From contig JAGOKS010000019.1 of NCBI GenBank assembly GCA_017994425.1, positions 1 through 34,591 of the forward strand: a DNA stretch of 34,591 bases, written 5' to 3'. The notes beneath the pieces were generated by a model. That model ran no database searches and was not told where the DNA came from. It worked only from the letters and a program-made list of their open reading frames with translations. Position numbers and translations under genes: made by a program. Shown here in pieces: positions 1 to 34,591 of this stretch. Every line of letters begins with the position of its first letter. The stretch's first letter is position 1. The DNA is from Bacteroidales bacterium (GTDB lineage: Bacteria; Bacteroidota; Bacteroidia; Bacteroidales; WCHB1-69).

Positions 1-120
1 AACTTTTGTCTTAAAAACTGATGTAAACTTTCTTCTTGATTTTTTCATATTTTGACAGATTTTAACGTTTATTTTACGATGTTTTTTTTGTTAAGGTTAC
101 TGTCCTATTTTTTTAAACCA
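1..120 (-). mobile_element. 5' end of an IS3-family insertion sequence (partial)
   Basis: Read on the minus strand, bases 48 to 1 encode the start of a protein, MKKSRRKFTSVFKTKV, which resembles the first residues of IS3-family OrfA helix-turn-helix transposase subunits; the rest lies outside the window. Its upstream flank ends in a terminal repeat at 95-120 which, read outward on the minus strand, starts TGGTTTAAAAAAATAGGACA. A TG...CA terminus fits the IS3 family. The element therefore ends at about 120, and chromosomal sequence of a broken gene begins at once. Almost the same 26 bp recurs at 34387-34412. The family is inferred from the OrfA N-terminus and the end sequence; a transposase of another family with a similar N-terminus is the main alternative. 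Confidence 0.72.
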
Positions 121-1524
121 CTTTAAACTTTAGTGGATAATTTTCCGGAAGGACAAGTAGTTATTAAAATAGATAATGAATTTGCTGGTTGTGCCTTATC
201 CATAATAGTTGATTACACTCAATTTGACAATAAGCATACATATAAAGAAATTACGGGTAATTACACTTTCAAAACTCATACATACGGAGGAGATACACTA
301 TATGGTATTGATGTTTTTATCCGTCCAAAATTTCGTGGATTAAGACTTGGCAGGCGATTATATGATTACAGAAAAGAGCTTTGTGAACGCTTAAATCTGA
401 AAGGAATAGTATTTGGAGGTCGCATACCTAATTATCATAAATATTCCAAAGAGATATCGCCAAAAGAATATATCGAGAAGGTAAGAAAAAAAGAGATACA
501 TGACCCTGTGCTTGATTTTCAAATGTCTAATGATTTTCATCCTGCGAAAATTTTACAAGGTTATCTTGAGGGAGATAAAGAATCTAAAGAATATGCTGTA
601 CTTTTAGAGTGGGATAATGTATATTACGAAAAACCATCCAAGAAAGCAGCAGTTAAAAAGACGGTTGTAAGATTGGGATTAATACAATGGCAAATGCGTT
701 TGTACAAAAATTTTGATGAAGTTATGCAACAGGCTGAATATTTTGTTGATGCTGTTTCAGGTTATAGAGCCGACTTTGCATTGTTTCCGGAATTTTTCAA
801 CGCACCTTTGATGGCAGAGAACAATCATCTTTCGGAGCCTGAAGCTATAAGAGAACTGGCAAAGCACACCTCGCATATTGTTTCAAAGTTCTCAGAATTA
901 GCTATTTCATATAACATTAATATTATTACAGGTAGCATGCCCGAGGTCGTACATAACCAACTATTTAACACCGGATATCTTTGTAAAAGAGATGGAGGTG
1001 TTGAGCGTTTTGAGAAGCTGCATGTAACGCCTGATGAATCAAGAATTTGGGGAATGCAAGGTGGAAATACATTAAAAACATTCGATACTGATTGTGGTAA
1101 AATAGGCATCTTAATTTGCTACGATGTTGAATTTCCTGAATTATCCCGACTGTTAGCCGATGAAGGAATGGATATTTTATTTGTCCCCTTTTTAACTGAC
1201 ACCCAGAATGGATACTCAAGAGTGCGGAGTTGTGCTCAGGCAAGGGCTATTGAAAATGAATGTTTTGTTGCTATTGCCGGTAGTGTTGGCAATTTGCCTA
1301 AAGTGCATAATATGGACATTCAATATGCACAATCAATGGTATTTACACCTTGTGATTTTGCGTTTCCAACAAATGGTATAAAAGCAGAAGCTACACCAAA
1401 TACTGAAATGATTTTACTCGCTGATGTCGACATTGATATGCTAAGGGAATTAAATCAGTTTGGAAGTGTTAGAAATTTAAAGGACAGACGAAATGATATA
1501 TATAAAGTCAATAAATTGAATTGA
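121..1524 (+). pseudogene. 5'-truncated GNAT acetyltransferase / carbon-nitrogen hydrolase fusion
   Basis: This is a two-domain enzyme of the bifunctional GNAT/nitrilase-superfamily type, substrate unknown. Counting from GTG 133, residues 1 to about 165 form the GNAT part, with the acetyl-CoA-binding loop RGLRLGRRLYD near 68-78. Residues about 178-455 form the carbon-nitrogen hydrolase, and its catalytic triad is visible: Glu220 in FPEFF, Lys295 in EKLHVTP and Cys329 in ICYDVEFPE. Family members usually carry about 45-50 more residues before the DNFPEG segment. Here an in-frame TAA (124-126) and an insertion-sequence end lie directly upstream, so the native start is lost. The GTG at 133 is probably not the original start and has no clear ribosome-binding site. 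The hydrolase half is intact and could work if the gene is translated from a fortuitous start. Downstream the next gene is convergent. Confidence 0.8.
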
Positions 1525-1699
1525 TAAACGAATGATTCTATATGTATTTTACTTGCACTTTGTGTCTTTGTTTTAACTGCAGAGAACGCAATGCTTACAT
1601 ATGATCTAAACTTAATTTTTTCGGAACGAAAAATAATCTCGGCACACGTTACGTGCGACATTTTTTGCTTTTTAGGCTTTATTTTCCCGTCTTGCGATT

Positions 1700-2605
1700 T
1701 TATTTCACCTTATCTTGCAAAGATTTGAATCCTCTGCCGAGAATTTCGTGGGCATCGGAGATAGTAATAAAGGCATCCGGGTCGACTTGAAAGATATATT
1801 TTTGCAAATCGGGAATTTCTCTTCGGTTCATAACGGTAAAGAGCACATCTTTATTTTCCCGGGTATACATGCCTTTAGCCTCGAAGATAGTGCCACCGCG
1901 ATGAAGGTTATAAATAATGGTTTGACGCAGTTCTTCGCTTTTATCGGAGATGATAAACACTATTTTATCGTCGGAGAAGCCATGCAACACCAGGTCGATG
2001 ACTTTCCCCATAATAAAAATTGTAAGCCAGGAATAGAGAGGAATTTTCCAGTCTTGAAAGGAGAGGAAGCCAATCACCACGATACAGGAATCCACTATCA
2101 TGAGCTGTTGTCCCAGCGGTATTTTAGTGTATTTCGATAAGATTGATGCCAATACATCGGAACCGCCGCTGGAAGCACGGGCTTTGAAGATGAAACCAAC
2201 ACCTATTCCCATGATGACACCTCCGAAGATACTCGCCAGCAACACTTCATCGTGGAGATTGAGGGGGTCGCTGCCAATGAGCCATATCAATCCATCGGTA
2301 AAAAATGCCGTTAAAATAAAACCCACGAAGGTCTTAACGCCAAAACGTGAGCCTAAGAGTTTTAAGCCTATCAAGGTAAGGGGGAGATTGAAAAACAATG
2401 CCGCCAACCCGACAGGAAAGCCGAATTTGTAGTGTAAGACAATGGAAATACCGTAAATCCCTCCCGGAATTATTTTATAGGGGGTCATAAAAAAGGCATA
2501 TCCCAACGCCAAAATAAAGGTGCCGAGAATTAAATAGGTATAGGAAATAAACCATTCCCTTGATAATAATTTATCTTTGATGGGATTAATGATGAAATTA
2601 GCCAT
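1700..2605 (-). CDS. YitT family membrane protein (DUF161 plus DUF2179)
   Basis: Integral inner-membrane protein of the YitT family; the transported substrate or role is not established for the family. Hydrophobic segments lie at about residues 19-39, 65-84, 92-110, 120-140, 168-183 and 189-207. The glycine-rich PGGIYGIS loop (47-54) and RASSGGSDVL (about 143-152) are typical of DUF161. The C-terminal 85 residues form the soluble DUF2179 domain, with the YTRENKDVLFTV strand and the closing DPDAFITISDAHEILGRGF. The length of 301 residues is normal. It is the last gene of a minus-strand run after an M6 peptidase and an NlpC/P60 gene, separated from the latter by 98 bp in which I see no TAnnTTTG promoter, so cotranscription is likely. 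Confidence 0.9.
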   Translation of the reverse strand: MANFIINPIKDKLLSREWFISYTYLILGTFILALGYAFFMTPYKIIPGGIYGISIVLHYKFGFPVGLAALFFNLPLTLIGLKLLGSRFGVKTFVGFILTAFFTDGLIWLIGSDPLNLHDEVLLASIFGGVIMGIGVGFIFKARASSGGSDVLASILSKYTKIPLGQQLMIVDSCIVVIGFLSFQDWKIPLYSWLTIFIMGKVIDLVLHGFSDDKIVFIISDKSEELRQTIIYNLHRGGTIFEAKGMYTRENKDVLFTVMNRREIPDLQKYIFQVDPDAFITISDAHEILGRGFKSLQDKVK

Positions 2606-2703
2606 GTGTATGTATGTTTAATGTGTTATATATTCGTGTTGCCCTTCGAGAATTGTTATGATTGGAAAGGGAATCTGTTGAATGTACATGGGAATACGGA
2701 TTT

Positions 2704-3477
2704 TCAAATGATACTGCGGATGCTGTGCAGGCTATGGGAATATTCTTCTTTTTCGACATTGAAAATACCTTTGTTGTCGATGCGGTCTTTACGTACTTTG
2801 CTGCTGGCATGGACGATGCTGTGATCCATATATATAATCCCCGTATGGGTGATGCGGTTTTCTTTGTTGGCAAAGAATGCCACATCAAAGCATTTCGCTG
2901 CTTCTATGCTCTCAACAGGATTTCCTTGCTGTGCCTGTTGAGAGGCATCGCGTAAGAGCTTAACTCCTGCCATTTTAAACAGTATTTGGTTGAAGCCGGA
3001 ACAATCGATGCCTAAGGGGGAACGTCCGCCCCAGAGATAGGGGGCGTTCATAAAAAGACGGATATGTTCGTGCATGCTTTTTTGAGGAGCGATACTCTCT
3101 ATTTCAAACCATTCAGCTCCGAGGTATATGGTTTTATCGTCTCTGAGCGGAAGACCGGCACCGGGAGGAACGTAAAAACGGAAATCCCTTCTTTTATCAT
3201 ACAACAGTGTCCAATCCTGAGCAATGAGAGGCGTTTGAAGGGTGTAATACGTTTCTATTTCACTATCGCGAAGAATACTCAACTGGTTTCTGTCCAGATA
3301 TCCTTTGTAATCATCATAAAGAGAACGAACATACAGCCAATTAATATCTTGTTTGATAATTTCGTAGGCTTCGCCGAACAGCAGTTGAGATATCATTTCC
3401 GAGCGGTGCGAGGGGCGACTGCGTAAAGGAATCAACGCTATGTTGCAAAAGCCGTAAATAGCCATTTTATTCCACAA
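2704..3477 (-). CDS. NlpC/P60 family cysteine endopeptidase with SH3b domains
   Basis: Predicted peptidoglycan peptidase of the C40 family, which cleaves gamma-D-glutamyl-diamino acid bonds in stem peptides. Residues about 8-125 look like two bacterial SH3 domains (for example WLYVRSLYDDYKGYLD). Residues about 135-257 are the NlpC/P60 domain, with catalytic Cys159 in GIDCSGF, His211 in THTGIIY and a third polar residue, probably His223 in VHASS. YLWGG before the cysteine is also typical. No signal peptide is evident, so either export is non-classical or the enzyme acts on recycled muropeptides. The ATG at 3477 overlaps the end of the preceding peptidase gene by 11 bp; an alternative ATG at 3465 starts just past that stop and better matches the usual start of such proteins. 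Translational coupling with the peptidase gene is likely. Confidence 0.88.
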   Translation of the reverse strand: MWNKMAIYGFCNIALIPLRSRPSHRSEMISQLLFGEAYEIIKQDINWLYVRSLYDDYKGYLDRNQLSILRDSEIETYYTLQTPLIAQDWTLLYDKRRDFRFYVPPGAGLPLRDDKTIYLGAEWFEIESIAPQKSMHEHIRLFMNAPYLWGGRSPLGIDCSGFNQILFKMAGVKLLRDASQQAQQGNPVESIEAAKCFDVAFFANKENRITHTGIIYMDHSIVHASSKVRKDRIDNKGIFNVEKEEYSHSLHSIRSII

Positions 3478-6103
3478 TAAAAGGTTTAACTTTTGAAAAA
3501 CCGGAAGTGCTCAGCTTGATGAAATACATGCCTGCAGGCAAATGGCTGATGTTAATAGATTGAACTTCCTGTGTGTTGATGGATGATTGGGTATATAACA
3601 CCTGACCGTTTACACTGTAAATACTTATGCTTGCGTTGGCAGCTTCCATTCCCTCAAAACGGATACGTATATTCTCGTTGGCAGGATTGGGGAATATAGT
3701 AAAGTTCCCATCCTTGGTAATATTTACTTCTTTGATTGCTAAGTCGGTCGGGCATACGTAGACTTTTACGGGTAAGGCATATATGTTATTGTCTCCCGTA
3801 TAAATTCCCGGTTGTTGCCAGGGGAGATTCACACGTATATATCCGGTAGCAAGGCTTTTGTTGCGTAAGCTTGCATTTTTCACAAACACAAAGCGAGCAG
3901 AATCGGGATCTCCTTTTTCACCGGGCAGAATATAGTCAACGCAGAAATGGCGTGATATGGTTAATGGTTCATCCAATAGTATCATATTCCATGCATTACT
4001 TATGATTTGATCTCCGAGAATATTCATTTTACGGTACAAGGTTGTTGGAGTTCTCAAAGAGCTGGTATTAGTGATTCTGACAACGACAGTATCATTTGCC
4101 GTTAGATTCAGGTTCCCGAAATAAACGGCAACGGAATCGATAATGACTTCTTCATAAACATTAATGTATTCTGAAGCCGAGTGAATGTAATTATTGGTAT
4201 CGGCATAGGGAAAGGCAAGTTCAACAAAAGTGTCTGTTTCAAACAGATTATGTATTGAGACGCAATCATCTATTGCTAACGGGTCTTGAGCAACCGTAAT
4301 GGTTTTGATACGTGTGGTGGAAATAACGGATAGTTCTACATAACGTTGCAGTGTGGTTGAGTTTTTGGTTTTGGTGCTAACAATAATTTCAGCATCACCG
4401 CTACTTTGAGCTACGGATAAAGAGAACCAATTGGTGTCACCGGCAATATACCAACTGTCGTTGGAAGAAATCCGAAAGGTATCTGTATACTCTATATCGT
4501 TTGTAAGCAGCATATAATTGGTGTCGATGGCTAAGGTAGTAGTGTCAAGTCCGATGGTAAAACGTATGCTGTCAATCGCTGAGGTGATGTTGGAAATGGA
4601 AATTCCCATAACATTGTCTCCGTTTGACAAGAACGGACTTGGGTTGGATACATCGTTGAAAGTGGTACGACCTGATTCTTCACTGAAGTATGCCAAAGAG
4701 AGGTATCCTTCTGAAGTGGTAGTGCCGTCGGGTCTGAAAATATATACTTCGTCCAATGTAGAATCTCCGTCATATCCGGCATTGCCGTTGTATCTATCGT
4801 CAATGCGATAAATAAGAATCCCTGAACCCGAAAGACCTGACTCAAAAGTGGTAGAAGTTTTTTTGCGATATTCCAAAATAATAAATTGATTAGGTTCATT
4901 TTCAATGGGTATTTTATAGGCTATTCTATCAATCGAAGTACCGTTGGCAGGGAAAAGGGTATAGGTTCCTCCTTTGTAAATAGTAGGGATGCTGTCAATC
5001 CAATTGCCGTATTTGAGTTTCATATAGGCACCCAAACCTTGAGGTTTGGAATAAGAGGTCGATGCCATTAAATCCCAGGAGCCGACGGGCGTAACGTAAT
5101 CATAAGTTTCATCGTAGCGATATAAATCCGGAGCTCCTAAGGTATGCATAAACTCATGGGTGATAATACCGGAATACATGTAGGTTTCCATAATGAAATT
5201 ATAGTCATAGACTCTTTTACCGTTGATAGAAACATCGTAGGTATATAAGTTCCATCGATGGGGCCACATTAAGCCGTTCCATCCTTCGGGAGAACCGGAA
5301 GTAACGAAACACACATTGTCGACACGTCCGTTGTTGTCGTAATCTAAATCTAAAGAGCTCGGAATGCTGTCTTCAAAAAATTGAACCGTACGTCGCAAAA
5401 GGGCATGTTCTCTTTTTCTTCTATCATTATACGTTTGATAGCCGATAGGATTAGAGGTGGCATTGTATGCTAAATAGTAATTTCGCGGGAATGAGTCCTG
5501 AAAGGAATAGACGACCGATGAATTGGAAGTAGGGTAAAAGTGGCTGGTAACAAATAATTTTCCATAGGATATATGGCGATAATAATTGTATAAAGAGTTG
5601 GCTGTAACAGTTGATGAGTCATTGAATTTATTTACAATGGATGTATAGATATTCCCATTATATCCACTTTCATCGGAAAAGCGTATGAAAAATACCAGGT
5701 TGTTGATTTGTCCATGATTTTTACCGCTCGTTTTACGCTCAGGAACAGAGGGAATATCGGATTCAAACGCTTTACGTTTTTCTACCCATTTTTCTGCTGA
5801 GATGTTAGCATTTACCTGCAAACCAAGAGTAAGAGGATTTACTTCTCCTACAATATAGGAAGAAGCTACTAATGCATCACCTTCTTTCAGTGCATAAGTG
5901 TAATAGCCGGTTTTTTCATCTAAAATAATAGTATAACCTGCCGAGTCGTGTAACCAATTGTGATATTCGTCACCGCTGGCAAAGCAGTGTATTTGTTTTC
6001 CGTTAGGTTGGGTGAGGGTTTGGGGTACATTTTTAAGGTAAGAGGCGTATGATATTGTAATTAAGAAAAATATACATACTGTAGTGAAAAACTTCTTTAA
6101 CAT
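3467..6103 (-). CDS. Secreted M6-family metalloprotease with BACON-like domain and T9SS sorting tail
   Basis: Predicted extracellular zinc protease of the immune-inhibitor-A/M6 type. A signal peptide covers about residues 1-20 and a propeptide extends to about 125. The catalytic domain carries HEFMH at 316-320, followed by GAPDLY and GSWDLMAS, as in M6 enzymes. An aspartate-rich loop, LDLDYDNNGRVD (about 251-262), may bind calcium. Residues about 525-606 resemble a BACON domain (WF-SL-V, ending ITVAQDP). A beta-rich domain follows, then a type IX secretion type A tail (about 798-878) starting FTIFPNPANE and ending GMYFIKLSTSGFSKVKPFIVE without its last residue or two being unusual. The protein should cross the outer membrane by T9SS and be anchored to the surface or released. 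It is first in a minus-strand operon, with its own promoter at 6148-6155. Confidence 0.9.
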   Translation of the reverse strand: MLKKFFTTVCIFFLITISYASYLKNVPQTLTQPNGKQIHCFASGDEYHNWLHDSAGYTIILDEKTGYYTYALKEGDALVASSYIVGEVNPLTLGLQVNANISAEKWVEKRKAFESDIPSVPERKTSGKNHGQINNLVFFIRFSDESGYNGNIYTSIVNKFNDSSTVTANSLYNYYRHISYGKLFVTSHFYPTSNSSVVYSFQDSFPRNYYLAYNATSNPIGYQTYNDRRKREHALLRRTVQFFEDSIPSSLDLDYDNNGRVDNVCFVTSGSPEGWNGLMWPHRWNLYTYDVSINGKRVYDYNFIMETYMYSGIITHEFMHTLGAPDLYRYDETYDYVTPVGSWDLMASTSYSKPQGLGAYMKLKYGNWIDSIPTIYKGGTYTLFPANGTSIDRIAYKIPIENEPNQFIILEYRKKTSTTFESGLSGSGILIYRIDDRYNGNAGYDGDSTLDEVYIFRPDGTTTSEGYLSLAYFSEESGRTTFNDVSNPSPFLSNGDNVMGISISNITSAIDSIRFTIGLDTTTLAIDTNYMLLTNDIEYTDTFRISSNDSWYIAGDTNWFSLSVAQSSGDAEIIVSTKTKNSTTLQRYVELSVISTTRIKTITVAQDPLAIDDCVSIHNLFETDTFVELAFPYADTNNYIHSASEYINVYEEVIIDSVAVYFGNLNLTANDTVVVRITNTSSLRTPTTLYRKMNILGDQIISNAWNMILLDEPLTISRHFCVDYILPGEKGDPDSARFVFVKNASLRNKSLATGYIRVNLPWQQPGIYTGDNNIYALPVKVYVCPTDLAIKEVNITKDGNFTIFPNPANENIRIRFEGMEAANASISIYSVNGQVLYTQSSINTQEVQSINISHLPAGMYFIKLSTSGFSKVKPFIVE

Positions 6104-6145
6104 ATAAACTTTCTAATTGAGAATAAAAATTTTTAATTTAATTCT

Positions 6146-6176
6146 TGCAAAAGTAGCATAAAATTTAATACTTTTG
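6146..6176 (+). promoter_or_regulatory. Promoter of the M49-like peptidase gene
   Basis: TACTTTTG at 6169-6176 fits TAnnTTTG, and a TTG at 6146-6148 sits 20 bp upstream in the -33 position. The ATG is 33 bp downstream, at 6209. The two divergent promoters share the same 35 bp, so each -33 box overlaps or abuts the other's -7 box. Confidence 0.6.
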
Positions 6177-6181
6177 CAAAA
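6148..6181 (-). promoter_or_regulatory. Promoter of the M6 protease operon
   Basis: On the minus strand, TACTTTTG (plus-strand complement at 6148-6155) matches the Bacteroidota -7 element TAnnTTTG. A TTTTG at 6181-6177 lies 21 bp further upstream, in the -33 position. The start codon is 45 bp downstream, at 6103. It overlaps the divergent promoter for the M49-like gene. Confidence 0.6.
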
Positions 6182-6208
6182 AATTAAAGCATCACTAATA
6201 AATATTTA

Positions 6209-7870
6209 ATGAAAATGAAAACATTTAGCATTACGTTAATCGCTACCTTAGCCATTTTTAGTATAAGTTGTAAAAATCAAAAACCAAAAGAAGAAGCTGC
6301 CGTGGAAGAAGTAAAAAAATCCGAATTGCAATTAAAAGTAGAAGAGTTTGCCTATGTAGATTTAAGTTCTGATTTAGTAAATACTTTATCCGAGAGTGAA
6401 AAACAATTGATACCTATTTTTATTCAAATAGCCGATATTATGGATGCACTTTTCTGGAAACAAACCTTTGGCGATAAGACTATTCTCGATACCATACAAG
6501 ATGAATATGCTAAGGATTTCGTGAAGTTAAACTATGGTCCTTGGGAAAGTTTAAACGACAACAAACCTTTTATTGCAGGGTATGGCGAAAAACCCCTCGG
6601 CTGCCAGTACTATCCGACAGATATTACCAAAGAAGAATACAATGCTTATAAAGATCCCAATAAAGCTTCCCTCTATACTGTTCTAAGAAGGAATGAGGAT
6701 GGGAGTTTAAAAACCGTTTGGTATAAGGATGAATACAAAGCGGAACTTACAAAAGTATGTGAATTATTGGATAAAGCCATTGCCATTGCAGAAGATGAAG
6801 GCATGAAAAAATACCTGACAGAACGTAAAAAAGCTTTCCAAACCGATAACTATTATGCCAGTGATATGGCGTGGATGGATATGAAAGCAAGTAAGTTGGA
6901 TTTTGTTTTTGGTCCTATCGAAAAATATGATGATAAACTCAATGAAGCAAAAGCCTCTTATGAAGCCTTTATTTTACTGAAAGATGAAGAAAAAAGCAAT
7001 GAATTGGCAAAATTTATTCAACTCTTACCTCAATTACAAAAAGAACTGCCCTGTGATGCGAAATACAAAACATTTGTACCGGGAGCTTCTTCCGATTTGA
7101 ATGTATATCATGCAGTGTATTATGCAGGAGATTGTAATGCCGGTAGCAAAACCATAGCTATCAACTTACCGAATGATGATAAAGTACAAAAAGTAAAAGG
7201 AGCCCGTCGTTTGCAATTGCGTAATAGCATGCAAGCCAAATTCGATAAAATATTAATGCCTATCGGACAAATGGTGATTGAGGCTTCACAGCAACAACAC
7301 CTTAAATTTGATGCTTTCTTTTGGAATGTTACTTTCCATGAAGTAGGTCATGGGTTGGGAATAAAAGAAACGATTAATGGCAAAGGAAGCGTGGATAATG
7401 CCATGCAAACAGAAGGGACAGCATGGGAAGAAGCAAAAGCCGATATCTTAGGGTTGTTTTTAGTATGTAAATTAATTGAAAAAAGAGAAATCTCAAACAT
7501 CACTACCGAAGATGCCATCACAACCTTTATCGCCGGCATTCTTCGTTCGGTGCGTTTTGGTGCTTCGAGTTCTCATGGCTCTGCCAATATGATGTGCTAT
7601 AATTTCATGGAAAAAGAAGGCGCTTTTATACGCAATGAAGAAGGCATGTATCATATCGATTTTGACAAAGCAAGGGCTGCCGTTGATGCATGGGCAACCA
7701 TTATCCTGACCACACAGGGGGAAGGTAATTTTGCTTTTGCAAAAAAATACAGAGAAGAAAATGGCGGTATTACGGAAGATTTGCAAATAGACCTTGATAA
7801 AATAAATGCTGCCGGTATTCCGAGAGATATACGTTTTAACCAAGGAATGAAAGTATTGGGTTTAGAGTAA
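6209..7870 (+). CDS. M49-like (dipeptidyl-peptidase III type) zinc peptidase lipoprotein
   Basis: Predicted envelope zinc peptidase related to the dipeptidyl-peptidase III family. The N-terminus is a lipoprotein signal, with the hydrophobic stretch ITLIATLAIFSIS before Cys21. The metal site is visible as HEVGH at 377-381, where the pentapeptide replaces the HExxGH hexapeptide of classical M49 enzymes. A second metal-ligand motif, EEAKAD, lies at 407-412. The C-terminal helical region with RSVRFGASSSHGSANMM also fits the family. The length of 553 residues suits bacterial members. Some databases give relatives of this protein misleading names such as dihydrofolate reductase; the metalloprotease motifs argue against that. 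The gene is monocistronic, with its own promoter and a terminator at 7880-7917. Confidence 0.82.
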   Translation: MKMKTFSITLIATLAIFSISCKNQKPKEEAAVEEVKKSELQLKVEEFAYVDLSSDLVNTLSESEKQLIPIFIQIADIMDALFWKQTFGDKTILDTIQDEYAKDFVKLNYGPWESLNDNKPFIAGYGEKPLGCQYYPTDITKEEYNAYKDPNKASLYTVLRRNEDGSLKTVWYKDEYKAELTKVCELLDKAIAIAEDEGMKKYLTERKKAFQTDNYYASDMAWMDMKASKLDFVFGPIEKYDDKLNEAKASYEAFILLKDEEKSNELAKFIQLLPQLQKELPCDAKYKTFVPGASSDLNVYHAVYYAGDCNAGSKTIAINLPNDDKVQKVKGARRLQLRNSMQAKFDKILMPIGQMVIEASQQQHLKFDAFFWNVTFHEVGHGLGIKETINGKGSVDNAMQTEGTAWEEAKADILGLFLVCKLIEKREISNITTEDAITTFIAGILRSVRFGASSSHGSANMMCYNFMEKEGAFIRNEEGMYHIDFDKARAAVDAWATIILTTQGEGNFAFAKKYREENGGITEDLQIDLDKINAAGIPRDIRFNQGMKVLGLE

Positions 7871-7879
7871 TCATAGAAT

Positions 7880-7917
7880 AAAGATAAAGCAAACAGACTA
7901 TTGTTTTATCTTTTTCA
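7880..7917 (+). terminator. Rho-independent terminator after the M49-like gene
   Basis: AAAGATAAAGCAA (7880-7892) pairs with TTGTTTTATCTTT (7901-7913) around an 8-base loop, and T-rich sequence follows. It lies 10 bp past the stop and only 22 bp before the CitD-CitE start, so some read-through into the cit genes is possible. Confidence 0.6.
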
Positions 7918-7938
7918 TTTTAATAAAACATAATAGCT

Positions 7939-9162
7939 ATGAGTAAGATAGCAACAGCCGGCAACAAAGGGAAAGGGGTACGTTCCGATTGCTTCATTAG
8001 TTTGGAAATTACTTCCCAAGGAGGCTTACAAACAGAGTGTATAAGCAAGGTAAAAGCTTTGTATGGAAAGCAAATAGAATCGGAAGTGAAAGAGATAGCC
8101 GCTTTTTTCGGCATAAAGCATGCTCATATAACTATTGAAGACAGCGGTGCCATTCCTTTGGTGATTGCGGCTCGTATGGAAGCTTGTATCAAACGACTTA
8201 TTGATACGGATAAAGAGTTTCTACTGCCTTTTTTACCGGCAAATAATTATGAAACGGCTAAAGACAAATACCGTTTTTCCCGTTTGTATTTACCGGGTAA
8301 CACCCCCAGTCTTGCCATCAATGCAGGTATACACAAGCCGGAAGGCATTATCCTCGATTTGGAAGATGCGGTTGCTTATGATAAAAAGTTTGAAGCTCGT
8401 TACTTGGTACGTAATATGCTTCGGGGAATTAATTTTTATGGTACCGAGCGTATGGTGCGTATCAATCAAATACCGGCAGGACTTGAAGATTTATCTTACG
8501 TGATACCTCATCATGTAAATTTACTCTTGGTTCCTAAATGTGAAAGTGCTGAGCAAATCCACTTACTGAACGAACATATAGAAATTTTAAAGAAAGACCA
8601 TGGCATTACACATCCCATTTGGTTGATGCCTATTATAGAAAGTGCCTTGGGTGTGATGAAATGTTTTGAAATTGCCACTGCTGCTGAAAATATAGTAGCT
8701 ATGGCAATTGGATTGGAGGATTATACCGCCGACCTAGGTACCAAACGTACAGCTGAAGGTACTGAGTCTTTCTTTGCCCGTTCCCTGCTCGTTAATGCGT
8801 GTAAGGCGGCCGGTATACAAGCCATTGACTCGGTTTACTCCGATGTAGCCGATATGGAAGGCTTGAAAATTAATGTATTAAAATCAAAAGCCTTGGGTTT
8901 TGACGGTATGGGATGCATCCACCCGCGACAGATAAAAGTAATAAAAGAACATTTCACTCCCGATGCAAGTGAAATTGACAAAGCCAAGAAAATCATCCAC
9001 GCTTTTATGCTTGCCACCGAACAGGGCTTAGGAGTGGTATCCCTCGGCTCCAAAATGATAGACCCGCCGGTAGTAAAACGTGCCGAAAGAACCATTCAAT
9101 TGGCGGTAAGCACGGGAAAATTGCCTGCCGACTGGCGGAAAGAGTTTTTAGAATCTGAATGA
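7939..9162 (+). CDS. Citrate lyase CitD-CitE fusion (acyl-carrier plus beta subunit)
   Basis: One reading frame joins two normally separate citrate lyase subunits. Residues 1 to about 92 match the acyl-carrier protein CitD: an N-terminal GxxSD segment with Ser16 (the likely attachment point of the phosphoribosyl-dephospho-CoA group) and the conserved IEDSGAIPLVIAARMEACIKR near 66-86. Residues about 112-407 are a CitE-type HpcH/HpaI aldolase fold, with SRLYLPGN, ILDLEDAV, MVRINQ, MPIIESALGV, GLEDYTADLGT and GCIHPRQI. CitE cleaves citryl-thioester to oxaloacetate and acetyl-thioester, and CitD carries the thioester arm. The citrate CoA-transferase gene citF follows after 24 bp. The linker is continuous in sequence, with no sign of a frameshift. 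Acting on a citrate-like substrate other than citrate cannot be excluded. Confidence 0.88.
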   Translation: MSKIATAGNKGKGVRSDCFISLEITSQGGLQTECISKVKALYGKQIESEVKEIAAFFGIKHAHITIEDSGAIPLVIAARMEACIKRLIDTDKEFLLPFLPANNYETAKDKYRFSRLYLPGNTPSLAINAGIHKPEGIILDLEDAVAYDKKFEARYLVRNMLRGINFYGTERMVRINQIPAGLEDLSYVIPHHVNLLLVPKCESAEQIHLLNEHIEILKKDHGITHPIWLMPIIESALGVMKCFEIATAAENIVAMAIGLEDYTADLGTKRTAEGTESFFARSLLVNACKAAGIQAIDSVYSDVADMEGLKINVLKSKALGFDGMGCIHPRQIKVIKEHFTPDASEIDKAKKIIHAFMLATEQGLGVVSLGSKMIDPPVVKRAERTIQLAVSTGKLPADWRKEFLESE

Positions 9163-9186
9163 ACTAATACCTAATATGCTTTTGTA

Positions 9187-10755
9187 ATGAAATGTAAGAA
9201 TTTTGTAGTCAATGCAGCGGGACGTAGAGTGCCCACAATTGTCAACGGACAAGAAATGATTCCATATATGGGTTTGGGTAAGCATAAACCCTCCGGACGT
9301 AAGTATGCGCCTCCCGTTCCCAGTTGTTTGGATTATCCCTCTGATGGGAATAAAATTGTGGACTCCCTTGAACAAGCTCTCCGTTATTGCGGATTGAGCA
9401 ATGGCATGACCATTTCCACCCATCATCATTTAAGAGACGGTGATTTAGTGAGCAATACTATCTTCGACATTGCTCATAATATGGGTGTCCGTGATTTGGT
9501 GTGGTTGCCTTCGGCTTCTTTTCCCTGCAACGACCCCTTGATAGGTTACCTTGAAGATGGTACTATTAACCGTATTGAAGGTTCCATGAATGGTCCCTTG
9601 GGTAAGTTTACCTCCTACGGAGGCATGAAAGGATGTGCCGTATTACGTTCTCACGGAGGAAGGGTGCAAGCTATTCAAGACGGTGAAGTGAAAATAGACA
9701 TCGCCGTTATTGCTGCTCCGTCAGCCGATATGTTCGGCAATGCCACCGGTGCAGAAGGTAATTCTGCTTGTGGTGTTTTAGGGTACTCTTTAGTAGATAT
9801 GCTGTATGCGGATAAAGTCATTGTAGTTACCGACAACCTGATTCCTTTTCCCTGTATGCCTTTCCAAATACAAGGGAATTATGTGGATTATGTAGTGGTA
9901 GTTGATAAAATAGGAATACCTGAAAAGATAGTGTCAGGAACGACACAGGTAACTAAGTCACCCGACAGGCTGTTGTTGGCAGAGTGGACGGCTCAATTTT
10001 GTGCTGAAGCCGGCTTGCTGCGTGATGGTGTTGGTGTACAGACAGGTGCCGGTGGAACATCACTCTCAGTGGGATTGCATTTTCATGAACAACTGAAAGC
10101 CAATGGATGGAAAGCTCGTTTTGGCTTTGGCGGAAGCACTCAATACATGGTCAAGATGCTTGAAGAAGGAGTGATGGATTATATCCTCGATGCGCAAGCT
10201 TTCGACCTTGAAGCTGTTCGTTCTGTAAGAGAGAATGCCAATCATATTGATTTGTCGGTATTCCAATCTTATAATTTTCACAGCAAAGGGAATTATACGA
10301 GTTTGATTGATATTGTTATACTCGGCGCAACCGAAATTGATACTCGTTTTAACGGGAATGTAGTTACCCATTCTGATGGTTTATTGTTACATGGTATAGG
10401 CGGGTGGCAAAATTGTTTGCATTCCAAATGTACTATTCTACCTGTGCCTCTTTTCCGTGATAGAATACCGGTAGTAGTGGATGAATTGACTACGCTGTGC
10501 GGTCCGGGAGAATTAATCGATGTGGTAGTTACTGAAAGAGGTATTGCCATTAATCCGCTGCGTACGGATTTATTGGATAAAATGCAACATTCTTCTCTTC
10601 CTATTGTACGTATTGAAGATTTGAAAGCAGAGGTAGATGCTATTTGCGGACAACCTGATAAAGCATCCATAAGTGATAAAGATGAAGATACTGTCGCTAT
10701 TATTAAATGGGTCGATGGTACGGTTATCGATACTGTACGTAAAGTATTAGATTAA
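9187..10755 (+). CDS. citF: Citrate lyase alpha subunit (citrate CoA-transferase)
   Basis: CitF exchanges the acetyl group on the acyl-carrier arm for citrate, forming citryl-ACP for cleavage by CitE. The 522-residue protein is full length and shows family hallmarks along its course: PYMGLGKHKPSGRKYAPP near the N-terminus, STHHHLRDGD, YGGMKGCAVLRSHGGR, a GVGVQTGAGG segment typical of CoA-transferases, and ERGIAINPLRTDL near the C-terminus. The ATG at 9187 follows the fused CitD-CitE stop by 24 bp, so the two are almost certainly one operon. The order acyl carrier/beta then alpha matches cit operons elsewhere. No promoter is seen between the genes. Confidence 0.94.
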   Translation: MKCKNFVVNAAGRRVPTIVNGQEMIPYMGLGKHKPSGRKYAPPVPSCLDYPSDGNKIVDSLEQALRYCGLSNGMTISTHHHLRDGDLVSNTIFDIAHNMGVRDLVWLPSASFPCNDPLIGYLEDGTINRIEGSMNGPLGKFTSYGGMKGCAVLRSHGGRVQAIQDGEVKIDIAVIAAPSADMFGNATGAEGNSACGVLGYSLVDMLYADKVIVVTDNLIPFPCMPFQIQGNYVDYVVVVDKIGIPEKIVSGTTQVTKSPDRLLLAEWTAQFCAEAGLLRDGVGVQTGAGGTSLSVGLHFHEQLKANGWKARFGFGGSTQYMVKMLEEGVMDYILDAQAFDLEAVRSVRENANHIDLSVFQSYNFHSKGNYTSLIDIVILGATEIDTRFNGNVVTHSDGLLLHGIGGWQNCLHSKCTILPVPLFRDRIPVVVDELTTLCGPGELIDVVVTERGIAINPLRTDLLDKMQHSSLPIVRIEDLKAEVDAICGQPDKASISDKDEDTVAIIKWVDGTVIDTVRKVLD

Positions 10756-10765
10756 TACGTTTTTT

Positions 10766-11974
10766 ATGTCTACAATACCACAAGAAGACAGCCTCTGGAC
10801 GAAGAGTTATGTCTATATGTGCCTGTCTAATTTTCTAGTTTTCTTTGCTTTTTATCTTTTAATGCCTACCTTGCCATACTATCTTACCGAGGTTTTTCAA
10901 AGTACAAAAGGCATGGTAGGAATCGTGTTGTCCAGTTATACTATTGCAGTTCTCGGAATACGTCCTTTTTCCGGTTTTCTGGCAGATACCTTTGCACGTA
11001 AACCCATGTATATTATTGCTTATTTTTTGTTTACGACATTTTTTATTGGTTATCTTCTGGCAGGAGTACTTTCGGTATTTATAGCGATACGTATTTTTCA
11101 GGGTTTTACTTTTGGTGCGGTTACTACATCGGGGAATACCTTAGTAATTGATATTATGCCATCATCACGTAGGGGAGAAGGTCTGGGTTATTATGGCGCT
11201 ATCAATAATTTAGCCCTTGCCTTTGGTCCCATGGCAGGTTTATTCCTGATGAATGCAGGTAGTTTTGAAAACATATTTTATGCTTCCATACTTTCGGGGA
11301 GTTTGGGTTTGTTTTTCGCCTTATTGGTAAAATCTCCGCCTAAACCTCAGCATGAGCATGAAGCATTGTCATTAGATAGGTTTTTTCTTCTTAAAGGATT
11401 ACCGGCAGCTATTTCATTGGTTTTAATAACTATTCCATATGGGATGACTTCAACGTATATAGCCATGTATGCTGAGAAATCGGGATTGGGTTCCTATGCC
11501 GGGTTATTCTTCTTGGTGATGTCAGGAGGGTTGATACTTTCACGCATTGCATCAGGGAAAAAAGTAGACCAGGGGCATCTTACACGCATGATACAGCTAG
11601 GGTATGTACTTGTATGTATAGGCGTGCTGATGGAAGTGATGTTGCAACAAGTTTCTCGCTTTCATCCTATTGCAGGCTATGCCTTGTTTTTTACATTGGC
11701 ATTTCTATTAGGTTACGGTTATGGAACACTTATTCCGGCACTAAATACCTTGTTTATTAATTTAGCTCCACACAATCGCAGAGCTACTGCCAATGCCACC
11801 TATCTTACCAGTTGGGATATGGGAATAGGAGGAGGAATTCTTCTTGGAGGTGCACTATCGGAATGGATAGGCTTTTCATGGATGTATGCCATTGGAACAA
11901 TTTTTACTTTACTGGCACTTATACTATATGTCAAGTGGGTAGTGCAACATTATGATAGGAATAAGTTGAGATGA
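10766..11974 (+). CDS. Major facilitator superfamily transporter
   Basis: Twelve-helix inner-membrane transporter of the drug:H+ antiporter-like MFS subgroup, 402 residues. The loop between helices 2 and 3 carries a motif-A-like GFLADTFARKP (about 74-84), and helices 4-5 contain RIFQGFTFGAVTTSGNTL and GYYGAINNLALAFGP. The gene starts 11 bp after citF, so it belongs to the cit transcription unit. Uptake or exchange of citrate or another tricarboxylate is an attractive guess from context. The sequence itself resembles general DHA1-type transporters and gives no substrate, and it is not a classical CitT or CitS carrier. Confidence 0.85.
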   Translation: MSTIPQEDSLWTKSYVYMCLSNFLVFFAFYLLMPTLPYYLTEVFQSTKGMVGIVLSSYTIAVLGIRPFSGFLADTFARKPMYIIAYFLFTTFFIGYLLAGVLSVFIAIRIFQGFTFGAVTTSGNTLVIDIMPSSRRGEGLGYYGAINNLALAFGPMAGLFLMNAGSFENIFYASILSGSLGLFFALLVKSPPKPQHEHEALSLDRFFLLKGLPAAISLVLITIPYGMTSTYIAMYAEKSGLGSYAGLFFLVMSGGLILSRIASGKKVDQGHLTRMIQLGYVLVCIGVLMEVMLQQVSRFHPIAGYALFFTLAFLLGYGYGTLIPALNTLFINLAPHNRRATANATYLTSWDMGIGGGILLGGALSEWIGFSWMYAIGTIFTLLALILYVKWVVQHYDRNKLR

Positions 11975-12025
11975 GAGTTTTATATTACAAAAATATATAA
12001 ATTCTCTTAATAGCTCTTAGCCTGA

Positions 12026-12946
12026 TTAGTAGTACTCTAGTTTTCTTTCTTTTATCATTAAAGCAATGCTGTTTTCATAAATTATACACTTAGTCCAATT
12101 ATTCCTGCTGTCATATTCATAGGTGCATGATATGATTTTGTCTAGTGTGGTTCCATTTTTAAAATATTTTTCCTCGATGACATTGCCTTTTTCATCATAG
12201 GCATATTTAGCAATTTCAATCAACGTACTGTCTTTATCATAATAAGCATGTTCTGTCATTTTTCCTTTGTCATTATAGCTATACAAGTACTTGGAGCTTG
12301 TTTCATTTCCATAATACGATTCGCTTATTGCATTTCCTGATGGGTCATACGTATAAATATATTTTTCGTAAATATATTCCACTTCATAGTAATCATCGTA
12401 GTAATCATCGTATTCGTAATAATCTTCTGCCGTGTAATCATACCTTCCTAATTCAATAATATTTCCTTTTTCATCGTAAATGTATACGTCTTTATAAGCT
12501 AAATTTCCTAAATAATCTTTAACATCTTGTTGCTTAAGTTTTCCATTTTCATTGTAGATGTAACTATAAGTGGTTAAATATTCCGGATTGTCATGAACCA
12601 AGGTACCTTTTATTAATTTTTGATTTTCGTCATAGGTATATACCCATTTATAAGCTTCAACACCTTCTTTTGTAAATCCCCTTCCTTCTATTTTATACCC
12701 ATTTGCATTAAATATAATATATACATCTTTTGTTGCTAAATATTCTGTTTTAATGGAGTCTTTGATAATAGCTCCTGAAATAGTGGTAATAGCTTTATAA
12801 GAAAATTCTTTCATGCTTTTCACTTTTCCTTTTAATTTATAAATTTCCCAATCGTTGGTTGTTTTGTTATCGGAAGTGAAAGCGGTTAAAAATAATATTG
12901 AAAGGCTTAAGCCTAAGACACGTAAAATGTTAATGTATTTATTCAT
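12026..12946 (-). CDS. Exported tyrosine-rich YD-repeat protein
   Basis: A signal peptide (about residues 1-24, LSLSILFLTAFTS) points to export; Cys is absent at the cleavage site, so it is not an evident lipoprotein. The body contains seven degenerate repeats of the form Y-x-Y-[DN]-x-x-G-[NK], starting near residues 103, 129, 155, 199, 222, 249 and 276. They are spaced about 23-27 apart, apart from one gap of 44. The wide gap holds a Tyr/Asp/Glu-rich stretch at about 170-198. Such YD-like repeats occur in RHS-type and other Bacteroidota surface proteins and form beta-strand scaffolds; the toxin or shell architecture of RHS is absent. Function unknown. The gene has its own promoter (12990-12997) and is convergent with the MFS gene. 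Confidence 0.75.
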   Translation of the reverse strand: MNKYINILRVLGLSLSILFLTAFTSDNKTTNDWEIYKLKGKVKSMKEFSYKAITTISGAIIKDSIKTEYLATKDVYIIFNANGYKIEGRGFTKEGVEAYKWVYTYDENQKLIKGTLVHDNPEYLTTYSYIYNENGKLKQQDVKDYLGNLAYKDVYIYDEKGNIIELGRYDYTAEDYYEYDDYYDDYYEVEYIYEKYIYTYDPSGNAISESYYGNETSSKYLYSYNDKGKMTEHAYYDKDSTLIEIAKYAYDEKGNVIEEKYFKNGTTLDKIISCTYEYDSRNNWTKCIIYENSIALMIKERKLEYY

Positions 12947-12989
12947 GTTTTTGATTTTTAGGTGATTTCAATTGATGTTTTTTATTTTG

Positions 12990-12997
12990 CAAATGTA
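12990..12997 (-). promoter_or_regulatory. -7 element for the YD-repeat protein gene
   Basis: The minus-strand sequence TACATTTG matches TAnnTTTG, 44 bp upstream of the ATG at 12946. No convincing -33 box was identified. Confidence 0.5.
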
Positions 12998-13044
12998 TAT
13001 ATAAAACTAAATACTATAAACATATAATAAAAAAAACAAGGGAT

Positions 13045-13686
13045 TTATTTATTCTTAGACAATTTGACAATTAAACCGGCAAAATAGGTTGTTTGGTACG
13101 GGATGTCGAAAAAGGAAGTATCTTTTGAAAATTTTTGGTCTACTGCTAATAATAAAGGTCCATGAATAGGAACAACTTCAAGGCTATGGATGATTTTTTC
13201 TCTTTTTAATATAGATTTAATCCATTGAGAATATTTTTCGTATTCTTTATCTAAGTTTTTTTTTGCGTCTGCAAGATTGCTTAGATTTTCATCGTATAAT
13301 ATACTGGCAAAATACACATTTTTTATTTTTGGCATACCTAAACGCTCAGAATCTTTGAGCATTTGAGATAATTTTAGCAAATCGCTTTCTAATCTGTTTT
13401 TTGAGGGATTCACTAATCTTGTTTTTATGTAAGTAAATAAACTCTTCGATTTCAGTTGATTTGTTGAAACTCCCATCCATCCGGGATTATCTTGCTTATA
13501 GTAATCTACTATATACGGTACTCCATAATTATAATTTAATTTGCCGATAGCTTTGGCAATATTCAGCGTAAGTAAACATTCGGGCATAGAGTTCCCGTCA
13601 AATTTTCTGCTAATATTCAATACATCTAAACAAGTAGTATGTATACCTGTCAGTATTTGTTTCTCGATTTTTATATAGTGCAGCAT
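13045..13686 (-). CDS. Unrecognised protein, paralogue A of a tandem pair
   Basis: I do not recognise this 213-residue protein. It has no signal peptide or membrane segment and is probably cytoplasmic. It is clearly related to the next gene upstream: both share IEK-I-G-TCLDVLN-S-KFD, then TLNIAKAIG-LNYNYGVPY, NPGWM, R-LNPSK, L-KLS-LK, YFASIL-D and a C-terminal FAGLI-KL. The strongest blocks are at about residues 15-58, 70-72, 90-96 and 125-134. This copy has a longer C-terminal variable section, LAVDQKFSKDTSFFDIPYQ. The conserved NYNYGVPY and NPGWM blocks do not match a catalytic motif I know. A TAnnTTTG promoter lies 17 bp upstream, so it may be transcribed independently of its paralogue. 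Confidence 0.72.
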   Translation of the reverse strand: MLHYIKIEKQILTGIHTTCLDVLNISRKFDGNSMPECLLTLNIAKAIGKLNYNYGVPYIVDYYKQDNPGWMGVSTNQLKSKSLFTYIKTRLVNPSKNRLESDLLKLSQMLKDSERLGMPKIKNVYFASILYDENLSNLADAKKNLDKEYEKYSQWIKSILKREKIIHSLEVVPIHGPLLLAVDQKFSKDTSFFDIPYQTTYFAGLIVKLSKNK

Positions 13687-13702
13687 CAGATATTATTTTC
13701 TG

Positions 13703-13710
13703 CAAAAATA
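13703..13710 (-). promoter_or_regulatory. -7 element for paralogue A
   Basis: Minus-strand TATTTTTG fits TAnnTTTG, 17 bp upstream of the start codon. This spacing implies a very short leader. Confidence 0.4.
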
Positions 13711-13813
13711 TAATTAAAATTGAAATAAAAATAAAAGAATGATTAAAATAGGGTAGTAAAAGAAGATAAATAAGTATTGGTTTGCATTAGAAGTATTTAC
13801 AAAAGCGAAAAAA

Positions 13814-14434
13814 TTAAACTACCTTGTTTAATTTAATAATTAATCCTCCAAAGAATATTTCTTTATTAACATTTTCGTTGAGATTTTCGTTTGTTAAATT
13901 TTGTGATTCAACAGTAGAAATAGATTCATAGATAGGAATAATTTTTGTCTCACAACTGATGTTTTCTTTCTTAATTGTATTGTTGACCCATTTAGTATAG
14001 ATAATATTTTGTTTTTTAAAAAATTTTTTCGCTTCTTTTTGTGTTGTTATGTCTTTGTCAAATAAAATACTTGCAAAATAAGTGTGTTTCATGTTATTGT
14101 TTTTCAAGTAATCGGATAGCTTGATAAGATCTTCTTTAAATTTCTTTTTAGAAGGATTCAGTAAACGGACTTTAATAGAGGTAAGCGGTTCTCTTATGTT
14201 GTTGTTTTTCATAGTAATATTCATCCATCCGGGATTATAGGTTTTCTCAAATCGAATGTAATAGGGTACACCATAATTATAGTTTAGATTTCCAATTGAT
14301 TTGGCTACGTTTAAGGTAGTCATATGATCGGGGATGTATTTAGCATCAAATTTTCCGCTAAAATTTAGCACATCTAAACAGGTTTTTCTCAATCCGCTTA
14401 CTATTTCTTTCTCTATATTTTTAAAATCAGGCAT
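13814..14434 (-). CDS. Unrecognised protein, paralogue B of a tandem pair
   Basis: A 206-residue protein, probably soluble and cytoplasmic, homologous along its full length to the gene just downstream. Conserved blocks are the N-terminal IEKEIVSGLRKTCLDVLNFS, TLNVAKSIGNLNYNYGVPY, YNPGWM, KVRLLNPSKK, LIKLSDYLK, HTYFASILFD and the C-terminal FFGGLIIKL. It differs by a lysine/asparagine-rich C-terminal third (IYTKWVNNTIKKENIS and NLTNENLNENVNKE). The pair arose by tandem duplication and has diverged well beyond recent copying. Two genes in the same orientation, 127 bp apart, each with its own promoter, suggest separately regulated copies. No family assigned. Confidence 0.72.
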   Translation of the reverse strand: MPDFKNIEKEIVSGLRKTCLDVLNFSGKFDAKYIPDHMTTLNVAKSIGNLNYNYGVPYYIRFEKTYNPGWMNITMKNNNIREPLTSIKVRLLNPSKKKFKEDLIKLSDYLKNNNMKHTYFASILFDKDITTQKEAKKFFKKQNIIYTKWVNNTIKKENISCETKIIPIYESISTVESQNLTNENLNENVNKEIFFGGLIIKLNKVV

Positions 14435-14606
14435 TGTTTTTTTGTTTTTGATAAATGTTATGATAGAAATTTATAAAAATGCAAATATTCATGCAAGAAG
14501 GTAAAATTAAACTGCAAAATATTTTTCTTTGTCATTTGAATTCTTAAATTAATTGAATCTTTCTTTGTTGTTTGTATGATACAATTTGTTTTTTTAAAAT
14601 TTTGCG

Positions 14607-14640
14607 CAAAGATACTAATTAAATTTTAAAAAAAAACAAA
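14607..14640 (-). promoter_or_regulatory. Candidate promoter of paralogue B
   Basis: Minus-strand TATCTTTG (14614-14607) fits TAnnTTTG, and a TTTG (14640-14637) sits 22 bp upstream. The leader to the ATG at 14434 would be about 165 nt, unusually long for this window. Confidence 0.45.
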
Positions 14641-14928
14641 ATTATAGGGAAAGTTAAAAAATATTTTGAGAAGAGTTTGCCTACATATATTATATCGTAA
14701 ACAAATCTATAAATTTTAGAAATGTATGGTTTGTTGTGTATATATAATAAGATGTATAGAAGTTTTAAGTCTGAGAATTAGGAAAAGAAATTAGTTTATG
14801 CAATAAGCAATTTAAAAACTCCTATGGCAATCTCAGCAATAGTACTTACAATTCACTAACGTAAAAATCAAAATGATTGGACGGGGAATAGTTTTAAGGG
14901 GAAATGCGTCTTTTTAATACCTGCAATA

Positions 14929-14956
14929 TTACATCTATCTTACATAAATATTACAT
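14929..14956 (+). promoter_or_regulatory. Candidate Pho-box-like operator: three TTACAT repeats at 11-bp spacing
   Basis: TTACAT occurs at 14929-14934, 14940-14945 and 14951-14956, each separated by exactly five AT-rich bases. Direct repeats with an 11-bp period are the binding architecture of PhoB/PhoP response regulators, and the Bacillus PhoP repeat is TT(A/T/C)ACA-N5. The site is about 30 bp upstream of a plausible -33 box and precedes the DUF47-PiT phosphate-uptake genes. The regulator identity is inferred from architecture and context only. Confidence 0.5.
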
Positions 14957-14984
14957 TAATTTTAAAAATTGCATATAAGTGTGG

Positions 14985-15012
14985 TTTTGTAAAAGAATTA
15001 TGAGAATATTTG
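14985..15012 (+). promoter_or_regulatory. Possible promoter of the phosphate-uptake genes
   Basis: TTTTG (14985-14989) and TATTTG (15007-15012) are 17 bp apart. The -7 box is a shortened form of TAnnTTTG, as expected for an activator-dependent promoter. The leader to the DUF47 ATG would be about 90 nt. Confidence 0.3.
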
Positions 15013-15109
15013 CATAACGAATTTTAAAGAATTATGTCAAATAAAATACTTGGGTAGTAGAGATTTAAGTAATTAGTAACAGAAAATATATATTTTAATT
15101 AAATAAAAA

Positions 15110-15760
15110 ATGAAAATAAGTCAATTAGTGTCCTTTTTAGCCCCCAAAGAAAATAAATTTTATCCTTTATTTAATAAGCAGTCCGATTTATTATTGGAAG
15201 CCTCCGAACATTTGTTGAAGTTTGCATCTGCCTCTGAATGGGAGGAAAGGGAGCAGATTTATAAGTCGATTAAATTATGTGAAATGCAGGCAGATGATAT
15301 TACCCACACGATTTTTGATGAGCTGAATCGTACGTTTATCACTCCATTTGATAGGGAAGATATTCAGTTATTGGCATCAAAAATGGATGATGTGTTGGAT
15401 TACATCAATTCAGCTATCAAGCAATGTGTATTATACAAACCAAAAGTATTCACTCATTTCATGGATGATATTACCGCGTTGATTCATCAAGGGGCAGTAC
15501 ATTTACATACAGTATTTCATTTGTTACCGGAGATACAAAAATCACCGGATAAAATTTTGGCAGCATGTATTAAAGTCAATGAAATAGAAAATGAAGCCGA
15601 TGATGTATACGATAATTTTTTAATAGAATTGTTTGAAAACGAGAAAAATGCGATTGAATTGGTCAAGCGTAAAGAGATTATGGCATCTTTGGAAGAAGCT
15701 ACCGATCGTGCTGAAGACGTTACGGATGTAATAAAATCAATCATTATAAAATTTGCATAG
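15110..15760 (+). CDS. DUF47 family PhoU-like protein
   Basis: All-helical, cytoplasmic PhoU-like protein (DUF47/TIGR00153), 216 residues, the usual length. Acidic motifs of the metal-binding helices are visible: CEMQADDITHTIFDELNRTFITPFDREDI (read in two pieces, about 61-90) and EIENEADDVYDNFLIELFE (about 158-176), with a final ATDRAEDVTDVI. Members are almost always encoded beside PiT phosphate transporters and are thought to control them, as is the case here: the PiT gene starts 2 bp after this stop, so the two are translationally coupled. A candidate Pho-box lies upstream. Confidence 0.92.
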   Translation: MKISQLVSFLAPKENKFYPLFNKQSDLLLEASEHLLKFASASEWEEREQIYKSIKLCEMQADDITHTIFDELNRTFITPFDREDIQLLASKMDDVLDYINSAIKQCVLYKPKVFTHFMDDITALIHQGAVHLHTVFHLLPEIQKSPDKILAACIKVNEIENEADDVYDNFLIELFENEKNAIELVKRKEIMASLEEATDRAEDVTDVIKSIIIKFA

Positions 15761-15762
15761 TA

Positions 15763-16755
15763 ATGGATACAACCATCGTAATCATTGTAGGTATTGTCAT
15801 AGCTTTCTTTTTCGATTTTATCAATGGTATGAACGATGCCGCTAATTCAATAGCTACCATTGTTGCCACCAAAGTCTTAACCCCTTTACAAGCCGTATTC
15901 TGGGCTGCTTTTTTTAATTTTGCGGCTGTTTTTATTTTTCATGTTGGCATTGCCAATACCATTGGGAAAGGGATAGTAGATACAAGCATCATTAATGAAT
16001 ATGTTATTATTTCGGCGGTAGTAGGTGCCGTAATATGGGCTTTTACATGTACGAAATTAGGCTTACCCATAAGTGTATCGCATTCTTTAATAGGAGGACT
16101 TATCGGTCCTGCTTTGTTCTTTTTCGGCTCTAAGGCTTTGGTGGTTTCAGGAATAATAAAAGTAATGCTATTCATTGTATTATCACCTTTAATTGGTTTT
16201 ATCTTAGGCTATTTTATTATGATTATAACCATGTATATTTTTCGTAAATCAAATCCCACAAAAGTAGAACATTGGTTTCATTATATGCAATTGTTTTCTT
16301 CAGCGATTTTTAGCTTAGGACATGGCTCTAACGATGCTCAAAAAACTATGGGTATAATAACTATGCTGCTTGTTTGCGGTGGTTTTATTGATACCTTTGA
16401 AGTCCCTAATTGGGTTGTTTTTTCCTGTTATACGTGTATCTCTTTAGGTACGATTACCGGAGGGTGGAAAGTAATCCGTACACTGGGAGACAAATTAACA
16501 CCTTTAAAACCGGTTCATGGTTTTTGTGCCGAAACTGCCGGTGCTCTTACCTTGATTGGAACTGCACTGGGAGGTATTCCCGTAAGCACAACACATACTA
16601 TTACAGGTTCTATTGTTGGAGTAGGGATTACACGACGTATATCGGCTGTGCGTTGGGCAACAACTAAAAACATTGTGTGGGCATGGGTGTTGACAATTCC
16701 AATTGCTATGGTTTTATCGGCAATAATATATTGGGTCTTTACGTTTTTTATCTAG
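15763..16755 (+). CDS. PiT family inorganic phosphate transporter
   Basis: Low-affinity inorganic phosphate permease driven by ion gradient (PiT family), with 330 residues and about ten hydrophobic segments. Both signature repeats of the inverted-topology family are present: DFINGMNDAANSIATIVATK near the N-terminus (about 19-38) and GHGSNDAQKTMGII (about 187-200). Each repeat also has the second-half signature, PISVSHSLIGG and PVSTTHTITGSIVG. The ATG is 2 bp after the DUF47 stop. The PLD-like gene follows after 25 bp, which makes a three-gene unit. Confidence 0.95.
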   Translation: MDTTIVIIVGIVIAFFFDFINGMNDAANSIATIVATKVLTPLQAVFWAAFFNFAAVFIFHVGIANTIGKGIVDTSIINEYVIISAVVGAVIWAFTCTKLGLPISVSHSLIGGLIGPALFFFGSKALVVSGIIKVMLFIVLSPLIGFILGYFIMIITMYIFRKSNPTKVEHWFHYMQLFSSAIFSLGHGSNDAQKTMGIITMLLVCGGFIDTFEVPNWVVFSCYTCISLGTITGGWKVIRTLGDKLTPLKPVHGFCAETAGALTLIGTALGGIPVSTTHTITGSIVGVGITRRISAVRWATTKNIVWAWVLTIPIAMVLSAIIYWVFTFFI

Positions 16756-16780
16756 TTTTTTTACGGATAATTTTTCTTTT

Positions 16781-17311
16781 ATGTTTTCTCCTTTTATACG
16801 TTATATTGCCAATGAACAACATTATGCTGATGTTGTACAGGAGATTACAAAGCTTAAACATGATGTGTGGATAGGCACTTCAGATATCAAAGATATGTAC
16901 ATAAAACGGAATAACGTAGTAATCCCTTTTTTAAAAATATTAGCAGAATTATTAGACCGTAAAGTAAATGTACGATTGATACATGCCAAGGAACCGGGCC
17001 CGAATTTCAGAAAGGATTTTGATAAATATCCGGCATTAATAAAGGGATTGGAAAGAGTACTTTGTCCCAGAGTGCATTTTAAACTCATTATTTTCGATTT
17101 ACATACGGTTTATATAGGCTCTGCTAATTTAACCGGTGCAGGATTAGGTATGAAAAGTAAAGATAATCGCAATTTTGAATCGGGAATACTTACCAATGAT
17201 CCCGAAATTGTTGCAAAAGCTATTGATCAATACGATAATGTATGGATGGGCAAGTACTGTCCAAGTTGTAATAGAAAAACCTTTTGTGGTGATAGAATTG
17301 ATATGATTTAA
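16781..17311 (+). CDS. Small phospholipase D-like protein with one HKD motif
   Basis: A 176-residue member of the PLD-like superfamily with a single HKD motif, His99-x-Lys101-x4-Asp106, followed by GSANLTGAGL (113-122) and a second conserved stretch ending NFESGI. Proteins with one motif normally dimerise to build the active site, as in Nuc-type nucleases. No signal peptide is visible. The C-terminus adds three cysteines (Cys160, Cys163, Cys169: CPSC-N5-C) that could bind a metal. Possible activities are nuclease or phosphodiesterase; the sequence does not decide. The gene lies 25 bp behind the PiT gene and is probably cotranscribed, but a direct role in phosphate uptake is not implied. Confidence 0.78.
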   Translation: MFSPFIRYIANEQHYADVVQEITKLKHDVWIGTSDIKDMYIKRNNVVIPFLKILAELLDRKVNVRLIHAKEPGPNFRKDFDKYPALIKGLERVLCPRVHFKLIIFDLHTVYIGSANLTGAGLGMKSKDNRNFESGILTNDPEIVAKAIDQYDNVWMGKYCPSCNRKTFCGDRIDMI

Positions 17312-17377
17312 TACGAAAGTTCATTAAAAAAAACTAAGAAAGAAATTAACAATCTATCGTTATTAAATCGTTAAAAA

Positions 17378-17391
17378 AAACAGTACTGTTT
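17378..17391. promoter_or_regulatory. 14-bp perfect palindrome upstream of the topoisomerase gene
   Basis: AAACAGTACTGTTT at 17378-17391 is a perfect palindrome. It lies 14 bp upstream of the TATATTTG -7 element, so it covers the usual -33 region. This is where a dimeric repressor could act; no cognate regulator is visible in the window. Confidence 0.35.
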
Positions 17392-17405
17392 GCTTGAATA
17401 AAATG

Positions 17406-17413
17406 TATATTTG
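17406..17413 (+). promoter_or_regulatory. -7 element for parE
   Basis: TATATTTG matches TAnnTTTG and lies 23 bp upstream of the ATG at 17437. The leader would be short. Confidence 0.5.
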
Positions 17414-17436
17414 CAACTTAATCTATAAGTTTATAA

Positions 17437-19272
17437 ATGGTATCATATACAGAGGATAATATTAAGACCCTGGAATGGTTTGAGCACATCCGACAGCGAC
17501 CGGGTATGTATATTGGGAAGTTAGGAGAAGGTTCTTCGCAAGACGACGGTATTTACGTTTTGGTGAAAGAAGTAATCGACAATTCTGTGGATGAGTTTAT
17601 GATGGGGGTTGGTAAAACGATAGAGATAACCATTAAAGAGAATCAAGTTACTATACGCGATTATGGCAGGGGCATCCCTTTAGAAAAAGTATGCGATTGC
17701 GTCTCTAAAATGAATACCGGAGGAAAGTACGATTCCGATGCTTTCCAAAAATCTATTGGCATGAATGGGGTCGGCTTAAAAGCGGTCAATGCATTATCAA
17801 AACATTTTCTGGTTACTTCTTATCGGGAAGCTAAATCAAAGACCATAGAATTTGCTTATGGACAAGTTGTTCAGGATAGCCCTATCGTTGAGGAAAAACA
17901 ATCAAACGGAACAAAAATTGTATTTGTTCCCGACACCGATATTTTTGGTAATTATAAATTTTATTCAGAATATATCGAAAAATCTTTGTGGAATTATGCG
18001 TATTTAAATCGAGGGTTGACCATTGTTTTCAATGGGCAGAAGTTTAACTCAAAGAACGGGTTGTTTGATTTATTAACGAATACGGTAAACGGGCAAGCTT
18101 TATATCCTGTCATTCATTTATACGAAAATGAATTTGAGTTAGCGTTTACACATTTGGAAAGAAGCAGTGGAGAAGAGTATTACACTTTTGTCAACGGGCA
18201 GCATACAATACATGGAGGGACACATCAGCAAGCGTTACGCGAAGCAGTGGTGAAAACCATACGCGATTTTTATAAAAAAGATTATGATGCAAGTGATATA
18301 CGTCAATCAATATGTGCCGCTTTGAGTATTCGTATACAAGAACCTATGTTTGAATCGCAAACAAAAACCAAACTAGGGTCAGAAAATATGAAAGATGGCG
18401 GACCAAGTGTGCGTTGGTATATCAATTCTATGGTTAGCAAACTATTGGACAATTACTTGCACATGAATCCCGAAACAGCCGAAACCTTACAAAGAAAAAT
18501 TCTGGATTCCGAAAAGGAACGTAAAGAAATTGCCAGCATAAAGAAAATCACCAAATCGAATGCGAAAAAAGTCAGTCTTGTCAATAAGAAGTTGAGAGAT
18601 TGTAATTATCATTTAAACGAAAAAAATGAAAGAGGATTAGAGACAACTTTATTTATTACCGAAGGAGATTCTGCCTCGGGGTCAATAACCAAATCGCGAA
18701 ATGCAGATGTGCAAGCTGTTTTTTCATTGCGAGGCAAACCTTTGAATACCTTTTCAAAAACTAAACGTATTGTTTACGAAAACGAAGAATTTAATCTTTT
18801 GCAAGCAGCATTAAATATTGAAGACGGTTTGGAAGGATTGCGATACAACAACATCATTATTGCAACCGATGCCGATGTTGATGGTATGCACATACGCTTA
18901 CTCTTACTCACTTTCTTCTTAAAATTCTTTCCGGAACTTATCAAAGCCGGACATGTGTATATATTACAAACACCTTTGTTTAGGGTGAGAAACAAGAAAG
19001 AAGTTGTTTATTGCTACAGCGAGGAAGAACGTTTGGATGCATTGCAAAAACTGGGAGTAAAATCAGAAATAACCCGCTTCAAGGGATTGGGTGAAATATC
19101 TCCGGATGAATTTAAATATTTTATTGGTCAAAATATACGGTTGGAGCCGGTAGTGTTGAATAAAGATACCAATATCAATAATTTATTATCCTATTATATG
19201 GGTGAAAACACCATGGATCGCCAACGATTTATTATTGAAAATTTACGAATAGAAGAAGATATTCCCGCATAA
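17437..19272 (+). CDS. parE: DNA topoisomerase IV subunit B (ParE type)
   Basis: ATPase subunit of a type IIA topoisomerase that decatenates and relaxes DNA with its partner ParC. The GHKL ATPase domain shows catalytic Glu45 and Asn49 (KEVIDNS), DYGRGIP (76-81) and the lid [14 protein letters not shown] (108-121). The transducer domain follows. The Toprim domain contains EGDSASG at 409-415 and DADVDG at 478-483. The length of 611 residues, the single glycine-lid form and the Bacteroidota-type N-terminus ([25 protein letters not shown]) fit ParE rather than GyrB, which is longer in this phylum. The parC partner is not adjacent; purC follows by 15 bp. Confidence 0.9.
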
Positions 19273-19287
19273 TAATATAATTAGCTT

Positions 19288-20235
19288 ATGAATGTAATTA
19301 CTGCAACAACATTTAATTTACCCGGCACAACTGCTTTTTATAAGGGAAAGGTGAGGGATGTTTATACTATAGATAATGATTTGTTGGTGATGGTAGCCAC
19401 TGATAGAATTTCTGCTTTTGATGTAGTATTACCCAGGGCAATTCCCTACAAAGGGCAGGTGCTAAATCAAATCGCTTTGAAATTTTTAGATGCAACAAGA
19501 GACATTTGTCCGAATTGGAAAATTGCTTCTCCCGATCCTATGGTTACCATTGGTCATAAATGTGAAGCCTATCCGGTAGAAATGATTATTCGAGCCTATC
19601 TGTCAGGAAGTTCGTGGAGAACCTATCAAAGTGGGCAGCGTCATATTTGTGGCGTGCCGGTTCCTGATGGAATGAAAGAACATCAGCGTTTTGAAAAACC
19701 TATCATTTCTCCAACTACAAAAGCTGTTGAAGGTCACGACGAAGATATTACCAAAGAAGATATTTTAGCTCAAGGTTTGATTTCTCCGGAAGAGTATGCT
19801 ATATTAGAAGAGTATACTCTGAAACTCTTTCAAAGAGGTTCGGAAATAGCTTTGAAACAAGGGCTTATTTTAGTAGACACTAAATATGAATTTGGAAAAA
19901 AAAACGGAGTGATTTATTTAATAGATGAAATTCACACACCTGATTCTTCCCGTTATTTTTATCTAGATGGCTATCAAGAACGTTTTGAAAAAGGCGAACC
20001 ACAACGGCAATTATCCAAAGAATTTGTTCGTGAATGGTTGATGGAAAATGGATTTCAAGGAAAAGAAAACCAAACAATACCACTCATGACCGATGAAATC
20101 GTAGAAAATATTTCAAATCGATACATAGAATTATTTGAACATATTACCGGTGAAAAATTTCACAAATCAGATACTTCATTTATTCTTAAAAGAGTTGAGA
20201 ATAATATTTTAAGTTTTTTACGTCATAGGATTTAG
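19288..20235 (+). CDS. purC: Phosphoribosylaminoimidazole-succinocarboxamide synthase
   Basis: SAICAR synthetase condenses CAIR with aspartate, using ATP, in de novo purine synthesis in the cytoplasm. The 315-residue length is that of the longer Bacteroidota and eukaryote-like form. Signatures visible are the start [29 protein letters not shown], the family pattern [14 protein letters not shown] (about 95-108), and LVDTKYEFG in the ATP-grasp-like part. The ATG is 15 bp after parE, so the two are probably cotranscribed. A hairpin terminator follows the stop. Confidence 0.96.
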
Positions 20236-20280
20236 GTTTAAATTTGTTTTCTAACCTAAAAAAATCAAAGATTTTTTTTT
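20231..20280 (+). terminator. Terminator after purC
   Basis: TTTAGGTT (20231-20238) pairs with AACCTAAA (20253-20260). A second hairpin made of an A-run, ATCAAAGAT and a T-run follows at once, ending in nine T residues. The first stem includes the purC stop region. Confidence 0.55.
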
Positions 20281-20350
20281 ACATTTATCTTATTTTACCT
20301 CTATTTTATTAAAAAGTAAAATACAAGGGAGGGTTTATTATTATTTGATG

Positions 20351-20358
20351 TACATTTG
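20351..20358 (+). promoter_or_regulatory. -7 element for the sprE/porW unit
   Basis: TACATTTG matches TAnnTTTG. The start codon at 20453 is 94 bp downstream, so the transcript has a long leader, which may matter because the start is TTG. Confidence 0.45.
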
Positions 20359-20452
20359 CAAAATAAAAGAAGAAATGCTTTTCATTAAAATAAAACAAAC
20401 GAAATTTCGTTTTAATAAAATAATTTATAAACCCATTAATTGATTTAATATA

Positions 20453-23110
20453 TTGTATTTTAGAATAAAAAACCATAGATTAGCAAAAGTATTTGTATTT
20501 GCGATAGTAATACTTCTGGGCGCTTGTTCTACCAAGAAAACGGCTTTTATCAACAGAGCATATCACGGTATCACTACCCGTTACAATATCTATTTTAATG
20601 GTCATGAAAGTTTTAAAGAGGCAGAAGCTTCTCTTAATAAAGAACTTCGTGATAATTACACAAATGTTTTACCTGTATTTGTCTATCCGGAAAAAACAGT
20701 GGCAATGACTTTTTCTCCGCAATGGGATAGAACGATAGAAAAATGTTCTAAAGCCATTACAAAACATTCTATTTTAGTCAAAGGTGAAGAGTTTTGCCGT
20801 CCGATAGACGATACGTATTTGTTGATGGGTAAAGCCTATTTTTATCGTCAGGATTATAGTGATGCCTTGCGTGTTTTCTCTTATATCATCAACACTCATC
20901 AAAATGGAAATGTATGGGCAGATGCATATACGTGGAAAGCAAAAACCAATTTACAATTAAACAGAATAGACGATGCAGAAGAAGGCTTAGAACAGATTCG
21001 TCAAACCATCATGCGTCATAAGAATAAAAAATTTAAACAACATTGGGAAGCTGTAATAGCCGATAAATTACTTCGGCAGAAAGAATACGAATTAGCAGCA
21101 ACACATCTGGCAGAATTAGAAAAGGCTAAATTTATTGAAAGAGATTTTAAAACCAGAGTATTGTTTATTTTAGGACAGATATATCAAAAGCTGGAACAGC
21201 CCGAATTAGCACAAAAAAAATATGAAAAGGTATTGAAACGGAATCCTACGTATGAGATGGAATTCAATGCTACTTTAAATATGTTGCTATGTGCTACTAA
21301 TGTAAAAAGAGAATCCGGTGCTACCTTAAAAAAAATGCTGAAGGATATTCGTAATGAAGAGTATAAAGATCAAATATTTTATGTGTTATCGAAAATAGAT
21401 TTTAAAAGAGAGGATACAATCGCTGCTATTCGTAATTTGGAGGCATCGGTTTTTTGGAGTATTAATAACCAATATCAAAAAACAGTTTCGGCATTAGAAT
21501 TAGCAGAGTATTTTTTTGAGCATTCTTTGTTTTTGGAATCAGAACAATATTACGATACGGTTTTATCGATTATTCCACCAAGTTTTCCGAATTTTGAAGA
21601 AATTCGTATCCGAGCGGGAGTCCTTAAAAATTTGGTTGAGAATTTAATGATAATAAAAACGCAAGACAGTTTGCAACGTATGGCGGGAATGTCGGCGGCA
21701 GACTTAGACCTCTATATAGATAAAATTATTGCCGATTATCAACAAAAAGAAGCTGACCGTATTGCCGATGAATCCGAAAAGACACAAATGATGGAAAATA
21801 CTTCGCGGTCAAATACAAGCAGTAGAAAAAGTTCTTGGGTGTTTTATAATACTACGCAAGCGAAGTTGGGAGAACAAGAATTCAAGCAAAAATGGGGCAG
21901 ACGTGTCTTGGAAGATAATTGGTTTATCAGCGATAAAACCAGTATGATGTTCATGACAGAGAATATGACCGAAGAAATAGGGGATACTATGGCTGCTGCT
22001 GATGAAAAACCGGAGAAAGAATCATCTCAGGGTAGTAGAGTTAACGACCCTACTAGCAGACAGTATTATAAACAAGATATTCCTAAAAGCGAAAAAGATT
22101 TTTTGCAATCTAACGAGTTAATTGCGATAGCTCTGTACAATGCCGGTTTTATTTATTTCGATGATTTGAACGATAAAGAAAAAGCAGTACAGCAGTGGGA
22201 ATCTCTGCTATCGCGTTTTCCTAATCATAAATTGGAAGCTCCAACGGTTTTTCAATTATACAAATCATATACATTGTTAAATAATACGGAGAAAAGTGAG
22301 TATTATAAAAATGTAGTGCTCGGTAAATACCCCGACAGTGATTTTGCAAAAATTATTGAAAATCCTAATTATTATGCTGAAATAGAAGCCAAAAAGAAGG
22401 AATCTCAAACTTTTTACGCCAATCTATATGCATTGTTTGAAGAAAAAAAATATAATGAGGTAGTTAACGAAGCGGAAAAAGGCTTAGCATTATATTTAGA
22501 TCCCGATATCCGAAAAAACATGAGTTATTTGAAAGCGGTTTCTTTAGGGAAATTAAATGGTGATGAGGTATTTAAAAAAGAATTGCAGTCTGTGTTACAA
22601 ACCTATCCCGCAACAGATATCGATACACTGGCAAGTGGAGTGTTGGAGGCATTAAAACGTTTGGAGTTCGAAAAAAATAATACAAATCCGATAGCAGCTG
22701 ACTCCACTAATAAACTCAAAGCAGTAATAGATCCTTATGTGTATAAAGAGGCAAATTTTCACTTTATCATTATGGTTGCAGATATCAAAGAAATTAAAGT
22801 GGATAAATTAAGGTTATCAATTAGTAATTTTAATAAAGAATATTTCAGGATGGAGAAATTCGATATATCCAATTTTTATATCGATAATACGCAACAAATG
22901 ATTACCATTTCTCGTTTCGAAAACAAACAAAAAGCTATGGAATATTATTGGGCGATGAAAAACAATCAAACGCATTTAGATGAGTTAAACAAAGCAAAAA
23001 GAACAAAGATTTATGTTATTTCTGATGATAATTATACCATTTTCTTCAGGAATAAAGATAGACGAATGGAATACGATGATTTTTTTAATAAATATTATCT
23101 GGATAAATAA
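20453..23110 (+). CDS. Type IX secretion lipoprotein SprE/PorW, TPR-rich
   Basis: Homologue of SprE (gliding and T9SS protein of Flavobacterium) and PorW (Porphyromonas), an outer-membrane-associated lipoprotein needed for type IX secretion. A lipoprotein signal ends in LLGAC with Cys25. The family-typical opening after it is TKKTAFINRAYHGITTRYNIYFNG. Tetratricopeptide-like helical repeats fill most of residues 100-400 and 540-700. The length of 885 residues matches the family (about 870). The start is TTG: an in-frame TGA lies 12 bp upstream and there is no ATG before the signal peptide. It heads a run with bactofilin and AtpZ. It would support secretion of the T9SS-tailed proteins elsewhere in the window. 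Confidence 0.88.
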   Translation: MYFRIKNHRLAKVFVFAIVILLGACSTKKTAFINRAYHGITTRYNIYFNGHESFKEAEASLNKELRDNYTNVLPVFVYPEKTVAMTFSPQWDRTIEKCSKAITKHSILVKGEEFCRPIDDTYLLMGKAYFYRQDYSDALRVFSYIINTHQNGNVWADAYTWKAKTNLQLNRIDDAEEGLEQIRQTIMRHKNKKFKQHWEAVIADKLLRQKEYELAATHLAELEKAKFIERDFKTRVLFILGQIYQKLEQPELAQKKYEKVLKRNPTYEMEFNATLNMLLCATNVKRESGATLKKMLKDIRNEEYKDQIFYVLSKIDFKREDTIAAIRNLEASVFWSINNQYQKTVSALELAEYFFEHSLFLESEQYYDTVLSIIPPSFPNFEEIRIRAGVLKNLVENLMIIKTQDSLQRMAGMSAADLDLYIDKIIADYQQKEADRIADESEKTQMMENTSRSNTSSRKSSWVFYNTTQAKLGEQEFKQKWGRRVLEDNWFISDKTSMMFMTENMTEEIGDTMAAADEKPEKESSQGSRVNDPTSRQYYKQDIPKSEKDFLQSNELIAIALYNAGFIYFDDLNDKEKAVQQWESLLSRFPNHKLEAPTVFQLYKSYTLLNNTEKSEYYKNVVLGKYPDSDFAKIIENPNYYAEIEAKKKESQTFYANLYALFEEKKYNEVVNEAEKGLALYLDPDIRKNMSYLKAVSLGKLNGDEVFKKELQSVLQTYPATDIDTLASGVLEALKRLEFEKNNTNPIAADSTNKLKAVIDPYVYKEANFHFIIMVADIKEIKVDKLRLSISNFNKEYFRMEKFDISNFYIDNTQQMITISRFENKQKAMEYYWAMKNNQTHLDELNKAKRTKIYVISDDNYTIFFRNKDRRMEYDDFFNKYYLDK

Positions 23111-23127
23111 TTTTAAATGTGTAAATC

Positions 23128-23493
23128 ATGTCGAAAAGTATAGAAGTAGAAACTAAAGTGATTAATCTTATCGGAGCAGGTACAGAAATAAAGGGAGATA
23201 TTATTTCCAATGGCGATTTTCGTATTGATGGGGTGCTGACAGGTAATTTTAATTCAAAATTAAAATTGGTGATAGGTCAATCGGGGAAAGTTGATGGTAA
23301 TATTACTTGTAAAGATTGCGATGTATCGGGAATTGTAAAGGGAAATATTGAAACCTTTGAAACCTTGACATTGAAAGCCTCATCGAATACTATTGGCGAT
23401 TTAAAAGTAAAACGGCTTTGTATAGAACCGGATGCGGAATTTACCGGTAATTGTCAAATGAATAAAATGATTGATACCGAAGAATCCTTTTAA
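23128..23493 (+). CDS. Bactofilin (polymer-forming cytoskeletal protein)
   Basis: Small self-polymerising beta-helix protein, 121 residues. The repeated six-residue-rung pattern is evident from about residue 13 to 110: INLIGAGTEIKGDI, GDFRIDGVLTGNF, GQSGKVDGNITC, CDVSGIVKGNI and SNTIGDLKVKRL. Bactofilins form filaments at the membrane and can organise cell-wall enzymes or shape. The gene starts 17 bp after sprE/porW and 20 bp before atpZ, a common Bacteroidota arrangement. No membrane segment is present. Confidence 0.92.
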   Translation: MSKSIEVETKVINLIGAGTEIKGDIISNGDFRIDGVLTGNFNSKLKLVIGQSGKVDGNITCKDCDVSGIVKGNIETFETLTLKASSNTIGDLKVKRLCIEPDAEFTGNCQMNKMIDTEESF

Positions 23494-23513
23494 TTCATCG
23501 GCGACTTTCTTTT

Positions 23514-23744
23514 ATGGATAAGAAAAATAAGCTTCATGAATCAAGTTCCGACTATTTGAAATATACCGGACTGGCATTTCAAATGCTGGCAGTTATCTTA
23601 TTATTTGTCATTGGAGGGATTAAATTAGACGAATATTTGCATATGTCATTTCCTGTTTTTACAGTAGTGCTTTCGTTAACAGGGGTTATCCTCGGCACCT
23701 ATGTAGGAGTTAAAGATTTCTTGAAGAAAAAAACTAAAAAATGA
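23514..23744 (+). CDS. AtpZ/AtpI family protein
   Basis: A 76-residue membrane protein with two hydrophobic helices (about residues 18-36 and 45-66) and a lysine-rich C-terminus. The first helix starts TGLAFQMLAVILLF and the second ends GTYVGVKDFLKKK, the usual pattern of AtpZ/AtpI, which assist ATP synthase c-ring assembly and may carry magnesium. It lies 20 bp after bactofilin. The expected downstream F-type ATP synthase genes are absent from the window. Confidence 0.85.
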   Translation: MDKKNKLHESSSDYLKYTGLAFQMLAVILLFVIGGIKLDEYLHMSFPVFTVVLSLTGVILGTYVGVKDFLKKKTKK

Positions 23745-23765
23745 ATATCTTAGCAAAGGTTTTTA

Positions 23766-23773
23766 TACTTTTG
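23766..23773 (+). promoter_or_regulatory. -7 element between the AtpZ and four-helix membrane protein genes
   Basis: TACTTTTG fits TAnnTTTG and lies 22 bp upstream of the ATG at 23796. It implies that the four-helix membrane protein has its own promoter in addition to read-through. Confidence 0.45.
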
Positions 23774-23795
23774 CAAATCTAAATCATAGATAATA

Positions 23796-24254
23796 ATGTT
23801 AAAAAATATATATGTTAAGTATATTAAGAAATTGTTGATTTTCACAATTTTTATATTGGCAATTCAAACACTCTGTCAATATGTTTTTCCTCAAATCATA
23901 TCGTCTAATACCGTTTATTTGATTCTTTTATTTTTAATTTTCACCGCTATTTCTCATTATGTTATATTGCGTACCGATGTACAACGTATGGAGTTTAAGC
24001 CGGATGCCGGCAAAACAAAAGAAGAACAAATGAAAGCATTGATGGCGATTGAACGTAAATTCATAAGTCATTATATGCTGATAACAACGGTAAAACTTTT
24101 GTTGTTTCTCGCATTATTGCTGATTTATGCCTTGGTAAATAAAGAAGACATGATTCTTTTTTCGTTGAATTTCATGGTTTTGTACTTGCTATATAGTGTC
24201 TTTGAAATTATTTTCATAAAAAAGCCAATCAATAAAATAAAAACTAAAAAATAA
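23796..24254 (+). CDS. Four-helix membrane protein of the ATP synthase neighbourhood
   Basis: A 152-residue protein with four hydrophobic segments at about residues 10-30, 38-58, 92-113 and 120-142, and a basic C-terminus. In other Bacteroidota an unnamed membrane protein of this size sits between atpZ and atpB, and the position here is the same relative to atpZ; this is the main basis for the call. A role as an AtpI-like accessory is possible but not shown. The next gene is an aminotransferase instead of atpB. A promoter-like TACTTTTG directly upstream suggests independent expression. Confidence 0.7.
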   Translation: MLKNIYVKYIKKLLIFTIFILAIQTLCQYVFPQIISSNTVYLILLFLIFTAISHYVILRTDVQRMEFKPDAGKTKEEQMKALMAIERKFISHYMLITTVKLLLFLALLLIYALVNKEDMILFSLNFMVLYLLYSVFEIIFIKKPINKIKTKK

Positions 24255-24262
24255 TATATAAT

Positions 24263-25462
24263 ATGCCAAAAGTATCAAATAAAGGAATGTCGATGCCTGC
24301 TTCACCTATCCGTAAATTAGTACCCTATTCGGATGAAGCAAAAAAAAGAGGAGTGAAAGTATACCATTTAAATATCGGTCAACCGGATATTGAAACGCCC
24401 AAAGAAGCCATGATTGCCTTGCAAAATACAAAAATAGATGTATTAGCTTATTCTCATTCAGCGGGTATTTTGTCGTGTCGAAAAAAGGTAGTGGAATATT
24501 ATAAACGATGGAATATCGATATTACTACCGACGAAATTATTCTGACAGCCGGAGGCTCCGAAGCTATTTTATTTGCTTTCAACAGCTGTTTGGATCCCGG
24601 TGATGAAGTAATTATTCCGGAACCTTTTTATGCCAATTACAATGGATTTGCTATTTCAGCCGGAGTGAATGTAAAACCAATAGTATCGGTTATCGATAAT
24701 GGATTTGCCTTACCTCCCATTGAGGAATTTGAAAAGCTTATTACTCCGAAAACAAAAGCCATTATGATTTGTAATCCGAATAATCCGACCGGTTATTTGT
24801 ATTCCAAAGAAGAACTGCAAGCTTTAGCAAAAATTGTTAAGAAATACGATTTGTTTCTAATGTCTGATGAAGTCTACCGTGAATTTGTGTATGACGGCGA
24901 AGAAGTATATTCAGTGATGAATTTAAAAGAAATAGAGCAGAATATAATTTTATTGGATTCCGTTTCCAAAAGATATAGCGCTTGCGGAGCAAGAATAGGC
25001 ATGTTTATCACTAAAAATAAAGAAGTCTATAGCACTGCCATGAAATTTGCCCAAGCGAGATTAAGTCCCCCTTCTTTTGGTCAGATATTTACCGAAGCGG
25101 CTGTGGATACCCCTCAATCTTATTTTGATAAAGTTCAAAAAGAATATATAGCCAGACGCAATGTATTGGTGGAAGCTATAAATAAAATGGAAGGTTGCTT
25201 TTGTCCGAATCCCAAAGGGGCATTCTATGCAGTAGCACGTTTGCCGATTGACGATTCCGATAAGTTCTGCCAATGGTTATTGGAAGATTTTAATTATAAC
25301 GGTGAAACACTTATGTTGGCACCTGCTACCGGTTTTTATTCTGCAAAAGGAAAAGGAAAAGACGAAGTAAGGATAAGCTATTGTTTGAATGTCAATGATA
25401 TGAAAGCTTCTATGAAGTGTTTGGAAGAAGCCCTGAAAGTGTATCCCGGCAGAAAAAAATAA
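24263..25462 (+). CDS. Class I/II pyridoxal phosphate aminotransferase (aspartate aminotransferase type)
   Basis: A 399-residue fold type I transaminase of the AspC/AspB-like Igamma group, catalysing amino-group transfer between an amino acid (probably aspartate or an aromatic or branched substrate) and 2-oxoglutarate. Landmarks are NIGQPDIETP, the ring-stacking region GGSEAILFAF, NPNNPTG (about 172-178), SDEVYREF, the PLP Schiff-base Lys236 in SVSKRYSACGARIG, and the carboxylate-binding arginine in DEVRISYC near the C-terminus. The gene begins 8 bp after the four-helix membrane protein and ends with a strong terminator, so it is the last gene of that unit. The exact substrate is undetermined. 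Confidence 0.9.
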   Translation: MPKVSNKGMSMPASPIRKLVPYSDEAKKRGVKVYHLNIGQPDIETPKEAMIALQNTKIDVLAYSHSAGILSCRKKVVEYYKRWNIDITTDEIILTAGGSEAILFAFNSCLDPGDEVIIPEPFYANYNGFAISAGVNVKPIVSVIDNGFALPPIEEFEKLITPKTKAIMICNPNNPTGYLYSKEELQALAKIVKKYDLFLMSDEVYREFVYDGEEVYSVMNLKEIEQNIILLDSVSKRYSACGARIGMFITKNKEVYSTAMKFAQARLSPPSFGQIFTEAAVDTPQSYFDKVQKEYIARRNVLVEAINKMEGCFCPNPKGAFYAVARLPIDDSDKFCQWLLEDFNYNGETLMLAPATGFYSAKGKGKDEVRISYCLNVNDMKASMKCLEEALKVYPGRKK

Positions 25463-25499
25463 AGGTTTCTCCTAATAAGTATGTAAACTAATTTGTAAA

Positions 25500-25548
25500 A
25501 AAAAATAGTCCGAAATTTGAATATTCGGCTATTTTTTTTTCTTTTTTT
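25500..25548 (+). terminator. Rho-independent terminator after the aminotransferase gene
   Basis: The A-rich arm ending ATAGTCCGAA (to 25514) pairs with TTCGGCTAT (25524-25532) with one bulged base, loop ATTTGAATA, followed by a long T-run. It lies about 38 bp after the stop. Confidence 0.8.
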
Positions 25549-25581
25549 TTAATTAAACGGGTACTTTGTAAAAAAAAATAG

Positions 25582-25589
25582 TATATTTG
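25582..25589 (+). promoter_or_regulatory. -7 element for the lipoprotein/barrel pair
   Basis: TATATTTG fits TAnnTTTG, 41 bp upstream of the ATG at 25631. A TTTG at 25565-25568 is closer than the usual -33 spacing. Confidence 0.45.
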
Positions 25590-25630
25590 CAAAATATAAA
25601 TAAAATAAGTTTTAACTAAAAATTGAAAAA

Positions 25631-26563
25631 ATGAACAGAAAATTAGTTTTAATGATGGTGATTATCGCCACAGTATTTACTTCATGTAAGAAATATGAAG
25701 TTTCGGATCCTTTGGATTTATCTACACTCTCCACCGTTACTATTAAAGGCACCTTGTATGCCGACTTAAACCTTACGAATTCCGTTACTGAATTTGTACC
25801 CGAAGGGCTTCAAGTAACAGCTTCTATTCCTTATGCCGATTATGATGCAAATAATTTTTCCGGAGGGAATCATGTTGTTACTGCAACTATTGATAAGCAA
25901 GGTAGTTTCTCAATAGACATTCCTGTAGTATCTACCGGTGTGAATGTAAATCTTTCCTTTGAAAGTTTTTCATATAATGTTATCAAAGCTATCGGAGAAG
26001 ATACGTTACGCGAATTGACGCAATTTACCCTTCCCGTTAAAGCAGTTAATGGTTTAGGTAAAGGAAACTCTGCTGAAACGGTTAAATTAGCGGAAACTTA
26101 TGCTATAGAATCTACAGACCCGAATGGAAATACCTTTACCCCGGAAACAAAAATTAAATTCGGAGGCACGCTTACATATTTAAAAGAATATAAAAATTAT
26201 ACTGTTATTTCTCCTACTGACACTGTAACACGTGATACAAATATATATGCTTCTGTTCCTGCAGGTATTGTGTTAACGGTTTCTATACTATCGGTTGATG
26301 AACATGGAAGGCAATTTTCTCAAACAAAAACTGTTAAAACAACAACTTCAGGTAAATATGAGATAGAGGTGCCTATGGTTAAAAATGGCTATGCCGATAT
26401 TGCAGTGTATAGCAATGAAATTTGGCAGTATGAAAATCGTATACTTGGGAAAACCTATCTGTACAATTATGATTTAACTATTACCAAGAGACTATATTTT
26501 GTAAATTACACCAATCAGGATAATACGTATAGTCAGGGAACATTAGTGACGGAAGTAGAATAA
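25631..26563 (+). CDS. Surface or periplasmic lipoprotein with two related beta domains
   Basis: A 310-residue protein with a lipoprotein signal (IIATVFTSC, Cys at about residue 19). No known family is recognised. The mature part holds two similar halves: about 35-145 and about 175-300 each show GTL-x, then VP-G-x-x-T-x-SI, then TAT or KTV followed by G-x-[FY]-x-[IV]-x-[IV]P-V-x-x-x-[VG], the pattern of small beta-sandwich modules resembling carboxypeptidase regulatory-like folds. The gene is followed after 24 bp by an outer-membrane barrel gene and shares its promoter and terminator. A lipoprotein and barrel working together at the outer membrane is a reasonable inference. Confidence 0.7.
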   Translation: MNRKLVLMMVIIATVFTSCKKYEVSDPLDLSTLSTVTIKGTLYADLNLTNSVTEFVPEGLQVTASIPYADYDANNFSGGNHVVTATIDKQGSFSIDIPVVSTGVNVNLSFESFSYNVIKAIGEDTLRELTQFTLPVKAVNGLGKGNSAETVKLAETYAIESTDPNGNTFTPETKIKFGGTLTYLKEYKNYTVISPTDTVTRDTNIYASVPAGIVLTVSILSVDEHGRQFSQTKTVKTTTSGKYEIEVPMVKNGYADIAVYSNEIWQYENRILGKTYLYNYDLTITKRLYFVNYTNQDNTYSQGTLVTEVE

Positions 26564-26587
26564 TTAACTTTTAAAATCCAAATAATT

Positions 26588-27460
26588 ATGAGAAAGTTAA
26601 TATTTACAAGCGCAACTATTTTATGTATGTTTTCTGCTCTTTATGCTCAAAACGAAAAGAAAGATTTTTCAGAGATTTTTCCTAAAAAAGGAGATTGTTC
26701 CATTGGATTAGATATGGCAAATATCATCCAATTTATTGGAAACAGTTTCAGTGCTAATGGAGCGCCTTCATACCCGAATTATAATATGATTACCCCTTCT
26801 CAAGCATCAATAACATTAAATCCCACATTGTTTGGCAAATACTTTTTAAGCGATAAGCTTGCTCTCAGAGTACGTTTAGGAGTAGGTGTAAATAATACAA
26901 CAACTCGTGCTTATGTCTTTGACGATGTCGCTAATATCGGGAATCCGTTAGGTAATAGTTGGTTAACATCTGCACAGATTGTTGACGAACAGAAATTGCA
27001 AAATACCCAAATAGAATTAGGTATTGGTGCTGAATTTCGCAAGACTTTATGGAGAGTACAAGCATATGCCGGTGCGGAAGTTTTTGCTGCTTATACGTTT
27101 AAAAGAGAATTCTATACCTATGGCAATACCATGAGTGCTACCAATCAAAATCCAACTACATCAGATTTTGCCGGTGGTACCTATAATGCGATTATCAGAG
27201 TTTTGGAAATCAGAGGTGGCAATGCGATAAATTATGGCGGTGCTCTTTATACCGGTGCCGATTTGTTTTTAGCAAAAAACCTATCCATAGGTGCTGAATT
27301 TGATTTATTTGCTTTTGGCACCTATACTACCGAAGAAATTGGTGTAGGCGAAACGTGGAGAGTGGATAAAGTTTATATCGGAGAAAGAGAATTAACACCT
27401 GTTTGTACAGGTTTTGATATTCGACCTACCGGATTCTTGAATTTAAATATTTATTTTTAA
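26588..27460 (+). CDS. Outer-membrane beta-barrel protein
   Basis: A 290-residue exported protein with a signal peptide ending ALYAQ (about residue 21). The remainder is rich in alternating hydrophobic and polar strands with turns (for example LALRVRLGVGVNN, QIELGIGAEFRKTLWRVQAYAGAEVFAAYTF and NLSIGAEFDLFAFGTY), and it ends in phenylalanine, as expected for recognition by the BAM complex. An eight- to ten-strand barrel is likely. No enzyme motif is present. It is second in a two-gene unit behind a lipoprotein and is closed by a perfect-stem terminator. Confidence 0.8.
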   Translation: MRKLIFTSATILCMFSALYAQNEKKDFSEIFPKKGDCSIGLDMANIIQFIGNSFSANGAPSYPNYNMITPSQASITLNPTLFGKYFLSDKLALRVRLGVGVNNTTTRAYVFDDVANIGNPLGNSWLTSAQIVDEQKLQNTQIELGIGAEFRKTLWRVQAYAGAEVFAAYTFKREFYTYGNTMSATNQNPTTSDFAGGTYNAIIRVLEIRGGNAINYGGALYTGADLFLAKNLSIGAEFDLFAFGTYTTEEIGVGETWRVDKVYIGERELTPVCTGFDIRPTGFLNLNIYF

Positions 27461-27490
27461 AAAAGATACATATTTCTTTTTTAACCCTAC

Positions 27491-27523
27491 AACTTCCGGA
27501 AATTAAATCCGGAAGTTTTTTTT
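27491..27523 (+). terminator. Strong rho-independent terminator after the barrel gene
   Basis: AACTTCCGGA (27491-27500) pairs perfectly with TCCGGAAGTT (27508-27517) around a 7-base loop and runs into a T-tract. Its tail overlaps the stop codon of the convergent DUF5686 gene (27522-27524). There is no T-run for the minus strand, so it works in one direction. Confidence 0.92.
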
Positions 27524-29981
27524 ATAAGCTTAAGATAGTTAAAGAGAGTCTGAAGCTGAAATTGTCGAGGATAGTGGGGAGCATATAATGCCCGAAACGG
27601 TAAAAAACACCTATCCCCAATCCAACGATATCTGATTCTCGTATCAGATTATGCAATGCAATGCCGCCCTCAAAATATCCTTTGTTCATGCTATTGAATG
27701 TAATATCTTTGCCTATATGCATTTCCGGATGACGTAAGTCGCCCCAGGCAGCGTGAAACAATAATTGCGGAATAGGTGCTGAGAGTTTGATTTTATATAA
27801 AGTGGGAAATTTCTGTGAGAGATGCAATGATACGTATTTATCGGATAAGAATTCATTGATACGCATGGTGGCAAAGGTGTAAGGGTCGAAGATATCGACC
27901 ATAATCCAGGCACCGTGAATGCCATAAAGGGAAGAATAAGGCAAATCGGTATCTACAAAACCGCCTTTGATGTAGTAAGAAAAATCTCCTATGGATTTGA
28001 TGTAAATGGTTTGTGAGATTTTCACATCTACCCAATTATAAGCAAAATCACTTCCTAAAAATCCTTTAATGCCTCTGCTGTAGAGTAATTCGATTTGTGG
28101 ACGGGAGGTCTCGTTCGATAATCGTAAGTTACCGAAGGTATAGAACGTAGATTTCGACGATATTTTTAAATATAGCGATAGCTCTGCCAAGGTATAGGAG
28201 AAGTTTTTAGTTGGATCATGGGGTAGGAGGGTAAACCGGTAATCGTAAGCTGCCTCGTGCATGGTATAGGAAAAACTTAGTTTCCCTTCCAGCCATCGGT
28301 TAATAATCGAGGAGACTCCAATATCGGTATGTTGGATATAATCATAATCTTTTAATAACTTTTGTGTAATCAATAGTAGGTTGTTAGCTCCTGATAATGA
28401 AAATCGATAGCCTTCGTCGAAACGTTTGTCTACATTGCTTCCTGCTTTAAAAATATCGTGGTAAGCGGATGCAGAGATGCGTAATTTTCTTCTTTTTTCA
28501 AGTAATACACTGCTATGTAATCCCCATTTTAGTTTCAAGTCTTTAAATCCGAAACCCAGATAAGCTCCTATAAGAAAACGTTCGGCTAAGCGGTCGTTGG
28601 TTTCTACGCCTATTCCTAAACGAACAATTTCTTGTCCGTTTAATTTTAATAGTTTATCTATTTTAAAGTCAATCCATTTCACAGGGATTTCACCCGAGAG
28701 TAAGGTCTTAATTATAAAAAGACTTTTGTCGATATCCAGGTCTTTGGGGATGGTATCCCAAAACAAATAGGTTTCTATTTCTTTGGAATTGATGGGCTCA
28801 TCTCTGTAAGCAGCTAAAATAGAATCGCTTTTTCGTTCGTAGGCTTCCGGAGAGTCCATTAACAATTCATCGCTGATAAATTGGCTGTTTTTTAAAGGAA
28901 CATCAACGACAATGTTTTTGTTTCTTATGGATGAATAAGTGGTTATCGGCATTGAGTTGACAAAAACACTGAAATTTAATTTGGTAAAGGTGTATTCGGG
29001 GAACCAATATTTTCCGGCTATTTTTTCGTAATGTTGATGTGTTACCACGGAGATAATTTCCGATTTAAAGATAGGCGATGCCATTACATCTTGTACTGCC
29101 CATCCATCGGAGTGTATGGTCATTTCTCCTGTTATTCCTTGAAAATCTTTGTTTTCAAAGGGTTTGAATGAAATAGTAAAGAGAGTGTCTTTCCCGATAT
29201 AGGTAGTATCTTCTATCCAAAAGAAGTAATGGTTGAAATTTTTATCGGAAAGCGGATTCACGAAAGTAGTGAATAAAAGGGTGTAGTTGTCGTCGTAAAA
29301 AGAGAAAGACTGCATTTGAGTAATCAGTAATTGAAAAATGGGGTCTTTGAATCCGGATATTTTAGATGCCAACAAGATGTCGTTTTTCTTACCCGGGAAT
29401 TTATAATTACGCTCTATTACAGATTCCTGCAAAAACAGATGTTGGGATTGCATTACTTTATACAGTTCCATTTGATTGGATGCCGTATCAACAGTATCAA
29501 GGAAGAAAACTTGGGAAAGGCTGTCGTTGACGGTTTCCGATGAGAAAAAGGTTTTGGTGTATTGTTTTGCCTGGTAGGATGGGTAATAATAGGGGTTGTT
29601 GTTTTTGATATTATCGTGAACCAATCGCAATATCCGATGTGCCGGATTTTCTTTGGCAACAATACGCGCTTCGGATAATTCGGTAATTTTCGGTTCCAAA
29701 TAAAAACGTGCGTTGTTTTGTTTAGAGGAAATGCGTTGATGCAGCGTTTCATAGCCTATGCACGAGATACGGATGCTGTCGCTTGGCTTGTCGGTAATTA
29801 AAACAAATTTGCCGTTTATATCGCTTACGGTTCCTGTTTTTAATTGCGGCACCCAGATGTTTACAAATTGCAAGGCTTCTTTGGTTTCTTTATCATAAAC
29901 ATAACCGATGAAACGATATTTTTGTGCCGATGTTGATAACAGAATAGTTATCAATAGTCCTAAGGTGAGAAGTTTTTTCAA
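27522..29981 (-). CDS. DUF5686 outer-membrane protein with carboxypeptidase-regulatory-like domain
   Basis: An 819-residue outer-membrane protein typical of Bacteroidota. A signal peptide (about 1-19, ILLSTSAQ) is followed by an Ig-like CarboxypepD_reg domain (about 22-95: FIGYVYDKETKEALQFVNIWV, SDINGKFVL and IRISCIGYE), as at the N-terminus of TonB-dependent receptors. It is followed by the DUF5686 region, whose later part has amphipathic strands of a barrel. The C-terminal residue is not phenylalanine (it ends LTILSL). The role is unknown; proteins of this type are often linked with nutrient or cell-envelope stress loci. The gene stands alone, with a promoter at 30019-30026, and converges on the barrel gene. 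Confidence 0.85.
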   Translation of the reverse strand: MKKLLTLGLLITILLSTSAQKYRFIGYVYDKETKEALQFVNIWVPQLKTGTVSDINGKFVLITDKPSDSIRISCIGYETLHQRISSKQNNARFYLEPKITELSEARIVAKENPAHRILRLVHDNIKNNNPYYYPSYQAKQYTKTFFSSETVNDSLSQVFFLDTVDTASNQMELYKVMQSQHLFLQESVIERNYKFPGKKNDILLASKISGFKDPIFQLLITQMQSFSFYDDNYTLLFTTFVNPLSDKNFNHYFFWIEDTTYIGKDTLFTISFKPFENKDFQGITGEMTIHSDGWAVQDVMASPIFKSEIISVVTHQHYEKIAGKYWFPEYTFTKLNFSVFVNSMPITTYSSIRNKNIVVDVPLKNSQFISDELLMDSPEAYERKSDSILAAYRDEPINSKEIETYLFWDTIPKDLDIDKSLFIIKTLLSGEIPVKWIDFKIDKLLKLNGQEIVRLGIGVETNDRLAERFLIGAYLGFGFKDLKLKWGLHSSVLLEKRRKLRISASAYHDIFKAGSNVDKRFDEGYRFSLSGANNLLLITQKLLKDYDYIQHTDIGVSSIINRWLEGKLSFSYTMHEAAYDYRFTLLPHDPTKNFSYTLAELSLYLKISSKSTFYTFGNLRLSNETSRPQIELLYSRGIKGFLGSDFAYNWVDVKISQTIYIKSIGDFSYYIKGGFVDTDLPYSSLYGIHGAWIMVDIFDPYTFATMRINEFLSDKYVSLHLSQKFPTLYKIKLSAPIPQLLFHAAWGDLRHPEMHIGKDITFNSMNKGYFEGGIALHNLIRESDIVGLGIGVFYRFGHYMLPTILDNFSFRLSLTILSL

Positions 29982-30018
29982 TGTATTAATGTTAGTATAT
30001 GTATAATTAATTTTTTTG

Positions 30019-30026
30019 CAAAATTA
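30019..30026 (-). promoter_or_regulatory. -7 element for the DUF5686 gene
   Basis: Minus-strand TAATTTTG fits TAnnTTTG, 38 bp upstream of the ATG at 29981. Confidence 0.45.
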
Positions 30027-30086
30027 CTAAATTAACTTTACGGAAAGAGAAAATGTTAAAAAAATGTGAATAGTGAAAAATGTCGC

Positions 30087-30149
30087 GAGTCCCGTGTCCC
30101 GAGTGCCGAGAAAAGAGTGAAGAGTGAAGAGTGAAGAGTGAAAAGTGAG
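30087..30149. repeat. Heptamer repeat array I
   Basis: Nine consecutive 7-bp units in one register: GAGTCCC, GTGTCCC, GAGTGCC, GAGAAAA, four identical GAGTGAA and AAGTGAG. The register is perfect, but the unit changes from GC-rich to A-rich along the array. Confidence 0.85.
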
Positions 30150-30166
30150 TCAACGCATTGAAAAAC

Positions 30167-30228
30167 TGATAGCTGATAGCTGACAGCTGAGAGCTCTTCT
30201 CGGGACTCGGCACTCGGGACTCGGCACA
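30167..30228. repeat. Heptamer repeat array II
   Basis: Consecutive 7-bp units: TGATAGC twice, TGACAGC, TGAGAGC, TCTTCTC, GGGACTC, GGCACTC, GGGACTC and a partial GGCAC. The last part is the inverse complement of the GAGTCCC/GAGTGCC units in array I, so the two arrays could fold into a long imperfect hairpin. A 16-bp piece, CTGACAGCTGAGAGCT, recurs at 30235-30250. Confidence 0.8.
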
Positions 30229-30451
30229 AAAACACTGACAGCTGAGAGCTATTTTTTCGTGCCGAAAAAATGGAGTGGGGGATGGTTAACGTTTTGGCGG
30301 TATGTTTTTGTTGCCGATTTCGAAGCACTTCACTGTCAAGTTACACCGACTTTTTTATGAGTCACAAACGTTCGAAAACCCCTGAAACCCGCATGTACTA
30401 TACCATGTGTTAGCATTTCGGTGGTTTTCATTCCGCTATTTATTTCATTGT

Positions 30452-31861
30452 TCATTTATTCCCTTGTATTAAATACCAATCTACCCAAGCGTCTAATTGA
30501 CTTACCGAATTTGGGCGAAGCAAAATTTCTCGTTTATCATTGAGCAGATAAATGGTCGGCGTGGCAAATACATAATAGGATTTTACAATATCACTTTCCC
30601 ATTTTTGATAATCGCAGATGCTGATAAATGGGAAAATTCCTGCAAAGCTTTTAAATATCTTCTCGCTTTCGTCAAGTGAAACAAAAACAACTTCAACACT
30701 TTGTTCTTTCCATTTTTTATAAAGACCTGAAATTTTTGAAAGTTCTTGTGGACATTGCGGACACCAACTTGCACCAAAAACCACTACGATATAATTGCTT
30801 TTTATGTCGGATAAACTTTGGGGAATATTACTTGTTACGTAAGCCGGAGCGAAAACATCGCTTTTAAATTCAATATCCGGTGCTGTATTACCTTTTTTCA
30901 TGGCACGATAACTCTCTAATTGCGACGCGAAATCGTCATTGAGCACACACGACTTTTCGTTTAGCAGTTTTATTGCAAGGTATTCCGATGCGGTAAATAA
31001 GCTGCGTTGTTCCAAAAACTTAAACAAATGTTCGGTAATCTCATTTAGTTTTTTCTCATCGGTCAATAAATTCTCAAGCATACTATTAATAGAAACCTGC
31101 ATTTCGATATATACAGAATCTAAACTTCGACCACTGTTTTCTATTAACCAAAAATGACTTTCTATCACATCAGCCAGTAAACCACTTTTTTGCAAACGGG
31201 GGTCGGTATAATCTATTTTACGGAATGATACTAAGGTAGCCGGTATTTCTTCGGTGCGGTATTGGGCAATGGTAGAAACCAAGCTTACTAATTTGCGGAG
31301 CGGTAAATAATAGCTTACATACGAACCCTCGGGTAAATTTGCCAAAAACAGGCTGTCTTCCACTTTTATACGTTTCTTTTCAGTTTCAATGGCTTGTTTG
31401 GGTACTTGCTGTGTAGAAAAAAGCGTATCGAGATTATAAATTTTGGTAAGATAATCCCATGCACTTAAGCATTGTTCCCTGCGTGGATGCTGGGTAGCAT
31501 ATTGGTCGAAAACTTGGTTTTGTTTGCCTTGAATGATTTTGATACTTTCTGTTACTTCAAAGCTTATTCCTGATAATTGCAGGTTTTCGTTTTCGGCAAG
31601 TATAACGACAAAAGATTTGTTGTTTTCCGATAGTAAATATCCCATACCAAAATCTTCTTTTCCGAACGATAAACTAAATTTCCCTTTGTCATTGGCTTGT
31701 GTGCTATCAATAACATAAGTATCAAATCCATTAAAGCCTACAAGTTTAATTTGCTGCTTGGCAATACCGGAAAATGTGCCTGTAATATTTTGGCTACTTG
31801 CGTGAAAGCTTGTGAATATGCTGATAATTAGTAGAAAGTTAATAAAGTTTTTAAAGTTCAT
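30452..31861 (-). CDS. TlpA-like thioredoxin-fold protein with DUF4369-type N-terminus
   Basis: A 469-residue exported thiol-disulfide protein of the Bacteroidota TlpA-like type. A signal peptide covers about residues 1-23. Residues about 25-120 resemble the DUF4369 beta domain (GTFSGIAKQQIKL, GKFSLSF). A helical middle section follows. The thioredoxin domain lies at about 325-469, with the redox motif WCPQC (366-370) and the cis-proline segment FATPTIYLL. Periplasmic disulfide reduction or cytochrome maturation are the usual roles; none is specified here. The start codon lies inside a direct repeat of 18 bp (31849-31866), and the first residues, MNFKNFINF, are encoded by AACTTT-type repeats, which is unusual. 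The upstream neighbour is the IVP-family gene. Confidence 0.85.
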   Translation of the reverse strand: MNFKNFINFLLIISIFTSFHASSQNITGTFSGIAKQQIKLVGFNGFDTYVIDSTQANDKGKFSLSFGKEDFGMGYLLSENNKSFVVILAENENLQLSGISFEVTESIKIIQGKQNQVFDQYATQHPRREQCLSAWDYLTKIYNLDTLFSTQQVPKQAIETEKKRIKVEDSLFLANLPEGSYVSYYLPLRKLVSLVSTIAQYRTEEIPATLVSFRKIDYTDPRLQKSGLLADVIESHFWLIENSGRSLDSVYIEMQVSINSMLENLLTDEKKLNEITEHLFKFLEQRSLFTASEYLAIKLLNEKSCVLNDDFASQLESYRAMKKGNTAPDIEFKSDVFAPAYVTSNIPQSLSDIKSNYIVVVFGASWCPQCPQELSKISGLYKKWKEQSVEVVFVSLDESEKIFKSFAGIFPFISICDYQKWESDIVKSYYVFATPTIYLLNDKREILLRPNSVSQLDAWVDWYLIQGNK

Positions 31862-31866
31862 AAAGT
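31849..31866. repeat. 18-bp direct repeat, left copy
   Basis: TTTTAAAGTTCATAAAGT is identical at 31849-31866 and 32245-32262, on either side of the four-helix-bundle gene. The surrounding bases (31838-31898) are also rich in AAAGTT units. Confidence 0.85.
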
Positions 31867-31887
31867 TGAAAGTGTAAAGTTAAAAGT

Positions 31888-32232
31888 TTATAAAGTTTTG
31901 ATTAGACCTGATAGTATTTTAGAAATCTCTTCTGATAGAGCAAAAAGAGTATTAAAATCTTTTTCTGATATTTTATTCAATTCTCTTGCTAAGTAAAGCA
32001 TAGAGCGAACTTCGCCACATGAACCTTTGGCTATGTATAGAAATTGTTTGAATTCTTTATTGCTTCTGCGTTCAAAACCTTCTTCAATGTTATTCATTAC
32101 AGAAACTGAAGCTCGCTGTATCTGCTCTTTAAAACCAAAATCCTTGCTTTCTTCAAACAATCTGTATATTTGAACAGTAAGTTCTTTTGCTTTTTGCCAT
32201 GCAATAATATCCTCAAATCTCTCAATCCTCAT
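31888..32232 (-). CDS. Four-helix-bundle protein (23S rRNA intervening-sequence protein family)
   Basis: A 114-residue protein of the IVP/four-helix-bundle family (TIGR02436 type). It opens with the family hallmark FEDIIAWQKAKELTVQIY and continues with FGFKEQIQRASVSVMNNIEEGFERRSNKEFKQFLYIAKGS (in parts), then EVRSMLYLARE. Relatives are found inside 23S rRNA intervening sequences and as free-standing genes in Bacteroidota; they form pentameric helical bundles and their function is uncertain. No rRNA sequence is seen around it here. The gene is bounded by 18-bp direct repeats and AAAGTT-rich sequence, which looks like a small inserted cassette between the FISUMP and thioredoxin genes. Confidence 0.9.
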   Translation of the reverse strand: MRIERFEDIIAWQKAKELTVQIYRLFEESKDFGFKEQIQRASVSVMNNIEEGFERRSNKEFKQFLYIAKGSCGEVRSMLYLARELNKISEKDFNTLFALSEEISKILSGLIKTL

Positions 32233-32244
32233 ATTTTATTCAGG

Positions 32245-32262
32245 TTTTAAAGTTCATAAAGT
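32245..32262. repeat. 18-bp direct repeat, right copy
   Basis: Second copy of TTTTAAAGTTCATAAAGT, 396 bp from the first and directly upstream of the four-helix-bundle start. The following sequence to about 32300 contains further AAAGTT and ACTTT units. Confidence 0.85.
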
Positions 32263-32304
32263 AGAAAGTTAAGAAGCTTTCCACTTTACGAACTTTCAAC
32301 TCAA

Positions 32305-33723
32305 TTAATCCTTAAGACAGCGGACAGGAAGGCCGTACACACGGTCGAGTGATCCATTGGTGTAGCCATTGTTACTGCTGAAGAACAGGATGTAGGCGAA
32401 GTCACTAACTACCGTACTCGACCAATATTGGCCGTAGCTACCCGCATTACTGAGCGTGGCAATGCCATTGCGTAAGCCGGCCAAGGGCAATTTAAGCGGA
32501 GAGGCAAAAGCTCCGGCTGCGTTATTACTACTCCAACTTGTACGCTCAGCAGCCCACTCGGCTATGGTTGGTAAGCGGTAACCGCTTGGGCAGGGGTTAT
32601 TGGTTCCGCTTACACCCTGCCAAAGGTTGTTGTTTTGTGGGTTGCGCCAATCCCAAGGGTAACTGCCATTGGTTATAAAATTTCCATGTCCGGGACTATT
32701 ACTTGTTGCCAACGTAGTTGTTGTACCGGAGTTGCGTTTTTCGTGCCCGTCTGTTCCACGTCCCCACTGATAAAGGTCGCCATAAGCAAGGGTATCGGTA
32801 CTGCTGGTTGCTACCCGAGAAGCACCAAGGTTGCGTTCCATCCAAATCTCACCGGTGGTGGGGTTATACACATCTGTTGGTCCTATTACGGTTGTCCATG
32901 TTGGCACACCTCCTACAAAACTTAACATTTGCCCTTCGTTACCGGCTGCCACGATTACCCATGCTGTGTCATTCCAATAAGCCATATCACCTGCATTACC
33001 GGAGGTTGGCAATTCAATTTCGTTGGTAACAGAACTGTCTTTTTCATAGGTAAGGTAGCCTGCATCATTGGCAAAGGCACTTACGTTGGTCGGTTTTCCG
33101 GTCAGGCTGCTGTATTGACCGTCGAAGCCGGCAGGAAGTTTTATAAACCCTCCATTACTGAGAAAAACAGTATCGTTGCTGATGCTCAAGGCTTGGATTT
33201 CATTAATAACGGAACTGTCTTGCTCTACATCCAATTTATTATTCCAATTTATTATATCACCGGAAGTTATCCCATTTGCAGGGGAAGCAACAAATAAAGG
33301 ATCAGTTTCATTTGTAACTGTTTCCGCAGTTTTTGCATGCAAAGCATAAGGCACACTCAATAATTGGCTTGTCCCTGTAATGGTGTATGTTGTCCCGCCG
33401 TTAATATCTGTTTCTGTTTTAATGAAATACAATCCGTTTCCCCAATCAATAGTTGCAAAATCGCCATTTACAACTGTGCCACCACCTATTTCAATGCTTA
33501 CTAATCCATTTGCATTCGTTGTTGGCTTTTGTGTCTCTACGTAAACAGCTGTACCGCTTGCAGAACCTTGTAAAATACTAATTTGCATGCCAATTTGCGT
33601 GTTAGTTACTAAGGCATTACTACTATTGCGGACAACAGCCTGATAACTTATTTTGTTGGGACTTTGTGCCCAAACTGTTGCCGTTAATAATACAGCTAAT
33701 AAAAATGTAAATACTTTTTTCAT
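32305..33723 (-). CDS. FISUMP-domain surface protein with tail-fibre-like middle
   Basis: A 472-residue exported protein. A signal peptide ends TVWAQ (about residue 20). Residues about 21-130 are a beta domain seen at the start of many Bacteroidota surface proteins (ISYQAVVRNSSNALVTNT to LLSVPYALHAKTAE). Residues about 130-270 have phage-tail-fibre-like turns (SSLTGKPTNVSAFANDAGYLT) and repeated DSSV-NEI segments. The C-terminal part (about 280-472) is the Fibrobacter succinogenes major paralogous (FISUMP) domain: GEIWMERNLGASRVA, YGDLYQWGRGTDGHE, CPSGYRLPTIAEW, YWSSTV and the end GLPVRCLKD. Function unknown, probably cell-surface. It follows a frameshifted T9SS-tail gene by 12 bp, with an AGAGG ribosome-binding site before its ATG. 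Confidence 0.88.
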   Translation of the reverse strand: MKKVFTFLLAVLLTATVWAQSPNKISYQAVVRNSSNALVTNTQIGMQISILQGSASGTAVYVETQKPTTNANGLVSIEIGGGTVVNGDFATIDWGNGLYFIKTETDINGGTTYTITGTSQLLSVPYALHAKTAETVTNETDPLFVASPANGITSGDIINWNNKLDVEQDSSVINEIQALSISNDTVFLSNGGFIKLPAGFDGQYSSLTGKPTNVSAFANDAGYLTYEKDSSVTNEIELPTSGNAGDMAYWNDTAWVIVAAGNEGQMLSFVGGVPTWTTVIGPTDVYNPTTGEIWMERNLGASRVATSSTDTLAYGDLYQWGRGTDGHEKRNSGTTTTLATSNSPGHGNFITNGSYPWDWRNPQNNNLWQGVSGTNNPCPSGYRLPTIAEWAAERTSWSSNNAAGAFASPLKLPLAGLRNGIATLSNAGSYGQYWSSTVVSDFAYILFFSSNNGYTNGSLDRVYGLPVRCLKD

Positions 33724-33772
33724 TATTTATCCTCTTTAATTTTTAACAATTTTAAATGTTTTTACTTCTTGA

Positions 33773-33790
33773 GACGCAAAATCTTGCGTC
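33773..33790. repeat. 18-bp palindromic repeat, copy 1
   Basis: GACGCAAAATCTTGCGTC: 7-bp arms with a 4-base centre, in the restored reading frame of the sorting tail. The flanks (GA before, TTTACG after) also resemble copy 2. Confidence 0.85.
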
Positions 33791-33904
33791 TTTACGGTTA
33801 CTTTTAGAAAGTAAGTGGCAGGGGCGAGATTATTCATTTCAATGCGTGTTAGTTGGTTGATGATTGGTATTTTTTGTAATAATTTTCCGTTGAGGTCGTA
33901 TAGA

Positions 33905-33922
33905 GACGCAAAATATTGCGTC
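33905..33922. repeat. 18-bp palindromic repeat, copy 2
   Basis: GACGCAAAATATTGCGTC differs from copy 1 at one central base, with similar flanks (AGA before, TGTACG after). The two copies are 132 bp apart, a multiple of three, and both read through as coding sequence. Confidence 0.85.
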
Positions 33923-34309
33923 TGTACGATGGATTGTATCTCCAGTGTAAGATATCATCGGTGGGATTGGGGAAAGCCGACAGTAAAAGGTTTATGTCTT
34001 TGGCTTCTTCAATTCCAATTACTACTGAGATTTCGTAGGGTTGCTGTACGCCTTCCGCTACGGAACCATTTGTGCCGATGTGGGTGTTATACATAACTTG
34101 TCCAACGGAATAGCTTACTGTACCACCGCTGCCGGAAGCATTGCCACCTGTGGCATTAATGTTTTCTTGTGCTTGTAATCCTGTTAGTCCAAGTCCTAAC
34201 AAGAGTACGGCAATTAGTTTTATTTTTTTTTGTGTCATTTTCATTCTCTTTTTTTATGATAGTTTAATATTTAGGATGTTTTTTATTTTTTTAACAAAAA
34301 TTTATTTTG

Positions 34310-34317
34310 CAAAAATA
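34310..34317 (-). promoter_or_regulatory. -7 element for the T9SS-tail/FISUMP unit
   Basis: Minus-strand TATTTTTG fits TAnnTTTG, 65 bp upstream of the ATG at 34244. Confidence 0.45.
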
Positions 34318-34385
34318 AACATTTTTTAAATATAAAGGGAAAGAGAAACCTTTCCAAACCGATAGCTTATACCGGTTATTTTTTA

Positions 34386-34412
34386 GGGTTACTGTCCTAT
34401 TTTTTTAGACCA
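34386..34412. mobile_element. Isolated copy of the IS3-type terminal repeat
   Basis: The 26 bp at 34387-34412 match 95-120 at 25 positions and are in the same orientation. On both copies the outside (right) begins CTTTAA. No transposase is seen to the left, where the minus-strand T9SS-tail gene and its promoter lie. It is thus an orphan end: a deletion remnant, or the other end of an element of which the rest was replaced. Confidence 0.65.
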
Positions 34413-34413
34413 C

Positions 34414-34591
34414 TTTAATAGTAAAATATTTTATAATTTATTATTCAATTCGGTTTGGACAAGCTTACGCACACTGGGATATTCTTATTATGGTGTTGAA
34501 ACGGGAGCTATAGCTGTGCTTCATACATGGGGACAAACTTTAAGTTTACATCCACATATTCATTGTCTGGTTCCTGCAGCCGGAGTAGATA
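34414..34591 (+). pseudogene. IS91-family transposase, 5'-broken and cut by the window end
   Basis: The open frame reads FNSKIFYNLLFNSVWTSL, then YYGVETGAIAVLHTWGQ and LSLHPHIHCLVPAAG, the well-conserved middle of IS91/IS801-type (Y2, rolling-circle) transposases. HPHIHC is the metal-binding HxH motif of the HUH fold. The N-terminal zinc-binding part that should precede it is missing: the frame meets the IS3-type end at 34412. The C-terminal tyrosines lie beyond the window. The IS91 element was there first and was interrupted by the other element. Confidence 0.85.

Follow-up and report, generated by a model that had tools for sequence, protein, structure and literature searches.

The window analysed here, a stretch of 34,591 nucleotides from the draft genome of an uncultured Bacteroidales bacterium (2.24 Mb, 88.5% complete), contains upstream of a DUF47-PiT phosphate transport operon a series of TTACAT repeats, which are very probably a Pho box, i.e. 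the operator through which PhoB would control this operon. On the - strand the series is a perfect run of TGTAA half-sites, and we therefore regard it as a Pho box that is reversed relative to the operon; as far as can be judged from the sequence, it is a lineage-specific variant with an unexpected, reversed geometry. The operator recurs before several phosphate genes of the genome, as exact copies in the case of the PiT and Na/Pi cotransporter genes, and as matches to an independently derived model in the case of the pstS operon and phoB. A consensus combined with a fixed promoter geometry should make Pho regulons readable from Bacteroidales genomes, including those of uncultured lineages, and should permit a clean test of whether the orientation of the box sets activation or repression.

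PhoB regulons have been already studied in B. fragilis, a member of the order Bacteroidales, and in Flavobacterium. In the former, pst is under the control of PhoBR together with a Na/Pi transporter and a phosphate permease, and PhoB binds a 512-bp fragment of the pstC promoter, for which the accessible part of the paper gives no box sequence (PMC3547664). The system described here shares with it the order and, as predicted from the sequence, the control of pst and phosphate transporters by PhoBR. As far as the accessible parts of the respective papers go, the Pho regulon of Flavobacterium is described without a motif (PMC8115612), putative Pho boxes are marked at plcP clusters (PMC4796936), and nothing is said on PhoB in PMC9723704. 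The open literature, to which our search was confined, yielded no defined sequence of a Bacteroidota Pho box and nothing usable on a strand rule for PhoP of B. subtilis; an earlier description of the box in subscription papers or regulon databases is possible.

The repeat array and its conservation in the genus

The original prediction of three TTACAT repeats in an 11-bp phase, separated by five-base spacers (CTATC and AAATA on the + strand) and followed by DUF47 and PiT genes, holds exactly (Table 1). A probable weak fourth unit continues the register, in which TTAAA is kept in all three full-length PiT upstreams of the genus. The exact triple lies 153 bp before the DUF47 start, within an intergenic region (14435-15109) of 22% G+C. 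The unit of a Pho box is 11 nt long and repeated head-to-tail (accessible text of PMC4415409), and the array consists of such direct repeats of 11-nt units; its - strand reads TGTAATATTTA TGTAAGATAGA TGTAAT, with TGTAA at three consecutive 11-bp positions and no mismatch to TGTAA-N6-TGTAA-N6-TGTAA. The PLD-like gene, located 25 bp downstream of PiT, possibly belongs to the same operon.

Table 1. Features of the phosphate transport locus in the window
Feature	Position	Strand	Evidence
Putative Pho-box unit 1, TTACAT (ATGTAA on the - strand)	14929..14934	+	exact match
Putative Pho-box unit 2, TTACAT	14940..14945	+	exact match
Putative Pho-box unit 3, TTACAT	14951..14956	+	exact match; TTACAT in G002, TTAAAT in G003
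Probable weak fourth unit, TTAAAA	14962..14967	+	11-bp register
Candidate -7 element, AATATTTG(CA)	15005..15012	+	conserved as AATnTTTGCA in 3/3 PiT upstreams of the genus
DUF47 / PhoU_div protein, first gene of the operon	15110..15760	+	PF01865, 97.2 bits
PiT-family inorganic phosphate transporter	15763..16755	+	PF01384 (PHO4/PiT), 306 bits
PLD-like protein	16781..17311	+	PF13091, 51 bits

Divergently from the phosphate operon, the - strand encodes two adjacent and visibly similar proteins of 213 and 206 aa (13045-13686 and 13814-14434), neither of which has a Pfam match. Elsewhere in the window, short tandem repeats are present between long ORFs at 30101-30227 (five copies of the 7-bp AAGAGTG and two of the 14-bp CTCGGGACTCGGCA). 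No matches were obtained when the window was scanned for tRNAs and against Rfam.

The other exact triple of the genome is located on contig C11, 72 bp before a gene for a Na/Pi cotransporter (PF02690, 214 bits; TIGR00704, 234 bits with a cut-off of 210). When the window genome (G000) was compared with five other draft genomes of the genus, the array was found in all three full-length PiT upstreams (G000, G002, G003) and in all five Na/Pi upstreams (G000, G002, G003, G004, G005), with 0-1 mismatches in six of them and 2-3 in the weaker Na/Pi arrays of G004 and G002. The eight cases are not fully independent of one another, given the close relationship of G000 to G005 (95% in Na/Pi). In the relative UBA5266 (71% identity in DUF47) the array also precedes DUF47, with a sequence identical to that of G003. 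In the alignments of the genus upstreams, conservation is mainly confined to two blocks, the box and a TTTG element. In other genera of Bacteroidales, most PiT and Na/Pi genes lack a box of this kind, which counts against the reading as a PhoB operator. Upstream of DUF47 in G002, about six 11-bp registers are occupied by TTACAY-like units, most of them recognizable.

A Pho promoter derived independently from pstS genes

Genes for pstS were identified with TIGR00975 at 30 loci across Bacteroidales, from which one (L181) was dropped for having no upstream sequence. Among the remaining 29 upstreams, [TC]GTAA pairs at a distance of 11 occur 13 times in the sense orientation, as compared with 0.1 in shuffles, and never in antisense; further peaks appear at 22 and 33. 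A position weight matrix with the layout (nGTAAC N5)x4, exactly 5 bp, TAATATTGC, fits 15 of the 29 upstreams, and its scores are bimodal: these 15 reach 35-52 bits, whereas none of the other 14 attains -3, and the 99th percentile of shuffles is 1.9. The iteration of the matrix was seeded with the layout, so the 5-bp spacing was first proposed by eye and then tested; what carries weight is the bimodality, the comparison with shuffles and the sites found beyond the training windows. There, the model finds 11 distinct sites, with no match in 298,214 shuffled strand-bases: three before phoB (in G215, G005 and G007), four before a pstS-linked family of ~330 residues, and the remainder at the head of pst clusters. 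With these sites included, 20 of the 29 pst clusters have the promoter. Of the 20 genomes with the promoter, 18 encode a PhoB that scores over its cut-off, vs 3 of the 9 without (Fisher p 0.004, kinship ignored), while for the pstS-proximal promoters alone the association has p 0.09.

In the window genome the model recognizes the pstS operon (24.3 bits), with the units CTTCAC/TGTAAT/CTTTAT/CGTAAT, 5 bp and TACTTTTGC, as well as phoB (18.5 bits), and these are the only matches above 12 bits in 122,404 bp of its sequence, a non-random sample of stretches chosen for earlier matches. The half-sites before both genes are degenerate. The phoB upstreams of the sister species G003 (-4.9) and G001 (-1.3) do not fit the model, a further point against the reading as a PhoB operator. 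The motif obtained from pstS is the same 11-bp repeat as in the window, which bears out the PhoB/PhoP-type spacing proposed for the latter. The prediction of a phosphate-starvation operator is thus upheld as to the kind of the site, but its core is better described as TGTAAY on the opposite strand than as TTACAT, and, with a box that is reversed and lies further upstream than the canonical one, induction by starvation cannot be taken for granted. The core had been further thought specific to Bacteroidota; we examined its group specificity within the order Bacteroidales.

Two kinds of proteins were noticed in the course of this analysis. The ~330-residue family is conserved and secreted-looking, and stands under Pho promoters at six loci (L139, L151, L164, L166, L173, L177), in the last four of which it adjoins pstS; it has no Pfam or NCBIfam name where tested, and is a candidate for an outer-membrane phosphate protein. 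The pstS gene of the window genome itself (271 aa, PF12849) is preceded by a gene for a 423-aa protein, porin-like by eye, which has no Pfam match (both within 2111-4227 of L248, on C92).

Promoter geometry and the sign of regulation

The -7 assignment of the TTTG element was made solely by its conservation. The Bacteroidota-type -7 has the sequence TAnnTTTG, which we take the candidate element to resemble. Measured from start to start, it lies 54 bp from unit 3 and 43 bp from unit 4 in the window, and 53-54 bp and 42-43 bp, respectively, in all three PiT upstreams of the genus; in all five Na/Pi upstreams the TTTG element, which at most of them reads TTnnTTTGyAA, follows the last TTACAT at 41-42 bp. 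These values suggest a common helical phase of the PiT and Na/Pi promoters, with the reservation that the -7 assignments have some freedom and that one genome, G236, differs. The gap between the window box and the candidate -7 amounts to ~37 bp from unit 4 and 48 bp from unit 3. The window box does not have the pstS-type arrangement, as no direct box stands 5 bp before the -7; its scores by the full pstS model (1.1 sense, 9.7 antisense, vs 35-52 for pstS) are low because the canonical spacing to the -7 is absent.

From these arrangements we infer the following mechanism. When phosphate is scarce, PhoR would phosphorylate PhoB, and PhoB~P would bind head-to-tail to an operator of three to four 11-bp half-sites, with one protomer per TGTAAY half-site and all protomers on the same side of the helix. 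Bound at pst and phoB, it would sit against the -7, in place of an upstream promoter element, whereas at PiT and Na/Pi of the genus it would be bound in the reversed orientation, with ~37 bp between the last half-site and the candidate -7.

A PhoP box of Salmonella comprises two half-sites, unlike the three to four proposed here, and the regulator that binds it is the Mg2+-responsive PhoP. According to the accessible text of PMC3335776, promoters activated by PhoP have direct boxes 12 nt from the -10 or reverse boxes 30-58 nt upstream, and at any position one orientation alone is active. The Bacteroidales promoters parallel architectures I and V of this system, with the direct boxes ~10 bp and the reverse boxes ~37 bp from the -7 (counted from the nearest half-site core), and the reversed box is found at a conserved distance within the range of 30-58 nt. 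Given this resemblance of a reversed box ending ~37 bp upstream to the reverse PhoP boxes, we narrowly favor activation, by an upstream contact of PhoB with RNA polymerase, to which we would give even chances.

Alternatively, the same operator could serve repression, with PhoB~P turning off the low-affinity PiT and Na/Pi transporters while Pst is on, a reading that we consider plausible though less probable. It agrees with the presence in one genome of a direct, proximal box at pst and phoB and of a reversed box at both low-affinity transporters. Architecture V promoters of Salmonella, moreover, carry an additional PhoP box that coincides with the -10 or follows it, and no further TTACAT/TGTAA pair was seen between the box and the start codon in the window, which speaks against activation, as does the reversed PiT box of G236, where the -7 is at 36/47 bp vs 42/53 bp in the genus, i.e. 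half a turn out of register (this genome has no PhoB over the cut-off). An unusually placed PHO box is also associated with the orfA-pit operon of S. meliloti, an alphaproteobacterium, where orfA is presumably a DUF47-type gene. Unlike the window box, it is situated close before the presumed start of translation, and the operon is repressed on phosphate starvation (accessible text of PMC3131613). In B. fragilis the evidence points both ways, as the Na/Pi gene BF4351 goes down 101-fold in low phosphate in the wild type and is unchanged in a phoB mutant, but the phosphate permease BF3715 depends positively on PhoB (accessible text of PMC3547664). Against repression stands also the position of the window box, which is clear of the candidate core promoter. 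Finally, the DUF47-PiT operons of three other genera have the direct, pstS-like arrangement (G007, 30.8 bits; G014, 22.7; and, weaker, G057, 18.7), which argues against repression and indicates that the geometry at this operon changed during evolution.

Beyond the choice between activation and repression, we tentatively propose, at somewhat less than even confidence, that PhoB of Bacteroidales uses one operator word, direct at pst and phoB (four half-sites, 5 bp from the -7) and reversed at PiT and Na/Pi, to obtain opposite or differently tuned outputs, so that the orientation of the box would be a readable sign code, for which the two orientations of the PhoP box in Salmonella offer a parallel.

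The probable regulator and the strand served by the box

The window genome encodes a PhoB/PhoR pair of the Bacteroides type. PhoB scores 282.5 bits with NF053854 (cut-off 270) even though it is truncated by a contig end, and PhoR, encoded beside it, scores 585 bits with NF053855 (cut-off 500). The best PDB match of the DNA-binding domain of PhoB is E. coli PhoB, and the recognition helices of the two are nearly identical (DRTIDVHITRLRK vs DRTVDVHIRRLRK). Both systems have a winged helix of the PhoB type and head-to-tail 11-nt units, and at pstS the promoter element is directly preceded, in both, by a box in the direct orientation. In contrast, the half-site is CTGTCAT in E. coli and TGTAAY here, the promoter element is a -10 in the former and a -7 in Bacteroidales, and the window box is reversed and lies further upstream. 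The phoB gene is split across the ends of two contigs (the end of C103 and the start of C94), and the copy on C103 runs into unrelated sequence after ~30 codons, perhaps through an insertion or a break in the assembly.

Besides PhoB, a single Trans_reg_C protein, L130, was found in the draft genome. This orphan OmpR-type regulator of contig C131 is also PhoB-like (TIGR02154, 199 bits; NF053854, 192 bits; both below the cut-off), and as the draft is 88.5% complete, further regulators of this kind may be missing. It is nevertheless improbable that L130 binds the box instead of PhoB, since the box family precedes pstS and phoB and goes together with genomes that have PhoB over the cut-off.

It is even less probable that the box belongs to a promoter of the other strand, driving an antisense RNA or a divergent gene, for which its orientation would be direct. 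The half-sites on the - strand do read TGTAAT/TGTAAG, and in G002 the antisense score reaches 21.9, where TGTTATTG, which resembles a -7, stands at the canonical distance. However, the antisense scores are only 9.7 for the window box and 13.2 for that of G003, and -3.8 (G000) and 15.8 (G003) at Na/Pi; the antisense window, G003 and Na/Pi sites have no TTG in the right place, and the nearest divergent gene starts ~495 bp away.

Frequency of the tripled repeat in the genome and in Bacteroidales

In the whole draft genome, the TTACAT-N5-TTACAT pair occurs at two places, both times as part of a triple. In 2000 shuffles of the intergenic region, any exactly tripled 6-mer with a fixed spacing of 7-23 was obtained in 12, and one with a spacing of 10-11 bp in a single shuffle. 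Although the region has 22% G+C and degenerate matches are common, a chance repeat is the least probable of all explanations, as the two exact triples observed, against 0.0004-0.001 expected in the 2.24 Mb under an order-1 model, both precede phosphate transporters and are conserved across species. With up to three mismatches there is no genome-wide excess (17 matches vs 22 for the reversed control pattern), and therefore only near-exact copies are informative. The pairwise search proposed for pst, phoU and phosphatase upstreams did recover the Na/Pi copy but missed the sites at pst and phoB, whose boxes are degenerate and oppositely oriented. Near matches of the window genome were annotated on contigs 68, 32, 103, 47, 66, 117, 127 and 131; the one on contig 103 is the phoB promoter, and the others proved irrelevant. 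Matches common to G000 (C49) and G005 (C138) are near no recognizable phosphate gene.

Among 393 Bacteroidales genomes, the near-exact triple with 11-bp spacing was found in 27, that with 10-bp spacing in 10 and that with 12-bp spacing in 35. We compared one 11-bp locus per genome from 26 genomes, leaving out the window genome and further places in G294, G383, G236, G323, G059 and G231, with 30 of the 12-bp loci. Since a period of 12 favors coding sequence (27 of these 30 loci are inside genes), the 12-bp spacing is a poor control on its own, and the 10-bp spacing was added as a second one. Intergenic loci facing a gene start make up 22/26 at 11 bp, 5/10 at 10 bp and 3/30 at 12 bp, and phosphate genes adjoin 6/26, 0/10 and 0/30, respectively. 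The absence of enrichment before phosphate genes, named at the outset as the outcome that would speak against the operator, was thus not observed, the other exact triple of the genome being likewise in front of Na/Pi. The six phosphate-adjacent loci are at phoU (G055), PiT with a divergent pst-linked gene (G236), Na/Pi (G215), a member of the pst-linked family (G130), Porin_O_P (G154) and pstS (G146). The profiles used to call phosphate neighbors were local, and among their seeds the one for PhoU and two of the three for porins had been taken from the very 11-bp loci under study; for five of the six loci there is independent support from Pfam/NCBIfam (phoU, PstS, PHO4, Na_Pi_cotrans and Porin_O_P), while the sixth (L151) is backed solely by similarity to the pst-linked family without a Pfam name.

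The remaining 20 of the 26 loci have no recognized phosphate gene nearby, and several of them are probably chance occurrences or iteron-like arrays. Long 11-bp arrays were observed in G001 (C243, TGTAACATTAC) and G294 (C85, TTACATAATCA), where the neighboring genes look replication-related by eye; these iteron-like arrays look like a Pho box and give rise to false matches. G323 carries a multi-copy TTACAT-N5-TTACATATAAATTACAT element, with 12 matches in the forward and reverse orientations together and three to the control; at the one locus inspected (L143) it has no phosphate gene nearby, and it is possibly a dispersed repeat or the site of another regulator.
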